A DNA stretch of 64,000 nt from an uncultured delta proteobacterium (GTDB taxonomy: Bacteria; Desulfobacterota; Syntrophia; Syntrophales; Smithellaceae): positions 75,271-139,270 of the forward strand of contig CAIVQG010000051.1 of NCBI GenBank assembly GCA_903907985.1. The letters run 5' to 3'. The translations under genes and the position numbers were made by a program. The notes under the pieces are model-generated. The model was given only the letters and a program-made list of their open reading frames with translations, searched no databases and was not told where the DNA came from. Shown here one piece after another: positions 1-64,000 of the stretch; positions within the stretch are counted from its first letter, which is position 1; each line of letters starts with the position of its first letter.

Positions 1-253
1 GGTTACGCGGGCCCAGTTTTTCCATAATGCGGCCACCAAAAAACATGGTAACGGCAAAAAAAGTTAGAAAGACCATAAAAGGCAAATTGGCCTGAAAAGC
101 AGTCACGCCGACAAACGCTGCCTTAACCGGTCCCAGAAAAATGCTGTAAGCATATACAGCCCCCAGACATACACACATAATGAGTCCCAGAACAACGAAC
201 CCCCACCGGCCGCTTTCCGCCGGCATACCAAACACTTTTTCTTCCTTCCCCAT
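1..253 (-). CDS. OFA-family MFS transporter, N-terminal part (cut by window edge)
   Basis: The ORF track missed this frame. Reading the minus strand from the ATG at 253 gives an open frame to the window edge beginning MGKEEKVFGMPAESGRWGF. It continues into a first membrane segment (about residues 18-42, containing GAVYAYSIFLGPV), an amphipathic stretch, a second membrane segment, and the loop GGRIMEKLGPR. The AYSIF motif in TM1 and the G-R-x-x-[DE]-x-x-G-P-R loop are typical of the oxalate/formate antiporter (OFA) branch of the major facilitator superfamily, which moves small carboxylates across the inner membrane. A run of eight G just upstream of the ATG serves as ribosome binding site. Substrate cannot be inferred. 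A decayed second OFA copy lies head to head with it at 372-570. Confidence 0.8.
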   Translation of the reverse strand, partial: MGKEEKVFGMPAESGRWGFVVLGLIMCVCLGAVYAYSIFLGPVKAAFVGVTAFQANLPFMVFLTFFAVTMFFGGRIMEKLGPRN

Positions 254-371
254 TTAATACCCCCCCCAATTATTAAAATAAAAAGCGTATTAAGCATTAT
301 AAGTTTCTATTTCGAGTGTCAATAAAAAATATAAGTTTTATTCTATTGATTATTTAATTATATCCACATTA

Positions 372-570
372 GGGGAAAAACAGCTCAGTGCGGAGTTTGG
401 CTGGAGCCGGGCGGATATTTCCCTGGCTTATTAAATTTGTCTTTTGGTTTTCGGTCTAACCACTTTTCTCGCCGGGAGAATGAGTGATAAATATGGTCCG
501 CGCATCGTTGTTACAATCGGTGTGATTATTTTCGGCCTTTATGGAATTACTTATTTACCGGCCGGCATCG
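372..570 (+). pseudogene. Remnant of an OFA/MFS transporter
   Basis: Frame starting at 372 reads GEKQLSAEFGWSRADISLAY, a TAA stop at 432, then ICLLVFGLTTFLAGRMSDKYGPR up to about residue 60. FGWSRAxISLA, followed by a membrane segment and the G-R-x-x-D-x-x-G-P-R loop, is the TM1/TM2 region of monocarboxylate/OFA MFS permeases. The reading frame is kept across the stop, so a point mutation rather than a frameshift made it. No N-terminus with start codon and no downstream transporter sequence follows, because the next gene's 3' end begins at 551. It is about 200 bp of a gene otherwise lost. It is not the same piece as the partial gene at 1-253. Confidence 0.7.
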
Positions 571-1297
571 GCTGCACCCACTTTTTATTATCTCCATCAT
601 AAAACCACTTATCGGAAAAACCGCGCCGGCAAATAAAGGATGGGTTCTCCGCCCAATGGAGCAGTTCTTTATAGGCATCATGCAGTTTACGAAAACCAAC
701 AGCATGGCCGCCGCTGTCCGGATGATGAACTTTCGCCTGGCTGCGGTAGGCATTTTTAATAATTCTGCGTAAATCGGCAGACCGCAGATCGGCTTTGTCA
801 ATTTGCAGGCATTGAAGTGATTCTGTTTTAACAGTGGGAACCTTAATTACAGATGGCCGGACCGACAGGAGCGATACGTTATGCCTGGTTGCCAGCGCCA
901 GTACCTGCCTTGATGCCAGGTATTTTTTATTTGTTCGTTTTTCTTCTTCCCACCAGGCATTACCCAGCATATTTGTCATCTGGCTGAAGTCATCGGCAGG
1001 CTTCAGGCCTAATGTCCGCGTTTGAGTGTAGCGGAATATTTCTTTATGTCCGCGGGGAAGAACATCCATAATGATTGACGTATCGGAAAAGTAAAATGTC
1101 GCATAACGCGTATTAAGAACCTGCAACAGACCGCTTCTGGTGTTGAGCTTCTGCCGCAGGTTCTGTCGGCAACGAATCGAACAGTATTTGCGGTTCTTCA
1201 TGTTTTCCGCAGTTCCACAGGAGAAGCAGCGATTTTGTTTTTTATTCGCTTTTAATACAATTTCATTAGTAATTGCTGCTTTTCTCATATACGGCAA
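551..1297 (-). CDS. J-domain protein with N-terminal zinc-finger-like motif
   Basis: 248 residues. A J-domain-like segment sits near the C-terminus (about residues 168-212): AYRSQAKVHHPDSGG contains the invariant HPD that stimulates DnaK ATPase, followed by FRKLHDAYKELL, which fits helix III. The N-terminus has CFSCGTAENMKNRKYCSIRC (about residues 24-43), a C-x2-C-x12-C-x3-C arrangement resembling small treble-clef zinc fingers. The middle is unfamiliar, with a Trp-rich patch and basic stretches. There is no Gly/Phe linker or DnaJ central zinc region, so this is a type III (DNAJC-like) J-protein. The client is unknown. Its 3' end abuts the OFA remnant. The call rests on HPD plus flanking helices and is fairly secure; the zinc finger is an inference. 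Confidence 0.75.
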   Translation of the reverse strand: MPYMRKAAITNEIVLKANKKQNRCFSCGTAENMKNRKYCSIRCRQNLRQKLNTRSGLLQVLNTRYATFYFSDTSIIMDVLPRGHKEIFRYTQTRTLGLKPADDFSQMTNMLGNAWWEEEKRTNKKYLASRQVLALATRHNVSLLSVRPSVIKVPTVKTESLQCLQIDKADLRSADLRRIIKNAYRSQAKVHHPDSGGHAVGFRKLHDAYKELLHWAENPSFICRRGFSDKWFYDGDNKKWVQPMPAGK

Positions 1298-1326
1298 TTC
1301 ATCTTCCCATTAAATATTCAAACCGG

Positions 1327-1944
1327 CTATTTCTTTGCTGCGGCAAGATAACCACGTGCCAGATTGATATTGACATGAATAACGCCCTTATTCAGATCTT
1401 TCAAGGCGTAACTCTCGGTAACAACGGGCAGATTATCAGCATCAGCCTGGGTTTTAATAACCGATCCGGCGGGTACATAGCGGCCATCGGCTACTTTAAC
1501 ACCCATGAGAACTGATGCCGGTTCTACAACACAATTTGCCCCGACAAACGACCGGAACACGAGTGATTGCATTCCGACAAACGTGTTATCCAGCACAACT
1601 GCCGGTCCGTGAATCTGCACTTGATGCGCCAGAGACACATGGCTGCCGACGTAAACAGCATATTTCTTCCCGTTGACATCCATCAAATTCTTTTCTATCG
1701 GTTTGCCATTCATTTCCGTTTCCAGGGCATGGATCACGACACCGTCCTGCACATTGGAATCATCGCCGATAAAGAGGGGCTGCCCTTCATCACCGCGCAC
1801 CGAAGCACCGGGCGATACCATAATATTTTTCCCCAGAATGACATTGCCGATAACCGCTGCCAGGGGATGAACATAGCAGGTTGGATCGATAGCAGGTTCC
1901 GAAGCCTGAGCGCTAAAATCAGTTACAACATTTTTTTCAATCAT
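1327..1944 (-). CDS. Gamma-class carbonic anhydrase (left-handed beta-helix)
   Basis: 205 residues of hexapeptide-repeat sequence. Residues match the gamma carbonic anhydrase (Cam) active site: Arg50 and Asp52 in SVRGDEG, Gln66 in NVQDG, and the three zinc/iron ligands His72 (VIHALE), His102 and His107 (VGSHVSLAHQ). The HALE motif and the 25-residue insertion after it (MNGKPIEKNLMDVNGKKYAV) resemble the acidic-loop region of true Cam rather than the short CamH/YrdA type. No signal peptide is visible, so it is predicted cytoplasmic, unlike exported archaeal Cam. It would interconvert CO2 and bicarbonate for carboxylases or CO2 exchange in an anaerobe. The C-terminal helix ARGYLAAAKK is normal for the trimer. 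Confidence 0.88.
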   Translation of the reverse strand: MIEKNVVTDFSAQASEPAIDPTCYVHPLAAVIGNVILGKNIMVSPGASVRGDEGQPLFIGDDSNVQDGVVIHALETEMNGKPIEKNLMDVNGKKYAVYVGSHVSLAHQVQIHGPAVVLDNTFVGMQSLVFRSFVGANCVVEPASVLMGVKVADGRYVPAGSVIKTQADADNLPVVTESYALKDLNKGVIHVNINLARGYLAAAKK

Positions 1945-2059
1945 TTTCTTCGCCTCCGTAATTTTATTCTCTTAAAGCCGTTGTTCCGATTGGCTTGTTA
2001 TTTATAATTTACACCTTTTAAGATTTCTCCCTCAGGTCGAAATGGGACAGTGACAAATA

Positions 2060-2680
2060 TTAGCTGTTTGACTTTATTATTTCGCGCCTGATTAATTCCT
2101 GCCAGACCTCTTCCACTTTTTTCTCTGTCTCGGCAATTGATGCCTGATTATCGATGACAATATCGGCCAGGATTATTTTGTCGTCAATAAGCATCTGGCA
2201 GACCAGCCGCAGTCTTGCCTCTTCACTGCTGATGCCGTTACGTGTTATAAGCCGGTTAATCTGTTCTTGAGCCGGGATCATCACCAGAATCGTTAAATCA
2301 AATAAATACTGCATCTGCCCTTCAAACAATAGAGGAACATCAGACAAGGCAATCGCGTGCGGATCGCTTGCTTTTATCTTTTCCAGACGGGCCTGCCACT
2401 CTTCATAGACGCGCGGATGAACAGTGTTATTGAGCACTTTGAGCGATTCTGGATGGTTAAATACAATGGCCGCCATTTTAATGCGGTTAATTTTTTTGTC
2501 CTGATCCAGAATATCAGAGCCGAAATAGTCGACAATTTCCTGCCAGGCTGGTTTTCCCGGCTCCTGAACTTGGTGGGCGATTACATCGAAGTCAATCAGA
2601 TGAGCCCCCCGCAGCACAAACATCTGGGCTACTGTCGATTTCCCACAGGCGATGCCGCCCGTCAATCCCACATTTAACAT
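2060..2680 (-). CDS. coaE: Dephospho-CoA kinase
   Basis: 206 residues, normal length. The P-loop [12 protein letters not shown] opens the protein and is followed by [16 protein letters not shown], the Asp-containing base region of Coa[14 protein letters not shown] and the lid region with RLITRNGIS also fit the family. It catalyses the last step of CoA synthesis, ATP-dependent phosphorylation of the 3'-hydroxyl of dephospho-CoA, in the cytoplasm. The start overlaps the 3' end of coaX by 7 bp, so the two are translationally coupled; together they cover the first and last committed steps of CoA synthesis. Confidence 0.95.
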
Positions 2681-3456
2681 GACTTTTTATTCAAATTATA
2701 GATGATCCGTAAACCATCCAGGGTCAGCATATCCTCGATCTTATCAATGCTTCTTGTCTCCGGGGCGACAATCTTGGCTAATCCTCCGGTAGCTATCACC
2801 ATTGGATTGGCTTTTACTTCCGCTTTCATCCGTTCGACAATTCCATCTACCAACCCTGCATAACCAAACATGATGCCCGCCTGTATTGCGCTGACAGTAT
2901 CCTTGGTAATAACTGTTTTCGGTGTGCTGAATTCGACGCGCGGCAATTTTGATGCTCGTTTAAAAAGAGCCTCACTGGAAATTACAATTCCCGGGGCAAT
3001 GCAACCACCCATATATTCGCCTTTGGGAGATATGTAATCAAAGGTTGTTGCCGTTCCAAAGTCAACAATGATCGCATCCCGTTTATATTTATCATAGGCG
3101 GCGACCGCATTGACAATTCTATCGGCGCCGACTTCCTTGGGATTATCATAATAAATCGGCATCCCCGTTTTGATCCCCGGCCCCACAATCATCGGCTTGA
3201 GATTGAAATACTTTACACATAGAGGTTCCAGAATATTGAGCATCGGCGGCACAACACAGGATATTATAATTGCCGAGACCGCTTTTATCTCAGCAATTTT
3301 CATGCGGCTGGTTTGATACAAGTTATAAATGAGCACACCATATTCATCAATGGTATGGTCAATCTCTGTACGAATCCGCCAGTCATGCACCAGCTTATCT
3401 TCATCATACAAGCCCAAAACCGTATTGGTATTGCCGACATCTATTACTAACAGCAT
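2674..3456 (-). CDS. coaX: Type III pantothenate kinase
   Basis: 260 residues, typical for CoaX. ASKHA-fold motifs are present: phosphate-1 [12 protein letters not shown] at the N-terminus, [12 protein letters not shown] (pantothenate-binding aspartate region), and phosphate-2 [10 protein letters not shown]. It phosphorylates pantothenate, the first step of CoA synthesis, without feedback inhibition by CoA and with a monovalent cation requirement (family knowledge). It lies 5 bp downstream of birA and overlaps coaE. The three form a cofactor operon (birA-coaX-coaE). Confidence 0.95.
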
Positions 3457-3461
3457 ATTTA

Positions 3462-4283
3462 TTACCCCTTTTTCAATATTGTGGCGTCTCCGGCGTTTAT
3501 TACCATTTTTTCACCCTGGACAGTACATATAATCAACGATCCTGTGTCATCGATACCTATAGCCTTGCCTGTTACCGTTTCATTAAAATGGATTACCTGA
3601 ACATTCTGTCCGATCATCGGCGCCAGATTAAGCCACTTTTCTTTAATGGCAGCAAAGCCATTTTGCAACAGTTTTTTATACCATTTGGCGAAATTTTCAT
3701 ACAGTCTGATGATCAGATCCTGGCGGGAAATTTCCTGCCCTGCTTCTGAACTTAAAGACGTAGCAATTTCGCGTATTTCCACCGGGAATTGATTTTCCCG
3801 AATGTTCACATTGATACCTATGCCCACCACCACAAAATCAACGTCTTCCTCCGCAGTTTTCATTTGCGCCAGAATGCCACAGATTTTTTTACCATTTAGC
3901 AAAACATCGTTGGGCCACTTGAGTTCAATCTTACCCGGGCAGTATTGCTCCAGAAGCTCGGCCACGGCCACACCGGCAACAAGCGATATTTGCGGCGCTG
4001 CCGCCGGTGGGAGATGAGGCCGCAAGATAAACGAGGTATATATATTGGAACCGGCAGGTGAATGCCATATCCTCTGCATACGGCCTCTGCCTTTGGTCTG
4101 GCTGTCGGCAAGAACAACCGTGCCTTCCGGCGCGCCTTCAACACCCAGACGGAATGCCTCATCATTAGTCGAACCAATTTCCGGGAAATAATAAATCTTA
4201 TGGCCGATTAATCTTCCGGCCAGATTCTTTTCCAGGAGAATTTCATCAAAACCCGGAAGTCTTTCATTACAAACTGTTGCCAT
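3462..4283 (-). CDS. birA: Biotin--[acetyl-CoA-carboxylase] ligase, without DNA-binding domain
   Basis: 273 residues. Catalytic-domain motifs are GSTNDEA, the biotinyl-AMP loop [23 protein letters not shown], and [17 protein letters not shown] with the catalytic Lys. The C-terminal SH3-like domain (about 225-270) contains [10 protein letters not shown]. Only about 30 residues precede the catalytic fold, too short for the winged helix found in bifunctional BirA repressors. This is therefore a class I ligase that attaches biotin to carboxyl-carrier proteins but probably does not repress biotin genes. It is first in the birA-coaX-coaE run. Confidence 0.93.
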
Positions 4284-4559
4284 CTTTTTTATACCAATTT
4301 GCCTTCAGCGAACCACAATTTACAGGGAACAAAGTGCACTGCAAACTGTAAATCTAACTATCCCGATATCAAAGCATGTCGGGGAGGTCTTTATTAACAC
4401 AAAACACAACCTGGTGAAAGTTCAATTGTGTTGATTTTATGATGCAATATTCTCTTTTCATTTTTCATGAAAAAAAGTAGGATTGCAAGAATTCTGGCAA
4501 ATACCAACCAGGCATATTAAATATCATATGAACATTACAGGTAAAGGAGATAATATCTA

Positions 4560-5150
4560 TTGCGATTAAAAGCATATCTGCTTATTTTCGACGGTCTTGC
4601 GGATTGGGAACCTGCGCTTGCATTGTGCGAGATTAATAAATCAGGGAAATTTGATGTAGTAACCGTCGGTTTTTTTAACAGACCGGTCAAAACAATGGGT
4701 GGCTGCAATGTCAGCCCTGATGTCACGCTTGATAATATCAATTTCAACGAAGCTGCTATTTTCATCATGCCCGGTGGTGATATTTGGGAACAAGGATCGC
4801 ATGAAAAGTTGATCAACATCCTCCACGAACTCCATGCAAAAAATACCATCATTGCTGCAATCTGTGGAGCAACATTAGAGATTGCAAGAGCAGGACTGAT
4901 GCATGGTCTTCGTCACACAAGCAATTCCAAGGGCTATTTAAAGGCTATGATACCCGATTATAGAGATGATGATTTTTATGTAAACAAATTGGCAATCACT
5001 GACAAGAATCTCATAACTGCCAGCGGACTAGGTAGTGTTGAATTCGCGTGTGAAATTGTCAGGCTATTAAATATCTATACCAGCGAACAAACTCAAGAGT
5101 TGTATGAAATGTTCAAGCATGGTGTGATACCGGCTCGTTATGTAATATAA
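4560..5150 (+). CDS. DJ-1/PfpI family protein
   Basis: 196 residues, TTG start chosen because AAAGGAG lies 9 nt upstream and no ATG is available near the conserved N-terminus. The fold motifs are IMPGGDIWE (oxyanion loop with a conserved Gly-Gly) and the nucleophile elbow AAICGAT with the reactive Cys at about residue 101, then ATLEIARAGLMHG and RHTSNS. This is the type 1 glutamine-amidotransferase-like class that contains DJ-1, YajL, PfpI and YdeA; members act as glyoxalases/deglycases or stress proteins, but the specific activity is not evident here. It is the first of four same-strand genes to 8128 with no obvious shared pathway. Confidence 0.8.
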   Translation: MRLKAYLLIFDGLADWEPALALCEINKSGKFDVVTVGFFNRPVKTMGGCNVSPDVTLDNINFNEAAIFIMPGGDIWEQGSHEKLINILHELHAKNTIIAAICGATLEIARAGLMHGLRHTSNSKGYLKAMIPDYRDDDFYVNKLAITDKNLITASGLGSVEFACEIVRLLNIYTSEQTQELYEMFKHGVIPARYVI

Positions 5151-5226
5151 AGACCGCATTCAGACTGATGCCCGACTTTAGATAAACTTAGTCCACCGGT
5201 AAACCAATAAAAAGGAGGAACAAGCT

Positions 5227-5793
5227 ATGGATAAAATTAAAATTGCTAGCGGGGCGGCTTTTTTATACCCGATGCCGATGGTATTGGTGGGCTCTGTTTT
5301 CGAGGGCAAAGCAAATTTCATGGCCGTCGGCTGGGTTTCCCGGGTGAATTACACCCCCCCTCTCTTGGCGATAGCAATAGGTCCGCACCATACAAATAGA
5401 GGAATTGACGAAAACAGAGAATTCAGCATTAATATTCCGGATGTCTCCCTCCTCGAGAAAACTGATTATTGCGGCCTTGTTTCCGGCAGCAAAACCGATA
5501 AATCCGAAATTTTTAATGTTTTTTACGGGAAATCAGACAAAGCACCATTGATTAAAGAATGTCCGGTTTGTATGTCCTGTTCCGTATATGATGTAGTCCA
5601 ATTGCCGGTTAATAAGCTTTACATCGGCGAGCCGAAAGAAGTTTTTACAGAAGAAAAATATATGACCGATCAGAAGTTGGATATAAAAAAAATAAATCCC
5701 TTTACCTTATCCATGCCGGACAATCACTATTGGTCTGTCGGCGAAAATCTCGGAAAGGCATGGGATATAGGCAAAAACTTGAAGAAGAATTAA
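5227..5793 (+). CDS. Flavoredoxin-type flavin reductase domain protein
   Basis: 188 residues behind a strong AAAGGAGG. The N-terminus (FLYPMPMVLVGSVFEGKANFMAVGWVSR) and AIGPHHTNRGIDENREFSINIP match the flavin-reductase-like FMN-binding barrel (flavoredoxin/FlaRed family) common in sulfate reducers and syntrophs. The central Cys cluster KECPVCMSCSVYD is characteristic of this subgroup, though its role is unclear. Likely a cytoplasmic FMN-binding electron carrier or NAD(P)H:flavin reductase. The next gene starts 24 bp downstream. Confidence 0.85.
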   Translation: MDKIKIASGAAFLYPMPMVLVGSVFEGKANFMAVGWVSRVNYTPPLLAIAIGPHHTNRGIDENREFSINIPDVSLLEKTDYCGLVSGSKTDKSEIFNVFYGKSDKAPLIKECPVCMSCSVYDVVQLPVNKLYIGEPKEVFTEEKYMTDQKLDIKKINPFTLSMPDNHYWSVGENLGKAWDIGKNLKKN

Positions 5794-5817
5794 TTCCAAT
5801 TAAAAGGAATACATTAA

Positions 5818-6606
5818 ATGATTATTGATGGACATCAACATGTTTTGCATGATCCGGAAACACAACTGTCGCTGGCGGCAGAAGCAGAGCTGGACAAAGT
5901 GGTATTATTCCCCACGATTGTCCATCCGGAACGTGCAAAAACACGAGAAGAATTTATTAATGAGATGGGCACTCTGAATAAAATTCTTTCAGGTCAAATT
6001 AACCCTGTAGAAGCTCGAATAAAGTCCATTACCGAATTAGTTGAACGAATCCAGATGAACCCCAAGATTTATCTTGGTTTTGGGTCGTGTCCTTACGGAT
6101 TGAATATTGAACAGACCGGAGAATGGATTGAACAAAGGATCATTAAAAACAATTTACAGGGAATTGGAGAAATTGTTCTGGGTTCAGGACATGTTTCGGC
6201 AATTGAAAATATTTTTCTGTATCTCCACGAACAGCAACATCTGCTTCCCCTCTGGATTCATACTTTCAATCCACTCGGCATCGCCGATATTCAACAGATT
6301 ATTGATTTAGCAATAAAATATTCTCGCGTTAATGTCATTCTTGGGCATAGCGGTGGAAGTCATTGGATGGAAACCCTGGAAATGGTGAAATCGGAACAAA
6401 ATATCTATATGGACATATCAGCATCTTTTTCGGTATTGCCCATACAATTTATTTCCGCAGCAATTCCCGAGCGGTGTGTGTTTAGCTCCGATACACCGTA
6501 TGGCAATCCATATTTAGGACGCCAACAAATAGAATATATTATCAAGGATGTTCACATTAGAAATAATGTTTTAGGACTGAATACGGCAAGATTACTCAAC
6601 ATATAG
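5818..6606 (+). CDS. Amidohydrolase-related (TIM-barrel) metal-dependent hydrolase
   Basis: 262 residues. The protein opens with MIIDGHQHVL, the strand-1 H-x-H metal motif, has a His in LWIHTFNP (strand 5 area), VILGHSGGSHW (strand 6) and FSSDTPYG with the strand-8 aspartate. This pattern fits the amidohydrolase_2 group (ACMSD/LigY/TatD-like decarboxylases or hydrolases). The substrate is unknown. The weak ribosome binding site AAAAGGAA is 9 nt upstream. It is cotranscribed by spacing with the flavoredoxin gene (24 bp). Confidence 0.75.
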   Translation: MIIDGHQHVLHDPETQLSLAAEAELDKVVLFPTIVHPERAKTREEFINEMGTLNKILSGQINPVEARIKSITELVERIQMNPKIYLGFGSCPYGLNIEQTGEWIEQRIIKNNLQGIGEIVLGSGHVSAIENIFLYLHEQQHLLPLWIHTFNPLGIADIQQIIDLAIKYSRVNVILGHSGGSHWMETLEMVKSEQNIYMDISASFSVLPIQFISAAIPERCVFSSDTPYGNPYLGRQQIEYIIKDVHIRNNVLGLNTARLLNI

Positions 6607-6667
6607 AGAACCAGCTGTTTGTCAACTCAGCGTAGTGCTCGACATTGCCATCAGGAAGAAGAAAAAT

Positions 6668-8128
6668 ATGAAAATTAGATTGTCTGTATTTATAGTTGCA
6701 ATATTAATAACGACAGGATGTTCGCATATCGGGTTAAAGTCTGGTCCTGATCAGAGCAATACCGGCAAAACCGAATCCCTTTACAACAAATTCATCGAAG
6801 GAAACTCGCCTAACATTGCGCAACTCAATCTTTTCTTTTCCCAAATGCCCAAAGGCGGAGACATCCACCATCACTATTCGGGCAGTATTTATGCGGAAAA
6901 TTATCTGGACTGGGTTGAGGCTGCCGATTGCCGGATTGATAAGAATACACTTAAAATTGTTAAAGCTGCTGATGTAAAGGACAGCACTTGTTGTCTTTCG
7001 GTAAAGCAATTACGTTCTGATCTGGAACTATACAGCAAACTATTAACCATCTGGTCCGATAAAGACTACAGAAACCACTACCATCAACAATTGCCGCCGG
7101 ACTTAAACTTTTTTAGCACCTTCAGTTATTTCGGGCCGATTTCGAAAAACCATAAAGAAGGATTAATGATTTTGAAAGATCAGGCCATCGGAGAAAATGT
7201 CAGCTATATTGAGACAATGATCAGTTCGGTTGGTTACTCTTATCAGGACAACTCCTTTGATGAAAATGCTAAAAAAGCAACCAGCCCGGAAGCTGTTGTA
7301 CGGCTGTTGGATGAACTGACATTAAAGATAAAAGCAGATGATAAATTTCTAAAAAAAATTAATGACTTCATCGGGGAAATAGAAAGCGCCCACAGGGGAA
7401 TAGATGATGACCGGTTTATGATGCGCTATCAGGTATATGCCTCTCGAAACGCTACTCCCAGCGCCGTTTTTTCATCACTCTATGCGGCATTTCTGGCTGA
7501 TGATAAATTCAACCTGCTGGTAGGAGTTAATTTAGTCGGCCCGGAAAACGGCCTGGTGGCGCTGGCCGATTATAATTTGCATATGCAGATGATCTCTTAT
7601 CTGCGGGATAAATTCCCGAACGTCAATGTCGCCTTACATGCCGGTGAGCTCACGCTGGGCATGGTTCCCCCGAAAGACCTGAAGTTTCATATTTCACAGG
7701 CAATACATATTGCCCGCGTTCAGCGGATCGGCCATGGCGTAGATTTGCCTTATGAAGAAGGAGCCCTCGAGCTTTTGCAGAAGATCAAAGAAAAATCGGT
7801 AGTCGAGATTAACCTGACCAGTAATGAATTCATACTGGGAGTTAAGGACAACGAGCATCCATATCTGATATATTCCGCCTATGATATCCCTCTGGTCATT
7901 AGTACCGATGATTCCGGTGTTTCCAGGAATAATTTAAGCGGTGAATACGTCCTGTTGGCAAAAAGATATAAGCCCGGCTATAAAACGGTGAAGAAATATG
8001 TATTCAATAGCATTAAGCACTCTTTTCTTTCCCAAAACGAAAAAGTCTTATTAACTAATTCTCTTGATGCCCGTTTTGCTAAATTTGAAGCCGAGATGGC
8101 CCGATACTATGATCTCTTACAGGAATAA
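6668..8128 (+). CDS. Adenosine-deaminase-like lipoprotein
   Basis: The ORF track begins at a GTG at 6635. The ATG at 6668 is preferred because AGGAAGAAG precedes it and the protein then begins with a lipoprotein signal MKIRLSVFIVAILITTGC, lipobox Cys18. The mature part has adenosine/AMP deaminase motifs: PKGGDIHHHYSG (metal His-x-His), ALHAGE, RIGHGVDLPYE, EINLTSN and STDDSGV (catalytic aspartates). About 486 residues, longer than cytosolic Add (about 335), with extra N-terminal sequence like secreted ADGF-type deaminases. Likely a periplasmic or outer-membrane purine-salvage enzyme converting adenosine (or an analogue) to inosine. Substrate specificity is inferred from family only. Confidence 0.85.
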   Translation: MKIRLSVFIVAILITTGCSHIGLKSGPDQSNTGKTESLYNKFIEGNSPNIAQLNLFFSQMPKGGDIHHHYSGSIYAENYLDWVEAADCRIDKNTLKIVKAADVKDSTCCLSVKQLRSDLELYSKLLTIWSDKDYRNHYHQQLPPDLNFFSTFSYFGPISKNHKEGLMILKDQAIGENVSYIETMISSVGYSYQDNSFDENAKKATSPEAVVRLLDELTLKIKADDKFLKKINDFIGEIESAHRGIDDDRFMMRYQVYASRNATPSAVFSSLYAAFLADDKFNLLVGVNLVGPENGLVALADYNLHMQMISYLRDKFPNVNVALHAGELTLGMVPPKDLKFHISQAIHIARVQRIGHGVDLPYEEGALELLQKIKEKSVVEINLTSNEFILGVKDNEHPYLIYSAYDIPLVISTDDSGVSRNNLSGEYVLLAKRYKPGYKTVKKYVFNSIKHSFLSQNEKVLLTNSLDARFAKFEAEMARYYDLLQE

Positions 8129-8177
8129 ACAGGCAGGCAATTTGTTCGAGGTGAACGGCCGAAAAGTACGGCTATCA

Positions 8178-8251
8178 TGGCTGAGGGGCGAGGAATCGAA
8201 CCTCAATTTACAGGGCCAGAACCTGCCGTCCTACCGTTAGACGACCCCTCA
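8178..8251 (-). tRNA. tRNA-Gln (anticodon CTG)
   Basis: Minus strand folds as a cloverleaf: acceptor TGAGGGG/CCCCTCA, D arm GTCT-AACGGTA-GGAC, anticodon stem GCAGG/CCTGT with loop TTCTGGC (anticodon CTG), T arm TGAGG-TTCGATT-CCTCG, discriminator G73 and an encoded CCA. The anticodon loop starts with TT and has a purine after the anticodon, as expected. It reads CAG glutamine codons. It lies 76 bp downstream of glnK. Confidence 0.95.
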
Positions 8252-8327
8252 GTGCAAAAATTATAAACATGGTAAAGCCATTACCCACGTTATGAAGATT
8301 ACATTCCATTGCGATCAGGATTACTTA

Positions 8328-8729
8328 CTAAGTAACTCTGGTGTCATCCTTTGATTTAGCCTTCTTTGTATCGATGTCGTCAGGATATGACATAGCTTCC
8401 GCACCGCGTTCGCGCGTCCGGACGCGGATCACATCTTCCACAGGAGTAACAAAGATAATCCCGTCGCCGGGTTCACCGGTATAAGCTGACTTGAGGATAG
8501 CTTCAATCGCAGTATCAAGATTGCGCTTGTTCAGAACAATGTTAATCTGAATCTTAGGCAACATATTAACCTGATAAGTGCCCGCCCGGCCGACCAATTG
8601 AATTCCTCCCTGACGTCCATGGCCCCGTACCTCGAACATATTTAGACCGACTATTCCGATTTCGGCAAGGGCGTCTCTGACGTCATTGACTTTGTCTTCA
8701 CGAATTATGGCCTCTATTTTTTTCAGCAT
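8328..8729 (-). CDS. glnK: Nitrogen regulatory protein PII (GlnK-type)
   Basis: 133 residues. PII landmarks: MLKKIEAIIRE, the T-loop region RGHGRQGGIQ...GTYQVNMLPK with a Tyr aligned to the uridylylated Tyr51, the B-loop YTGEPGDGIIFV (ATP site) and the C-loop RVRTRERG. A basic/acidic tail of about 20 residues beyond the usual end is unusual. PII reads 2-oxoglutarate and ATP/ADP and blocks AmtB when nitrogen is sufficient. It lies directly downstream of amtB (58 bp) and is assigned glnK for that reason; it probably shares the sigma-54 promoter. Confidence 0.93.
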   Translation of the reverse strand: MLKKIEAIIREDKVNDVRDALAEIGIVGLNMFEVRGHGRQGGIQLVGRAGTYQVNMLPKIQINIVLNKRNLDTAIEAILKSAYTGEPGDGIIFVTPVEDVIRVRTRERGAEAMSYPDDIDTKKAKSKDDTRVT

Positions 8730-8787
8730 GTAACATCTCCTTAATGATACAAGTTGTTATGGAACATGTTTCTCTTAACTTAGTCTA

Positions 8788-10020
8788 CTAATAGCTTCTT
8801 TCACCATGGGAGCTGATATCCAGGCCGACTTCCTCTTCCATAGGTGTAACCCGCAGTCCGATACTGGCATTTAACAGCCTGGCCAAGATGTAAGTCACTA
8901 CGAAAGAGAAGACAATCGTGACGATAACAGCCAGAATTTGAATGCCGATCTGACCGGGATTGCCGAAAAACAGGCCGTTAGCCCCATCTGCGTTGACGGA
9001 CACTGTTGCAAAAAGGCCGGCGGCTATCATGCCCCATACACTGGACATGCCGTGACAGGCCCATACATCCAGTGACTCGTCCAGTTTACGCCTCTCTCGA
9101 AAACGCATGGTATAGTAGGAAAGCGGTGCCGCGACGGCTCCCACAACCATGGCTGCCAGTGGGGTAATGTATCCCGATGCCGGGGTTACTGCTGCCAGAC
9201 CGACAACCATACCTGTGGCAATTCCCAGTGTACTGGGCCGGCCATCCAGCCAGGTCAGCATCATCCAGACCAAACCGGCCGTTGCAGCGGAAGTATTAGT
9301 TGTCAGGAGAGCATTAACCGCGACACCATTTGCAGCCAGAGCGCTGCCGGCGTTAAATCCGAACCAACCAACCCACAACAAACCTGCTCCCAGGACAGTG
9401 AGCGGAATGTTGTTCGGCTCTATAGGCGAATTACCGTAGCCCTTCCGCGGCCCGATAACCAATGCAAACGCAAGAGCCGAAAAACCGGCTGCAATATGCA
9501 CAACCGTCCCACCGGCGAAGTCAAGGACACCCATGGTTTTCAGCCAACCGCCTTGCCCCCAAACCCAGTGGCAGAGCGGATCATAGACCAGAGTAGCCCA
9601 GAGCAGGCTGAAGAGCAGAAAACCTTTGAATTTAACCCGCTCTACAAAGGCACCCGTTATCAGAGCCGGTGTGATAACAGCAAACATCATCTGAAAAGCG
9701 GCAAATAGTGTATGGGGAATGGTTTTGCTATAATCGGCATTTGGTGCGGCCCCTACCCCCTGAAATCCGAGAAAATTCAGACCTCCGATAAGACCGCCAA
9801 TATCTGAACCAAAGGCAAGAGAATAACCGTAGAGAATCCACTGTACTCCAATCAATGCCATGAAGATATAACTCAGGGTTAAAGTGGAAAGGACGTTTTT
9901 CCTGCGCACCATGCCACCATAAAAAAGTGCCAGTGCCGGCGTCATCAGTAAAACCAGAGAACAACACACCAAAATCCAGGCTGTGTCACCTGCGCTGATT
10001 TGAATACCCATTATTTGCAA
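8788..10020 (-). CDS. amtB: Ammonium transporter
   Basis: 410 residues with about 11 membrane spans. The Amt signature DFAGGTVVHIAAGFSALAFA carries the first twin-His histidine, and WACHGMSSVWGMIAAG the second; the phenylalanine gate region FGFNAGSALAANG is also recognizable. The N-terminus is DTAWILVCCSLVLLMTPALALFYGGMVR. It conducts ammonium/ammonia across the inner membrane under nitrogen limitation. AGGAGGA lies 8 nt upstream of the ATG. Transcription is predicted from the sigma-54 promoter at 10050-10065, and GlnK encoded downstream would gate it. Confidence 0.96.
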   Translation of the reverse strand: MQIMGIQISAGDTAWILVCCSLVLLMTPALALFYGGMVRRKNVLSTLTLSYIFMALIGVQWILYGYSLAFGSDIGGLIGGLNFLGFQGVGAAPNADYSKTIPHTLFAAFQMMFAVITPALITGAFVERVKFKGFLLFSLLWATLVYDPLCHWVWGQGGWLKTMGVLDFAGGTVVHIAAGFSALAFALVIGPRKGYGNSPIEPNNIPLTVLGAGLLWVGWFGFNAGSALAANGVAVNALLTTNTSAATAGLVWMMLTWLDGRPSTLGIATGMVVGLAAVTPASGYITPLAAMVVGAVAAPLSYYTMRFRERRKLDESLDVWACHGMSSVWGMIAAGLFATVSVNADGANGLFFGNPGQIGIQILAVIVTIVFSFVVTYILARLLNASIGLRVTPMEEEVGLDISSHGERSY

Positions 10021-10049
10021 TCCTCCTGAAGAGTAATTGCAACTGTATG

Positions 10050-10065
10050 AGCAATAAGCTTGCCA
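10050..10065 (-). promoter_or_regulatory. Sigma-54 promoter of amtB-glnK
   Basis: The minus strand reads TGGCAAGCTTATTGCT: the -24 TGGCA and -12 TTGC elements have the GG and GC dinucleotides exactly 10 bp apart, the defining spacing. It matches the consensus TGGCAC-G-N4-TTGCW at all but one core base. Transcription would start near 10039, leaving a leader of about 20 nt with the AGGAGGA site. amtB-glnK is a classical NtrC/sigma-54 target, so position and biology agree. Confidence 0.85.
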
Positions 10066-10332
10066 CCATTAAATTTCTTTTACAAACAAGATGTTATGAA
10101 GAGATGGTTTCTGCCGGATGGTACAATTTTGCGCAGTTAATAAAGACTTAAGACATAATTGTTTGTTTATGACCGAAGACTCACTTCCCCATCATGCATC
10201 CAGGAAGAGACCCTTTCCAATATACCACCATCTGTATAATAAAAGTATTCATTACAGAGAACTGCTCGGTGGGTTTGGATAAAATTGAAAATATTTGGCT
10301 GAAATTGAAACCGATAACCAAGGCAGCTCTTA
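10066..10332 (-). other. Non-coding region upstream of amtB
   Basis: About 270 bp between the sigma-54 promoter and the 3' end of nadC. Short ORFs here on the plus strand (10194-10379 and the start of 10295-10666) have no family resemblance and no ribosome binding site. The region is the expected place for enhancer sites of an NtrC-type activator, but I cannot point to a convincing palindromic pair. Confidence 0.5.
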
Positions 10333-11166
10333 TCACGTTATATTTAAGGAAATGTCGGCGGCGCGGACAGAGTGGGTGAGTTCGCCTATTGAGATCAAAT
10401 CCACACCGGTGGCGGCAATTGCCGCAATGTTGCTTAAGCTGACATTGCCGGAAGCTTCGACCAGCGCCCGGCCGCAGACCAGCTCTACTGCTTTTTTCAT
10501 TTCCGTCGTCGTCATGTTGTCAAGCATGATAATATCGACGCCGCAGCTGAGAGCGTCCTTCACTTCCTGCAGATTTTTTGTTTCCACTTCTATTTTCACG
10601 TTGTGGGGCAGGCTGCGTCTCTGCGCTTGGACTGCCGCGGTAATACTACCGGCGGCAGCAATGTGATTATCCTTAATCAGGACACCGTCATATAGCCCCA
10701 TGCGGTGATTAAATCCGCCGCCAATGCTCACAGCCATTTTATCGAGCAAACGCAGTCCGGGCATAGTCTTGCGGGTATCGAGAATTTTCGCCGTTGTTCC
10801 GCGGACAGCTGAGACATATTTACCAGTCAATGTGGCAATGCCGCACATCCGTTGTAAAATATTAAGAGCCACGCGCTCGGCCTGTAGAATATAAAACAAA
10901 CTGCCTGACACTTCGGCAATAATATCTCCGCTTTTTACCGTTTCTCCGTCGCAAACCGGCAAACTAAATTGGGCATGTTCATCCAGGAAGACGAAGACAT
11001 CTTGAAAGATCTCAATCCCGGCCACGACAAAATCATCTTTGGCAATGGCCTGCGCTTTGCCGCTGAGTTTGCGATCAACAATAGCGGTAGTCGTAATATC
11101 ACCCGTGCCGATATCTTCGGCCAGCGCCGCTTCAATTATCTTCTTTATTTGTTCGGAGACCATCAT
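10333..11166 (-). CDS. nadC: Nicotinate-nucleotide pyrophosphorylase (quinolinate phosphoribosyltransferase)
   Basis: 277 residues, normal length. Motifs: EDIGTGDITT near the N-terminus, ERVALNILQRMCGIAT, ILDTRKTMPGLRLLDKMAV, NHRMGLYDGVLIKDNHI (PRPP/quinolinate site) and VEVETKN. It converts quinolinate plus PRPP to nicotinate mononucleotide in de novo NAD synthesis; nadA and nadB are not in the window. Its start overlaps the valS stop by 4 bp, so it is translationally coupled to valS. Confidence 0.95.
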   Translation of the reverse strand: MMVSEQIKKIIEAALAEDIGTGDITTTAIVDRKLSGKAQAIAKDDFVVAGIEIFQDVFVFLDEHAQFSLPVCDGETVKSGDIIAEVSGSLFYILQAERVALNILQRMCGIATLTGKYVSAVRGTTAKILDTRKTMPGLRLLDKMAVSIGGGFNHRMGLYDGVLIKDNHIAAAGSITAAVQAQRRSLPHNVKIEVETKNLQEVKDALSCGVDIIMLDNMTTTEMKKAVELVCGRALVEASGNVSLSNIAAIAATGVDLISIGELTHSVRAADISLNIT

Positions 11167-13829
11167 GCTTGAATCTCTTTTAACTTATTCAACGCCTTCT
11201 CCAAAGCAGCATGGCGCTCCCGAGACTCTTTTAATTTATCTTCTTCCTTTTTGATGGCGGCTTCGGCGGCCTTTTCACAAAAATCACGATTAGCAAGCTT
11301 GCGTGAGCACTGGTCCAAATCTTTCTGCACCTTGCCAATTTCTTTCTCCAGGCGTGCTTTTTCACCAGCAATATCCACAATTCCGGACAGGGGCACAAAA
11401 ATCAGTAAGGGACCAACAACTCCGGTTGCCACTCCCTTGGGTTCAGCCAAATTTACTTCGACAACCATTGTCTCCAGATTAGACAGATTAATGATATAAT
11501 TATTTCCTGCTTCGACAATGCTCTTCATTTTTTCATCAGGGACGGAAATAAGCACCTGCAACTTGCGGGAAGGCGGTATTTGCATTTCCCCGCGAATATT
11601 GCGGATACTGGTGATAATATCCATCAGGAGTTCCATTTCTTTTTCGGCCGGAGTATCTTCCCAGGCAAGATCTGCAACAGGAAAAGAACTGACCATAATC
11701 GATTTTTCATCACTCCTATTTAACACCTGCCAGAGATCTTCGGTGACAAAAGGCATAAAGGGATGCAAAAGCAGCAGCATATTTTTAAAGACATCCTGCA
11801 GGGTGCGCTGCGTCGCGAGTCTTTGTTGCGGGCTGACTTTGCCATAAAATGCCGGTTTGCTTAATTCCAGATACCAGTCGCAGAATTCGTGCCAGACAAA
11901 GCGGTAAATGGTGGCAGCGGCATCATTGAAATGATATTCATCCAGACTGTGCGTGACTTCGGAAATGGCGCGGTTGAGTCTGGCTTTTATCCATTTATCG
12001 GAGAGAGAATCATCCGCCGTCGCGGTGCTGTTCTCATCATAGTCTTCCAGATTAGCAAAGGTCAGTTTAGAGGCGTTCCATATTTTATTGACAAAAAATT
12101 TGTAGCCTTCAATTCTCTCGGGAGACATGCGGACATCGCGCCCCTGAGCAGTGTACGCCGCGAGCGTAAAACGAAAAGCATCGGTACCGTATTGGTCGAT
12201 CATCACCAGCGGATCAATACTGTTGCCCTTGGATTTGCTCATCTTCTCGCCCTTTTCGTCGCGTACCAGAGCATGCAGGTAAACATCCTTAAAAGGGACT
12301 TCTTTCATTACATATATTCCCATCATCATCATCCGGGCAACCCAGAAGAAAAGAATATCGAAGCCGGTAATAAGCAGGGAAGTCGGGTAAAAAGTTTGCA
12401 GGGCTTTTGTTTTATTAGGCCAGCCTAAAGTGGAAAAAGGCCAGAGTGCAGAACTGAACCAGGTATCGAGTACATCTTCATCCTGCTTCAAAGATGTGCC
12501 GCCGCAATCCGGGCATTTATCGGGATCGATTGTCGATACAATAACTTTACCGCACCCGCCGCAATACCAGACGGGAATACGGTGTCCCCACCATAACTGC
12601 CGGGAAATACACCAGTCACGAATGTTGTTCATCCATTCAAAATAAGTGGCCTCCCAGGTACCGGGAAGTATCTTTGTCTTCCCTTTAACCACGGCAGCAA
12701 TAGCCTGTTTGGCCAACGGCTTTATTTTCACGAACCACTGTTTGGAAACCATCGGCTCAATGTCTGTCTTGCAGCGATAGCACTGGCCGATGCTATGGAC
12801 ATAAGGCTCGGTTTTTACGAGATAGCCGCCCTTCTCCAAATCGGCAATAACCCGATTGCGCGCTTCATAGCGATCCAGGCCTTTATAAACTCCGCCGCAT
12901 TCATTGATGTTGCCACTGCCATCAATAACAGTGATAATTTCCAAATTGTGCCGCTGAGCAATGGCAAAGTCATTCGGATCAGAACCAGGCGTAATCTTAA
13001 CGGCGCCGGAACCGAAATCAGTAGTAACATACTCATCGGCAATGATCGGAATTGTCTTGTTAACTAACGGCAGAATGACATATTTGCCGATCACATCCCT
13101 GTATCTGTCATCGTTGGGATTAACGGCTACGGCCGTGTCACCCAGCATGGTTTCCGGACGGGTGGTGGCCACTATTATTTCCCCTGCGCCATCGGCAAAC
13201 GGATAACGGATATCCCAGAGGGAACTCTGATCCTGCTTGAATTCTACTTCTAAATCGGAAATGGCCGTATGACAACGCGGGCACCAGTTTACAATATAAT
13301 CACCCTGATAAATCATGTCGTCATTGTAAAGACGCACAAATACTTCCCGCACTGCCTTGGACAAACCTTCATCCATGGTGAAACGCTCACGCTCCCAATC
13401 GCAGGAACAACCCAATCTCTTGAGTTGGTTAATAATGACGCCGCCGTATTTTTCCTTCCATTCCCAAACCCGGGCCACAAATTTTTCCCGGCCTAAATCA
13501 TGGCGCGTTTTCCCTTCGCGAGCCATCTCCTGCTCGACAACATTCTGGGTGGCAATCCCCGCATGATCCATTCCCGGCATCCAGAGAGTATTGTAGCCCT
13601 GCATTCTTTTAAAGCGGATAATAATATCTTGAAGAGTATTATTCAAGGCATGTCCCATGTGCAGCATCCCGGTTACGTTGGGAGGCGGAATGACGATGGA
13701 AAAAGCCTCAGCGTCGCTTTTGTCTTGTGCATGGAATAGCTTATTTCTTATCCAGTAGTCGTATAATCTCTTTTCTGTTTCGTGCGGCTCAAATGCTTTG
13801 CTTAACTCTCTTGTTGCCATTTTACTCAT
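11163..13829 (-). CDS. valS: Valyl-tRNA synthetase
   Basis: 888 residues, the usual size. Class I signatures: the HIGH-equivalent in PPPNVTGMLHMGHALN and KMSKSKGNSIDP; the editing domain sits between them (TTRPETMLGDTAVAVNP). A Zn-binding pair YCGGCGK and CPDCGG lies in the connecting region. The C-terminal coiled-coil arm (about 815-885) is rich in Lys and Glu, as in bacterial ValS. Charges tRNA-Val and hydrolyses mischarged Thr. The first Met (13829) is chosen since GGGAGA precedes it; a second Met four codons in is also possible. nadC overlaps its end. Confidence 0.97.
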   Translation of the reverse strand: MSKMATRELSKAFEPHETEKRLYDYWIRNKLFHAQDKSDAEAFSIVIPPPNVTGMLHMGHALNNTLQDIIIRFKRMQGYNTLWMPGMDHAGIATQNVVEQEMAREGKTRHDLGREKFVARVWEWKEKYGGVIINQLKRLGCSCDWERERFTMDEGLSKAVREVFVRLYNDDMIYQGDYIVNWCPRCHTAISDLEVEFKQDQSSLWDIRYPFADGAGEIIVATTRPETMLGDTAVAVNPNDDRYRDVIGKYVILPLVNKTIPIIADEYVTTDFGSGAVKITPGSDPNDFAIAQRHNLEIITVIDGSGNINECGGVYKGLDRYEARNRVIADLEKGGYLVKTEPYVHSIGQCYRCKTDIEPMVSKQWFVKIKPLAKQAIAAVVKGKTKILPGTWEATYFEWMNNIRDWCISRQLWWGHRIPVWYCGGCGKVIVSTIDPDKCPDCGGTSLKQDEDVLDTWFSSALWPFSTLGWPNKTKALQTFYPTSLLITGFDILFFWVARMMMMGIYVMKEVPFKDVYLHALVRDEKGEKMSKSKGNSIDPLVMIDQYGTDAFRFTLAAYTAQGRDVRMSPERIEGYKFFVNKIWNASKLTFANLEDYDENSTATADDSLSDKWIKARLNRAISEVTHSLDEYHFNDAAATIYRFVWHEFCDWYLELSKPAFYGKVSPQQRLATQRTLQDVFKNMLLLLHPFMPFVTEDLWQVLNRSDEKSIMVSSFPVADLAWEDTPAEKEMELLMDIITSIRNIRGEMQIPPSRKLQVLISVPDEKMKSIVEAGNNYIINLSNLETMVVEVNLAEPKGVATGVVGPLLIFVPLSGIVDIAGEKARLEKEIGKVQKDLDQCSRKLANRDFCEKAAEAAIKKEEDKLKESRERHAALEKALNKLKEIQA

Positions 13830-13855
13830 CTATCTCCCATCTAATTTATAAAAAC

Positions 13856-13876
13856 AAAAGGGCTTTTCGCCCTTTT
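13856..13876 (-). terminator. Rho-independent terminator-like hairpin
   Basis: Perfect stem AAAAGGGC / GCCCTTTT with a 5-nt loop, followed on the minus strand by a G and a TTTTT run, and flanked by T-rich sequence on the plus strand too. It lies between valS and the TPR lipoprotein gene, so it probably backs up the hairpin at 13910-13940 in ending the upstream lipoprotein transcript. Confidence 0.6.
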
Positions 13877-13909
13877 ATTTTGTCTTTTCCGAAAAGTACC
13901 GATCAAAAT

Positions 13910-13940
13910 ACAGGCGGGGCATAACTTATGTCCCGCCTGT
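13910..13940 (-). terminator. Terminator of the TPR/SLH lipoprotein gene
   Basis: Long hairpin ACAGGCGGG...CCCGCCTGT with CATAA/TTATG continuing the pairing in its upper stem and a following ATTTT on the minus strand. It starts about 27 bp after the stop of the gene at 13967-15136. Confidence 0.65.
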
Positions 13941-13966
13941 ATTTATTTCATTTTATTCAAGTGCAA

Positions 13967-15136
13967 TTAATCAAATTTTAACTCTTGCTTAATCTTTCGA
14001 ATAATCAAAAGGGCGTCCACACCGGGTACCGGATTCAAAGGCGCAAATTCACCGGAAGTCATATCTTTGGCCTCCATAATACCGCGGGAGGTAACCACCA
14101 TAATCGCATTGAAATAAGGCAAATCAGCCCTCAAATCGGGGAAAGGCGAGGTGGAACCGATGAATTTCGTAGCCAGAGAATTGTCGCCGGTAACCTTGAT
14201 TAATATATCTTCCAGCATCATGGCATAGGCAGCACGGGTAATTATTTCTGCCGGATGGAAATTGCCGTCCGGATAGTTCTCCAGGCCCCGTACACCAATT
14301 TCCAGAATCCCTTCAATATCCGCCTTCAGGGGATGATCGGCAATATCCTTAGCCGTTATTTTGGCCGGTCCGGCAACGGCAGCCTTTTCCGGATCCTTGA
14401 ACGATGTGTCAAAAGTTTTGAGTGTCCGTTTTTTATAAAGTACATCTATTTTCATTTCTTCCAGGAATAACGCCGCCGCATCCGCGCGGGTAATACGGTC
14501 AACAATGGCGATAATTTTCCCATTAATTGTTCCCGGCATTGCCCGTTGAATTTTTTGTATTAAATTCCACTGAACATCGGCTTCGCTGATATAATCGGTT
14601 TTCAGCTCGAGCACTTTAGCAAACATCCGGCCTGCCAGATCGAATTCCAAACCGGCCTTATAGGCCAATCCCATGAAATAATAGGCCGGAGCATGTTTAG
14701 CGTCTGTAAGAATGGCACTATCAAATTCATCTTTAGCTAGATCCAGCCACTTCTTCTCCAGTTTGCTTTGGGTGAAGTAACGGATACGACTGACATATAC
14801 GAAAAGTTTTTCATCATCGGCTTTAGCATGTTTCCAGCCCAGTTTAAGGTTGTCCCAGGCGGCAGCAAAATCGCCGGTAGCCGTCTTAACCAGAGCAATA
14901 CCCGTATACGCTTTAGAAAATTTGGGATCAAGCGAAGTGGCCAATTCAAATTCCCGCTGCGCATCACCATATTTTGCCTGATCAAGAAGACGCAAACCGG
15001 TATAAGTATGATGTTCCGGAGTATCTAACTGACTGGTCGGCACCCGTGCTTTAGGTCCGCAGGAAATCAATAATAAAATTGCCGTGAAAAGCATGAAGTA
15101 AGTGACTAATTTTTTTATTCTCATTTGACTTATCAT
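13967..15136 (-). CDS. TPR lipoprotein with SLH-like C-terminal region
   Basis: 389 residues. The signal MRIKKLVTYFMLFTAILLLISC gives a lipobox (LISC) about 26 residues from the ORF start. Residues 40-190 are tetratricopeptide-like helices (KYGDAQREFELATSLDPKFSKAYTGIA). The C-terminal part has two SLH-type segments: ITRADAAALFLEE plus YPDGNFHPAEIITRAAYAMML, and FPDLRADLPYFNAI with FAPLNPVPGVDALLII. The pattern of D/P-x-F-x-P-x-x-x-[IV]-[TS]-R is typical of S-layer-homology repeats. Probably an outer-membrane-attached structural or assembly protein. AAAGGAGA precedes the first ATG; a second Met lies 4 codons on. It is monocistronic with two hairpins after it. Confidence 0.7.
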   Translation of the reverse strand: MISQMRIKKLVTYFMLFTAILLLISCGPKARVPTSQLDTPEHHTYTGLRLLDQAKYGDAQREFELATSLDPKFSKAYTGIALVKTATGDFAAAWDNLKLGWKHAKADDEKLFVYVSRIRYFTQSKLEKKWLDLAKDEFDSAILTDAKHAPAYYFMGLAYKAGLEFDLAGRMFAKVLELKTDYISEADVQWNLIQKIQRAMPGTINGKIIAIVDRITRADAAALFLEEMKIDVLYKKRTLKTFDTSFKDPEKAAVAGPAKITAKDIADHPLKADIEGILEIGVRGLENYPDGNFHPAEIITRAAYAMMLEDILIKVTGDNSLATKFIGSTSPFPDLRADLPYFNAIMVVTSRGIMEAKDMTSGEFAPLNPVPGVDALLIIRKIKQELKFD

Positions 15137-15235
15137 ATTATTTCTCCTTTCATTGAAGGCTTCAATGTGCTCGCGATAAAAATGCTTTTTTATCTCTCAA
15201 ACGCTGTATATAATTAGCCGCAGAGGCTTCCGAAG

Positions 15236-16189
15236 TCAAGCAATATTGCATTTTTCGTCACCCCGCTCTGCCGCCTTTAAAAATGATCCCACACTTTTAT
15301 TTATTTCATCTGACTGTTCAGAAGAATACCATGAAATTTCTTTATCCGCGGCAAACCAGGTCATTTGCCGTTTGGCGTAGAGCCATGTCTCTCGTTTGAT
15401 CAGATGAACAGTCTTTTCCCAATCATTTTTCCCGCTTAAAAAATCAGTCATTTGCTTATATCCCAGTGATTGCATTGGCTTAAGATCTTCTCCATAACCG
15501 CGTGCAAGCAACCATCTAACTTCATCCAAGAGTCCCGAGGCAATCATTTTGTCGGACCTTTCGGCAATTCTCTTTTTGAGTTCCTCACGATCTATTTTCA
15601 AACCGAATTTGCATGTATGGTAATTATTATCGCGAAAAGCCTGCCTTTTCTGTATATCCACAATAGATTCGCCGGTTTGCTCCAGAACTTCCAGTGCCCG
15701 TATTACCCGCACGGAATCATTGGAATTAATTCGCAGCGCTGCCTCCTTATCCCTTTGCTGCAACAGATTATAAAGATACTCCTTGCCCTGCGAATCACGC
15801 AGGCATCGATAAAAGTTCCTGATGTTCTCATCGACTTTCGGTGTTTCGATAATACCCTTAAGCAATGCCCGGATATAAAGACCTGTTCCCCCGGCAATAA
15901 AAACAGGCTTATGCGACTTAGCCATATTTTCGATAATTTTATGTGCCTGTTCCGTAAAAACAGCGGCATTGAATTCCTCATCCGGATAAACAATATCAAT
16001 TAGATGATGTTTGACCTTATTTCTTTCCTCGATAGTTGGTTTGGCCGTGCCGATATCCAAAAAGCGGTATACTTGCAGAGAATCAGCGCTGATTATTTCG
16101 CCGCCAAATGCTAAGGCTAAATCCATCGCCAATTTTGTTTTGCCTGTTGCTGTGGGCGAATTAATGATGACCAGAGGCAATTTATTCAT
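15236..16189 (-). CDS. miaA: tRNA dimethylallyltransferase
   Basis: The ORF track extends upstream to 16297 into mutL. The Met at 16189 is the real start: GAGGAAATAACAAAATG gives a ribosome binding site and the protein then begins MNKLPLVIINSPTATGKTKLA, the P-loop at the expected place. This gives 317 residues, normal for MiaA. SADSLQVYRFLDIGTAKPT and the region FIAGGTGLYIRALL are family hallmarks. It adds dimethylallyl to A37 of tRNAs reading UNN codons. It follows mutL by 4 bp, the usual mutL-miaA order. Confidence 0.95.
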   Translation of the reverse strand: MNKLPLVIINSPTATGKTKLAMDLALAFGGEIISADSLQVYRFLDIGTAKPTIEERNKVKHHLIDIVYPDEEFNAAVFTEQAHKIIENMAKSHKPVFIAGGTGLYIRALLKGIIETPKVDENIRNFYRCLRDSQGKEYLYNLLQQRDKEAALRINSNDSVRVIRALEVLEQTGESIVDIQKRQAFRDNNYHTCKFGLKIDREELKKRIAERSDKMIASGLLDEVRWLLARGYGEDLKPMQSLGYKQMTDFLSGKNDWEKTVHLIKRETWLYAKRQMTWFAADKEISWYSSEQSDEINKSVGSFLKAAERGDEKCNIA

Positions 16190-16193
16190 TTTG

Positions 16194-17993
16194 TTATTTC
16201 CTCTTAAACATCCTTTCGATTTCGCCCAAAGAAAAATTAACAATAATCGGCCGGCCATGAGGACAGGTAGCATTGTTTGGCGTAGCCTCCAAATCACGGC
16301 AGAGCGCCATTATTTCTTCCGACGTAAGAACACTATTGGCCTTGATGGCGGCCCGGCAAGCCAGTGCCGCCAATATTTTTTCCTTTCTTTCCTGCAAACT
16401 CGGCAATGAATTTTGATCGGCCAGCTGGTCCGCGATATCGGCGATTATTTCGCGAGCCTGTATTGGCGGTAAAATTGCCGGCAGTGCCTTGATCACAACA
16501 GCATCACGGCCGAATATTTCCACTTCCAGGCCGATTTCCTGTAAAAATTCAGTGTATCCGGGAAAAAGGGCTATCTGACCGGGGCTTAAATTGACAACTT
16601 CGGGCAAAAGCAGGGGCTGACTGATAATTTTCTCACTTGCCGATTTTTTTAATTCTTCAAAAACAATCCTTTCATGCGCGGCATGTTGATCAAGCAGAAT
16701 AAAACCGTTGTTCCCGGCAAAAATCAGATAGGTATTGGCAAATTGTCCCAAATAGTTAAGGTTGGTGAAAACTATTGGTTCCTTTTGCGGGTAGTCAGTG
16801 CCGGTTGCAGGCGCTTCCTTTACTCCTAACTCTTCCACTGGCGAACGGAACAACAAATCAGTAGAAATTGCCTGTTGCAGATTTTGCCGGGAATATAATC
16901 CGGCTGAACCGGGTGGAAAGTTTTCGGCAGGCCGCCGGAAAGTCGGTAATTGTGTCTTTTCCCGGGGCGCTAACCGATAGACAAACCCGCCTTTGGGCGC
17001 ATCACCTGCGGCCAGACTCTGCGCAATCGTCCGTGAAACTAAGTCATGGATATTGCGGGAATCTTTAAACCGTACTTCCATTTTGGCCGGATGGACATTG
17101 ACGTCGACATCGTCGCCCGGCAAATCCAGAAACAAAACTGCGGCCGGATATCTTCTCGCTTCAATGATCTGGCGATAGGCTGACAATACTGCATGACTTA
17201 CGATATTATCGCGTACAAAACGTTTATTGACAAACAAAAATATGTTTTTGGAATTAGACCGAGTAAACTCGGGCCGCGAAATAAAGCCGGACAATTGAAC
17301 ATTTTCTTTTTCTCCCTCGACGGATAAACAATGGTCGGAAAAATCGGCCCCCATTACCATAGCAATTCTTTCGGATATATCCTTTGCTTCCGGTGCGGCA
17401 AATATCTCCCGTCCATTAGCTAATACTTTAAAACGGACTTCCGGATGGGCCAAAGCCAGACGCGTAATTGCATCCAGACACAAACTTTGTTCCGTTGGTT
17501 CGGTTTTTAAAAACTTGCGACGCGCAGGAACATTTTCAAATATTTTTGTCACATGGATTTGTGTTCCGGCAGGGCAACCGGCAGGCGCTATTTCTTTAAT
17601 TACACCCCCCTCGACGACAGCTCGTGTGCCGGCCAAGTCTTCGGGACGCCTTGTGAGTAATTCCACCCGGGCAATGGACGCGATACTGGGCATTGCCTCG
17701 CCACGGAAACCGAAAGATGCCACCCGGTAAATATCTTCAAATTGCTGGATTTTACTGGTGGCATGCCTTTCAAAAACCAAGGCGACATCTTCGTATTCTA
17801 TCCCCGCCCCATTGTCAATTATCTCAATTGATGCACAGCCGCCTTTCTCCAGTTCCACCCGGATATCGCGAGCTCCGGCATCAATGGAATTTTCCACCAT
17901 CTCTTTGACAATTGATGCGGGCCGCTCCACCACTTCACCGGCAGCGATTTTGTTGGCTATTTCTTCTGATAGAACAACGATACGTCCTGACAA
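16194..17993 (-). CDS. mutL: DNA mismatch repair protein MutL
   Basis: 599 residues. The GHKL ATPase N-terminus has NKIAAGEVVERPASIVKE, DNGAGI, RHATSKI and FGFRGEAMPSI. The C-terminal domain contains LDQHAAHERIVFEE (about residue 432), which matches the DQHA-x2-E-x4-E metal-binding motif of nicking MutL proteins, plus ACR and CPHGRP motifs. It should therefore be an endonuclease-competent MutL, as in bacteria lacking MutH. The start is TTG with CAGGAG upstream. mutS is not in the window. Confidence 0.96.
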   Translation of the reverse strand: MSGRIVVLSEEIANKIAAGEVVERPASIVKEMVENSIDAGARDIRVELEKGGCASIEIIDNGAGIEYEDVALVFERHATSKIQQFEDIYRVASFGFRGEAMPSIASIARVELLTRRPEDLAGTRAVVEGGVIKEIAPAGCPAGTQIHVTKIFENVPARRKFLKTEPTEQSLCLDAITRLALAHPEVRFKVLANGREIFAAPEAKDISERIAMVMGADFSDHCLSVEGEKENVQLSGFISRPEFTRSNSKNIFLFVNKRFVRDNIVSHAVLSAYRQIIEARRYPAAVLFLDLPGDDVDVNVHPAKMEVRFKDSRNIHDLVSRTIAQSLAAGDAPKGGFVYRLAPREKTQLPTFRRPAENFPPGSAGLYSRQNLQQAISTDLLFRSPVEELGVKEAPATGTDYPQKEPIVFTNLNYLGQFANTYLIFAGNNGFILLDQHAAHERIVFEELKKSASEKIISQPLLLPEVVNLSPGQIALFPGYTEFLQEIGLEVEIFGRDAVVIKALPAILPPIQAREIIADIADQLADQNSLPSLQERKEKILAALACRAAIKANSVLTSEEIMALCRDLEATPNNATCPHGRPIIVNFSLGEIERMFKRK

Positions 17994-18013
17994 TTTTTTA
18001 GCTCCTGTTAGTT

Positions 18014-18052
18014 GACTGAAGACTGAAGGCCGAAGACGGAAGGCTTTCAGGT
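18014..18052 (+). repeat. Dispersed CTGAAG-type repeat, copy 1
   Basis: Contains GACTGAAGACTGAAGGC and ends GACGGAAGGCTTTCAGG. It lies between the mutL start and the end of the toxin gene. It shares the core of copies at 18725, 34743, 35740, 38010 and 38408. Its last 17 bases match copy 2 at all but one position, in the same orientation, so the toxin-antitoxin pair lies between two direct copies. Confidence 0.8.
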
Positions 18053-18058
18053 AGGTGG

Positions 18059-18394
18059 TTATTTGTTTTCATATTGTTCAATCGTCCTTTGATTGAACTT
18101 CTTTTTGAGCCGCGACTTCCAGGACTCAGGCTCCCTGCTTAAATGCATAACTGCGACAATTAGCAGGATCTCTTTTCTGACCTGATAGATGATTCCATAA
18201 GGGAACCTATTTGTTCGACATCGATGTGTATGATTTGACAGTTTAAACCAGGCATCCGGGTACTGAGCTATTCGTTCCAGCGTCCTTTTTATTTCTGCAG
18301 CAAATTCATAACCAAGACCTTCACTTTGGGAGTTATAATAGGCAATAGCCTCGGCAAGTTCGTCTTTGGCAGGTGGGAGAAAAGCAATTTCCAT
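18059..18394 (-). CDS. RelE/ParE-superfamily toxin
   Basis: 111 residues, basic. MEIAFLPPAKDELAEAIAYYNSQSEGLG followed by a helix, then RCRTNRFPYGIIYQVRKEILLIVAVMHLSREPESW, is the ParE pattern (Arg in strand 3, F-P-Y-x-I-x-Y, H-x-x-R-x-P-x-x-W near the end). ParE toxins poison gyrase and RelE cleaves mRNA; the family cannot be split by eye, but the C-terminus is ParE-like. It starts 2 nt after the antitoxin gene stop. The module sits between two copies of the CTGAAG repeat. Confidence 0.85.
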   Translation of the reverse strand: MEIAFLPPAKDELAEAIAYYNSQSEGLGYEFAAEIKRTLERIAQYPDAWFKLSNHTHRCRTNRFPYGIIYQVRKEILLIVAVMHLSREPESWKSRLKKKFNQRTIEQYENK

Positions 18395-18396
18395 AG

Positions 18397-18624
18397 CTAT
18401 CTGCTTTTTTCGATCTCAGCAAACACATCTTTTGCCGAAATCAGAGTCATCTCATTACGATCAAATGCATCTATTCGATCTTCTGCTTCTTGAGCCCACA
18501 ATGAATCAATGGATGTTCTCGATCGAAACTCAAAACTGGACAGAAGATTCTCAACCAACTCGGCCCGCTCCACTGGTGGTAACTCCAGCGCCTCGGCAAG
18601 GATGCTCTCTGCGTGTTTTGTCAT
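18397..18624 (-). CDS. Antitoxin of the CHP02574 (addiction module component) family
   Basis: The ORF track starts at 18741, but the Met at 18624 has a GGAGG 10 nt upstream and begins the conserved part. The 75-residue product contains ILAEALELPPVERAELVENLLSSF and ends with an acidic helix (WAQEAEDRIDAFD) and FAEIEKSR, the typical signature of this unstable antitoxin family that partners ParE-type toxins. It precedes the toxin in the same transcript (2 nt gap), the usual order, and would neutralize it and possibly autoregulate. Confidence in the pair is high because both members match known partners. Confidence 0.87.
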   Translation of the reverse strand: MTKHAESILAEALELPPVERAELVENLLSSFEFRSRTSIDSLWAQEAEDRIDAFDRNEMTLISAKDVFAEIEKSR

Positions 18625-18724
18625 TATGTCCTGTCCTCCAAATGTTAGAAACATTGTGGTATTGTCCTGCGAACTTTCGAAAACACTAACATAAAGTTGC
18701 CTAATAATCAATCTACGGCACAAC

Positions 18725-18773
18725 GGCTGAAGGCCGATCACCTGAAGGTGACGCGAGACTGAAGGCTTTCAGG
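18725..18773 (+). repeat. Dispersed CTGAAG-type repeat, copy 2
   Basis: Begins GGCTGAAGGC, carries an internal small palindrome (GATCACCTGAAGGTGAC) and ends GACTGAAGGCTTTCAGG. A similar palindrome GATCACCTGGAGGTGAC occurs at 48263. Together with copy 1 it flanks the toxin-antitoxin genes in direct orientation. Confidence 0.75.
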
Positions 18774-18988
18774 GGCAAATAATTAAGCTTCATCCGGCTT
18801 ACGGATATTTTTTATTCGAAAAAATTAAATGAATCTTTGCCAATCACGAATGAACCAAGCAAGTATTTGACCCCTTTAATTGTTTTGTCATCTAACTACT
18901 GTTTATATGGTTTCCAGATAAATCCTAACAGCCACTTTACGTCCGCATGACACAGGAAAATCATAATTAATCCACTTCAAGCAATTTA

Positions 18989-19112
18989 TACCGCTTCTAA
19001 ATCAAAGTTGATATCGCGGCGGCAAGGAGGAGGCGAAGAGGCGTATATGAAAATACGTTGAGGAAACCGACGACGCTGCCAACAAAGATAGCGCTTTGAT
19101 TTAGAAGTGGTA
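18989..19112. mobile_element. 124-bp MITE-like element with 19-bp terminal inverted repeats
   Basis: The left end TACCGCTTCTAAATCAAAG and the reverse complement of the right end TACCACTTCTAAATCAAAG agree at 18 of 19 positions. The interior contains a small hairpin (CGTAT...ATACG) and a GC-rich purine stretch but no ORF. The right-hand interior, AAATCAAAGCGCTATC onward for 29 bp, recurs exactly at 40861-40889 in inverted orientation. Architecture (short, palindromic ends, no coding capacity, intergenic, partial copies elsewhere) fits a miniature inverted-repeat element. No clear target-site duplication is visible. Confidence 0.7.
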
Positions 19113-19116
19113 CCAG

Positions 19117-19160
19117 AAAAAAGCCGCAGCCACTGATATCCATCGTGACTGCGGCTTTTT
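19117..19160 (-). terminator. Terminator of the envelope operon
   Basis: A 12-bp stem, AAAAAGCCGCAG / CTGCGGCTTTTT, with further pairing inside (CACTG...); T-runs on both sides make it potentially bidirectional. It sits about 40 bp after the stop of the LPP20-family gene and closes the 19.2-28.4 kb operon. Confidence 0.8.
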
Positions 19161-19201
19161 GTTATTTTAATATCCGGTATTTTTCAACCGGTTACCGGCA
19201 A

Positions 19202-20080
19202 TTAATCCAGAACGATCATCACCCGGCATTTCTTCATAAAGGAAGCATTTTCTGCCGAAGCTCTGATCTGCTGGGCATCAGCATTGCTGATAATGAGATC
19301 GGCTTTCCCCGCTCCGCTTGTCTTCAATGCTTTAACTGTAACGGGGCTGTTGGTTACTCGCTGGTTGCTCTGCGCAGCCGTCAGATCGCGGGCGTAACCG
19401 CTCATGCCCTGCTGAACTGCGTATTCACGGTCAACATTGGCGGAACCATAAACTTCTTTGCCGTCTTCATCAAAGACCCGGGGCGACATCGCCGGACGAG
19501 CCTGAATGCCGCGGGCATCGACAACCAGTCCTGTATAGGTCATCGGAGGAGCTGCCGGTGCTGCCGGTGCTGCTGCAACCGGCGCCGGTGTTTCGGGTGG
19601 CGGTGCTAATTTGCGTTTTTCAATGGATGCGGGAATAATAACCTGGGAAAGATTGCCATAAAGGGGCATGCGCAGTCGAACTTCGACCGTTCCGTCAGAC
19701 ATATACTGCTGATCCACAATAACGGCGCCTTTAACCAGACCATCGACCTGAGTATTAATCACATCACTCTCAACGGTGAAGTCTTTTATTGTCGTTGTCG
19801 AATCAACTCGAACACCTTTGGTAATTTCCAGTAAATTGCGGTAGGCATCGACTTTGGCAGCACGCAGAGCCATCGGACGGGCATTGGCCTTGCCGATTGA
19901 TTTATCAGCCGGAGCTCCGATCCCAACTGCTTCAATATAACCGGCTGACCAGTTAACTGCACCTTGACCGATTTTTTCCGTCCATTCCGATCCGCTTATT
20001 TTTTCCTGACAAATACCCGCTCCGGTAAAAAGAAGCAATAAACCGGTAATTGCTGCTACGGACATGAATCTTAACTTCAT
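19202..20080 (-). CDS. LPP20-family envelope protein
   Basis: 292 residues with a cleavable signal peptide (MKLRFMSVAAITGLLLLFTGAGICQ). The domain at about 45-165 has GIGAPADKSIGKANARPMALRAAKVDAYRNLLEITKGV, the conserved G-x-G...A-x-x-x-A-x-x-D-A-x-x-x-L core of the LPP20 family, followed by VEVRLRMPLYG. A Pro/Ala-rich linker (about 178-200) leads to a second domain that ends with MKKCRVMIVLD. LPP20 proteins are envelope lipoproteins or periplasmic proteins often encoded with CsgG-like genes. No lipobox is evident (GAGIC lies close to the signal end, so lipidation is possible). It is the last gene of the operon, before the terminator. Confidence 0.75.
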   Translation of the reverse strand: MKLRFMSVAAITGLLLLFTGAGICQEKISGSEWTEKIGQGAVNWSAGYIEAVGIGAPADKSIGKANARPMALRAAKVDAYRNLLEITKGVRVDSTTTIKDFTVESDVINTQVDGLVKGAVIVDQQYMSDGTVEVRLRMPLYGNLSQVIIPASIEKRKLAPPPETPAPVAAAPAAPAAPPMTYTGLVVDARGIQARPAMSPRVFDEDGKEVYGSANVDREYAVQQGMSGYARDLTAAQSNQRVTNSPVTVKALKTSGAGKADLIISNADAQQIRASAENASFMKKCRVMIVLD

Positions 20081-20199
20081 AAATATCCTCCTTTGTTGTT
20101 TGCCTAAGATTAATTATCCTGGAAAACAAGTCATTCGTTCTCTAAATATTTGTTAAAAAATATCAAAATACCCTGGATGTTGCAACAAGAATTCCATTA

Positions 20200-22947
20200 T
20201 TATTTTTTCTCCGAAAAAGCTTTAGGCTCTTCTTTGGTAAGCCAGGGTTTGATATTGACATTATCACCCCAAATCATGTTTTGATCCGGGGGAGTAGTTC
20301 CCCACCAGTTGTTGCGGGCATCGATATAAATTGTAGAAAAGCTCTGGATCGCCACTGTATTGCCGAGAAAATTATTGAAATTAATTTTGGGATTGGCCAT
20401 GCCTACACATTTAATAGCGCCTTCGCCGTGGTTTTCGGCAAAGGTATTATAGAACAAAACCGGATTGGCGTCATTACGGCAAAATACTGCATTTTGCGAC
20501 GAATAAATTATCTGACAGTAAGAAATTTCCGGCGCTCCCGCATAAATATCAAAGGCCGTAGTGGCATACTTGATAATGCAATAAGCAAAAGAGCTATTCA
20601 CCTTGGATTGCTTGGATAAACGCACGGCATTGTTATAAAAGCCCGGTGTCGGCGAAGAAGCGGCGGCCGTAAACGTTATTGGATTTTCTTTTGTGCCACG
20701 GGCAATAATGCCGCCGTCTTCCGCAATGAGCGATGTTTTTTGTTCAAATTCAATAACAACCCCAGGCTCAATGTAAAGCGTCGCCCCGCCGTCAATAACC
20801 ACATCTTTAGTTACCCGATAAGGGCTGTTGGACAAGATCAAGTAGGAATCGGTCTTGATTCCACCACTCAACTGTTTGCCCAGTGCGGCAATGGCCAGAG
20901 ATTTTCCCTGCGGGTAAGCACTATCCAGCACGGTGGCAATATCCACCCTTCCCTGAATACCAGCTAATATTTCCAGAAACTTGGAACTCCCCCACCAGTT
21001 GTCCTGCGCTTTAACTGATGCGCCGGCCATATTGCCCACAATATTATAAGGTTTATTATCGACTATGTTGTTAAGGCTGATATTTATTCCGGCACCCTTT
21101 ACCACGATACCGTTATTGTTATTTCTTGCTATTATATTGCGCACAAACTCCGGGGCCGCAGATTGAACCAGCAAGCCGGTATTTTCATTATCCAGAATAG
21201 AGTTTTCTTTAATCACCGGCACAGCTCCATCACTGACAGAAAGAGACACTCCCTTGTTCTTATAAATGGAATTCTTGGTAATTTCCGGTTTGGAAAATGC
21301 CCCCTGAATTTTTAAAACTTCATTATTTTGTGTAAACTCGGACATTTCTATTCTGGGCGAAGACGCCTGACAATTGATCGCGATCCTCGCATTTTTAATC
21401 CGCACAAATTTAATGACGTTTTCTTTATCTTTAACACTGGCGAAAACGACGCCCGGCCATAATTGGCCTTCGCCTGCCGAATCGAAATTAATGATATGAT
21501 CGTTATCTCCCTGAGCATTGATCCTTCCCTCAATAATCAGCGCACCTACCCTGGATTTAATTTCTGTTCCGGGCTCAATAGTCAACAGCGCTTTGTCTTT
21601 AACAATGACGTCTTTTTCCAGAATATAGGGGCTGGCACCGGAATACCAGGTCGTATCGGCTTCAATTACTCCGGAAACAGCAGTTGGCCCGGGCGCTACC
21701 GGCATACCTATTACCTGTGCCATTTTGCTTTCATTGCCGGCAACATCATAAGCGGAAACCCGGTAATAATACTTCTGTGAATTTACCAGAGCGGGTCCGG
21801 CATCACGATATTCGGTAACTTCCGTTTTAGCAATTTCCACATAACCGCTGAGCGGCGTATTGGAACGATAAACTTTATAACCGGCAAGATATGTAGCAGA
21901 AGATTTTTCCCAGTTTAATAAAACCAGGGCATTGCGTCCCACACCGGTCAGATTATTGGGCTGAGGCGGAGGAGTTGTCAGCAGAGTCACCGAACTGATG
22001 GCATCGACCCATTGTGCGGTATTGCCGACATCATCCCTGAGATAACCGGTAATAATCGCCTTATCGATGTTGTCACCAGGCACTACTTTATAAACGCCGT
22101 AATAGCCGCCCGGTTCGACTTCCTGCATCTCGATATTTTTCTTATAATCGCCTATATCAAAGTATGCCTGCATTTTAGGCGTACCTTGAATGACCACTTT
22201 GATTTCATCTCCGGCCTTTTTCGGCAGACCTTTAGAATCCTGAGTGAGAAGAGTTATAGTCGGCGGCCGAAGCATATCGGCAATATGCGGCACCGGAATT
22301 GTTTTGACCATTTCACGGAAAAGATCATCATTGGCACGCAGCAACTGAATATCACGCACATTCATTGATGTGGCAATGATCGTGGCAATGATACCTATCG
22401 GGTTCGCGGATATGCCGCCTTCATGCTTGCGGACAATGTGTTTGCCGCTCCAGAGGAAGTTGCCGGTTTTCGTATCGTACATCTTGACTTCCGCACCGAC
22501 GGAAACCTGAGAATACATGACCGCAAATAATTTATCAAAATTAGAAACTTCACCAAAAACAACGGCATCAACGCCGAGAAGCTTTCCCAATTCCTGCGGC
22601 GGCATTTTACTAATGGCTTCTGGATCGGTCAGTCCGGCCTTCCTCAATGTATTGTCAACGCGGTAGAGTTCCATATCCTTGAACGGAAGAGAACTGAAAT
22701 GGTTGTAAAACCCGCGCCGCACTGTATCAAAGCCTTCTTTGCTTTTGGATAAGTCCACAAAAGGCATAACGGCAACTGATTTAGGAACATGATCTTTCAT
22801 ATAAGGATCAATTTTATAATCTCCTTCATACAAAGATCTTATTTCGGGCGTTATAATAGTACCTTGCGTGGCCACAAGACAGCTCTGCAATGAAATGAAG
22901 ACTGGCAGGAGAAACAAAATGGTTAATAATCTAAAATACTTCTTCAT
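20200..22947 (-). CDS. GNA1162-like lipoprotein fused to FN3 and right-handed beta-helix repeats
   Basis: The ORF track starts at a TTG (22971); the ATG at 22947 has AAAGGGAGA upstream and gives 915 residues. A signal ends in ISLQSC (lipobox). About residues 50-215: KSVAVMPFVDLSKSKEGFDTVRRGFYNH, LLGVDAVVFGEV and SGKHIVRKHEGG, the pattern of the DUF799/GNA1162 lipoprotein family. Then an Ig-like segment, one FN3 domain (GYKVYRSNTPLSGY...YYYRVSAYDVAGNES), and two blocks of parallel beta-helix repeats with N-x-I and DNWWGSS / RNNWWGTTPPD motifs typical of right-handed beta-helices. Likely anchored in the outer membrane, with the helix region probably periplasmic or surface exposed. The two beta-helix blocks look like an internal duplication. 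Confidence 0.75.
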   Translation of the reverse strand: MKKYFRLLTILFLLPVFISLQSCLVATQGTIITPEIRSLYEGDYKIDPYMKDHVPKSVAVMPFVDLSKSKEGFDTVRRGFYNHFSSLPFKDMELYRVDNTLRKAGLTDPEAISKMPPQELGKLLGVDAVVFGEVSNFDKLFAVMYSQVSVGAEVKMYDTKTGNFLWSGKHIVRKHEGGISANPIGIIATIIATSMNVRDIQLLRANDDLFREMVKTIPVPHIADMLRPPTITLLTQDSKGLPKKAGDEIKVVIQGTPKMQAYFDIGDYKKNIEMQEVEPGGYYGVYKVVPGDNIDKAIITGYLRDDVGNTAQWVDAISSVTLLTTPPPQPNNLTGVGRNALVLLNWEKSSATYLAGYKVYRSNTPLSGYVEIAKTEVTEYRDAGPALVNSQKYYYRVSAYDVAGNESKMAQVIGMPVAPGPTAVSGVIEADTTWYSGASPYILEKDVIVKDKALLTIEPGTEIKSRVGALIIEGRINAQGDNDHIINFDSAGEGQLWPGVVFASVKDKENVIKFVRIKNARIAINCQASSPRIEMSEFTQNNEVLKIQGAFSKPEITKNSIYKNKGVSLSVSDGAVPVIKENSILDNENTGLLVQSAAPEFVRNIIARNNNNGIVVKGAGINISLNNIVDNKPYNIVGNMAGASVKAQDNWWGSSKFLEILAGIQGRVDIATVLDSAYPQGKSLAIAALGKQLSGGIKTDSYLILSNSPYRVTKDVVIDGGATLYIEPGVVIEFEQKTSLIAEDGGIIARGTKENPITFTAAASSPTPGFYNNAVRLSKQSKVNSSFAYCIIKYATTAFDIYAGAPEISYCQIIYSSQNAVFCRNDANPVLFYNTFAENHGEGAIKCVGMANPKINFNNFLGNTVAIQSFSTIYIDARNNWWGTTPPDQNMIWGDNVNIKPWLTKEEPKAFSEKK

Positions 22948-22984
22948 AGAAGGTCTCCCTTTCTTAACCAAAAAAGAGCGCTGT

Positions 22985-25234
22985 TTATTTTGCTGAGATG
23001 TTCACTTCTGTACCGGGTTCGCTTTCCAGGCCGTCGCGATCAACCGCAGTAACTGCATATACTTTGCTTTTTCCTTTAACAACAGCACTGTCTGTATAGC
23101 TTGTTGACTTTACTTCCGCTAATTTCTCCAGGCTGAAGAAACGTTTTTCATAAACTACGTATTGAGCAATATCCGCTTCCTTATTGGCATTCCAGGTAAT
23201 TTCCACCTTTCCTGCTTCATATCGTCCATTCAATCCTTCCGGCGATTTCGGTCTGGGCTTGGTACTTACAGCAATAATCTCGGAATTATCACTCACCAAT
23301 CCGTCTTTATCTTCTGCCTGAATTTTATAACGATAGACAACTCCGTCTTTCAGGCTTTTATCTATGTAAGAAGCTTTATCAACTTTGGCTATTTTAGAAA
23401 AATCATCTTTTTCGCCAACACTCCGGTAAATATAATAACCGGTAATATCTTTTTCCGGATTGACCTGCCATTCCAGCGGCACTTCTTTAACTTTCAGCGC
23501 CGCACCCCTCATGCCCGAAGGCTTTTGCGGCCTGGGTTTGGTTGTCCCTGAAGCCAGAGTTGGTAAGCTTTCTGCCGCCACTTTATTATAAGCGGTTAAT
23601 TTATAGTAATAAGCTTTATTATCTGCCAGAGAGTCAAAACCGCGGGCATCATCGAGGTAATTGTTGTTTTCCCGCCCGCTTATTTTCTTGAGCAAATTAT
23701 AATGGGCGTCTTTTTCCGGTGCCCAGTAAATGTTATACCCCTCAATCTCTTCTAACTTTGCCGCTGTCCAGGTAAGCTCGACTTTTTTCACAAGACCACT
23801 GCGGGCTGTAAAGTTTCCCATTTTCGGCGGAACATCTCTCGTTGTTGCCTGGGCTACCGGTGAAGGACTTGTCTCAATTCCCAAATCGTCTTCTGCCGTT
23901 ACATAATAGAAATAATTTGTTTTGTCACCCAAACCTTCCATATCTGAATATTGAAAATTGTCTTTGAGTTCCGCAGCACTTATTTTTTTAATTTTAGCAA
24001 AATTGTCGTCTGCTTTAAGGCCGCGATATATATTATAGGCAGCAATAAAGGGAGACTGAACACCAGCCCAGGTCACCTTGACTTCACGAATTAAATTACT
24101 CTGAGTATTGACGGAAACAACTTTCGCCAGAGCAGTTCCCTTCAAAGGATGACTTAATTCACTTTCAATATCTTTTTCATTGAAGGCAGCCAAACGATAA
24201 AAATATATGCTGCCATCAGGAAGTGCTTTATCGCGATAAAATATTTTCCCGTCAGAACTGTCGGCGGCAATATTATCCGCTGATATTTTAGTTATCTCCT
24301 GATAAGGACCATCTTCAGACTTAGCTCGGTAAATTTTATAACCGGACAGTTTGGCCGTATCCTCGCTTTTTAATGGATTAGCTACCCAAACAATTAAAAT
24401 ACTTTTGGCCCGCCCTTCCGTCTTTAAAATTATCGGCGGATTGGGTGCAAAATCAGTACTGCCGGAGAGGACTGGCGTAAAATCACTTACCCGGCCCGCT
24501 TTGTCATATGCCCTTGCCTTATAAAAATAGGTACTTCCATTTTCAACATTTGAGTCACCGTATTCGAGTTTGTCTGTCTGCCCGATCATGGCAAAAGGAC
24601 CGGCTGAATTCAGCGCGCGATAGACTTCATAGCCGGCACCGGCAAATCCAGGTGTTTCCTGCCAGCGCAATATAATTTTTTTATTGCCGGGTATTTTTTG
24701 GAAATTTGCGGGATAAACAGCTGCCGCCTTGTCACCTGATCCTGATGTTCTGAAATCAGCAGGACTATTTTTCTTTAATGCCGCTGATATTAAAGAACCT
24801 AATCTGACAATTTCCGCTGATAATGCCGCTTCGCCAAACGCCCTTACTCGTTCGCTATAAACTTCTTTCTTTTTATCGATCTGAATTAAACTACATTGAA
24901 CATAAATAGCTGAACCCCGTTTATCCACCGAACCAACAATAATAAAATCAAGTCCCAACTGTGTTCCTATGTTAACAACATTGTCGAGTTGATCGTTCTG
25001 CTGTAAATCATTGAAGTTCAAGAAAGCTTCCAGATCTTTACGGTCAAGCAAAAAAACGGATGAATCATTTTTTAAAACATTGGTCAGCGAATTGGTGACA
25101 GTGGTGCCCAATCCGGAAGCTTCCAGATTTGCAGTCGCAAAATTGAAAATAGATATTTTACCGGCATTTGCTTTTCCAACGCTGATAAAAATTATCAGCG
25201 GCAAAACAAGCGCAATAAAGATTTTTTTGGGCAT
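22985..25234 (-). CDS. CsgG-like N-terminal domain followed by an array of FN3 domains
   Basis: 749 residues. Signal peptide MPKKIFIALVLPLIIFISVGKANA. Residues about 26-155 look CsgG/TolB-N like: KISIFNFATANLEASGLG, FLLDRKDLEAFL and GTQLGLDFIIVGSVD. The rest is about six fibronectin type III-like repeats of roughly 95 residues, each with W near the first strand, GYxIYR in the middle and a YxYKAxAYD strand. FN3 arrays are extended spacers or binding surfaces on exported proteins. No lipobox, so periplasmic or secreted. Third gene of the operon; the CsgG-like start and FN3 repeats echo the neighbouring gene, suggesting partner proteins. Confidence 0.72.
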   Translation of the reverse strand: MPKKIFIALVLPLIIFISVGKANAGKISIFNFATANLEASGLGTTVTNSLTNVLKNDSSVFLLDRKDLEAFLNFNDLQQNDQLDNVVNIGTQLGLDFIIVGSVDKRGSAIYVQCSLIQIDKKKEVYSERVRAFGEAALSAEIVRLGSLISAALKKNSPADFRTSGSGDKAAAVYPANFQKIPGNKKIILRWQETPGFAGAGYEVYRALNSAGPFAMIGQTDKLEYGDSNVENGSTYFYKARAYDKAGRVSDFTPVLSGSTDFAPNPPIILKTEGRAKSILIVWVANPLKSEDTAKLSGYKIYRAKSEDGPYQEITKISADNIAADSSDGKIFYRDKALPDGSIYFYRLAAFNEKDIESELSHPLKGTALAKVVSVNTQSNLIREVKVTWAGVQSPFIAAYNIYRGLKADDNFAKIKKISAAELKDNFQYSDMEGLGDKTNYFYYVTAEDDLGIETSPSPVAQATTRDVPPKMGNFTARSGLVKKVELTWTAAKLEEIEGYNIYWAPEKDAHYNLLKKISGRENNNYLDDARGFDSLADNKAYYYKLTAYNKVAAESLPTLASGTTKPRPQKPSGMRGAALKVKEVPLEWQVNPEKDITGYYIYRSVGEKDDFSKIAKVDKASYIDKSLKDGVVYRYKIQAEDKDGLVSDNSEIIAVSTKPRPKSPEGLNGRYEAGKVEITWNANKEADIAQYVVYEKRFFSLEKLAEVKSTSYTDSAVVKGKSKVYAVTAVDRDGLESEPGTEVNISAK

Positions 25235-25280
25235 TTGCCGTCTCCAATCAAATCCGTCAATATTTTTTCCGCAAACCTAT

Positions 25281-27269
25281 TTATTTATCAGCAACCAGTT
25301 TATCTATTACTTCCAAAGATTTCTGGGATATTGGTGTAGAGATCCCTTTTAGCTTCTCGTCAAAAACAGCATCTGTATATTTTTCTATAGCCATATCCAG
25401 ATTGCGGCGTTTCTGCTGGGATTGTGCCTGGTTATAATATTCGACTTCCAAGCTCTGAAAATGTTTAAGAATTCCGCTGCCCATCTCCGAAACCTTTTGA
25501 TTAGTAATTTCATCAAGCACTTCGGCTTCCGAAGGTAATTCTAGAGACTTTTGAACAATCCCGGCAATGGGGACTCCGTCCTGATATTTATCTTCTTTAA
25601 TTAATTTGCCGGAAACAGTACTGGCGAAAATATTTTCGCCCGTTTGAGTATCTACTAGTTTAAATGATATTTCTAAGAGTGCACTTATTTTCGCAACACC
25701 TTGTCTATAAGAAAGGAGCTGGTAGTTAGGCTTCTTAATTGTCCGCGGTGGAGCATTTTTCATATCTTCTGCAGACGGCTTCGGATTTACTATGCGCCAA
25801 TCAGACCAGTCAGGATTAGGTATATCGTCTTCATTCACCAGCACTTTGACTTGGTTTTGACTGGGAGAATCTGTAAATTTCGTTGAAAAATGCAATACGT
25901 CACCCATAATAAAAGTATCAATACCGCGCATCTTACCGACGCTTTGGGCTGTTTTAATATCGACCAGACCGGTCTGACTGAGTTGCATTTCCTTTAAAAT
26001 TGACTGTAAATTTTCGCGCTCGATAATACGCAAATCAGCACTGGCATTTTTATGTAGAAAGGCAATCAGCTTGTTGGCGGCAATTTTACCGGCATCTTTC
26101 TCCGCACTTGGGGAACTAAAATCAAACACAGCAATTGATTTTCGAATTCTTTTATTAATGGAATCTTTAACATCGATCATTTTTTGGAATAGTTCAGGAT
26201 AGTTGGGGTTTACTGCCTCAATTTTTTGCATCCAGACCAAAGCATTACCCCACAATTCTTTCTCTGATGATTTTTCGGCCCTTTTCATGAGGGCGTCAGA
26301 AGCAACGGTTAGATGTTCCTTGTAAAGAGGATCACTCTGCAGTGAAGGCACATATTTACGCGCTATTTCCAGTTTTTTCATTGCTGCATAAAGCTTTCCC
26401 TGTCTTACTAGCTTCACGGATTCATCAAAATAAACCTGGCTTGCTTTTGCTTTGATTGTATCGAGCCGACCTGCCAAAGCAGGATCAACTGAAGGATAGT
26501 CCATTGCTTTTTCATAAAGGATTATTGCCCGTTCCCAATTTTTCGCCGCTTCCGCCTTGCCCCCGGCAACCATGTAATAGCTTAAATTATCTCTTTGCTT
26601 GGCATCTTCATATCTTTTGGCAATATCAAGATAGCTCGGATTAATATCCATTGCCATTTTGAAAGCTTCGGCAGCCATTTTCCATTCTTCCTGTTTGCCA
26701 AGATCATTAGCCTGCTGATAAAGAACCTTTACACCTTCCTGCCGGCTGCGCGCCAGCCTGTTGCCGGTATCTTCATAATTGGGGAAAATGTTGTTGACTT
26801 TACTCAACTTTGCCATCGCCGCAGTCCAATCTTCTTTTTGCATATCCATTTCGGCCTGCTGATATAAACTTTTCAAGGAAGCCTTTAGATCACTTACCTT
26901 CACGGTTAAATCATTGCGTAGTGCTTTTATATCGGAACTTCCCGGATCCATAGCTGCCATGGCATCAACATCTCTGGAAACCTTTTCCAGTACAAGAAGG
27001 TTTTGTCCTGCAGAAGCAAGGGCTTGTCTGGCTTTAGTTAAGCGAGCCTTTGCCGCATCCTGTTTGGCACGGGTAAGTGCATCTTTAAATTCCTGATTTT
27101 CCGGTTCGTCCTTTACAGCTTTTTCAAAATAAGCAATCGCTTCTTCCCAACGGTTATCTTTGACGAATTCCTGCCCCTGTTTATAACTTTCATTGACGGC
27201 ACCGCAGGCGGCCAGAAAAATGATTATTATTCCAATAGCAATTACTCTGTAAATTTTTTTCGATTTCAT
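25281..27269 (-). CDS. TPR lipoprotein with C-terminal CsgG-like domain
   Basis: The Met at 27269 is chosen, five codons inside the ORF-track start, because GGAGG precedes it by 5 nt. Lipoprotein signal MKSKKIYRVIAIGIIIIFLAACG, lipobox LAAC. Residues about 25-370 are TPR-like helical repeats (WEEAIAYFEKAVKDEPENQEFKDALTRA). Residues about 380-610: KSIAVFDFSSPSAEKDAGKIAANKL, IIERENLQSILKEMQLSQTGLVD and GIDTFIMGDV, a clear CsgG/LpoB-type domain. CsgG forms the outer-membrane curli pore, but the related domain also occurs in non-secretin lipoproteins. No curlin gene (csgA/B) is nearby. Second gene of the operon. Confidence 0.8.
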   Translation of the reverse strand: MKSKKIYRVIAIGIIIIFLAACGAVNESYKQGQEFVKDNRWEEAIAYFEKAVKDEPENQEFKDALTRAKQDAAKARLTKARQALASAGQNLLVLEKVSRDVDAMAAMDPGSSDIKALRNDLTVKVSDLKASLKSLYQQAEMDMQKEDWTAAMAKLSKVNNIFPNYEDTGNRLARSRQEGVKVLYQQANDLGKQEEWKMAAEAFKMAMDINPSYLDIAKRYEDAKQRDNLSYYMVAGGKAEAAKNWERAIILYEKAMDYPSVDPALAGRLDTIKAKASQVYFDESVKLVRQGKLYAAMKKLEIARKYVPSLQSDPLYKEHLTVASDALMKRAEKSSEKELWGNALVWMQKIEAVNPNYPELFQKMIDVKDSINKRIRKSIAVFDFSSPSAEKDAGKIAANKLIAFLHKNASADLRIIERENLQSILKEMQLSQTGLVDIKTAQSVGKMRGIDTFIMGDVLHFSTKFTDSPSQNQVKVLVNEDDIPNPDWSDWRIVNPKPSAEDMKNAPPRTIKKPNYQLLSYRQGVAKISALLEISFKLVDTQTGENIFASTVSGKLIKEDKYQDGVPIAGIVQKSLELPSEAEVLDEITNQKVSEMGSGILKHFQSLEVEYYNQAQSQQKRRNLDMAIEKYTDAVFDEKLKGISTPISQKSLEVIDKLVADK

Positions 27270-27308
27270 ACTATCCTCCAACATAAGTTATTCTAAAATA
27301 TAACTCTT

Positions 27309-28421
27309 TTAAGGCTCAAGAACTGCCTCCACTCTGTTTGGACTTATTTCTAATACTTTCATCTTTTTCTTTTTTACAGTTATCTGCGCAACGTCATGCG
27401 CTACGGCATCCGCATCACCTTCAATTTCCAAATCCAATTCTACCTTCCCCCGTGAAAAATAACGCTGATTAGCTCCCTTATATCCTTTAACTTCTTCGGC
27501 CAGCAAGGCTTTGAATTCCTGGAGATCGGAATAAGTATTTAAACCACTTACCACTAATTTTATTGTAGCGGTATTGGCTAATTCCGCAGACCAATTTTCC
27601 AGAACATTATCAACTAAGTTACGAGCAAGTTTAGTGGCCACTTCATCAGTTAAAGCTTTAAAATCGCCTTTCATTCCGGGAGCTGCTTTCTGTTCAGATC
27701 CAGTAGTAATTATATCACCGGTATCGCCATTTATAACCTTGCCCGAAATTGCAACCTTGTTATTATTAAGTTCCACACTATCAATTTTAGAGGAATTACT
27801 GACTGCCTCAACAGTACCGACAATAACAATTTCCGCCCCGTAACGATGGGCAATACTGGAAATTGTCTTTTTCTCCGCAATATCCTGTAACTTTTCATAA
27901 TCCTTATTTTTCTTTATTGTCCGGGCATCAACTAATTTAAAACCCTGGGCAATAAAATATTTGGTCATCGCTGATTCCGCCAGAGCGTCTTTGACTGCCT
28001 GCTCAGGAAAGACCAACATTACTCTCGGTTTGGATTTGCGTGCCATAATCAAGTTAATTGCCGTCATTTTATCTCGCAATCTTCCCTGGCTTATTTCCGC
28101 TTCGATTTCCACCTCATAATTATCACCGGTTCTTTTTTCGGAAATTATTTTGTAAGAGGTAATGTAACCTTTAGATTCGGAAAGAATACGGTCCATTTTC
28201 ACTTGAAAATTTTCGACGCTGGTGGCACTGGTAATCATGACTCCGACAGCTTTTTCTACCGCATTACGCTGGGCTTCGTCGAGTGCTTTGCTCCGCGCAA
28301 TATCAACAAAATTTTTCGCAATGGTGGCCATGCCTGTGGCTCGGACTTTGTGTTGGGCATAAACCGGTGTAATAGACATAGCAAGAAAAACTAGGGCGAG
28401 GAGAATAACTGCTTTCTTCAT
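27309..28421 (-). CDS. FlgT-like periplasmic protein
   Basis: 370 residues. Signal peptide MKKAVILLALVFLAMSITPVYA. The N-terminal domain VRATGMATIAKNFVDIARSKALDEAQRNAVEKAVGV, followed by GYITSYKIISEKRTGDNYEVEIEAEI, matches the FlgT N-terminal domain, and the segment KPRVMLVFPEQ...YGAEIVIVGTVEA matches its middle domain (CsgG/TolB-N fold). FlgT is an outer-membrane H-ring protein of polar sheathed flagella in Vibrio, but FlgT-like proteins occur outside flagellar loci. No flagellar genes are adjacent, so an envelope role with its four downstream neighbours is more likely. It is first in the operon; a near-consensus promoter lies upstream. Confidence 0.75.
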   Translation of the reverse strand: MKKAVILLALVFLAMSITPVYAQHKVRATGMATIAKNFVDIARSKALDEAQRNAVEKAVGVMITSATSVENFQVKMDRILSESKGYITSYKIISEKRTGDNYEVEIEAEISQGRLRDKMTAINLIMARKSKPRVMLVFPEQAVKDALAESAMTKYFIAQGFKLVDARTIKKNKDYEKLQDIAEKKTISSIAHRYGAEIVIVGTVEAVSNSSKIDSVELNNNKVAISGKVINGDTGDIITTGSEQKAAPGMKGDFKALTDEVATKLARNLVDNVLENWSAELANTATIKLVVSGLNTYSDLQEFKALLAEEVKGYKGANQRYFSRGKVELDLEIEGDADAVAHDVAQITVKKKKMKVLEISPNRVEAVLEP

Positions 28422-28515
28422 AAAAACACCTGTTGAACCGTATTTTTTATTCTTAAATAATGCAGCAGAGAAATTGATGCCGACGAGACTCGACTATAAA
28501 TCTGGCCGGTAAAAA

Positions 28516-28544
28516 AATATACTTAAATTGCCCTACAGTGTCAA
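28516..28544 (-). promoter_or_regulatory. Sigma-70 promoter of the envelope operon
   Basis: On the minus strand, TTGACA and TATATT are separated by 17 bp, close to the ideal housekeeping promoter. The start would be near 28509, giving a leader of about 88 nt before the FlgT-like gene. Confidence 0.75.
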
Positions 28545-28581
28545 GGTGAAATAAATCAATTGTATCGGTAATTATATATTG

Positions 28582-28941
28582 TTACACACCACCCCTATAG
28601 ACACAACCCGACTCCAGGCTTTCCTGAACGACTATTTTACTTAATTGCGGAAGGGCCGGTTGTAAATGCTGCCAGAGCCATTTGGCCAAATTTTCCGATG
28701 TGGGATTTTCAAGACCTTCAATATCATTCAAATATTTATGATCGAGTTGGTCATGCAGCGGTTGAAAAGCTTTCGCAATGTCCGCAAAATCGATGACCCA
28801 ACCCAGATTGGGATCAACCGGACCGCTGATATGAATTGCGATACGGAAAGAATGGCCGTGCAGATGGGCACACTTATGCCCCGGTGGCACATTAGGCAGG
28901 CGATGTGCGGCATCGATGTGAAACACTTTGAAAATTTCCAT
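28582..28941 (-). CDS. queD: 6-carboxy-5,6,7,8-tetrahydropterin synthase
   Basis: 119 residues, normal for QueD. Zinc ligands His13, His28 and His30 (DAAHR and HLHGHS) and the catalytic Cys24 (GHKCAHLHG) are in place; PTSENLAKWLW and QESLESGCVYRGG form the pterin-binding glutamate region. Converts 7,8-dihydroneopterin triphosphate to 6-carboxy-tetrahydropterin in 7-deazaguanine (preQ0/queuosine) synthesis. Last in the queC-queE-queD run. Confidence 0.95.
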   Translation of the reverse strand: MEIFKVFHIDAAHRLPNVPPGHKCAHLHGHSFRIAIHISGPVDPNLGWVIDFADIAKAFQPLHDQLDHKYLNDIEGLENPTSENLAKWLWQHLQPALPQLSKIVVQESLESGCVYRGGV

Positions 28942-28951
28942 GAGATACTCC

Positions 28952-29593
28952 CTACTTTATTTCTAATATTTTATGCATCTGCAAACTCAGCCGCCAATGT
29001 GGATGAGCAAGCACATAATCTACCGCCAGTTTTGTATTTCTTGAAAGATCAGTTCCATCTTGCGGTTGTAAAAAAAAATATTGAAAATCCAAAAGGGTAA
29101 ACTTTTCGGGATCAGCTCCTTTTTGGGGGAAAACAAACTTTAATTCCTGCCCGGATCGTACAACCATTTCGACTCCGGCTTTGGGACTGACACAAAGCCA
29201 GTCAATTCCTTCCGAGGGCAAAATAGTGCCATTGGTCTCGACAGCCACCTCAAACCCTTCCCGATGAAAGGCTGTTATTAATTCAGAATTGAGCTGTAAA
29301 AGTGGTTCACCGCCAGTGCAAACAACAAAAGGCCGGGTTGATCTGCTTTTTACCGCAGGCCATAACTTGGCAACTCTGCTGGCCAGTTCTCCGGCAGTCG
29401 CAAATTTCCCGCCTTGAGGCCCATCCGTCCCAACAAAGTCCGTATCACAAAATTTGCAGGCAGCATCATGGCGATCCGCCTCCTTACCCGACCATAAATT
29501 GCATCCGGCAAAGCGGCAGAAGACCGCCGGCCTCCCGGCATGAAAACCTTCCCCCTGCAATGAATAAAATATTTCCTTAACTAAATAACTCAA
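28952..29593 (-). CDS. queE: 7-carboxy-7-deazaguanine synthase (radical SAM)
   Basis: 213 residues. The [4Fe-4S]-binding cysteines are Cys31, Cys46 and Cys49: C-x14-C-x2-C, the extended spacing known from the QueE branch with an inserted loop, not the usual C-x3-C-x2-C. CTGGEPLLQ (SAM GGE motif) and FEVAVETNGT follow. It makes 7-carboxy-7-deazaguanine from QueD's product. It starts 12 nt after queC stops and ends 10 nt before queD. Confidence 0.94.
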   Translation of the reverse strand: MSYLVKEIFYSLQGEGFHAGRPAVFCRFAGCNLWSGKEADRHDAACKFCDTDFVGTDGPQGGKFATAGELASRVAKLWPAVKSRSTRPFVVCTGGEPLLQLNSELITAFHREGFEVAVETNGTILPSEGIDWLCVSPKAGVEMVVRSGQELKFVFPQKGADPEKFTLLDFQYFFLQPQDGTDLSRNTKLAVDYVLAHPHWRLSLQMHKILEIK

Positions 29594-29605
29594 AGCAAAC
29601 TCCGC

Positions 29606-30307
29606 TTATGGTTGAATTTTATAGACGGTAGGATCAGGAATTCCTGCCTCTTCAAATCCTTTTTGCCGCAACAGACAGGAATCACATTTCCCGCAGGCTT
29701 CTCCTGTTTGAGCCGGATCATAACAACTGTGCGTCAGGCGAAAATCCACGCCCAGCTTCAAACCCTGAGAAATAATTTGCGCCTTGGTAAAATCAATTAA
29801 CGGTGTATGAATCTTTATTTTTTGTCTGCCTTCCACCGCAGCTTTCGTCGCCAGATTAGCCATTCGTTCATAAGCTGCAATATATTCGGGACGGCAATCG
29901 GGATAACCGCTGTAGTCCAGAGCATTCACACCAATGAAGATGTCGTTGGATTCCAGCACCTCCGCCCAGGCCAGGGCCAAGGAAAGAAATATTGTATTGC
30001 GCGCCGGAACGTAAGTAACGGGAATATCCTTGTCCATATCTGCAATACTCCTGCTCTTGGGAACAGCAATATCATCCGTCAGAGCAGAATGTCCGAAAAG
30101 GCGAAGATCAATATCGAGTGTTATATGTTGAACAACTCCACAGTGGCTAGCTATCCGCCCGGCGGCCTGCAATTCGATCTTGTGCCGCTGCCCATAGCAA
30201 AAACTCAGGGCATAGATATCAAAACCCATTTTCCCGGCAAGATAAAGGGTCGTGGCGGAATCTATTCCTCCACTTAGCAAAACAACCGCTTTTCTTTTAT
30301 TATTCAT
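29606..30307 (-). CDS. queC: 7-cyano-7-deazaguanine (preQ0) synthase
   Basis: 233 residues. The PP-loop [15 protein letters not shown] is followed by [29 protein letters not shown], and a C-terminal zinc cluster [20 protein letters not shown]. QueC uses ATP and ammonia to turn 7-carboxy-7-deazaguanine into preQ0, the substrate for QueF or DNA/tRNA deazaguanine insertion. Neither queF, tgt, folE nor dpd genes are in the window, so the end use cannot be decided here. Confidence 0.95.
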
Positions 30308-30373
30308 TTTGTATCCTCGACATTAAACGCCCCGCCATCCGACAAAAAGGCTAAGCCAGACGTGGGAGATATA

Positions 30374-31150
30374 CTATTTATTGGAGGGAACTTCAATCCG
30401 GAAGAGGTTAAGAGTATTTTGAGCGGTAACTGCGGCTACTTCTTCCCAGTCCAGGCCTTTGATTGCGGCTACTTTTTTCGCGGTCTGGACAACATAAGCC
30501 GGTTCGTTTCTTTTTCCGCGGTATGGATTCGGCGTCAGATATGGACTATCCGTTTCCAGTAATAATGAAGAAAGAGGAACCTGCTTCACTACGTTTTGGA
30601 TTGTTTTTGCCTTGTCATAAGTAACAACGCCGGGCACAGAAAGATAAAATCCCCAATCCAGACATTGTTTAGCCATTTCATAATCGCCTGAAAAACAATG
30701 AAAAACCCCGCTGTGGATACCGGAGGCTTTAACCATTTCCAGCGATTGGTCATGAGCATCACGATCATGGATGATAACGGGCAGATGTAGTTCCTTAGCC
30801 AATTGGAGTTGTTCGCCGAATTTCTCTATTTGCTGTGCCTGCGGGGCAATATTACGAAAAAAATCCAGGCCGATTTCACCATAAGCTACAACTTTTTTCA
30901 GCCCCGCAAGTTCCTTAAGATCATCGTAAGTTTTGTTGCCGATTTTTCCCACATCATGGGGATGAACGCCGATTGTCGCATAAACATTTTCGTATTGACC
31001 GGCTAGAGTTACAGCTTTCCTGCTTAACTGCAGATTTGTTCCTACTGTAACAATAAAATCCACACCGGCCGCTTGCGCACGCTCAATTACTTCCTTGCGG
31101 TCACCATCAAATTCCTTCATCTCCAAATGAGCATGCGAATCAATCAGCAT
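30374..31150 (-). CDS. TatD-family deoxyribonuclease/hydrolase
   Basis: 258 residues. MLIDSHAHLEMKEFDGDR (metal H-x-H), VGTNL, GVHPHDV, YGEIGLDFFR, PVIIHDRDAHD, GVFHCFSGDYEMAKQCLDWGFYLSVPGVVTY and LLLETDSPYLTPNP are the full set of TatD/YcfH signatures. A cytoplasmic metal-dependent nuclease of the amidohydrolase superfamily, possibly involved in DNA repair or D-aminoacyl-tRNA/peptide turnover; the exact substrate is unsettled for the family. A 55-residue ORF ends 6 nt before its start. Confidence 0.92.
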   Translation of the reverse strand: MLIDSHAHLEMKEFDGDRKEVIERAQAAGVDFIVTVGTNLQLSRKAVTLAGQYENVYATIGVHPHDVGKIGNKTYDDLKELAGLKKVVAYGEIGLDFFRNIAPQAQQIEKFGEQLQLAKELHLPVIIHDRDAHDQSLEMVKASGIHSGVFHCFSGDYEMAKQCLDWGFYLSVPGVVTYDKAKTIQNVVKQVPLSSLLLETDSPYLTPNPYRGKRNEPAYVVQTAKKVAAIKGLDWEEVAAVTAQNTLNLFRIEVPSNK

Positions 31151-31156
31151 AAAGCA

Positions 31157-31324
31157 CTATTTTTCGTTATCGTCAGGACTGACTTCCTCGGCATTTTCAG
31201 AAACATCAGGAAGTTTTTTAAGCAAACCATATAAATCCTTTTCATATATTTCACCGGCTAATAGCTTGCGGGAAATAATTCTCCTATCGGTGTTCAACAA
31301 TTCTACATTAACTTTTTTCCCCAT
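31157..31324 (-). CDS. Small uncharacterized protein (55 residues)
   Basis: Too short for the ORF track. The ATG at 31324 has AAAGGAG 6 nt upstream, and the product begins MGKKVNVELLNTDRRIISRK and ends with an acidic tail. The sequence has an amphipathic middle and no Cys or membrane segment. The stop is 6 nt before tatD, so it is almost certainly cotranscribed. I do not recognise the family. The strong ribosome binding site and operon spacing support it being real. Confidence 0.6.
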   Translation of the reverse strand: MGKKVNVELLNTDRRIISRKLLAGEIYEKDLYGLLKKLPDVSENAEEVSPDDNEK

Positions 31325-31887
31325 TTTTTTCTCCTTTACTGAAAAACAAATTAAACATTTTAATAATTCTCACATCGGGCAGTAATCAGATGAATATTAC
31401 ACCATGATTGCCCCTGGCCTTATACTCTACCTATGCGTTTTTCAGATTTTTCACCAGACTGCCGCGGAGTACTAATATATTTTATTAACTTAAGCAAGTA
31501 CGAAGAGCGGTCCTCATCATTTTAAAAATCAATTGATTTAGGAGCAACATATTGATATTTAACAACAATAATGATTGGAATGCAAAATTCGCAACATTAA
31601 TTGGTAATGGAAACATAATCTTTGGCTCCTTCATTCATAACCAAAGCGCCCTAACTGTCATATTCATCATATGCAGTCCTTGATTTTACAGATCCCTTGC
31701 TCCTAATTTTCTCCTCTTTCTGTTTTTCGTCATCAAACAGAAAAAAGATATATTTAAGTTCTGCAATAATCATGTCGTTTACACAGGTACAATAAAAGTA
31801 TTTATTCCTTTCGTTTTTTAATGTAATAAGATAGCAAGTATAAAAATTGGTGAATATTATTGCAGAATTATTTTGGTGAGATAAAAT
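31325..31887. other. Gene-free AT-rich region
   Basis: About 560 bp between divergent units. No ORF with a ribosome binding site was seen. One clear hairpin, TTTCTGTTT...AAACAGAAA (31717-31743), lies in it. Promoters for the small-ORF/tatD/que run (minus) and the TPR gene (plus) must lie here, but none is close enough to consensus to call. Confidence 0.5.
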
Positions 31888-32628
31888 ATGGAAACCATGG
31901 TTTATAAAACACCGCCGTCAGCTGCAGAGATTATGCGAAAAATTGATGAAAGTAAAAAGCATCTTCGGCTGAGCAACATTTTTTCCTGCATTGTTAGTTT
32001 CCGCGAAGTTCTCGATACTTATGTTAAGGCAACGCATATTGCTGAAAGAGATAGAGAAAGACTCGCAGAAGCTCTGAATGAGTTTCAACGTAAGCTCGCC
32101 GGTTCCCATCAGTTCAAAGATCTTTATGGAGCAGTTACTTTCCGCGATAACGAATTCCTCACTTCTTACGAATTTATCGGACAACTAATTCAGATCAAAG
32201 AAGATGAAATTGCCAGCGTTTTAGTCGGCAAAGAAGTAGGCAAAAGCTTAAATCTTGATGATCTGGGTGAAGAAGAACAGCAAAAGACTTTGATGATGGT
32301 TTCTTTAGTGGAAAGAGGAGAACAAATGGTATTGCGGCAGCTGGTTTCCGAGAACGATGAATTGGCGTCGCTTGTGCTTTCCTATTATAATGATAATGGA
32401 ATCAGCTTGCGCGCGGCGGGAGATGTGAATGGAGCAATTCAGGAATACAAAAAGGCTCTCTTTGTTTCACCTGATGACGAGCATCTCTTCTACAACTTGG
32501 CGCGCGCTTATATTGAAATCGGCAATCGGGAAAAAGCCCTGGAAACTATTAGATTGGCCCTCATGCTTAATCCCGAATTTAAAGAAGGATTAAAATTACA
32601 AAATCACATCAACCAATCGATGCCTTGA
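31888..32628 (+). CDS. TPR-repeat protein
   Basis: 246 residues, no signal peptide, cytoplasmic. The N-terminal 150 residues are helical and unfamiliar (LRLSNIFSCIVSFREVLDTYVK). The C-terminal 80 residues contain at least two TPR motifs: GDVNGAIQEYKKALFVSPDDEHLFYNLARAYIEIGNREKALETIRLALMLNP. Probably a scaffold or adaptor. Monocistronic, convergent with the ABC permease gene. Confidence 0.65.
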   Translation: METMVYKTPPSAAEIMRKIDESKKHLRLSNIFSCIVSFREVLDTYVKATHIAERDRERLAEALNEFQRKLAGSHQFKDLYGAVTFRDNEFLTSYEFIGQLIQIKEDEIASVLVGKEVGKSLNLDDLGEEEQQKTLMMVSLVERGEQMVLRQLVSENDELASLVLSYYNDNGISLRAAGDVNGAIQEYKKALFVSPDDEHLFYNLARAYIEIGNREKALETIRLALMLNPEFKEGLKLQNHINQSMP

Positions 32629-32659
32629 TTATTAAGCATGCTTACATTCCACACTGATT

Positions 32660-33493
32660 TCATTTTTTCAAGCGTGGATCAAGTGAATCACGAATACCTT
32701 CTCCTAAGAGATTATAACCGACAACTGTAATTAATATAGCCAGCCCCGGATACAGGGAAAGCCACCAGGCAATATCAATGTTGTCTTTACCGGCAGTTAA
32801 TATATTCCCCCAACTGGGCGTCGGCGGTTGAACACCGATGCCTAAAAAGCTTAATGCCGATTCGGTAAGAATAGCTCCGGCAATTCCCAACGTGGCCGCA
32901 ACTAATATCGAGGCCATCGCATTGGGAAGAATATGCCCAAAAATAATCCGCAAATCGCCGGCGCCAATTACTCTTGCGGCCTGGACAAAATCACGTTCGC
33001 GCAAGGAAATGAAATCGGCACGCACCAGCCTTGTGACTCCCATCCAACCGGTCAGACCAATGATGATCATAATATTCCAGATTGATGGTTCTAAAAAAGC
33101 AATAACGGCCAGAATTAAAAAGAAAGTGGGAAAGCAAAGCATGATATCCACAAAACGCATAATCACTGCGTCTATCCAGCCACCATAATAACCCGCAACT
33201 GCACCCAGGAGTGTGCCGATAATAATGGCGACACCTGTGGCCACAAAACCAACCTTCAGGGAAATCCGCGCACCCCAGATCATTCGGGAGAGAACATCAC
33301 GCCCGAGCTGATCCGTTCCGAATAAATGATTCATTGAAGGTGCCAGCAACACATTCTTCAAATCAATTTGCCCCGGATCATAAGGAGCAACCCAGGGCGC
33401 AAAAAGTGAAACAAGAAACAGCAGCAGGACGATTCCACTGCCGGTAAGCGCCAATTTGTTTTTATAAAATGTTTCCCAAAAACTCATAGTCAT
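32660..33493 (-). CDS. Dpp/Opp-type peptide ABC transporter permease (DppC-like)
   Basis: 277 residues, six membrane segments. The N-terminus WETFYKNKLALTGSGIVLLLFLVSLFAPWVAPYDP, then HLFGTDQLGRDVLSRMIWGARISL, and the EAA loop AARVIGAGDLRIIFGHILPNAMASILVAA are typical of DppC/OppC. It partners the DppB-like permease encoded 220 bp upstream to import di/oligopeptides or nickel. No substrate-binding protein or ATPase genes are adjacent, so the transporter is incomplete in this window. The gap between the two permease genes contains a palindromic element. Confidence 0.88.
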   Translation of the reverse strand: MTMSFWETFYKNKLALTGSGIVLLLFLVSLFAPWVAPYDPGQIDLKNVLLAPSMNHLFGTDQLGRDVLSRMIWGARISLKVGFVATGVAIIIGTLLGAVAGYYGGWIDAVIMRFVDIMLCFPTFFLILAVIAFLEPSIWNIMIIIGLTGWMGVTRLVRADFISLRERDFVQAARVIGAGDLRIIFGHILPNAMASILVAATLGIAGAILTESALSFLGIGVQPPTPSWGNILTAGKDNIDIAWWLSLYPGLAILITVVGYNLLGEGIRDSLDPRLKK

Positions 33494-33589
33494 ATAACCT
33501 TAAGACAATAAACCACTCCGCAATAATAGGTCCAAAATCATCCGACTTGACTATCGCCCGGCGAATGCCGGGTAATGGCTAACCACAAA

Positions 33590-33716
33590 TAGTGCTTTGC
33601 AAAAAGCTCCAGAGGCAAGGCGCACAAGTCCCGAGGAGTGAGACGTACTTTTTACGTACGTCGCAACGACGAGAGATGAAGTGCAACTCAGCATATGGAC
33701 TTTTTCCAAAGCACTA
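33590..33716. mobile_element. 127-bp palindromic (MITE-like) element between the permease genes
   Basis: Ends are inverted: TAGTGCTTTGCAAAAAGCTCC at the left and, reverse-complemented, TAGTGCTTTGGAAAAAGTCC at the right. A strong inner hairpin (GACGTACTTTTTACGTACGTC) sits in the middle. No coding capacity. The right end overlaps the stop codon of the DppB-like gene (TAG within GTTAGTGCT on the minus strand). General layout (palindromic ends, a central GTA...TAC hairpin followed by CGACG) is like the element at 18989-19112, although the ends differ. Confidence 0.7.
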
Positions 33717-34688
33717 ACTTATTCTAATTCTCGGGTCCGCCACCGCATACGAAACATCGGCAATCAAATTACCCACAAGGGTCAAAATTGCGCCAATGAG
33801 CAAGACTCCCATTACCGTGGGATAATCGCGTGCCATCACTGCCATATAAAAAAGCTGCCCCATACCGGGAATTGCAAAAACCGTTTCAAAAATAACGCTG
33901 CCACCGATAAGACCGGGAATGGAAAGCCCCAGAATTGTTATGGCCGGCAACAGTGCATTACGCAATGCATGCTTGTAGATGACATCCCTTTCACTCAAGC
34001 CCTTGGCCCGGGCAGTCATTATATAATCCTGCCGGATAACTTCCAGCATATTAGCGCGCATATACCGGGAAAGGCCGGCTAAGCCCCCAAAAGCAGAGAT
34101 GAAAACCGGCAGCACCAGATGTCTGGCTAAATCAACGAATTGACCCCAAGCAGTTAAATATTCATAGTTGAGCGAACGCAATCCGGAGATCGGCAACCAC
34201 CCCAGATGAATTCCAAAAAAGATCATTAAAAGCAAAGCCAGCCAGAATGTAGGAATGGCAAAACCGATGAACACAAAAACCCCGGTCATCTTGTCAAAAA
34301 GCGAATCCTGATGAACGGCCGATAAAACTCCTATGGGGATGGCAATGGCAATAATAATAAGCAGAGACAAGAATTCCAGCAGGATGGTGATGGGAATACG
34401 TTCCATTATTTTTGCAGTAACGGGCCGGTGATCACTGGCAAAAGAAATTCCTAGATTTCCATGACTGAGCTTTTTGAGCCACGACCAGTATTGCTGGTGA
34501 ATCGGTTTATCCAGTTCATACAAGGTTTTCAGCCGCTCTTTCATTTCTACCGAAGATTTGGGATTCATCTGAGTCTCTAAATCAACAGGCGATCCCGGCG
34601 CCAGACGCATGACAAAAAAACAGATGACGGTAATTCCCAGCAGCAGGGGAATCATAAAGAAAATTCTTTTTAGAATATATTTTAGCAA
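33714..34688 (-). CDS. Dpp/Opp-type peptide ABC transporter permease (DppB-like)
   Basis: 324 residues. [36 protein letters not shown] is the classic DppB/OppB N-terminus; [16 protein letters not shown], the EAA loop [30 protein letters not shown] and [20 protein letters not shown] follow. It pairs with the DppC-like protein encoded downstream. The last codons (RIRIS, then TAG) run into the end of the palindromic element, which seems to supply the stop codon; the conserved end of DppB (ADPRIR) is complete, so function should be unaffected. Confidence 0.9.
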
Positions 34689-34742
34689 TGGTCCTCTTTA
34701 CAGGGGCAATTTTACCGGAAGATATTTTTCCTTTATTTTAAT

Positions 34743-34779
34743 CCTTCAGCCTTCAGCCCTTGGCCTTCAGTCTTTCAAA
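34743..34779 (-). repeat. Dispersed CTGAAG-type repeat, copy 3
   Basis: On the minus strand it reads GACTGAAGGCC, a short spacer, then GGCTGAAGGCTGAAGG. It overlaps the 3' end of the isomerase-like gene and provides that gene's stop (GAC TGA AGG). Confidence 0.7.
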
Positions 34780-35555
34780 ATCCCCATTTTTTTTATATTG
34801 TCCAGTGATTGCCAAAGATCGGCCTGGGCATGAGCCTCAAGCGTTATCAGCGGTCGGGCTTCGATGTCCTGTAACGTTTGAAAAAGCTCGGCAAAGGGAA
34901 AGGTACCATTTCCCACGGGGAGATGTTCATCAAACCTGCCGTGGTTATCATGCAAATGCAAATGACCTAAATATTTTCCCATTTCGGCAAGCCAGATACC
35001 AAGCGGAACCCTGGCAAACGCGTTGAAATGCCCGGTATCAAAACAAAAGCAGATCCGATCCGAATTAAGGCGTTCGAAAAGACGGCGCAAAACAGATGGC
35101 TCTCTTTCGTAAACATTTTCCAACGCAATTTTAGTTCCCGTGTCTTCGATCAGGGCAATTAATTCCCTCCAGGTCTCCGTGCTGTTCTCCAGCCATTCTT
35201 CATCACAAGACACATAGTAACGGCTGTCGTAGGAAGGGTGACAAACAATCCTTAAGGGATGGAAATAAGGAACAAGGTCAAACACCTGCTTTATTCTATC
35301 AATACTCGTCCGGCGAATCTTATCATCCAGAGCTCCCGGCCGTAAATCCATAAACGGGGCATGGAAAGTGATTTTGCAACCGGAATTGGTTAGAAGTTCT
35401 GCCGTTTGCTGGCACTTCGCTGTATCTAATTTATTGAGCGCATCGTGGCTGAAATAAATTTCCAGGTTCATCTTCTTTTGCAGAACCATTTCCTGAAACT
35501 CATACAGGTAATGAAAAGGCATGTGGACATGAACTTTTTTCAAAATATCTTGCAT
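34767..35555 (-). CDS. Sugar phosphate isomerase/epimerase-like (AP endonuclease 2 fold) protein
   Basis: 262 residues. TIM-barrel motifs: ITFHAPFMDLRPGALD, RIVCHPSYDSRYY, KIALENVYEREPSVLRRL, CFCFDTGHFNAFARVPLG and HLHLHDNHGRFDEHLPVGNGTFPF. The His, Glu and Asp residues that bind metals in the xylose isomerase-like family are present (GHF, HDNHG, and the ALEN Glu). The substrate is unknown. The stop codon TGA lies in a copy of the CTGAAG repeat, so the last residue(s) may not be ancestral. Confidence 0.8.
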   Translation of the reverse strand: MQDILKKVHVHMPFHYLYEFQEMVLQKKMNLEIYFSHDALNKLDTAKCQQTAELLTNSGCKITFHAPFMDLRPGALDDKIRRTSIDRIKQVFDLVPYFHPLRIVCHPSYDSRYYVSCDEEWLENSTETWRELIALIEDTGTKIALENVYEREPSVLRRLFERLNSDRICFCFDTGHFNAFARVPLGIWLAEMGKYLGHLHLHDNHGRFDEHLPVGNGTFPFAELFQTLQDIEARPLITLEAHAQADLWQSLDNIKKMGILKD

Positions 35556-35739
35556 AACAAAAGCCTTAATTGTTCCGGAAATAGCATATTGAGAGGCAAT
35601 GATTTATCATAGCCCCCTTTTTTTCACAACAAACAAACTCCTCAATTATTGTAACCGATTGCCCTATTAAACGATTTTAAAAAAATGGCACATTGTCAAC
35701 TTCCATCATTTATGGCATAAAGAAAATAAGGTTGAAGGT

Positions 35740-35802
35740 ATTTAGACTGAAGACTGAAGGCTAAATACCATTTATACCTTCAGTCTTCGGCCTTCAGTCT
35801 AA
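35740..35802. repeat. Gene-less inverted pair of the CTGAAG-type repeat (copy 4)
   Basis: The left arm TTAGACTGAAGACTGAAGGC and the right arm, reverse-complemented TTAGACTGAAGGCCGAAGACTGAAGG, face each other across about 15 bp. The left arm differs by one base from the arm at 38010. A GGTATTTAG/CTAAATACC inverted repeat also brackets the left arm. It ends about 20 bp before rsfS. It looks like the same terminal repeats that enclose the four-helix-bundle gene at 38044, but without a gene between. Confidence 0.75.
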
Positions 35803-35823
35803 TCCCCTAAAGTGAGGTTCTAA

Positions 35824-36219
35824 TTGCCAGCAAAAAAATGCGAATCAGCGAAGCGTCTTCTTTTATGTATCAATGCCATTTTACAAAAAAATGCAAAAGA
35901 TATCGTAGTTTTAAATGTTAAAGAAAAATCTTCATTTACCGACTACATGATCATATGCAGCGGCACAACCGAGCGTCAGACCCAGGCTGTTTGTGCAGCC
36001 ATCCAACAATATCTGAAGAAGGAGGATATCCTGCCACTGGGGGTAGAGGGAGAAGCCCATGGACAGTGGATTCTGCTCGATTATGACGATGTAGTTATTT
36101 CCATTTTTCTGGAATCGCTGCGGTCATTTTATGATATTGAAAACCTGTGGGACGCGCCCCGCATGGATATTGACGAAAACGCTACGGAAATAAAAAGATT
36201 AAACAAAGGGATGGCGTGA
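35824..36219 (+). CDS. rsfS: Ribosomal silencing factor RsfS
   Basis: 131 residues. The core KNAKDIVVLNVKEKSSFTDYMIICSGTTERQTQAV and GEAHGQWILLDYDDVVISIFLESLRSFYDIENLWDAP matches RsfS (Iojap/DUF143). It binds ribosomal protein uL14 and blocks subunit joining when nutrients are scarce. The start is TTG with GTGAGG upstream; the CTGAAG inverted pair ends just before. Its stop overlaps the comF start (GTGA). Confidence 0.93.
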   Translation: MPAKKCESAKRLLLCINAILQKNAKDIVVLNVKEKSSFTDYMIICSGTTERQTQAVCAAIQQYLKKEDILPLGVEGEAHGQWILLDYDDVVISIFLESLRSFYDIENLWDAPRMDIDENATEIKRLNKGMA

Positions 36220-36956
36220 GCTTAAGAGAGCTTTTAAATGACGTCAGCAACATTATTTTCCCGCCTCAGTGCCTAGCTTGTGCGGAGATGATCAACCAGC
36301 CGGCAAAACAAGTTTTTTGTTGCGCCTGTCAGGATAAAATACACTTCATCACGGATGATTTTTGCCCGATTTGCGGAATTCCATTTTTAAGCAGCCCCGC
36401 CGGAAGCCACATTTGCGGCAATTGCCTAGAAAACGATCCTTATTATATCCAGGCCCGCGCTGTGGCCGGTTTCGAAACAGTAATTATGGGTGCAATCCAT
36501 AAATTTAAATACAGCCGCAGCATATCCACTGGTAATGCCCTGGGTTTATTTATGGCCGGTTTTTCTTTTCCTGATTTTGATTTTTCAGGGTATTCTCTAT
36601 TTATTCCCGTACCTTTGCACATTAAAAGGCTCAGAGAACGGGGATTTAACCAGTCTCTGCTTCTGGCCAAAGAAATGGGAAAAAAGCACAATCTTCCCGT
36701 AAATTTTTCCTTGCTAAAAAGGTGCAAATCTACTTTAACCCAAACGGGCTTGAATAAAGCCGAAAGAGAAAAAAACGTCAAAGGGGCTTTTGTCATCGCT
36801 GACAGGAAAAAAGTTGCCGGAGAAAACATTATTCTAATTGATGATGTCTATACAACAGGTGCAACACTCAATGAATGCGCCAAGGTATTACTTGAAGCCG
36901 GAGCACAAAAAGTGGCGGTTTTAACATTGTCTCGCGTGACAGAAAAACACGCATAA
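36216..36956 (+). CDS. comF: ComF-family phosphoribosyltransferase
   Basis: 246 residues, GTG start overlapping the rsfS stop. An N-terminal zinc region with paired cysteines (CLACAEM, CCAC, CPICGIPF, CGNC) precedes the PRTase domain, which has GFNQSLLLAKEMG and the PRPP signature IILIDDVYTTGATLNECAKVL. The family is known from competence (ComFC) in transformable bacteria and GntX in enterics. The biochemical substrate is not established. Translational coupling with rsfS is expected. Confidence 0.9.
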   Translation: MSLRELLNDVSNIIFPPQCLACAEMINQPAKQVFCCACQDKIHFITDDFCPICGIPFLSSPAGSHICGNCLENDPYYIQARAVAGFETVIMGAIHKFKYSRSISTGNALGLFMAGFSFPDFDFSGYSLFIPVPLHIKRLRERGFNQSLLLAKEMGKKHNLPVNFSLLKRCKSTLTQTGLNKAEREKNVKGAFVIADRKKVAGENIILIDDVYTTGATLNECAKVLLEAGAQKVAVLTLSRVTEKHA

Positions 36957-36971
36957 ACACAAGGGCTTACA

Positions 36972-37457
36972 ATGAATAAAATTCTGGACAGAAAAACACT
37001 TCAAGAGAAACTCGATGCGTTACGGAAGGAAAATAAAAAAATAGCCTTTACTAACGGCTGCTTTGATATTTTGCACGTAGGCCATGTCCGTTATCTCCGG
37101 GAAGCAAAAAAAACTGCGGACGTTTTAGTACTGGCTCTCAACAGTGATTCCTCAGTGCAGTCAATCAAAGGAGAACAACGGCCGCTGGTGCCGCAAGAAG
37201 AACGAGCGGAAATTCTGGCGGCACTGGAATTCATTGATTTTGTGATTATATTCCCGGAACTTACGCCACTGGAACTGATTAATTATTTAAAACCGGATAT
37301 TATTATTAAAGGTGCTGACTGGCCGGAAAATAAGGTTGTGGGCGGGGATAATGTCAAAAAGTGGGGAGGACGCGTAATTCTTATTCCGATTGTGGAAGGT
37401 AAATCAACAACAAATATTGTGGAAAAGATAAAAAAAGTATATCGTCTCGACCAATAA
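36972..37457 (+). CDS. rfaE2: D-glycero-beta-D-manno-heptose 1-phosphate adenylyltransferase (standalone)
   Basis: 161 residues. FTNGCFDILHVGHVRYLREAKKTADVLVLALNSDSSVQSIKG is the nucleotidyltransferase motif of the second half of HldE; RPLVPQEERAEILAALEFIDFV and IIIKGADWPENKVVGG follow. It makes ADP-heptose for LPS inner core. The kinase half is not fused here, as in many deltaproteobacteria. Short intergenic distance (15 bp) to comF suggests an operon. Confidence 0.94.
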   Translation: MNKILDRKTLQEKLDALRKENKKIAFTNGCFDILHVGHVRYLREAKKTADVLVLALNSDSSVQSIKGEQRPLVPQEERAEILAALEFIDFVIIFPELTPLELINYLKPDIIIKGADWPENKVVGGDNVKKWGGRVILIPIVEGKSTTNIVEKIKKVYRLDQ

Positions 37458-37561
37458 AGTAATAGATGCATTTATCAGCGGTAAATTTTTTGCTTTACAA
37501 AAAAATATCCATTATGTAATACAGGCAAAAATAAAGCTATTTTCATGAGGGAGTGGTGCCA

Positions 37562-37942
37562 TTGGAAAAACAAACTACTTTGAAACCGGAAAAACTGGAC
37601 GTATTTCGAGCAATGCTCATCCAGAAAATCAATGAATTGCTGAGCGAGGCGGGTAAAACCGTTTCGGAAATGACCAACGGCAAAGAGAATTTTCCTGATC
37701 CCAACGACAGGGCATCTCTGGAATCTGACCGTAACTTTGAATTGCGCATCCGTGACCGGGAACGCAAACTAATCATGAAAATGCAGGAAGCAATCAAAAG
37801 AATTGATGACGGTGTTTATGGTATCTGCGAAGATTGCGGCGGGCCAATTTCCGAAAAAAGATTAATGGCTAGGCCGGTAACCACTGAATGCATCGACTGC
37901 AAAACCAAGCAGGAAAAAATGGAAAAGCTCAAAGGCGAATAA
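37562..37942 (+). CDS. dksA: DksA/TraR-family zinc-finger regulator
   Basis: About 126 residues. The coiled-coil N-terminus (about 1-75) is followed by the C4 zinc finger CEDCGGPISEKRLMARPVTTECIDCK at about 85-112, typical of DksA. The coiled-coil tip has D-P-N-D-R-A-S (DxxDxA motif). It binds the RNA polymerase secondary channel and works with ppGpp. Start choice: the ORF track gives GTG at 37553, but GAGGGAG at 37548-37554 overlaps that start, so the TTG at 37562 (9 nt away) fits better. A terminator follows at 37967. Confidence 0.9.
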   Translation: MEKQTTLKPEKLDVFRAMLIQKINELLSEAGKTVSEMTNGKENFPDPNDRASLESDRNFELRIRDRERKLIMKMQEAIKRIDDGVYGICEDCGGPISEKRLMARPVTTECIDCKTKQEKMEKLKGE

Positions 37943-37966
37943 ACTTATAACACAACCATATACTTT

Positions 37967-37996
37967 AAAAAACGCTCCGGTTATGGGGCGTTTTTT
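37967..37996 (+). terminator. Rho-independent terminator after dksA
   Basis: AAAAAACGCTCC-GGTTAT-GGGGCGTTTTTT: a 12-base arm on each side with one weak pair, ending in T6. It closes the rsfS-dksA run just before the inverted-repeat cassette. Confidence 0.9.
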
Positions 37997-38009
37997 GTTG
38001 AAGGGATAA

Positions 38010-38036
38010 TTAGGCTGAAGACTGAAGGCTTTTAGG
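38010..38036 (+). repeat. CTGAAG-type repeat, left end of the four-helix-bundle cassette
   Basis: TAGGCTGAAGACTGAAGGCT (starting at 38011) matches the reverse complement of the right end (38408-38435) at 20 of 21 positions when one more T is included. The trailing TTTTAGGG doubles as the ribosome binding site of the enclosed gene. Confidence 0.85.
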
Positions 38037-38043
38037 GAAAAAC

Positions 38044-38400
38044 ATGCGTGATCATACAAAACTTAAAGCATTTGATATGGCTGACGAGTTAGCAGTACTA
38101 GTCTACCAAGTAACTTCAGTGTTTCCCAAAGAGGAGTTGTACGGGCTTACTTCTCAAATGAGGCGTTCAGCGGTTTACGTCCCTTCCAATATTGTAGAGG
38201 GTTGTGCACGCGATAGCCAAGCAGATTACCTTCGATTTCTCATTATAGCCTTCGGATCGTTAAGGGAACTGCATTATCAACTCGATTTGTCCAAGCGTTT
38301 AGGATTCTTAGGTGATCAAAATTCACGCCCAGTTGAAACAAAAATTATAGAAACGGAGAAGATATTGAATGGCTTGATTCGGGCCTTGCGCGATGCCTGA
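38044..38400 (+). CDS. Four-helix-bundle protein of the 23S rRNA intervening-sequence (IVS/S23) family
   Basis: 118 residues. FDMADELAVLVYQVTSVFPKEELYGLTSQMRRSAVYVPSNIVEGCARDSQADYLRFLIIAFGSLRELHYQLDLSKRLGF is a complete match to the small helical family first seen in 23S rRNA intervening sequences and related to the bAvd accessory protein of diversity-generating retroelements. The molecular function of most members is unknown; bAvd binds nucleic acid. Here it lies not in an rRNA gene but between the dksA terminator and priA, enclosed by inverted CTGAAG repeats 7 bp upstream of its start and 8 bp after its stop, so the unit looks like a discrete 426-bp cassette. Confidence 0.9.
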   Translation: MRDHTKLKAFDMADELAVLVYQVTSVFPKEELYGLTSQMRRSAVYVPSNIVEGCARDSQADYLRFLIIAFGSLRELHYQLDLSKRLGFLGDQNSRPVETKIIETEKILNGLIRALRDA

Positions 38401-38407
38401 TATACTT

Positions 38408-38435
38408 ATCCTTCAGCCTTCAGTCTTCAACCTAA
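38408..38435 (-). repeat. CTGAAG-type repeat, right end of the four-helix-bundle cassette
   Basis: The reverse complement reads TTAGGTTGAAGACTGAAGGC and continues TGAAGGAT, one mismatch in 21 against the left end. It ends 6 bp before the priA ATG, leaving no visible Shine-Dalgarno sequence for priA. Confidence 0.85.
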
Positions 38436-38441
38436 ACTCCT

Positions 38442-40850
38442 ATGTTTATAAACGTAGCCTTAAATATTCCCGCCGAAAAACTCTTCACTTATGAAGTCCC
38501 GATTAATTTACAAAATCAGATTGCCGTTGGCAAACGTGTTTTTGTCTCCTTCGGCCGGAGAAAGCGTACCGGCTTTATTGTCGAAGTAAATAATTCCTGC
38601 AGTCTGGAAAAAGTAAAATCTATCAGCGAAATCCTTGATGAAGAACCGCTTTTCGGCGAACAGGACCTCCGTTTTTATTCATGGATCGCTAATTATTTTA
38701 TGTATCCGCTGGGTAAAGCACTGGCTGAAATTATCCCTGCCGGTTCGGAAAAGAAAGACTTTCTCTGGATCACACCCTTGCCTTGGATAAATGAAATTCC
38801 CCTTCCGCCGGCACAAAACAAACTTCTGGAATTATTACAGCAATATCCGCAGGGAATTGCTCTGACCGCCCTTACCAAAATCAGCGGGTTAAAAAATATT
38901 TCACCAGTAATATGCAGCCTGCAATTAGCCGGGCTTCTGCAAATTACGGAAAAACAAAACAAACAACTGGCCTTACGCCGGGAAAAATTTGCGACACTCA
39001 AGAATAGTAAAATTGCCGAAGCAAAACTAACAAGAAAACAAGAAGAGCTCATTGCCTTTATGCAGGGAAAAGGGAATATGGCTCTTCCTGATTTAATTCA
39101 ACAGTCCGGTACATCCAGTGCAATCATTAAAAGACTTCAGGAGAAAGGAATGATTGAGCTCTCCGAAACCGAAAAAATTCGCACTGCTGTTATGGAACCT
39201 TTGACATACGAAAACGCAATAAGATTTACTTTAAATTCTCAGCAACAAAAGGCGTTTCTGGAGATTTCTGCTCAGCTGGGAAATAATATTTTTACACCCA
39301 TATTACTGCATGGCGTTACCGGCAGCGGGAAAACCGAAGTCTATTTAAATGCCATTGCCCAGGCACTGGAAAATAACGGCAGTGCAATTTATCTGGTTCC
39401 AGAAATAGCTTTAACCCCGCAGTTAATTTCGCGTATTCAAGGGCGCTTCGACCCCGAGCAGATTGCCATCATGCATAGCGGCATCGCCGAAGCGATCCGC
39501 TACGACCAGTGGCGGCAAATCAAACGCGGCCAGATAAAATTGGTAATCGGCGCCCGTTCCGCCCTTTTTGCGCCGCTGCCGAATTTAAAACTGATTATTG
39601 TCGATGAAGAACACGATGCTTCCTACAAGCAGGATGACCGTCTTTGTTACCATGGGCGTGACCTGGCGGTTGTGAAAGCAAAGATCGACTGCGCTGTCGT
39701 AGTGCTGGGATCAGCCACACCGGGTGTCCGATCGTACTACAATGCCCTCAATAAAAAATATTCCCATCTGGAAATATCAAAGCGGGTGTTGGATAAACCG
39801 CTGCCCGAAATTGAAATTATCGACATGAAAGCGCAGCTGGAAGAACAAGGAAAAGCCCCGATTATTTCCGCTGCGCTAATTGCCGCAATCGAGATGACGC
39901 TTCTGAAAAAAGAACAGGTTTTACTTTTTCTCAACAAGCGCGGTTTTGACACATTTCTGGTTTGTGCGGATTGCGGCTATAATTTTCGCTGCCCCAATTG
40001 TGCCGTATCTCTGAAGAACCATGCTGCCGAAGGTGTTATCAAATGCCATTATTGCAACTACACACAAAAAGCGCTGCCGGTTTGCCCCACATGTCGCGGT
40101 AACCACATTTTGAGCTACGGTGTCGGCACACAAAAACTGGAAGCGGAAATAACAAAACTTTTCCCTGATTCCCACATTTGCCGGATGGATTCGGACACAA
40201 CGAAGGCCAAAGGAGCTCAGGAAAAAATCCTGCAGAAACTCTGGCAGCGGGAAATTGACATTCTGGTGGGCACACAGATGATTACCAAGGGACATGATTT
40301 CCCCTTCATAACCCTGGTCGGTGTTATCTCGGCTGATACATCTTTGAATATGCCTGATTTCCGCGCCGGTGAAAGAACTTTTCAGCAGCTGACGCAGGTT
40401 GCCGGACGCGGCGGACGCGGCAGCACCCCCGGCAAAGTAATCATTCAGACTTTTAATCCACAGCATTACGCTTTAAAGCATGTTCGGAATCACGACTATC
40501 AATCTTTTTATGCAGAAGAAATCGCTTTTCGTAAAGACTTGAAATATCCACCCTTCGGCCGGATTATTAATCTGCGCTTATCAGCAACAAATAAGGAAAC
40601 TCTTCTGGAGCAGGCAAAACTGCTGGGAAAGATGGCAAAAAAACTGCGTGCGCAATTCGGGAACAAAGTAGGAATTATGGGTCCTACGGAATCGCCGCTC
40701 GCGAAAATAAAAGGCCGCTATCGCTGGCAAATGCTGCTCAAAAGCGAGAATGCCCAAGCCCTGCATCAGCTTGCCCGGGAGCTTCTGCAAAAAATGGAAA
40801 AAAGCACGGTGAAGGTTACGGTTGACGTTGATCCGGAAAATTTTATGTGA
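38442..40850 (+). CDS. priA: Primosomal protein N' (replication restart helicase)
   Basis: 802 residues. The N-terminal 3'-DNA-binding domain begins MFINVALNIPAEKLFTYEVP. Walker A GVTGSGKTEVYL at about 290, DEEHDASYKQ at about 387, ARSALFAPL, and GSATPGVRSY are helicase motifs. The zinc cysteines (CADCGYNFRCPNC ... CHYCNYTQKALPVCPTC) lie at about 507-551, then GTQMITKGHDFP and QLTQVAGRGGRG. It restarts stalled replication forks. No obvious ribosome binding site precedes the ATG because the repeat of the upstream cassette ends there. Confidence 0.97.
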   Translation: MFINVALNIPAEKLFTYEVPINLQNQIAVGKRVFVSFGRRKRTGFIVEVNNSCSLEKVKSISEILDEEPLFGEQDLRFYSWIANYFMYPLGKALAEIIPAGSEKKDFLWITPLPWINEIPLPPAQNKLLELLQQYPQGIALTALTKISGLKNISPVICSLQLAGLLQITEKQNKQLALRREKFATLKNSKIAEAKLTRKQEELIAFMQGKGNMALPDLIQQSGTSSAIIKRLQEKGMIELSETEKIRTAVMEPLTYENAIRFTLNSQQQKAFLEISAQLGNNIFTPILLHGVTGSGKTEVYLNAIAQALENNGSAIYLVPEIALTPQLISRIQGRFDPEQIAIMHSGIAEAIRYDQWRQIKRGQIKLVIGARSALFAPLPNLKLIIVDEEHDASYKQDDRLCYHGRDLAVVKAKIDCAVVVLGSATPGVRSYYNALNKKYSHLEISKRVLDKPLPEIEIIDMKAQLEEQGKAPIISAALIAAIEMTLLKKEQVLLFLNKRGFDTFLVCADCGYNFRCPNCAVSLKNHAAEGVIKCHYCNYTQKALPVCPTCRGNHILSYGVGTQKLEAEITKLFPDSHICRMDSDTTKAKGAQEKILQKLWQREIDILVGTQMITKGHDFPFITLVGVISADTSLNMPDFRAGERTFQQLTQVAGRGGRGSTPGKVIIQTFNPQHYALKHVRNHDYQSFYAEEIAFRKDLKYPPFGRIINLRLSATNKETLLEQAKLLGKMAKKLRAQFGNKVGIMGPTESPLAKIKGRYRWQMLLKSENAQALHQLARELLQKMEKSTVKVTVDVDPENFM

Positions 40851-40860
40851 CTCCGTTTCC

Positions 40861-40889
40861 AAATCAAAGCGCTATCTTTGTTGGCAGCG
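40861..40889 (-). repeat. Truncated copy of the 124-bp MITE-like element
   Basis: 29 bp identical to the reverse complement of 19074-19102 (AAATCAAAGCGCTATC onward), 10 bp after the priA stop. The outer terminal bases are divergent and the rest of the element is absent, so it is a one-ended fragment. Confidence 0.75.
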
Positions 40890-40956
40890 CTTGATCTCGT
40901 GCCCTTTAGTGTTTTTAGAAATGGAATAAAAAACTGTTTCGAGGTATAATCAACCT

Positions 40957-41409
40957 ATGGAAGACCCGAAGGAACCTTTAATCGACCTGGTGGCGGAAAT
41001 TCCTTTTTTTGATTGTTTTGAAAAGACCGAAATCAGCTTGCTTCTGGATGCCGGAACCTGGATAAATGTCACTTCCGGAAACCGGATAATTACCAAAGGA
41101 GAAATTGATCTGCGGATGTTTGTCCTGATTCAGGGACATGCCGAGGTTGTTCTGCAGGAAAAGATTTTAGCAGTCCTGGGCGTCGGAGACATCTTCGGCG
41201 AAGTCGGCTTAATGGGCGCTCCCCGCATGGCTCACGTCGAGACACAAACGGATTGCCTGCTTCTGTCCTTCAACGCTGAACAACTTAACAACCTTCCTTT
41301 AGAGCTCCAGGTGAAATTTCTGAGGCGAATTTTGTTCGCGACATTTGCCCGTCTCCAGAAAATCAATCAGTGGGACTGGCTGCGCCGGCATCCCAAAACA
41401 GATTTGTAA
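40957..41409 (+). CDS. Cyclic-nucleotide-binding-domain protein
   Basis: 150 residues, a single cNMP-binding-like beta-barrel: IPFFDCFEKTEISLLLDAGTWINVTSGNRIITKGEIDLRMFVLIQGHAEVVL...LGVGDIFGEVGLMGAPRMAHVETQTDCLLLSF. The phosphate-binding cassette FGEVGLMGAPRMA lacks part of the usual R-x-A-x-[TA] pattern, so real nucleotide binding is uncertain. No HTH follows, so it is not a CRP/FNR transcription factor; perhaps a stand-alone sensor. Confidence 0.8.
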   Translation: MEDPKEPLIDLVAEIPFFDCFEKTEISLLLDAGTWINVTSGNRIITKGEIDLRMFVLIQGHAEVVLQEKILAVLGVGDIFGEVGLMGAPRMAHVETQTDCLLLSFNAEQLNNLPLELQVKFLRRILFATFARLQKINQWDWLRRHPKTDL

Positions 41410-41436
41410 ATACATTGCAGTGTCTGAGGTTTAACC

Positions 41437-41777
41437 ATGGATGTCTTTTTTTACGAGGCCTTTGCAGAAGAAGAGAAGGCCTTAAAGAGCCAGCTTCGCA
41501 ATGCCATTAACTTCGACTGCACCCCCATGACGATACAGGAAACCGGTCATACCGCCCCGCTGGCACGCATCATCAGCATCAGGACACAGTCTGTTGTTCC
41601 CGCAATCTGGGCGAATAATATCGATGGCATCCTCAGCCGATCTACAGGCTATGACCATCTGCTGACATACCTGACAAACACACAAAGGAAGCAGTTGAGC
41701 GCAAGGCACGGTTTACCGTTGAGCAGATAGTGTACTTTCTGGAACACAAGGATTTTAGATTAAAACTAGTTTTGTAA
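41437..41777 (+). pseudogene. D-2-hydroxyacid dehydrogenase with internal deletion
   Basis: The 97-residue ORF begins as the N-terminus of a D-isomer-specific 2-hydroxyacid dehydrogenase: MDVFFYEAFAEEEKALKSQLRN...NIDGILSRSTGYDHLLTYL. Immediately after, a second frame reads TKEAVERKARFTVEQIVYFLEHKDFRL and stops at 41775, which matches the C-terminal helix of the same family (T-x-E-A-x-x-x-I...T-x-x-N-I-x-x-F). The NAD-binding and catalytic central domain, about 200 residues, is missing, and the junction shifts frame. The ancestor probably was a D-lactate dehydrogenase-type enzyme. A run of ten C follows the stop. Confidence 0.75.
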
Positions 41778-41913
41778 TGATTTCCCCCCCCCCACGAAAT
41801 ATTTCTTCCTCGTGCAGGCCTTTAGACCGGGTGACCGTTACTAGGACGAGTCGAAAAGACTTGATCTAGTAAAAATGGTTATTGTGTGGTATTAAATTTA
41901 AGTGGGGAGAAAT

Positions 41914-42330
41914 ATGGCACAGAACGAACAAGTTTCCCGTTATGAAATCAACCGGAACGTGAGGACGATATTCACGCGCCATGATGCCGACCTGACCAGG
42001 ATAGACTACTCCTTTATGGGCAGTACGGTCTATCTCGATGGTGACATTATCAAGCCGGACGGTGATTTTTCCATGCAGGAGATTGAATCCATTGCCAGGG
42101 AGATTTCGGCTATTCCTCATGTGCGCGATGTTCAATTTAATCTCAACAACTTGATAGTGGTCTCTTCCGGTGATTCCTGGCGGGTTACAAGAACTAAGAA
42201 ATCTACATCAACAAAGGGAGTCGCCTACCAGTCAGGTTCGCAGGGCGATTCCACCATTGTTATCGAAAATGCTGAAGATTTAACTGTTGTACTTGATGAT
42301 CTTCAGGCGAACTCAAAAAAAGAAAAGTAA
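41914..42330 (+). CDS. BON-like domain protein
   Basis: The ATG at 41914 is preferred to the GTG at 41902 because GGGGAG precedes it. About 138 residues, no signal peptide. EINRNVRTIFTRHDADLTRIDYSFMGSTVYLDGDIIK...QEIESIAREISAIPHVRDVQFNLNNLIV has the alternating alpha-beta pattern of a BON-type domain (phospholipid or ligand binding). The tail is Ser/Thr/Lys-rich and low complexity. The role is unknown. Confidence 0.6.
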   Translation: MAQNEQVSRYEINRNVRTIFTRHDADLTRIDYSFMGSTVYLDGDIIKPDGDFSMQEIESIAREISAIPHVRDVQFNLNNLIVVSSGDSWRVTRTKKSTSTKGVAYQSGSQGDSTIVIENAEDLTVVLDDLQANSKKEK

Positions 42331-42371
42331 CAGAAATTCGCGAGCGCGTGATTCCCGACAACGCCATTTTT

Positions 42372-43526
42372 TTACTTTGTCCTTATACGCAACGCCGAAA
42401 AAGTATTAATGACGGCAATAATCATTCCCAGCAAAAAGACATACTGATAACCCCATTTTATCCAGATAAAGCCACCAGATAGAGCAACCGTGATAGAAAA
42501 GGCATGATCGATAGTAACACCCATAGTCAGCGTCTGGTTAACGTCTTCCGGTTTCACCGCTATTTTCTGCAGGTAGGTCGCCCGCGCCATGCTCACGGAC
42601 ATCAGCAACTGATCAACAACATAGCAGAAAAAAGCAATATACATGGCGACTGTCTCGGAAAACATATTATTAGAAAAACCGTAACCGAAGCAGATAAAAA
42701 CAAGAATAACGGCCTCGGCCGTAAGGATAAATCTTTCACCGAAGCGATCAATTGCTCTGCCCAGCAGCGGCTTGAAAAAAATCCCAATAATCCCGCCAAT
42801 CATCAGCAATGTAGCCACAATGTGCGTTTTTTGTTTGAAGACAGTTACCAGCACCCAAGGCGCAAAAGTAAGAAATATTTGTTTGCGCGTCCCATAGAGG
42901 ATATTCAACCAGTAAAAAAGCCCGTATTCCTTCTTTAATTTAAATTTTGTTTTAGCGGGGACGGGCTTGTTTTTCTGCATGAGAAATATCAGCAGAGCAA
43001 CCGTCAGAAAACCCAGAGAAGCAAAGATATATGAAATTTTAAAATTGAGATTGCAATACTTGAAACCAATTAAGATGGCAAAGCTGCCGATAATGGCAGA
43101 GATATTGGCAATGCCGCTGAGTTGCCCCAGCCTCCTGCCTGTTTTTCCATCTTGGGCCAACTCCATACCAATGCTCTGGTTCGTCGGAATAAACATGTGC
43201 TGACCTATGCTGAAAATAAAAAGCCAGATCAGCATGATGGAAAAACCGGGCGCATAAATGCCGATAAACAATATCCCGAAGGCACACAAAAGATTGGCCA
43301 GCGCCGCCAAACGCCGGGAACAGAGAAAAAACAGCACTGCTGAGACGAAGACAACTAAAAAACCGGGTAGTTCCCGCGGCAACTCCAGAAACCCGCGCTG
43401 GAAATCGCTGATCGAGAATGTTTCGTTTAAATAATTATTAAATGTAGCATCGACAATACTCTGGGAAAATCCAAAAACAACCATCGCAGCTAAAAATAGT
43501 TGCAAATCCCGCGGTAAGCCGATCAA
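42372..43526 (-). CDS. MFS transporter
   Basis: 384 residues with about 12 hydrophobic segments. An MFS A-motif-like loop GRAIDRFGERFILTAE in the second half and QDGKTGRRLGQLSGIANISAIIGSF in the first half mark the two halves. The ORF starts at TTG without a strong ribosome binding site, so the true start is uncertain. Substrate unknown. Convergent with the BON-like gene. Confidence 0.8.
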   Translation of the reverse strand: MIGLPRDLQLFLAAMVVFGFSQSIVDATFNNYLNETFSISDFQRGFLELPRELPGFLVVFVSAVLFFLCSRRLAALANLLCAFGILFIGIYAPGFSIMLIWLFIFSIGQHMFIPTNQSIGMELAQDGKTGRRLGQLSGIANISAIIGSFAILIGFKYCNLNFKISYIFASLGFLTVALLIFLMQKNKPVPAKTKFKLKKEYGLFYWLNILYGTRKQIFLTFAPWVLVTVFKQKTHIVATLLMIGGIIGIFFKPLLGRAIDRFGERFILTAEAVILVFICFGYGFSNNMFSETVAMYIAFFCYVVDQLLMSVSMARATYLQKIAVKPEDVNQTLTMGVTIDHAFSITVALSGGFIWIKWGYQYVFLLGMIIAVINTFSALRIRTK

Positions 43527-43624
43527 TCTGTTTTTAATTCGCCCAATAATATTATTAACTCGCCATAATATTTAAAATAAAAATGATTCCTTCTGCTCGT
43601 GAAATAAAGCATCAATCATAATTT

Positions 43625-44080
43625 TTATTTTTGTTTTGATTCTTTCTTCAGCAAATCCAGATAATGCTGTGTAATTCTGTAAACTGCATAATCAATGACG
43701 AGAATCGTACGGGTAATACTGTCAATGGCCTGCTGATGCTCGACAATCGTTATAAAAGTGGCTTGAAATTCTGCAAAAAGCCACATTTGCCGGCGCATCA
43801 TGACCAGTGCATAAATGGCTTCATGCAGAGGGATGCCTTCATTATAACAAGTATTTGCATATTTGAGAAAATAATCCTGAGTCTCTTCAAATGTATTGGA
43901 AGACATCAGCATTCTTCTCAATTGGTGATAAAATTCAACACATCGAGGAATCAACTTCTCCGCTGGTAAATCATGATAATGGGGCGTACGTTCATTTTTT
44001 TTCACTACTTCTACCCATTCTTGGGCAATTACTTCCGCATTCTTCTCAACCAGGTCAATCAATTTAAGTGAAGCCAGCAT
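43625..44080 (-). CDS. RsbRD_N-like standalone sensor domain, paralogue 2
   Basis: 151 residues, all helical. NAEVIAQEWVEVVKKNERTPHYHDLPAEKLIPRCVEFYHQLRRML and GIPLHEAIYALVMMRRQMWLF match the pattern of the N-terminal (globin-fold) domain of RsbRD-type stressosome proteins: E-x-I-A-x-x-W, H-D-L-P, and [EK]-x-x-x-[AL]-[IL]-x-x-[LM]-R. No STAS domain follows. About 35-40 percent similar by eye to its upstream neighbour, so an old tandem duplication. The N-terminal position in stressosomes suggests signal input; the partner is unknown. Confidence 0.72.
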   Translation of the reverse strand: MLASLKLIDLVEKNAEVIAQEWVEVVKKNERTPHYHDLPAEKLIPRCVEFYHQLRRMLMSSNTFEETQDYFLKYANTCYNEGIPLHEAIYALVMMRRQMWLFAEFQATFITIVEHQQAIDSITRTILVIDYAVYRITQHYLDLLKKESKQK

Positions 44081-44137
44081 AAGTGATCTCCTTTCAAATA
44101 GTGCAAACTGATATCTGATAAAATAAATTCCTCTTGC

Positions 44138-44602
44138 TTATTTCTTCTTGCCTGCTTCTTTTTTCATCAATTCCTGATATTCCTTGGTAATATCATAGGC
44201 GGCATAATCGAATAACAAAATTGTCCGGCTTAGAGTATCTACAGCCTGGCGCTGATCAATACTTGTGGTAAAGATAGATTGAAATTCCACATAGAGCCAG
44301 ATGTTCCGTCGCATCAGAATCAGGGCATAAACCGCCTCATCCAGGGGAATTTTGAGGGCATAACTTTCCCGGGCATAAGTTTTAAAAAAATGTAAAATAT
44401 CCTCGCTTAATTTATCATCGAGAAACATCTTGCTGAAATACTGATAAAATCTTACACACTGGAAAATAATTTTTTGTTCATCGAGCTGTTGATAATATTT
44501 TGTTTTGTTGTTACTGCGGACATCTTTCGCCCATCTTTCTGCCATCTTCTCGGCATGTTGATCAACTAATTCTAAGTACTTAATGGCATACGTCTTCATC
44601 AT
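44138..44602 (-). CDS. RsbRD_N-like standalone sensor domain, paralogue 1
   Basis: The start at 44602 (ATGATG) is chosen because AAAAGGAGATCA precedes it, rather than the ORF-track start at 44653. About 154 residues. QHAEKMAERWAKDVRSNNKTKYYQQLDEQKIIFQCVRFYQYFSKMF and KIPLDEAVYALILMRRNIWLYVEFQSIF repeat the pattern of the neighbour downstream, with the same spacing. Same family inference: RsbRD N-terminal domain without STAS. The pair is 57 bp apart and probably cotranscribed. Confidence 0.72.
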   Translation of the reverse strand: MMKTYAIKYLELVDQHAEKMAERWAKDVRSNNKTKYYQQLDEQKIIFQCVRFYQYFSKMFLDDKLSEDILHFFKTYARESYALKIPLDEAVYALILMRRNIWLYVEFQSIFTTSIDQRQAVDTLSRTILLFDYAAYDITKEYQELMKKEAGKKK

Positions 44603-44847
44603 TGATCTCCTTTTCGTTTGATTAGCGCCGGTTATAATCCCACTGCCTGCCAATTATGCCGTAAAAAAATACACCTTTGTAAATAAAATCATTGTTCTGC
44701 CACATTAATATCCACCATTAATTTCTTTTTTACATCTTAAACCCAGGCAATTAAATTTCTGACAATCTCCTTTTGATGATCTTAATATAAGGCCCCAAGT
44801 TAAAATATTCAATAGAAATTAAAAGAACAATTAAAATTTCGTTGTTC

Positions 44848-44876
44848 TTGACACATTTTTTTTATTTCCATATATA
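44848..44876 (+). promoter_or_regulatory. Sigma-70 promoter of fmt-cyclase-rsmB
   Basis: TTGACA and TATATA with a 17-bp spacer on the plus strand, no closer match in the intergenic region. Start near 44883; the leader to the fmt ATG is about 144 nt. Confidence 0.78.
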
Positions 44877-44882
44877 TCTAGA

Positions 44883-45026
44883 CCATTCCGTATTCTAAAT
44901 ATAACGGAGCGCTAGAGGACCCGGCGACACACCGGCGTAAACAGGCATGTACCGGACTTTGCAGGCAGCAAATGCAGCCGACGAGCGCGAAATGCTTTTC
45001 GCTGAAAGCAGAAAGGATATTTATTC
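44883..45026 (+). other. Structured 5' leader of fmt
   Basis: GC-rich compared with the flanks. It holds small hairpins such as TTTGC-AGGCA-GCAAA and GCGAAA-TGC-TTTTCGC, plus CCGG repeats. It is not recognised as any known riboswitch. No transcription terminator precedes fmt. The ribosome binding site is AGAAAGGAT. Confidence 0.45.
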
Positions 45027-45965
45027 ATGGCACATCCGCGTATTCTCTTTATGGGAACCCCCGCTTTCGCCCTGCCTGCATTGGAACAACTTCACATTCG
45101 GAACTATCCGGTCATCGGGGTTGTTACGCAACCGGATCGTCCAGCGGGAAGAGGACAAAAAGAAGTAGCCCCGCCGGTGAAGCTCCTGGCCCAAAAATTG
45201 AATCTGCCGGTCTTTCAACCGGATAAAGTAAAAGATCACTCATTCCTGGAAATATTCCATGATCTTAACCCGGAAATGGTTGTTGTGTCAGCTTATGGCC
45301 AGATTTTACCAAAAGCCATAATTGATTTTCCGCATCTAGGATGCCTGAATATCCACCCTTCCCTTCTCCCGAAATATCGCGGTGCAGCCCCGATTAACTG
45401 GACGATTATCCGTGGAGAAACAAAAACAGGTGTAACAATTATGGATATGAACGAAGGAATGGATTCCGGTGATATTCTTTTACAACAAGAAACATTAATT
45501 GCTGCTGCGGAAAATTATGGTCAATTACATGACCGCCTCGCAATTCAGGGAGCAGGTCTGCTGATTGCAGCTATTGAGCAAATGTCCGCCGGCACGGCTT
45601 TGCGCAAACCACAGGACGCTTCAGGAGTAACCTTCGCCCCCCGTTTAAAGAAAGAAACCGGCCGGATAAACTGGAGCTCTGATGCCGGCGATATTGTTAA
45701 TCTTATCCGTGGACTTAGCCCCGATCCGGCAGCTTACACGTCTCTTTCTGGACAGACATTAAAGATTTATGCAGCCGAATCTGAAAAGGACGACCCAAGA
45801 GATACGCCGGGCACAATTGTTACACAGACTAATCGCGGATTGACCGTTGCAGCCGCTGATGGATATGTTTTCCTAAAAGAAATACAACTGGCAGGTAAAA
45901 AAAGGATGTCCGCCCACGATTTTTTGCGCGGCCATCGCCTTAATCCAAAAACAATTTTGGGCTGA
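45027..45965 (+). CDS. fmt: Methionyl-tRNA formyltransferase
   Basis: 312 residues, normal length. ILFMGTPAFALPALEQL, VVTQPDRPAGRGQ, SAYGQILPKAIIDFPHLGCLNIHPSLLPKYRGAAPINW (catalytic N-H-D triad region) and ITIMDMNEGMDSGDILLQ are the Fmt hallmarks; the C-terminal OB-like domain has GLSPDPAAYT. It formylates initiator Met-tRNA with 10-formyl-THF. The usual neighbour def is not upstream here; rsmB follows two genes on. Confidence 0.96.
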   Translation: MAHPRILFMGTPAFALPALEQLHIRNYPVIGVVTQPDRPAGRGQKEVAPPVKLLAQKLNLPVFQPDKVKDHSFLEIFHDLNPEMVVVSAYGQILPKAIIDFPHLGCLNIHPSLLPKYRGAAPINWTIIRGETKTGVTIMDMNEGMDSGDILLQQETLIAAAENYGQLHDRLAIQGAGLLIAAIEQMSAGTALRKPQDASGVTFAPRLKKETGRINWSSDAGDIVNLIRGLSPDPAAYTSLSGQTLKIYAAESEKDDPRDTPGTIVTQTNRGLTVAAADGYVFLKEIQLAGKKRMSAHDFLRGHRLNPKTILG

Positions 45966-45977
45966 AAAGGAGTAGAT

Positions 45978-46760
45978 ATGAAAAAGAGACGCTTTGTTGA
46001 TTTAAGCATCAATATTGAAGCCGGTTTACCAAGTGATCCGCCGATGATGATTCCGAAAATTGACTATATCAATCATGAACTTGGTGCATCTTCCATGATG
46101 GACTTCTTTCCCGGAATTAAAAAAGAAGACTTACCCAACAGTCTAGGCTGGGCGGTGGAATTTGTTCATTTATCTACGCATAGCGGCACACACCTGGACG
46201 CTCCTTATCACTACCACCCGACAATGGATAAGGGCAAACCTTCCGCCACCATCGACGAGATTCCACTGGAATGGTGTTTTGGTGACGGCGTTTTATTGGA
46301 TTTCCGTCATAAGGGCGACGGTGAAAGAATCACTGTTGCCGATATCAAAAAAGCACTGCAAAAGATCAAATACGAAATCAAGCCGTTTGATATCGTTCTT
46401 ATCCAAACCGGTGCGGAGGCTTATTGGGGCACACCGGAATACCTGATTAAGGGCGCAGGAATGGACAGAGAAAGTACGCTTTACCTTACGGAAAAAGGAG
46501 TCAAGGTTGTCGGCATTGACGCTTGGAGCTGGGATCGCCCCCTCCCCTTTCTGGCCAGGGAGTTTCAAGAAAAACATGACCCGCGCGTCATCTGGGAGGC
46601 GCATTTTGCCGGCATTGAAATCGGCTACTGTCATATGGAAAAGATGGCTAATCTTTCCACTATTGGCATTCCTCATGGTTTCCAGATAAGTTGCTTCCCG
46701 ATAAAAATAAAAAGAGCTTCCGCAGGCTGGGTCAGGCCTGTAGCCATTGTGGAGATATGA
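45978..46760 (+). CDS. Cyclase/kynurenine formamidase-family hydrolase
   Basis: 260 residues. FVHLSTHSGTHLDAPYHYHPTMDKG has the H-x-G-T-H-x-D-x-P-x-H metal motif of this family (PF04199); IDEIPLEWCFGDGVLLDFR and VLIQTGAEAYWG agree. Members hydrolyse N-formylkynurenine, isatin or related amides. Which substrate applies here is unknown. It lies 12 bp after fmt, and its stop overlaps the rsmB start, so the three genes are one operon. Confidence 0.87.
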   Translation: MKKRRFVDLSINIEAGLPSDPPMMIPKIDYINHELGASSMMDFFPGIKKEDLPNSLGWAVEFVHLSTHSGTHLDAPYHYHPTMDKGKPSATIDEIPLEWCFGDGVLLDFRHKGDGERITVADIKKALQKIKYEIKPFDIVLIQTGAEAYWGTPEYLIKGAGMDRESTLYLTEKGVKVVGIDAWSWDRPLPFLAREFQEKHDPRVIWEAHFAGIEIGYCHMEKMANLSTIGIPHGFQISCFPIKIKRASAGWVRPVAIVEI

Positions 46761-48100
46761 AAAAATCAATTCGTCATCTGGCGGTAGACATTCTGGATCA
46801 AGTCCACAGAAGCAATGCCTTCGCGGGTCTTCTTCTTGATGAGTGTCTGGATGCAAATGAGCTTTCCTCAACAGCTGATGGACGCCTGCTGACCCATCTT
46901 GTCTATGGAGTGTTGCGCCTCCGGGATCATCTGGATTGGATATTGGCAAAACTCAGTCGGGGCAATTGGGAGAAAACAGATGAAAGCATTAAAAATATTT
47001 TACGTGTCGGTCTCTTTCAGCTCAAATTCAACGACCGGTTGCCTGCTTTTGCCGTCGTCGATGAAGCAGTAAAAGTTGCCAAAATTGTTGATGCCGCCAA
47101 AAGCGGTCTGGTAAATGCCATTTTAAGAAACTATCTGCGGCACGGCAGCAGCATCGAATTTCCTTCTCTGGAGAAGAACCCGGCTGAATATATTGCAGCG
47201 TTTCATTCCCATCCACTCTGGCTGGTAAAAAGTTGGATTAAAATATTCAGCCTTGCAGATACTCTAGCCTTATGCTCCGCCAATAATGAGTTGCCTCCTT
47301 TGACATTAAGAGTCAACACATTAAAGACTTCCCGAAATGAACTTCAAGAAAATCTCACTACCGCCGGGTTTGATTTAAAAAAGACACCTTTCTCTCCCGA
47401 TGGTCTCATTTCAAATAATTCTTCCTCGCCCATACAGAAAACCAACTTTTTTCAGGAAGGATATCTGCGTCTCCAGGATGAAGCATCACAACTCATTTCT
47501 TATCTATTAAACCCGAAGAGTTCAGAATCAATTCTGGATGTTTGTGCAGGCACCGGCGGCAAAGCAACGCATATGGCGGCAATACTGAAAAACAATGGTA
47601 AAATATTGGCTACCGATTATGACTTAAAAAAAATTGAGGATTTAAAAAAGGACGCCATACGGTTAGGCATAACCTGCATTGAAACGCGCCATGCTGATCT
47701 AACCAACGAGCTGCCGGAATTATTAAAAGAACAATTCGACTCTATTCTGGTGGATGCACCCTGCACAGGACTTGGAACACTACGCCGTAATCCGGAAATT
47801 AAATGGCACACAACAGCCACTGATATCCCTGGTTTTACTCAGACCCAAAATGCTGTCCTCCAAAACGCCTCCTTAGCTGTCCGAAAAGGCGGTCATTTAG
47901 TTTACTGCACCTGCTCACTGCTGCCGCAGGAAAACGAAAATGTTATCAGCAATTTCCTGAAATTAAACCCCCATTTTTCCGCCTGCCCGCCACCCGAATC
48001 AATTCCTGAAAAACTCATCGATTCCAATGGTTATTTCCGGACATTCCCCCACTTACATAATATGGACGGCTTCTTCGCTGCCCGCTTGAAACGAAAGTAA
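46757..48100 (+). CDS. rsmB: 16S rRNA m5C967 methyltransferase
   Basis: The ORF track begins 66 nt upstream, but the ATG at 46757 overlaps the cyclase stop as ATGA and gives the NusB-like start MKKSIRHLAVDILDQVHRSNAFAGLLL. 447 residues. The MTase core has LDVCAGTGGKATHMA, VDAPCTGLGTLRRNPEIKW and the catalytic pair Cys in DAPC and YCTCSLLPQENE. It methylates C967 of 16S rRNA. Confidence 0.95.
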   Translation: MKKSIRHLAVDILDQVHRSNAFAGLLLDECLDANELSSTADGRLLTHLVYGVLRLRDHLDWILAKLSRGNWEKTDESIKNILRVGLFQLKFNDRLPAFAVVDEAVKVAKIVDAAKSGLVNAILRNYLRHGSSIEFPSLEKNPAEYIAAFHSHPLWLVKSWIKIFSLADTLALCSANNELPPLTLRVNTLKTSRNELQENLTTAGFDLKKTPFSPDGLISNNSSSPIQKTNFFQEGYLRLQDEASQLISYLLNPKSSESILDVCAGTGGKATHMAAILKNNGKILATDYDLKKIEDLKKDAIRLGITCIETRHADLTNELPELLKEQFDSILVDAPCTGLGTLRRNPEIKWHTTATDIPGFTQTQNAVLQNASLAVRKGGHLVYCTCSLLPQENENVISNFLKLNPHFSACPPPESIPEKLIDSNGYFRTFPHLHNMDGFFAARLKRK

Positions 48101-48490
48101 TTCTTCTTAACAATGGAAAGATCGCTCTATTATGTATTCCACCTTCGGTCTAGCCGCCGAAAATACATGACCCGCCTGTCCGGGAATAAGACGCTTGCGT
48201 TCTCCAGCACTAAATACACCTTGATACTATCTACGGCGAACCCGAGATCAATAAATTAACCTGATCACCTGGAGGTGACTCAGGGGAACAAGCAATCATA
48301 ACACCTCGTGAAAAATAGGCGGACAGACTAAAAGGTAAGCATATTTTCATAAGAACGGATCTCTTGATGTCCATCCGGCGTGGTCAGATGTACCACACAC
48401 CACATTTTGTGTACCAATATTTCATTGACATACAAGACCTAACTTCCTTTATTTCATACATGAATAAGCAATATTTTCTCAAAAAATAAC
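48101..48490. other. Gene-free region after rsmB
   Basis: About 390 bp without a supportable ORF. Contains GATCACCTGGAGGTGAC at 48263, almost the same palindrome as inside the repeat at 18736, and otherwise nothing I can name. It marks the border of the redox island. Confidence 0.5.
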
Positions 48491-48532
48491 TTGACAAAAA
48501 AAGCATAGTATTATAGTTTGATAATCATCAAA
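48491..48532 (+). promoter_or_regulatory. Promoter and probable ArsR operator
   Basis: TTGACA at 48491 and TATAGT at 48512 (15-bp spacer), followed by the perfect palindrome TTTGATAATCATCAAA at 48517-48532, which overlaps the predicted transcription start. ArsR/SmtB repressors bind such short inverted repeats at or just after the -10. The ArsR gene starts 20 bp downstream, so autoregulation is likely. Confidence 0.65.
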
Positions 48533-48552
48533 GTGAAAGGTCAAGCAGAATT

Positions 48553-48876
48553 ATGAAGCAAAGCGGGATGAAGCCTTCTGATATCAAAAGAATAACAAAG
48601 ATATTCAAAGCTCTCTCTAACGAGAACAGGCTTGAACTTTTCCTGGAGATATTAAAGATAAATGAAAAATCTTTTGAAACAGAGTGTGCTGAATGTTTTA
48701 TTACAGATATCATGGGTACTCTGAGCATAGGGGCTCCCACGGTTTCTCATCACATGAAAGAGCTTACTAACGCCGGCCTTGTGATCACGGAAAGAAAGGG
48801 TAAATTTCTTACAGCTAAAATTAACGATGAACTGATTAAAGAATTAGCAGAAATTTTTTCAACTGAAAAAAGTTGA
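48553..48876 (+). CDS. ArsR/SmtB-family transcriptional regulator
   Basis: 107 residues. FKALSNENRLELFLEILKI, GTLSIGAPTVSHHMKELTNAGLVITERKGKF is a canonical ArsR winged helix. Cysteines (ETECAECFITDI) are placed near helix 3, as C-x2-C, where metal- or redox-sensing ArsR proteins carry their switch; this could sense a thiol-reactive signal. It heads the redox gene island and has its own operator-like palindrome. Confidence 0.9.
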   Translation: MKQSGMKPSDIKRITKIFKALSNENRLELFLEILKINEKSFETECAECFITDIMGTLSIGAPTVSHHMKELTNAGLVITERKGKFLTAKINDELIKELAEIFSTEKS

Positions 48877-48940
48877 TATTTTTTTGCCCTCACAATTCGA
48901 TATTTGTCAAATTTTATAATCGTAATACTAAAGGGGGTAA

Positions 48941-49807
48941 ATGGTGATGGGACATAAGATCGAGGACATTATAAGAATGAGGTACTCGTGCAGATCATAT
49001 CGGGAGGAACCTCTCTCGAAGAATGACAGATTAAATCTCAGCGAGTTTGTTTCTCAAAAAAACAAAGGTCCTTTTGGAAGCAGTGCAAGGTTTACCCTTT
49101 TTGCTGCGGAAGCGTCGGACAGCAAAGAGCTGAAGGGGCTTGGGACATATGGATTTATTAAGAATCCGGCAGCATTTGTTTCCGGAGTGGTGAAAGAATC
49201 AGCGATGAATCCGGAAGATTACGGCTATTCCATGGAGAGAATAATCCTTCATGCTACAGAGATGGGGTTGGGGTCATGCTGGATCGGCGGCAGTTTTAAG
49301 AGAAGCAGTTTCAAAGAAAAAGCAGGAATTGCATCTGATGAGGTTATCCCGGCTGTAGCAGCTATCGGTTATATAGCAGAGAAAAGAACAGTTACTGACA
49401 GAGTTCTGCGGACTAGTGCAAGATCGAGAAAAAGAAGAGATGATGATGAGATATTTTTCAGCAGCAGCATAAATAAAATGAATATGAATTTTACTGAAGG
49501 CTACGGCAGAGCGCTGGAAATGGTTCGGCTGGCGCCATCAGCGGCAAACGTACAACCGTGGAGAGTTGTGAAAGAGGATGAGAATAATATATTTCACTTT
49601 TTTCTCGAGAGATCGGCGAGTTACACGAAAATAATGAAACTTCTCAGATATAAAGATTTGCAGCGAATCGATATGGGGATTGCCATGTGTCACTTTGAGT
49701 GTACAGCAATTGAATCCGGTCTTAAAGGTTTATGGAAAAAAGAAAGTCCGGTTGAAGTTAATACTCCCACGGGTTGGGAGTACATTATAACATGGGATGG
49801 AGAGTGA
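48941..49807 (+). CDS. Nitroreductase-family protein (TM1586-like)
   Basis: 288 residues behind AAAGGGGG. IEDIIRMRYSCRSYREEPLS (FMN-binding Arg/Ser), ERIILHATEMGLGSCWIGGSFKRSSF, and a second half with ALEMVRLAPSAANVQPWRVV form two nitroreductase-like halves in one chain, as in the putative nitroreductase TM1586 family. A flavoprotein, electron donor unknown. The flavodoxin-ferredoxin gene follows 3 bp later. Confidence 0.85.
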   Translation: MVMGHKIEDIIRMRYSCRSYREEPLSKNDRLNLSEFVSQKNKGPFGSSARFTLFAAEASDSKELKGLGTYGFIKNPAAFVSGVVKESAMNPEDYGYSMERIILHATEMGLGSCWIGGSFKRSSFKEKAGIASDEVIPAVAAIGYIAEKRTVTDRVLRTSARSRKRRDDDEIFFSSSINKMNMNFTEGYGRALEMVRLAPSAANVQPWRVVKEDENNIFHFFLERSASYTKIMKLLRYKDLQRIDMGIAMCHFECTAIESGLKGLWKKESPVEVNTPTGWEYIITWDGE

Positions 49808-49810
49808 TGT

Positions 49811-50674
49811 ATGAAAATATCGATGAAAACTAATAAAGTAAAAAGGGGACTTGTTGTCTGGTACAGTCAAACAGGTAACACACAGAGAATTGGAAAGCTG
49901 ATTGCCGCAACATGGAAGAAGGCCGGCATTAAAGCAGATTCAGGGGACTACCGGGATTTGGGGAAGATAAATCCGGCTGATTATGATGTCATCGTGGCTG
50001 GAAGTCCTGTGTATTATTACGAAGTGCCTAAGAATTTCAGAGAGTGGATAAATGGCATCTCTTCTATAGAAGGAACACCTGTTGCGTCATTTGTAACATT
50101 CGGCGGCGAGGGCGGTAATCAACATAATACGGGATATAGCATTCTGGAAATGCTTTCCCGCAAAGGTGGAGTACCCGCAGGGATGGGGCTATTTGGCAGT
50201 ATGTCGTCATATGCTTTAACCTGGTCTGCAGGAAACGGTGCACGTGTTCTTAAATATAAGGATCAGCCGAATGATAATGCTTATTCAAATGTCCGGCATT
50301 ACGCTTCATGTATAATCCAGAGCATATCTGAGGGGAAAGTTTATAAAGTTTCAAGTGAATTTAATCTTAGGGATTATCTGAAAGGTGGAATTGCAATAGG
50401 TCCTACAAAACTTATGATCACCGGTCATGGTGTTAACAGAGATAAGTGTATTGGCTGCGGAACATGTAATAAAGTATGCCCGGTAAACGCGATATCTCCT
50501 GACAAGGGTGTAGTGGATACCAGCAGATGCATTTTATGTCTTGGCTGCGTGAATAATTGTCCGGCTCAGGCAGTGGACATGAAATTTATGGGAAAAAAGG
50601 TTTATGGATTTAACGAGTTTTTAAAAAGGAATAATGTAGTGATAAGGGAACCGAAAGAGTTAGCGAATGTGTGA
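49811..50674 (+). CDS. Flavodoxin-ferredoxin fusion (EFR1 type)
   Basis: 287 residues. The N-terminal flavodoxin domain has VVWYSQTGNTQRIGKLIAATW (FMN phosphate loop) and VAGSPVYYYEVPKNFREW. The C-terminal part binds two [4Fe-4S] clusters: CIGCGTCNKVCPVNAI and CILCLGCVNNCPAQAV. Such EFR1 proteins shuttle electrons between ferredoxin-level donors and flavoenzymes, in clostridia and syntrophs. It could feed the neighbouring nitroreductase. Confidence 0.9.
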   Translation: MKISMKTNKVKRGLVVWYSQTGNTQRIGKLIAATWKKAGIKADSGDYRDLGKINPADYDVIVAGSPVYYYEVPKNFREWINGISSIEGTPVASFVTFGGEGGNQHNTGYSILEMLSRKGGVPAGMGLFGSMSSYALTWSAGNGARVLKYKDQPNDNAYSNVRHYASCIIQSISEGKVYKVSSEFNLRDYLKGGIAIGPTKLMITGHGVNRDKCIGCGTCNKVCPVNAISPDKGVVDTSRCILCLGCVNNCPAQAVDMKFMGKKVYGFNEFLKRNNVVIREPKELANV

Positions 50675-50715
50675 AATAAAATTATTTTGAAATAATAATT
50701 CCGGAGAGAAATAAA

Positions 50716-51501
50716 ATGAAAACAGTCTTGATAACAGGTGCATCATCAGGCACAGGAAAGGCGGCAGTAAAATACTTTCAAGCACGAGGCTGGAATGTCG
50801 CGGCTACAATGCGAAAGCCGGAGGATGAAAAAGAGCTGACAAGTTTAAATAATGTTCACTGCTTTAAATTAGATGTTGAAAATGTAAATTCAATTCAGGA
50901 TGCAATTAAAGATACGATTAAGCAATTCGGCGGTATTGATGTAGTAGTTAACAATGCCGGATAAGGTTCCAAGGGAGTTTTTGAGGCAGCCACAAAGGAA
51001 CAGATTGAAAAACAGTTCGCGGTCAATGTCTTCGGAGTCATGAACGTAATCCGAGCAGTCCTGCCGCATTTCAGGGCAAATCACGGCGGTACCATTATCA
51101 ACATCACCTCCATGGGCGGGCTTATCACTATACCGCTCAACAGCGTCTACCATGCAACAAAATGGGCAGTGGAAGGCTTTTCCGAATCATTGGCCTATGA
51201 GCTGAGTAATTTAAACATCAAGGTTAAAACAGTATTGCCGGGAGCGGTTAAAACAAGCTTTGATCCAGCTACTCTCTTCTTTGAAAAAGATGGCTTAAGC
51301 GATTATCACACATATAAAGAAGCCGTTCTTGCCAAGGTTATGAAGACCAAAACAGGCGGCTCTACTCCTGAACTGGTGGCGAAGGTTATCTATAAGGCTG
51401 CGACTGATACCAGTGGCAGATTGTGCTACAGCGCCGGAGGCGATGCAAGTAAGCTGCTTCGAATCAGAAAACTGCTGCCCTATTGTATTTTTAGATATTA
51501 A
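50716..51501 (+). pseudogene. Short-chain dehydrogenase interrupted by a nonsense codon
   Basis: Two ORFs in the same frame (50716-50964 and from 51040) form one SDR: TGASSGTGKAAVKYF (Rossmann), VVVNNAG, TAA at 50962, GSKGVFEAA, FAVNVFGVMNVIRAVLPHF, NITSMGGLITIPLNSVYHATKWAVEGF (catalytic Ser, Tyr-x3-Lys) and the helical C-terminus. NNAGYG is the family consensus, so a Tyr codon (TAT/TAC) became TAA. No other lesion was found. Either a very recent pseudogene or a sequencing error. The full-length product would be about 261 residues. Confidence 0.85.
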
Positions 51502-51547
51502 TCAGAAGGGTTATTGAAAAAGCTTAAAGTTAAAGGGAGATTAAACG

Positions 51548-52228
51548 ATGATAATAAGTATTATTAATGGAAGTCCGCGAAGCAAAGGAGCTACGGGGAC
51601 TATCCTGACTGAGATGAATAATTATCTGGGAAATAAGGAGGATGTGACAATCAATTACATCGATCTGTCAAAGCTGGATATGAAGTTTTGCACAGGATGT
51701 ATTCATTGTTACAAAACCGGCACCTGTATGATCAAAGATGACGATATAGAAAGAGTCGCAGTGATGGTTAAGGCTTCTGACGGAATTATCATCGGCTCAC
51801 CAACGTATGGCAGTAATATATCCGGAATGCTGAAGAACTTTATTGACAGGGGGCATTTCATTTTGGAACAGGGACTGAGAAATAAAAAAGGGTTTGCTCT
51901 GAGTACTTATGGAATAGCTGACGGACATCAGGTGGTAAAAATATTAAAGAAGTTCTTCTTGGTTTCCGGAGCATCAAGGGCAGGGGACATGCTCCTTAAA
52001 ATCGATTTTAATAATAATCCGCTATTGATTGAGCATATGGTGAAAAAAATCCATAAGAAAATGGATGTATTGTATGCGGTAATTAAATCCCAGAAATCCA
52101 AATCACTGTTTGAAAGATTATTTAATGATTTTCTGCTCGTGAAAATTATTTGGAAACCGATTTTTTTGAAAAATAGGGCTAAATATGCGGGAATCCTTAA
52201 AGCCTGGGAGCAGATGGAGATTTTATAA
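51548..52228 (+). CDS. NADPH-dependent FMN reductase / flavodoxin-like protein
   Basis: 226 residues. ISIINGSPRSKGATGTILTEMNNYL, FCTGCIHCYKTGTC (a C-x2-C-x2-C-x4-C pattern) and IIIGSPTYGSNISGMLKNFIDR match the iron-sulfur flavoprotein/FMN reductase family. The C-terminal 60 residues are a basic helical extension. Part of the redox run. Confidence 0.87.
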   Translation: MIISIINGSPRSKGATGTILTEMNNYLGNKEDVTINYIDLSKLDMKFCTGCIHCYKTGTCMIKDDDIERVAVMVKASDGIIIGSPTYGSNISGMLKNFIDRGHFILEQGLRNKKGFALSTYGIADGHQVVKILKKFFLVSGASRAGDMLLKIDFNNNPLLIEHMVKKIHKKMDVLYAVIKSQKSKSLFERLFNDFLLVKIIWKPIFLKNRAKYAGILKAWEQMEIL

Positions 52229-52344
52229 ATTGGTTAGGAACAGAGCCCAATTCAGATACATGGGGCTTTAAGAAATATTATTTTGTTTTTCAAATGCAGT
52301 TTACTGAGAAAAAAAGAAAGAAATCGTGGGGGATCAAATAAATT

Positions 52345-53316
52345 ATGACAGTAATAAACAATGCAACTTTAAAATCAGTAATTATCACAGGCGGTAATAC
52401 GGGATTGGGATATCAATGTGCATATAATATTGCATTATCTAGTCAGGATTGGCATATAATAATTGCCTGTCGAGATCCGGAAAAGGGAATTGAGGCGGTC
52501 AACAGATTAAAAACTGAAACCAGAAATAATAATATATCTACAATGGAACTTGACCTGGCGTCACTCTCCTGTGTCAGAAAATTTGTAACAGTTTTTTCCA
52601 CGGCCGGTTTGCCCCAACTTCAGGCAATAGTCTGCAATGCGGGTTTACAGATCATCAATGGTACCACCTATACCTCTGATGGTTTTGAAATGACATTTGG
52701 CGTCAATCATCTGGGTCACTTTTTACTTGTTAATCTTTTACTTAAAGTTATGTCTGCGCCGGGAAGAATTGTTTTTGTCAGCAGCGGCACACATGACCCC
52801 CAACAGGTAACCGGAATGCCGTCATCGGTCTACGTGAATGCTCATAAACTTGCTTATCCGGATACAGAAGTGTCAGATGAAAGCGCTGCCCTGATAGGGA
52901 GGAGACGATACTCTACATCAAAGCTATGCAATATATATTGCACGTACGAACTTGCTTGCCGGATTCAAAAAGAAACCGGCAGGAATATAACTGCCAATGC
53001 ATTTGATCCGGGCCTTATGCCGGGAACTGGTCTTGCCAGACAGGTTAATCCCGTTGTATTTTTTGTCTGGAAATATATTATGCCTGTTATGACCCTGCTT
53101 CCAATAAATGCTCACACGACAAAGAAATCAGGAAAGGCTTTGGCTGCGCTTGTGATAAATCCTGAACTCAGTACTGTAACTGGAAAATATTTTGAAGGAT
53201 TGAAAGAAATAAAATCTTCAGTTCAATCCTATAACAGGGAAAACGCAAAGGATCTTTGGAAAACTAGTGTCAATTTAGTAAAACTATCCAGGGATGAAAC
53301 GATTTTATCACTATGA
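52345..53316 (+). CDS. SDR-family oxidoreductase (retinol dehydrogenase/protochlorophyllide reductase-like)
   Basis: 323 residues. VIITGGNTGLGYQCA, DLASLSCVRKF, VCNAGLQ, GFEMTFGVNHLGHFLLVNLLL, FVSSGTHDPQ and YSTSKLCNIYC (Y-x3-K) are the SDR elements, closest by layout to the protochlorophyllide reductase/retinol dehydrogenase branch. Substrate unknown. Last gene of the island. Confidence 0.87.
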   Translation: MTVINNATLKSVIITGGNTGLGYQCAYNIALSSQDWHIIIACRDPEKGIEAVNRLKTETRNNNISTMELDLASLSCVRKFVTVFSTAGLPQLQAIVCNAGLQIINGTTYTSDGFEMTFGVNHLGHFLLVNLLLKVMSAPGRIVFVSSGTHDPQQVTGMPSSVYVNAHKLAYPDTEVSDESAALIGRRRYSTSKLCNIYCTYELACRIQKETGRNITANAFDPGLMPGTGLARQVNPVVFFVWKYIMPVMTLLPINAHTTKKSGKALAALVINPELSTVTGKYFEGLKEIKSSVQSYNRENAKDLWKTSVNLVKLSRDETILSL

Positions 53317-53535
53317 TGATTGTGATTTTTTACGCAGTTTCCTAAATAGAAAATTGAGATATCCTCAAATTCAGGAAATCTCTGAGTGTTTAATAACATT
53401 CTGCGTCTCTCTGCTCATTTGCCGCGCCCGGGGCGTATTTTCAATTGGCAGTTTGGGGGTGTTACATAATCATATGGCATTAACAAATTATTTTTTCTTG
53501 ACTTCTCATTGATGTTATAGTTAGTTAAAAAATAG

Positions 53536-53551
53536 TTGGTTGGCCGTCCAA
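53536..53551 (+). promoter_or_regulatory. Near-palindrome, candidate TetR-type operator
   Basis: TTGG-TT-GGCC-GT-CCAA, a 16-bp imperfect palindrome lying 330 bp upstream of the acyl-CoA synthetase gene. No regulator gene is next to it, so its role is only a guess. Confidence 0.3.
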
Positions 53552-53844
53552 TCAAAATAATTGATACTCAATCCACATCCTTTTTACAATGGAATATTTT
53601 CTTCTCGCGAGGATATGCATTTACGATAAGTAATTGTACTTAAAAAAAGAATTCTTTGTCTGTACCATCAATAAGTTTGATTTTATCTCCTGTAGTACTG
53701 ATATGTTCTTTGAAATACAATTGGCGTGTATGTTGCTGAAAGGATGACCACATACACGACCTGTTCGGATGGGATACTCACTACTCATATACTCTTTTCC
53801 GGTAAAAACAATTTCTTATATAACATTCTTTATCCAGTGAAAGT

Positions 53845-53862
53845 AAGTTCTTATTAAAAAAA
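53845..53862 (+). repeat. Shared upstream motif, copy 1
   Basis: AAGTTCTTATTAAAAAAA with TGAAAGT before it; the matching copy at 56685-56702 differs at one position (T to C). It lies just upstream of the acyl-CoA synthetase ribosome binding site. Confidence 0.5.
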
Positions 53863-53883
53863 CATAACGGAGGATTGTAAGAA

Positions 53884-55461
53884 ATGAAAACATTAACGTC
53901 TTTTGAACTCAATGTCATGCGTCGTGTCAGCGTGGGAGACCTTCTCGTAAGAACAGCAGCAAGATATCCGAACAAATTGATGCTGCGATACAAAGACAAA
54001 CGCTTCACCTACCGTCAATTCAACGAAGAGGTCAACCGATGTGCCCACAGTCTCATGTCTCTGGGAATCTGCAAGGGAGACAGGGCCGCCATCCTATCCC
54101 ATAATTGTTACCAGTACGTCATCTACTGGTGGGCTCTCCTGAAAATCGGCGCTATTATAACTCCTCTTAATTTCATGCTCAAGGGCGAAGAGATCAAATA
54201 TATCATCAACCATGCGGAAGCTAAGATATTCCTTATTGAAGATGCCCTGGTTGCCAATGTTCTTCCCGTTAAGAATGAACTGACCAGCGTCAAGACCTAT
54301 GCATGCATCAACCTGACCGTCGGGTCCATTCCTGATGGATGGATGAACGCCGAAGACCTCTGGGCAAGCGACCTGCCCACTACAGAACCGGAGGTAGAGA
54401 TTGAAGGCCATGACCCCGCATCCCTGCTGTATACATCGGGAACGGAAGCGGCCCCCAAAGGCGTCCTGACATCCCATACTAATTTCTACATGGCCATCAT
54501 GAGTTCTCTCCACGATCTCAGACTCGAACACGAAGATGTTATGATTACGGGCATACCGTTGTATCATGTCGCCGCCATGTACCTTTTCATCGCCTGTACA
54601 GCCCTGGGCACTACAAACCATATGGAATACGCGCCTGATCCCATGGAAATCCTCAAATTCACGGCGGAGGAAAAGGTCACCTACTGGATATGGCCCCCGA
54701 CACTGTATCTGTATCTTCCTGAAATGCCAGGTTTTGACACCTACGACCTCAGCTCCCTGCGCCGCTGCATCATCTTCGGCGCCCTTGCAGCACCAGCGCT
54801 GCTGGAGCGATGGAGAAAGATTCTGCCAAATGCAAAATTCATGAATTATTACGGTCAGACCGAAATGAGCCCTATGGGTGCCAGTCTCCAAGATCAGGAC
54901 ATGCAACAGAGACCCGATTCCATTGGTCAGTCTCACCTCCCTATGGAGCTGAAAGTGTTCGGATTCGACGACAAAGAAGTTCCCCGCGGAGAAGTAGGAG
55001 AACTGGTAGCCCGTGGCCCGGCCATCATGATGGGCTACTACAAGGAAGAGGAAAAAACGGCACGGACATTCCGGGGCGGATGGCACCATACGGGCGACAT
55101 GGTGCGGATGGATGAGGAAGGATTCATTTTCTTTACCGACCGTGCGAAGGACATCATCAAAACGGGAGGAGAGAACGTCTCCTCCCAGGAAGTGGAGGCA
55201 GCCCTGTTCAAACATCCGAAAGTCGCCGATGTGGCCGTGATTGGCCTTACCGATCCGCGCTGGTCGGAAATCGTCACCGCCATCATCGTCCCGAGACCGG
55301 GACAGGAGACAACAGAAAAAGACATCTTCGAATTCTGCAAAAAAGAAATGGCCGGATACAAAGTACCGAAACGGATCATCTTCACTAACGCCCTGCCTCG
55401 CAATCCGAGCGGCAAGATTCTCAAGAAGGAGTTGCGCAAGACTTACGAGCAGGCGGCCTGA
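53884..55461 (+). CDS. Acyl-CoA synthetase (AMP-forming)
   Basis: 525 residues. A5 LLYTSGTEAAPKGVLTSH at about 180, MNYYGQTEMSP, GGWHHTGDMVRMDEEGFIFFTDRAKDIIKTGGENVSSQEVE and PSGKILKKELR carry all the ANL-family core motifs including the catalytic Lys. Activates a fatty, alicyclic or aromatic acid to its CoA thioester with ATP. The next gene is an acyl-CoA dehydrogenase 54 bp downstream, so they form a pathway. The coding sequence is clearly richer in GC, with C/G third positions, than the surrounding genes. Confidence 0.92.
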   Translation: MKTLTSFELNVMRRVSVGDLLVRTAARYPNKLMLRYKDKRFTYRQFNEEVNRCAHSLMSLGICKGDRAAILSHNCYQYVIYWWALLKIGAIITPLNFMLKGEEIKYIINHAEAKIFLIEDALVANVLPVKNELTSVKTYACINLTVGSIPDGWMNAEDLWASDLPTTEPEVEIEGHDPASLLYTSGTEAAPKGVLTSHTNFYMAIMSSLHDLRLEHEDVMITGIPLYHVAAMYLFIACTALGTTNHMEYAPDPMEILKFTAEEKVTYWIWPPTLYLYLPEMPGFDTYDLSSLRRCIIFGALAAPALLERWRKILPNAKFMNYYGQTEMSPMGASLQDQDMQQRPDSIGQSHLPMELKVFGFDDKEVPRGEVGELVARGPAIMMGYYKEEEKTARTFRGGWHHTGDMVRMDEEGFIFFTDRAKDIIKTGGENVSSQEVEAALFKHPKVADVAVIGLTDPRWSEIVTAIIVPRPGQETTEKDIFEFCKKEMAGYKVPKRIIFTNALPRNPSGKILKKELRKTYEQAA

Positions 55462-55515
55462 ATCACCGGCGCAATCTCCCAAATACATTACCAATATCAG
55501 GAGGAGGACCGACAG

Positions 55516-56649
55516 ATGTACCAGGAATACTTTACAGAAGATCATAACATCTTCAGGGCCACAGTGAGAAAATTCGTTGAGAAGGAAATCAAACCCCATA
55601 TCGAAGAATGGGAGGACGAGGAGCTATTCCCCGTTGAGTTGTACAAAAAATGTGCAGACAATGGATTCACCGGTCTCCGCTATCCGGTGGAATACGGCGG
55701 AACGCCATGCGATCTTTTTATGCATATCACCTATACGGAAGAGATGATCGGCAGTGGTTCCGTCGGCCTGATTTCCGGTCTGGGAAGTTATGACATTGCC
55801 ATGCCCCCTGTTTTGAAGATGGGAACGGAAGAACAGAAGCAGAAGTTTCTCGTTCCCGTTCTGAAGGGAGAAAAAATCGCGGCCCTGGGTATTACGGAAC
55901 CCAATGCCGGGTCCGACGTGGCCAATATCCGGACAAGAGCCGTCCGGGACGGTGACCATTACATTGTCAACGGCGCCAAGACCTTCATCACCAGCGGGTG
56001 CCGGGCCAACTTCATCACCACAGCCGTAAGAACAGGAGGGCCCGGCCACAAGGGAATCAGCCTGCTGATGATCGACTCATCGACGCCGGGTTTTTCCGTC
56101 AGCAAGAAAATCCGCAAGATGGGATGGTGCTGTTCAGATACGGCGGAACTTAGTTTCGAAGATTGCCGCGTTCCCGTCGAGAATATCCTCGGAGGCGAGG
56201 GCATGGGATTCTACGGCATTATGATCAACTTCCAGACCGAGCGGCTTGCTCTGACAACAATGGCCGTGGCCGTGGCCGAACTGGCCCTGGCCGAATCCAT
56301 CAAGTATGCCCAGACGAGGGAAGCCTTCGGGAAACCATTGTCGGGATTCCAGGTGACGCGGCACAAGCTGGTGGACATGGCGACCAAGGTTCAGGTTGCC
56401 AAAGAGTACACCTATCGGGTGGCCGCTAAAATGGAAGCAGGACAGGATGTAACCAGGGAAGTCTCCATGGCGAAGAATTTCGCCTGTGAGGTGTGCGACA
56501 AGGTCGTTTACGACGCCGTTCAGATTCACGGCGGCTACGGGTATGCAAGGGAATACCTCGTCGAGAGACTCTACAGGGATTCCCGCATTCTGAGCATCGG
56601 GGGCGGAACAACGGAAATCATGAAGGAGATCATCAGCAAGGTAAGTTAA
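55516..56649 (+). CDS. Acyl-CoA dehydrogenase
   Basis: 377 residues. ALGITEPNAGSDVANIRTRAV and FITSGCRANFITTAVRTG match the FAD-binding region; AFGKPLSGFQVTRHKLVDM and [38 protein letters not shown] the C-terminal domain. The usual catalytic Glu of the medium/short-chain type (Y-E-G-T) is Gly in IGGGT, so the base may be in the alternative isovaleryl-CoA-type position. It follows the acyl-CoA synthetase and probably oxidizes its product, delivering electrons to ETF. Strong AGGAGGA. Confidence 0.93.
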   Translation: MYQEYFTEDHNIFRATVRKFVEKEIKPHIEEWEDEELFPVELYKKCADNGFTGLRYPVEYGGTPCDLFMHITYTEEMIGSGSVGLISGLGSYDIAMPPVLKMGTEEQKQKFLVPVLKGEKIAALGITEPNAGSDVANIRTRAVRDGDHYIVNGAKTFITSGCRANFITTAVRTGGPGHKGISLLMIDSSTPGFSVSKKIRKMGWCCSDTAELSFEDCRVPVENILGGEGMGFYGIMINFQTERLALTTMAVAVAELALAESIKYAQTREAFGKPLSGFQVTRHKLVDMATKVQVAKEYTYRVAAKMEAGQDVTREVSMAKNFACEVCDKVVYDAVQIHGGYGYAREYLVERLYRDSRILSIGGGTTEIMKEIISKVS

Positions 56650-56684
56650 TTCTAATGATACCCATGTCCTTGACCTGTAAAGGC

Positions 56685-56702
56685 AAGTTCTTATCAAAAA
56701 AA
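56685..56702 (+). repeat. Shared upstream motif, copy 2
   Basis: AAGTTCTTATCAAAAAAA, one base different from copy 1 at 53845; between the acyl-CoA dehydrogenase and the FeS-protein gene. A weaker relative AAGTTTTTGTCAA lies at 57926, after the FeS gene. Confidence 0.5.
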
Positions 56703-56818
56703 GCGCTACGATCCTATACATTGTAGGGAGAATATATTGACAAATTAAAGTCCACCTCCCATACTGCCTGTGCTTATAATGGTTTGCATGAAATAGTGAC
56801 ATAAGAAAGGATGAGAAC

Positions 56819-57838
56819 ATGTTCGACAAATCGAAGTGCGACTTCTGCGGCGAATGTCTGGCTTGGTGTCCCTATATCGACGTTGACCGTAAAGAGGGAG
56901 GACTCCTGCTCGAAAGACTCGCGAAGGGAGAACCGGCGGAATGGGTCAGGAAATGCATCACCTGTTTCGGGTGTAATGAAATCTGCCCCACCCAGGCCCG
57001 GCCCTTCGACCTGATCTTGAAACGAATGGAAGAGATGGGGAATTATGTTGATACCTCCCTTCTGAACGCCATCCGGGACCGTTTCACTGCCAAAGGAGAA
57101 TTCCAGACCCCCAGTGTCAAATCCCCCGTTCTATCCTTGTGCACTATCGAGGGCGTCATTCCCTGGGCGTTCAAAGGCCCTATCTTCGATGGACTCGATG
57201 TGGTCAAAGGGCGGCATTTCTTTTGTAATATTATGTTTCCCCATCTGGGAAACGAATCCCTGATGCTGGAGGGGTTAAAGCCTCTGGTGGAACGGTATGC
57301 CGCCCTGGGCGTTGCGGAGGTCATCTTTACCCACGACGACTGCTACGCCCTGATGGCCGATATCGCCCCGAGCATGGGTATATCACTGCCCTTCAAGGCC
57401 ATCCATCTCTTCGAATACCTTCTGCGGTATCTGCAAGAACACCTGGATGAGATCCGTCCGCTCCATAAAAAAATCGCCTACCAGCGCCCCTGCGCCTCCC
57501 GTCCGACCCCGGCCAAGGAACCCCTGCTTGATGATATTTTTTCCCTTATCGGTGTGGAGCGAGTCGAACGGACATACGACCGCAAGAACGCCCTGTGCTG
57601 CGGGCAGGCTCTGAAAGGTTTCATGCAAAGGGGTGAGAAATACCCGGACTACACGACACGCAACATTGAAGATGCAAAAAAGAATGGCGCCGAGGCCATG
57701 GCCTTCCTGTGCCCCATGTGTCTGGATGCGATGGGGGAATCATGCCGTGCAGAGGAACTGGAAACATGGATGATCAGCGACCTGTGCCGCATCGCACTGG
57801 GAGAAAGTCTGCCTGCGGATGCCTACGGTGGGGCATAG
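56819..57838 (+). CDS. HdrD/CCG-domain iron-sulfur oxidoreductase
   Basis: 339 residues. Two N-terminal [4Fe-4S] motifs: CDFCGECLAWCP and CITCFGCNEICP. Then one complete CCG domain with the canonical spacing C-x34-CC-x36-C-x2-C (PCAS...LCCG...FLCPMC), which in heterodisulfide reductases binds a noncubane [4Fe-4S]. The first CCG domain is absent or degenerate (HDDCY). Such proteins link ETF to the quinone/menaquinone pool or to heterodisulfide. With the two genes upstream it would form an acyl-CoA oxidation unit. Same GC-rich codon usage as those genes. Confidence 0.82.
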   Translation: MFDKSKCDFCGECLAWCPYIDVDRKEGGLLLERLAKGEPAEWVRKCITCFGCNEICPTQARPFDLILKRMEEMGNYVDTSLLNAIRDRFTAKGEFQTPSVKSPVLSLCTIEGVIPWAFKGPIFDGLDVVKGRHFFCNIMFPHLGNESLMLEGLKPLVERYAALGVAEVIFTHDDCYALMADIAPSMGISLPFKAIHLFEYLLRYLQEHLDEIRPLHKKIAYQRPCASRPTPAKEPLLDDIFSLIGVERVERTYDRKNALCCGQALKGFMQRGEKYPDYTTRNIEDAKKNGAEAMAFLCPMCLDAMGESCRAEELETWMISDLCRIALGESLPADAYGGA

Positions 57839-57984
57839 GTTCCACACCCCACACCTTGCGGCCACAGTACCAGTTTTTAATTGATATACGCGACTGCGTT
57901 TCTTGTACTTCCCACATAAAAAAGCAAGTTTTTGTCAATAAGAAAAGCTGCATATATCAGCGAGGAAAACAACCATAATATTAT

Positions 57985-58457
57985 TTATTTTAATGCTGCT
58001 TCATAATCTACCGGCGCATAGCCGCCAATGGCATGGCCGTTGACAATCGAATAAGGAACTCCCCCGCCGGGATCAAGTCTTTTCTTCCTCGCCGCAGCTT
58101 CACTATCTCGTTCAATGTCATATTCAGTAAATTGGATGTTTCTGGCAGCAAAGAAGTCTTTAGCTTTTTTGCAGTATGAGCACCAACTCGTCGTGTATAA
58201 GATTACTTCCTGACTCGCAGGAGGCTTCTCAATGTCTTGGCGATGCGTCGCGGTCGCTATTTGCGGGGAAGTCGTTACTGACAGGTCGGCATTGGATTCT
58301 GTTTTATGAACCTTAATATTTTTACGGATTTAGACGGCGGCGGATAGTCGGTAATGTGAATGTTTCCTTCTTCGTCTTCCCATTTATAAAAATCTGCCTG
58401 AGCAAAACCAGAGGATATACAGAGGATCAATAAGAGGGGTAGGAAAATTCTAAACAT
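57985..58457 (-). pseudogene. Exported DUF4124-glutaredoxin fusion with a frameshift
   Basis: The first part (ATG at 58457, GAGGG before it) has a signal peptide MFRIFLPLLLILCISSGFAQA and a DUF4124 domain (DFYKWEDEEGNIHITDYPPP). The frame then runs out at 58275. In the other frame the protein continues KVHKTESNADLSV...EVILYTTSWCSYCKKAKDFF, with GGGVPYSIVNGHAIGGYAP, a C-x2-C glutaredoxin-like domain, ending at 57985. The shift lies in a run of five A (GTAAAAAT on the minus strand); one added A restores V-K-N-I-K-V. The full fusion would be about 158 residues and periplasmic. The frameshift could be mutation, assembly error or slippage. Confidence 0.75.
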
Positions 58458-58762
58458 GCATACCCTCAATGTTTAATCACAATACTTGCGCTGATTAAAT
58501 CGGATTTCCGTCAATGGCCCGTATTCCGTCATGAAAGAGTTGACGCATGTCATACGGCGGTTTTTCCTGTTTATCAACGTGCCGATATGTAGATAGGTCA
58601 GATGGATGCTATTACGGATTAAAACTATTAGGATGAGCATGCGTTGTGTCAACAAGATACTATCAGCGAGAAAGATCGCTAACTAACTAATTTATTTTGA
58701 CAAGAGCTACTCCATATGCTCTGTCGAACAAAGTACGCCTCAAGTTATCCCCATAACATGTA

Positions 58763-58951
58763 ATTTGGGAGGCGAATAAAGGAAAAGGAGACGCAGCGGC
58801 CATTTTGGAAATCAATCCTTCGACGCTTCTTTTCCGGATGCGAAAACTGGGCATACGGCGTCCGGAAGACCCTAAAGCACCATCATCAGCTGTTTTCATA
58901 CCGGGGGATAATGAAGAAACTCCTGAAATCAGGCTGACCCGTCATAACTGA
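58763..58951 (+). pseudogene. Remnant of an NtrC-family regulator (Fis-type HTH end)
   Basis: The frame reads EANKGKGDAAAILEINPSTLLFRMRKLGIRRPEDP and stops at 58949. DAAAxLxIxxSTLxxRMRKLGI is the C-terminal Fis-type helix-turn-helix of sigma-54 activators. No ATPase domain precedes it, and a stop lies just upstream, so about 60 codons remain of a gene otherwise gone. The intergenic space (58470-59068) holds no other recognisable feature. Confidence 0.65.
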
Positions 58952-59068
58952 ACCGGTACCGCCATCTTTAAAAGACAATAATTCTTTTCTTTTTCCTGCC
59001 GGATTTAAATTGACGAAAGAAACTAAAAAATGCTAGGTAAAAAAGATTAATATTAAGGGGTAATTACT

Positions 59069-59698
59069 ATGTTTATTAAACAAATACAAGTGGGCCAAAT
59101 GGCTGTTTTTGCCTATTTGATTGGAGATCCCATAACCGGCGATGCTTTGGTTATTGACCCAGCTGATAATGTTGCAGAAATTATCACGGAAGCGAAAAAC
59201 AATAAACTACGCATCAACAACATTGTCAATACCCATGGCCACGTTGACCATATCGGCGGAAATGCCGAAATGCAAAAACTCACCGGGGCAAAAATTATTG
59301 TTCATGAAGAAGATGCGATAATGTTAACATCTACTCCGGCGATGATACTGAAAATGTTCGGAGCCAAACAATCTCCCACACCTGATCGTCTGGTCAAAGA
59401 CGGCGACACAATTAACGTGGGCAATATATCTCTCAAAGTGATTCATACCCCCGGGCATTCTCCCGGCTCAATGAGTCTTTATACTCCGGGATTTGTTTTT
59501 ACCGGCGACACCCTCTTTGTCGAAGCCGTGGGAAGAACCGATCTTCCCGGCGGCTCCTGGCAAATAATGTATAAATCCATTCAGGAAAAGCTCTTTATCC
59601 TGCCGGACGATACTAAAGTAATGCCCGGTCATAATTACGGCAGGACTTCAACGTCCACTATCGGCCATGAAAAAATGCACAACCCATCAATCAGATAA
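59069..59698 (+). CDS. MBL-fold metallo-hydrolase (glyoxalase II-like)
   Basis: 209 residues. NTHGHVDHIGGNAEM (THxHxDH), IHTPGHSPGSMSLYT, FTGDTLFVEAVGRTDLPGGS and VMPGHNYGRTSTS give all metal ligands of a class-B MBL hydrolase. Short form without the C-terminal substrate domain of GloB. Probably hydrolyses small thioesters. AAGGGGTAATT precedes the start. purC follows 16 bp after its stop. Confidence 0.9.
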   Translation: MFIKQIQVGQMAVFAYLIGDPITGDALVIDPADNVAEIITEAKNNKLRINNIVNTHGHVDHIGGNAEMQKLTGAKIIVHEEDAIMLTSTPAMILKMFGAKQSPTPDRLVKDGDTINVGNISLKVIHTPGHSPGSMSLYTPGFVFTGDTLFVEAVGRTDLPGGSWQIMYKSIQEKLFILPDDTKVMPGHNYGRTSTSTIGHEKMHNPSIR

Positions 59699-59714
59699 AA
59701 GGAGAAACGGCATT

Positions 59715-60596
59715 ATGAAAAAAGGATTACAAAAGACCGATTTTGCTAAATTAAATTTTGTCAGCCGTGGCAAGGTTCGCGATATTTACTCCGTCCAGAA
59801 TTATTTATTAATTGTCGCCACCGATCGCATCTCGGCATTCGATGTCATTATGCCCAATCCGATTCCCGGCAAGGGTGTGGTTTTGAACTGCATGTCTGCT
59901 TTCTGGTTTGCAAAAATGGAAGATATCATCGGCAATCACCTGATATCCATTGATCCTGCGGACTTCCCGGGAGAATGCGCCCCTTATCGCGAAATACTGG
60001 ATGGTAGGAGTATGCTGGTAAAAATGGCGACTCCGTTGCCTGTAGAGTGTATTGTCCGTGGTTATTTGAGCGGCTCCGGCTGGAAGGATTACCAGAAGAA
60101 TAAAACCATCTCCGGCATTCGACTGCCTGATGGACTGAGAGAATCGTCGAAACTGCCCCAGCCGATTTTTACGCCTACGACCAAAGCACCGGAAGGTGAG
60201 CATGATTCTGCCATCACCAGAAAAGAAATGGAAGATATTATCGGTAAAGAACTTACAGAAAATATTATAAAAATCAGTCTGGCCATCTACAACCGGGCAG
60301 CAGAAATGGCCCAAAAGGCCGGCATCATCATTGCGGACACAAAAATGGAATTTGGCATGCTGGACGAACAATTAATCCTGATTGACGAACTGCTAACGCC
60401 GGATTCATCGCGCTTCTGGCCCAGTACCGACTATGAGGAAGGCCGTCCGCAAAAAAGCTATGATAAGCAATTCCTCAGAGATTATTTGCTTTCGATTAAT
60501 TGGAATCAAAAGCCGCCCGCGCCGGAATTACCGCCAGATATTATCGAAAACACCAGAACAAAATATGAAGAAGCCTTGAAGCTTCTGGTGAAATGA
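59715..60596 (+). CDS. purC: SAICAR synthetase
   Basis: The start at 59715 (AAAGGAG upstream, MKKGLQKTDFAKLNFVSRGKVRDIY) replaces the ORF-track start inside the upstream gene. 293 residues: the long form with VATDRISAFDVIMPNPIPGKGVVLN, VECIVRGYLSGSGWKDYQ, IIADTKMEFG and LIDELLTPDSSRFWP. Converts CAIR to SAICAR in purine synthesis. It may be read together with the MBL hydrolase. Confidence 0.95.
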   Translation: MKKGLQKTDFAKLNFVSRGKVRDIYSVQNYLLIVATDRISAFDVIMPNPIPGKGVVLNCMSAFWFAKMEDIIGNHLISIDPADFPGECAPYREILDGRSMLVKMATPLPVECIVRGYLSGSGWKDYQKNKTISGIRLPDGLRESSKLPQPIFTPTTKAPEGEHDSAITRKEMEDIIGKELTENIIKISLAIYNRAAEMAQKAGIIIADTKMEFGMLDEQLILIDELLTPDSSRFWPSTDYEEGRPQKSYDKQFLRDYLLSINWNQKPPAPELPPDIIENTRTKYEEALKLLVK

Positions 60597-60699
60597 GCCT
60601 CAGAAGACAGTTGACATATTTAAATTACTAATTAAATTTGCAAAATTAATATAATGCCCTTTTGCTTGCAAGAAATAGCAAAGCGGCAAGGAGGAATAA

Positions 60700-61098
60700 T
60701 TGACTATTAGGAAGTTACCTGATTACCGGCTGAAACAAAAGATTTTATATGTCGATCATACCAGTCCGGAAACTTTTAAAAAATACGGTGATCTTTTTTT
60801 TGCCGAAGGCAATTTTTCTGATGCCCTGGATTTTTATTCAAAAGCAAACTTCACTGACGGATTACAAAAAATTAAAAATGCCGCCATGGATAGCGGAGAC
60901 GTAATGCTTTTTGGACTGGCAGCCAAAGCTCTTAATACCGAAATAAAGACTACCGACTGGGAAAATATCGGACAGATCGCTCTGGGGGTAAAAAAATATC
61001 TCTTTGCCCGGCATGCTCTGGAGAAAGCAAATAATGAGGAATTACTCACCTCTCTTGCAAAAATAATGGAAGCGGAGGAACACGAAAATATCTCATGA
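60700..61098 (+). CDS. Small helical protein preceding dnaJ
   Basis: 132 residues, TTG start with AAGGAGG 6 nt upstream. [38 protein letters not shown] looks like a TPR-type pair; no other motif. Overlaps the dnaJ start by 4 bp, so it is coupled to dnaJ and may be a chaperone-related adaptor. The family is not one I recognise. Confidence 0.65.
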
Positions 61099-62147
61099 CA
61101 AAAAAGGACTACTATGAAATCCTGGGTGTAGAAAGAACAGCCTCAGATGAAGAATTAAAAAAGAATTACCGTAAAATAGCCATGCAATGCCATCCGGACA
61201 GAAATCCGGGAGACAAAAAAGCTGAAGAACGCTTTAAAGAAGCGGCAGAAGCTTACGAAGTATTAACTGATAAACAAAAAAGAGAAACATATGACCATTA
61301 CGGCCATGAAGGCTTAAGTAATACCGGTTTTCAGGGTTTCAGTGGTTTTGAGGATGTTTTTTCCCACTTCGGCAGTATCTTTGAAGAAGCATTCGGGTTT
61401 GGCAGTACCCGTGGACGATCACGCTCGCGTGCCCGCGCCGGCGTTGATTTGCGCTATGATTTAAATATTTCCTTTATTGATGCCGCTTTCGGCCTGACCA
61501 CCACAATTGATCTGGAAAAACTTACCACCTGCTCTGATTGTCATGGTACAGGTGCCGCTCCCGGAACAACACCGGAAACATGCCGCACCTGCCAGGGCCG
61601 AGGTCAGGTAATACAGTCCAACGGATTATTCACTATAAGTTCTACTTGTCCCCATTGCGGCGGTCACGGTAAAGTAATTTCCAAGCCCTGTAAACATTGT
61701 AATGGCCAGGGTAAAGAAGCAGTAAAGAAAACTGTTCAGTTGAAGATTCCGGCTGGTGTGGAGACTGGTTCCCGCTTGCGTTTGCGAGGTGAGGGTGAAG
61801 CCGGTGAGCAAGGCGGTCCTGACGGTGATTTGTATGTCTTTCTGAGTGTTGAAGAACACGATTTTTTTGTCCGGTCTGACGATAATGTACTTTGCCGCAT
61901 ACCAATTTCCTTCACTCAAGCTGCATTGGGAGCAACTGTTGAAGTTCCCACGCTCGAAGAAAAAGAAAAAATAAAAATCCCTAAAGGGACACAAAACGGC
62001 AATACTTTTCGCTTGAAGGGCAAAGGCATCCCTCATCTTCGGGGCTACGGTCGCGGCGATCAGATCATTGAGATATTTGTGCAAACACCTGTCAATCTCA
62101 GCAAAAAACAAGAAGAGCTTTTAAGAGAATTCGAAAAGATCAGCTAA
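61095..62147 (+). CDS. dnaJ: Chaperone protein DnaJ
   Basis: 350 residues. J-domain [35 protein letters not shown] (HPD), a Phe/Gly-containing linker, four zinc motifs ([32 protein letters not shown]) and C-terminal domains with [20 protein letters not shown]. Type I DnaJ, co-chaperone of DnaK. Slightly shorter than E. coli DnaJ (376). It overlaps the 132-residue ORF upstream. dnaK and grpE are not in the window. Confidence 0.95.
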
Positions 62148-62250
62148 TCTGCCCCCTCAATGTAATACCAATATGGGTTCATAATAGGGATTGCAATAGC
62201 AGCAAAGATATGATTAAAATTTACCACCGAATACCACTGGAGGAAGAAAC

Positions 62251-62649
62251 ATGAAAAGAAATGATTTCCGGATAGCTATTTTGTTATTTGTTGTTTTTCT
62301 TTTTTCCGGCTGCGAAGCACTTCTTATTGGTGGAGCAGTAATGGGAGCCAGTTCAGGAACTTATTTTTTCGTCAACGGCGAATTGAAAACGGATTACAAT
62401 GCGCCACTAGATAAAGTTTGGAATGCCAGCGAAAAAACTGTTGCCGACATGCGCGGCATTGAAGTCGTTCGGGTAAAAGAAATTGCCCAGGGGAAAATTA
62501 CAACACTGATAAATGACGAAAAAGTTCAATTCGATATCACATATAAATCTAAAAATTTAACCACAGTTGCCATTCGTGTCGGAATTATCGGAAATAAGCT
62601 GTCCTCGCAACTTCTGCACGATAAAATTGCCGACCACCTGGCCAAATAA
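62251..62649 (+). CDS. DUF3568-type lipoprotein
   Basis: 132 residues. Lipoprotein signal MKRNDFRIAILLFVVFLFSGC (lipobox FSGC). After it: EALLIGGAVMGASSGTYFFVNGELKTDYNAPLDKVWNASEKTVADMR, the typical DUF3568 pattern; short alpha/beta domain. Outer-membrane or inner-membrane lipoprotein of unknown role. 34 bp upstream of the flippase-like gene. Confidence 0.8.
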   Translation: MKRNDFRIAILLFVVFLFSGCEALLIGGAVMGASSGTYFFVNGELKTDYNAPLDKVWNASEKTVADMRGIEVVRVKEIAQGKITTLINDEKVQFDITYKSKNLTTVAIRVGIIGNKLSSQLLHDKIADHLAK

Positions 62650-62682
62650 TTTTTTTAAACGGGATTTGGGCCGGGCCATCAA

Positions 62683-63669
62683 ATGAATAAAAAGGTTATT
62701 TTAGGTATCCTCATAAGTGCGGCCTTGGTTTATCTGTCGGTAAGAGGAATTAATTTCCCCGACATTATCCATGATCTAAAAAAAATCCAGTTCAGTTACG
62801 TCGCACTTTTTCTTATTATTGCACTCTTAATGCAATGGCTGCGTTCCTACCGCTGGGGCATTATTTTGCAGCCACTGGAAAAGATCGATCAGATTTCGCT
62901 TTTTTCCGTTACCTCCGTAGGTTTTTTAGCAATTGTAGCAATTCCGGCACGCATCGGAGAACTGGCCAGGCCTTATCTCATCGCGAAAAAAAGTACGATC
63001 AAAATGTCTTCGGCATTGGGCACAATAATAGTGGAAAGGGTATTAGACAGTTTTTCCGTGTTGACTATTGCCGTCGTTGTTCTGCTCCTCAGTGACCTGC
63101 CTTCCTGGATGATTAAATCGAGCATAGTATTTTTCCTGCTGACATTAGCAATGTTTTGTTGCATTTTGTGCTTGGTCTGGCGCCGAGAAACAGCCTTAAA
63201 GATTATCAATCGGATTTTAAGCAAGTTGCCGGGGAAATTTGCCAATAAGGTTGATGAAATTATTCATCGTTTTATTGACGGTTTTGAAATCATCGTTAAT
63301 ATCAAACTGCTACTGTATTTATTTTTTCTTTCCGCCATAATCTGGCTTGTCGATGTTTTAGCCATTTATGTCTTACTCGAAGCTTTTGGTTTTACACTAC
63401 CAATAATGGCGTCCTTTATGGTCATGATTATTCTTATCGTCGGCATTGCCATTCCCACAGCACCCGGTTTCATCGGCAGTTGGCATTACAGCTGTATTTT
63501 AGCCCTGGGGCTTTTTGGCATAGCAAAACCGGAAGCCCTTTCTTTTGCTGTTGTTTATCACTTTTTATCCATGATTATAGTAATTGTTCTCGGAGTAATT
63601 TTTCTGCCCTTCAATAAATTTTCCGTATCCGACATGAAAAATCAGATGAGTCAGAACAAATCAGACTAG
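62683..63669 (+). CDS. Lysylphosphatidylglycerol synthetase/flippase-like membrane protein (UPF0104)
   Basis: 328 residues with about eight membrane segments. WLRSYRWGIILQPLEKI, VGFLAIVAIPARIGELARPYLIAKKSTIKMSSALGTIIVERVLD (R-x-G-E-x-x-R-P and a second Glu-Arg) and PTAPGFIGSWHYSCILAL are the family motifs. Members include the MprF flippase domain and archaeal/bacterial glycan or lipid flippases; the enzyme domain of MprF is not fused here. Substrate unknown. Confidence 0.85.
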   Translation: MNKKVILGILISAALVYLSVRGINFPDIIHDLKKIQFSYVALFLIIALLMQWLRSYRWGIILQPLEKIDQISLFSVTSVGFLAIVAIPARIGELARPYLIAKKSTIKMSSALGTIIVERVLDSFSVLTIAVVVLLLSDLPSWMIKSSIVFFLLTLAMFCCILCLVWRRETALKIINRILSKLPGKFANKVDEIIHRFIDGFEIIVNIKLLLYLFFLSAIIWLVDVLAIYVLLEAFGFTLPIMASFMVMIILIVGIAIPTAPGFIGSWHYSCILALGLFGIAKPEALSFAVVYHFLSMIIVIVLGVIFLPFNKFSVSDMKNQMSQNKSD

Positions 63670-63677
63670 AAAAAAAC

Positions 63678-64000
63678 CTACAAATCACCCTTGACATCAA
63701 CTTTCAGGCTTTTTAACTTTTTATGCAGATTGCTGCGTTCCAGACCAATCGCCTCCGCAGTCTTGGATATATTCCATTCATTTTCTTCCAGTTTCTTAAT
63801 AATAAATTGTCTTTCAAAATCCATCTTGGCATCTTTTAAGGAATCGGCAGCAGCAGCAGAAACCGGCTCCGTCAGTGCTTCGCTATTATCTACCCTGGCA
63901 TTAAGAGACGGGATGTCATTGGCTGTTATTTCGTTAGCCGGAGTCATAATGATCAATCTTTCAATAATATTTTTCAGTTCACGGACATTACCCGGCCAGT
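63678..64000 (-). CDS. NtrC-family sigma-54 activator, C-terminal part (cut by window edge)
   Basis: The ORF track begins at an internal Met (63956), but the frame stays open to 64000 with WPGNVRELKNIIERLI, the end of the AAA+ domain. After a linker, the Fis-type HTH DFERQFIIKKLEENEWNISKTAEAIGLERSNLHKKLKSL closes the protein, resembling NtrX/ZraR-type regulators. The receiver and most of the ATPase lie outside. Its stop is 8 bp from the end of the flippase gene, convergent. Confidence 0.92.
   Translation of the reverse strand, partial: WPGNVRELKNIIERLIIMTPANEITANDIPSLNARVDNSEALTEPVSAAAADSLKDAKMDFERQFIIKKLEENEWNISKTAEAIGLERSNLHKKLKSLKVDVKGDL

Follow-up and report, generated by a model that had tools for sequence, protein, structure and literature searches.

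What is the small gene unit that lies between dksA and priA, and is it mobile? The question was raised by a sequence-only reading of the window, i.e., the whole 64-kb stretch of DNA that was analysed, which proposed a possible mobile cassette consisting of a 21-bp inverted repeat that encloses only the gene of a small helical protein. This protein belongs to the IVP/S23 family, for which structures have been solved and whose members are scattered among rRNA inserts, Avd-like proteins and CRISPR-linked genes. We conclude that the unit is probably an old and immobile representative of IVP cassettes, which form a widespread family and the complete members of which would be moved in trans by an IS66-type transposase.

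Anatomy of the unit between dksA and priA

The unit and its upstream context comprise the following features:

37967..37996, + strand: dksA terminator stem, conserved in relatives; upstream limit of the insertion interval (context)
38010..38030, + strand: left arm, TTAG plus two CTGAAGR heptads (inverted pair search, heptad structure)
38044..38400, + strand: IVP/S23 four-helix-bundle gene, 118 aa (ORF, profile matches, dN/dS)
38408..38435, - strand: right arm, inverted heptad array ending CCTAA; within it, 38415-38435 forms the inverted pair with the left arm

The proposed repeat was confirmed: the two 21-nt arms, spaced 384 nt, are complementary at 20/21 positions (95%), and they enclose a single intact ORF and no transposase. 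The placement between the dksA terminator and priA was equally correct, with priA starting at 38442, downstream of the right arm. Each arm consists of two tandem copies of the heptad CTGAAGR framed by TAGR/YCTA, and single heptads are also present just outside the arms. Since the arms are tandem 7-bp arrays, a unique 21-bp transposon end is ruled out. A promoter-like site for the IVP gene was sought on the + strand, and none was found.

The encoded protein matches PF05635 (4.6e-32) and TIGR02436 (3.5e-32), its score of 110.9 bits exceeding the respective curated cut-offs of 33.8 and 24, and its gene is the only PF05635 gene in the genome. The closest solved structure is XCC0516 (2GSC, 6e-25), which work cited in PMC4990558 describes as a homopentamer of four-helix bundles. 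The motif GxxRxxxSxxxNxxE has been reported for the IVP family (PMC3936711). In the window protein, R41, N49 and E52 are present, and the serine position, which is Ser in relatives, is occupied by Tyr45 (codon 38176-38178). Membership of neither the DGR Avd equivalog family (22.2 bits versus a cut-off of 80) nor bAvd (21.5 versus 40) was indicated. The gene is under purifying selection: dN/dS was 0.30 in comparison with the related genome G005 and 0.13-0.30 in close pairs; in distant pairs synonymous sites were saturated, with dN of 0.16-0.18.

Heptad arrays around IVP genes

Within the window, CTGAAGACTGAAGG has 8 matches at up to 2 mismatches, versus 0.26 expected, and the CTGAAGR-class repeat has 47 matches genome-wide at up to 1 mismatch, versus 1 for the reversed control. 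By eye, these 47 matches fall at about 31 places, only one of which has an IVP gene. The copies are mostly intergenic hairpins with short and unrelated cores. The matching gene-less repeat pair that had been noticed near 35740 does exist, and the repeat search returned two further arrays in the window:

35743..35801, no strand assigned: gene-less heptad hairpin upstream of rsfS, shared with G005
34743..34771, - strand: degenerate heptad array, single orientation only
18016..18043, + strand: direct heptad array without inverted partner

The unit could be a product of chance or local slippage, with heptad arrays being common and the gene merely caught between two of them. In many bacterial genomes, heptads have been noted to outnumber all other longer simple repeats, and slippage has been proposed (PMC4679880, PMC4692102); most heptad copies in this genome lack a gene. 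The surroundings of IVP genes elsewhere speak against this explanation. In the flanks of PF05635 genes within the family, the lag-7 match was 0.46 and 0.47, versus 0.29 in control spacers, and lags 14 and 21 were also raised. On cyanobacterial plasmids, both flanks were heptad-positive in 6/11 IVP genes versus 0/80 other genes (Fisher 7e-7). These tests use simple periodicity thresholds that miss short or 8-bp arrays, and several of the group statistics ignore phylogeny. Moreover, the heptad is element specific and tends to be common to both arms: of the 61 elements whose windows were periodic on either side of the gene, 25 had their own partner arm in first rank, and at the median 1.7% of other elements equaled the score of the own partner. 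Given also the target duplications of complete relatives (see below), we regard chance or slippage as highly improbable. As a possible refutation, the sequence-only reading had named repeats that flank unrelated genes as often as this one, and the answer is divided: about 30 of the 31 places in this genome lack the gene, whereas a position within heptad arrays is far commoner for IVP genes than for others.

Inverted 7-bp arrays enclose PF05635 genes across Desulfobacterota and on cyanobacterial plasmids, and the heptad varies by element (GGTTCAA, TAAGATT, GGCGATA, CGTGAAG, ATAGTGA, CGTAAAT and others). No description of this IVP-heptad architecture turned up in the open-licence papers that we searched. 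On a Nostoc edaphicum plasmid, a second IVP gene (L435, 36463-36849) is flanked by inverted 8-bp units (GAGGAGCA). Some recurrent settings were also seen: an IVP subfamily characterized by MRFEDLDVWKRA recurs in polysaccharide gene clusters (L099, L104, L136, L143 and L125; family f1), where its neighbors appear to be an acetyltransferase-like gene on one side and a DegT-type aminotransferase gene on the other, and the subfamily MGKGYKDLLVW adjoins an rfbA-like gene.

Three IVP genes on cyanobacterial plasmids (L424, L431 and L433) lie within cas operons, the first two in clear inverted heptad arrays, and the arrangement cas6-IVP-cas4 of Pseudanabaena and Anabaena is among the heptad-flanked plasmid IVP genes. 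Linkage of the IVP family to CRISPR has been reported (PMC3936711, PMC10910872). Since CRISPR-embedded IVP genes are found inside heptad arrays, this link may partly reflect hitchhiking, and the cassette layout suggests that some of these four-helix-bundle genes, as in cas6-IVP-cas4, are passengers.

Heptad class tracks protein lineage, mean heptad similarity rising from 0.48 at 30-40% protein identity to 0.67 above 70% (Mantel 5/2000). The protein could accordingly be a dedicated factor of the arrays, recognizing the heptad of its own lineage and spreading or keeping arrays in trans, by analogy with RAYT and REP; gene-less arrays would then be nonautonomous copies and IS66-type ends only an occasional vehicle. 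Using a hand-compiled list of the genomes with each IVP subfamily, and without regard to phylogeny, we observed that CTGAAGR arrays are enriched where a genome has the MRDH subfamily (P = 2.4e-4; P = 0.03 after approximate subtraction of gene-adjacent arrays) but not where it has the MRFEDL subfamily; for AAGGTTC arrays the pattern was the reverse (P = 0.0018; 0.03 after approximate subtraction). Arrays are, moreover, common in the window genome despite the absence of IS66. However, three genomes (G033, G040 and G050) have 30-41 CTGAAGR array matches and no matching IVP gene, and common descent of gene and ends in a cassette explains the lineage signal equally well. We therefore consider a dedicated factor of this kind unlikely. 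On a broader and tentative reading, somewhat doubtful in our estimation, IVP/S23 proteins in general would be sequence-specific partners of inverted heptad arrays, each recognizing the 7-bp class of its own lineage, which would be spread or maintained genome-wide. If so, a single element superfamily would unite rRNA intervening sequences with the four-helix genes found in CRISPR loci and with many of the dispersed heptads of bacteria. The cassette layout makes such recognition directly testable.

IVP genes between codirectional host genes were oriented like these genes in 51 cases and opposite in 1 (80-locus sample). To judge from this bias, retention would depend in part on expression through read-through from the host genes. 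It also favors an RNA-level explanation, in which the unit acts like an rRNA intervening sequence, with arms pairing in the operon transcript and RNase III cutting there, so that the insertion is tolerated. In Coxiella, the arms of the 23S intervening sequence form a stem cut by RNase III (PMC4990558), and the arms of the present unit pair in the predicted fold. Selection for RNA pairing left no signal in G.U asymmetry, since arm mismatches showed no sense-strand preference for wobble pairs (214 G.U versus 214 A.C); unusual folding of the whole unit was likewise dismissed, as it folds no better than shuffled sequences (z = -1.2). Two plasmid IVP genes (L427 and L425) run opposite to both neighbors, counter to the orientation bias, which also argues against the RNA-level explanation; we hold it to be quite improbable. 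The gene in L427 lies between ribonucleotide reductase subunit genes.

Complete relatives and the history of the window copy

In a scan of the genome collection, both ends GTAACTACTCAGGT / ACCTGAGTAGTTAC were present outside the heptads in 15 of the best 80 relatives of the window protein. Elements of about 450 bp with such ends and 8-bp target duplications are among the close relatives. Flank identity peaked solely at a length of 8 (0.66 versus 0.27-0.40 at other lengths). Perfect 8-bp duplications were found at L183, L186, L187 and L214 and 7/8 duplications at L198, L221 and L239; the same ends, together with 7/8 duplications, also bound some heptad hairpins that lack a gene. The ISBst12-group element ISDge4 of the IS66 family has terminal inverted repeats GTGACTACTCAGCA/GTAACTGCTCAGCA and makes an 8-bp repeat (PMC12898284), as do IS66 elements in general (PMC11946415). 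Furthermore, two genomes of the order (G008 and G057) contain IS66 remnants that terminate in the end sequence of the complete relatives. Because of their ISBst12-like ends and 8-bp duplications, the complete relatives can be read as nonautonomous IS66-type insertion cassettes. Since the layout is shared across several phyla, in part with element ends and duplications, the gene appears to travel as a small cassette.

This mode of movement has limits. In the bacterial family of the window, an exact copy of a GTAACTACTCAGGT-type end occurs in G008 only. The genome of the window contains neither an IS66 DDE transposase nor a GTAACTACTCAGGT site, and the resemblance of its other array copies to this end is limited to AGGT. 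Around the other IVP subfamilies sampled in the family and phylum, no GTAACTACTCAGGT-type ends were found, although heptad arrays are present; thus, IS66-type movement cannot account for all cases.

The window unit aligns with complete elements via both arms, on the right to CCTAAAnnCCT and on the left to TAGR, and the outer part of these elements is missing from it. Fittingly, outer GTAACTACTCAGG-type terminal repeats are absent from the window copy; no target duplication, which the sequence-only reading had proposed to look for, is visible there either. The unit is intact at the dksA-priA site of the window genome (G000) and of G005, the latter with one extra heptad per arm. In G006 it occupies the same site with an internally deleted, dead gene. 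The fourth genus member, G004, has only a small TAGGGGCCACCGGCCTA palindrome in this spacer, and the unit is missing from the dksA-priA spacer in the other family genomes that we examined, 25 in number and all from outside the genus, which bears on the question whether orthologous loci lack it. Since 3/4 genus members carry the unit and the 25 other spacers do not, it represents an insertion when compared with other genera, yet one that is inherited within the genus. A different palindrome (CTAAATCAAAGATGATATCGAGGCGGCAAGG...) was observed in the dksA-priA spacer of other genera (L158, L156 and L179, in G001, G028 and G015, respectively); given these different palindromes, the interval may tolerate insertions.

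The gene-less hairpin at 35743-35801 had been taken as support for mobility, an argument that falls away: it is common to G005 at the same position, and a related element occurs in G046. As both the unit and this hairpin are shared at position, neither shows recent movement, and a recent hop of either is ruled out. The idea of a mobile cassette therefore has to be split. It stands for the family, which is repeat bounded and has complete relatives with target duplications; it fails for this copy, which holds the same position in 3/4 genus members and has neither duplication nor outer repeats and which looks old and fixed.

Beyond this site, the IVP gene subfamily of the window occupies at least 5 different sites within one bacterial family. 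At one of these, adjacent to a dinB-like gene, the form with the gene occurs in G031 and a gene-less heptad hairpin in the window genome.

In the scenario that we favor, that of an old cassette now immobile, each cassette consists of an S23/IVP four-helix-bundle gene framed by a 7-bp repeat in inverted arrays. ISBst12-group (IS66-family) repeats GTAACTACTCAGGT cap these arrays in complete members, with 8-bp target duplications on the outside. As their ends indicate, such members would move as nonautonomous cassettes, an ISBst12-type transposase being provided in trans. Most cassettes lie between codirectional genes, closely preceding the start codon of the following gene, and host transcription probably covers the IVP gene. 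The window copy would have inserted before the genus radiated, lost its outer ends and been inherited vertically since, and related copies would decay into gene-less hairpins. The protein ring may recognize its own heptad array, as the lineage-specific heptads and class-specific array enrichment would suggest. IVP genes in inverted heptad arrays, some of them in complete cassettes, would offer one explanation for the scattered sightings of the family.

Comparison with known systems

Like the mobile insertion cassettes (MICs), a named class of elements, and MITEs of the ISBst12 group (IS66), the complete relatives have ISBst12-like ends, 8-bp duplications and a passenger gene and lack a transposase. 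Unlike these elements, IVP cassettes have inverted heptad arrays inside their ends and a constant passenger family, IVP, and the window copy lacks outer ends and duplication.

By analogy, the heptad hairpins also resemble REP/RAYT systems, being dispersed intergenic palindromes at about 31 places with few candidate partner genes, but the repeats are different and the protein is unrelated. The DGR accessory protein Avd has a homologous fold and gives weak HMM matches, the window protein scoring far under the Avd and bAvd cut-offs.

Dispersed heptads of Xanthomonas (GGGAATC), of Beggiatoaceae (TAACTGA) and of Geobacter metallireducens (paired arrays) are similarly intergenic, tandem and often arranged as inverted pairs; 70-75 inverted heptad pairs are given for Xanthomonas. 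In the portions of these reports that we consulted, the repeats are not linked to IVP genes or to transposable ends.

Finally, those 23S rRNA intervening sequences of Leptospira and Coxiella that contain an S23/IVP ORF share with the unit the protein family, the inverted-repeat bounds and a similar size, that of Coxiella measuring 428 nt and having tandem heptamers before the S23 gene (PMC4990558). In contrast to these insertions in an rRNA helix, the window unit does not lie in an rRNA gene and is placed between two protein-coding genes, dksA and priA.
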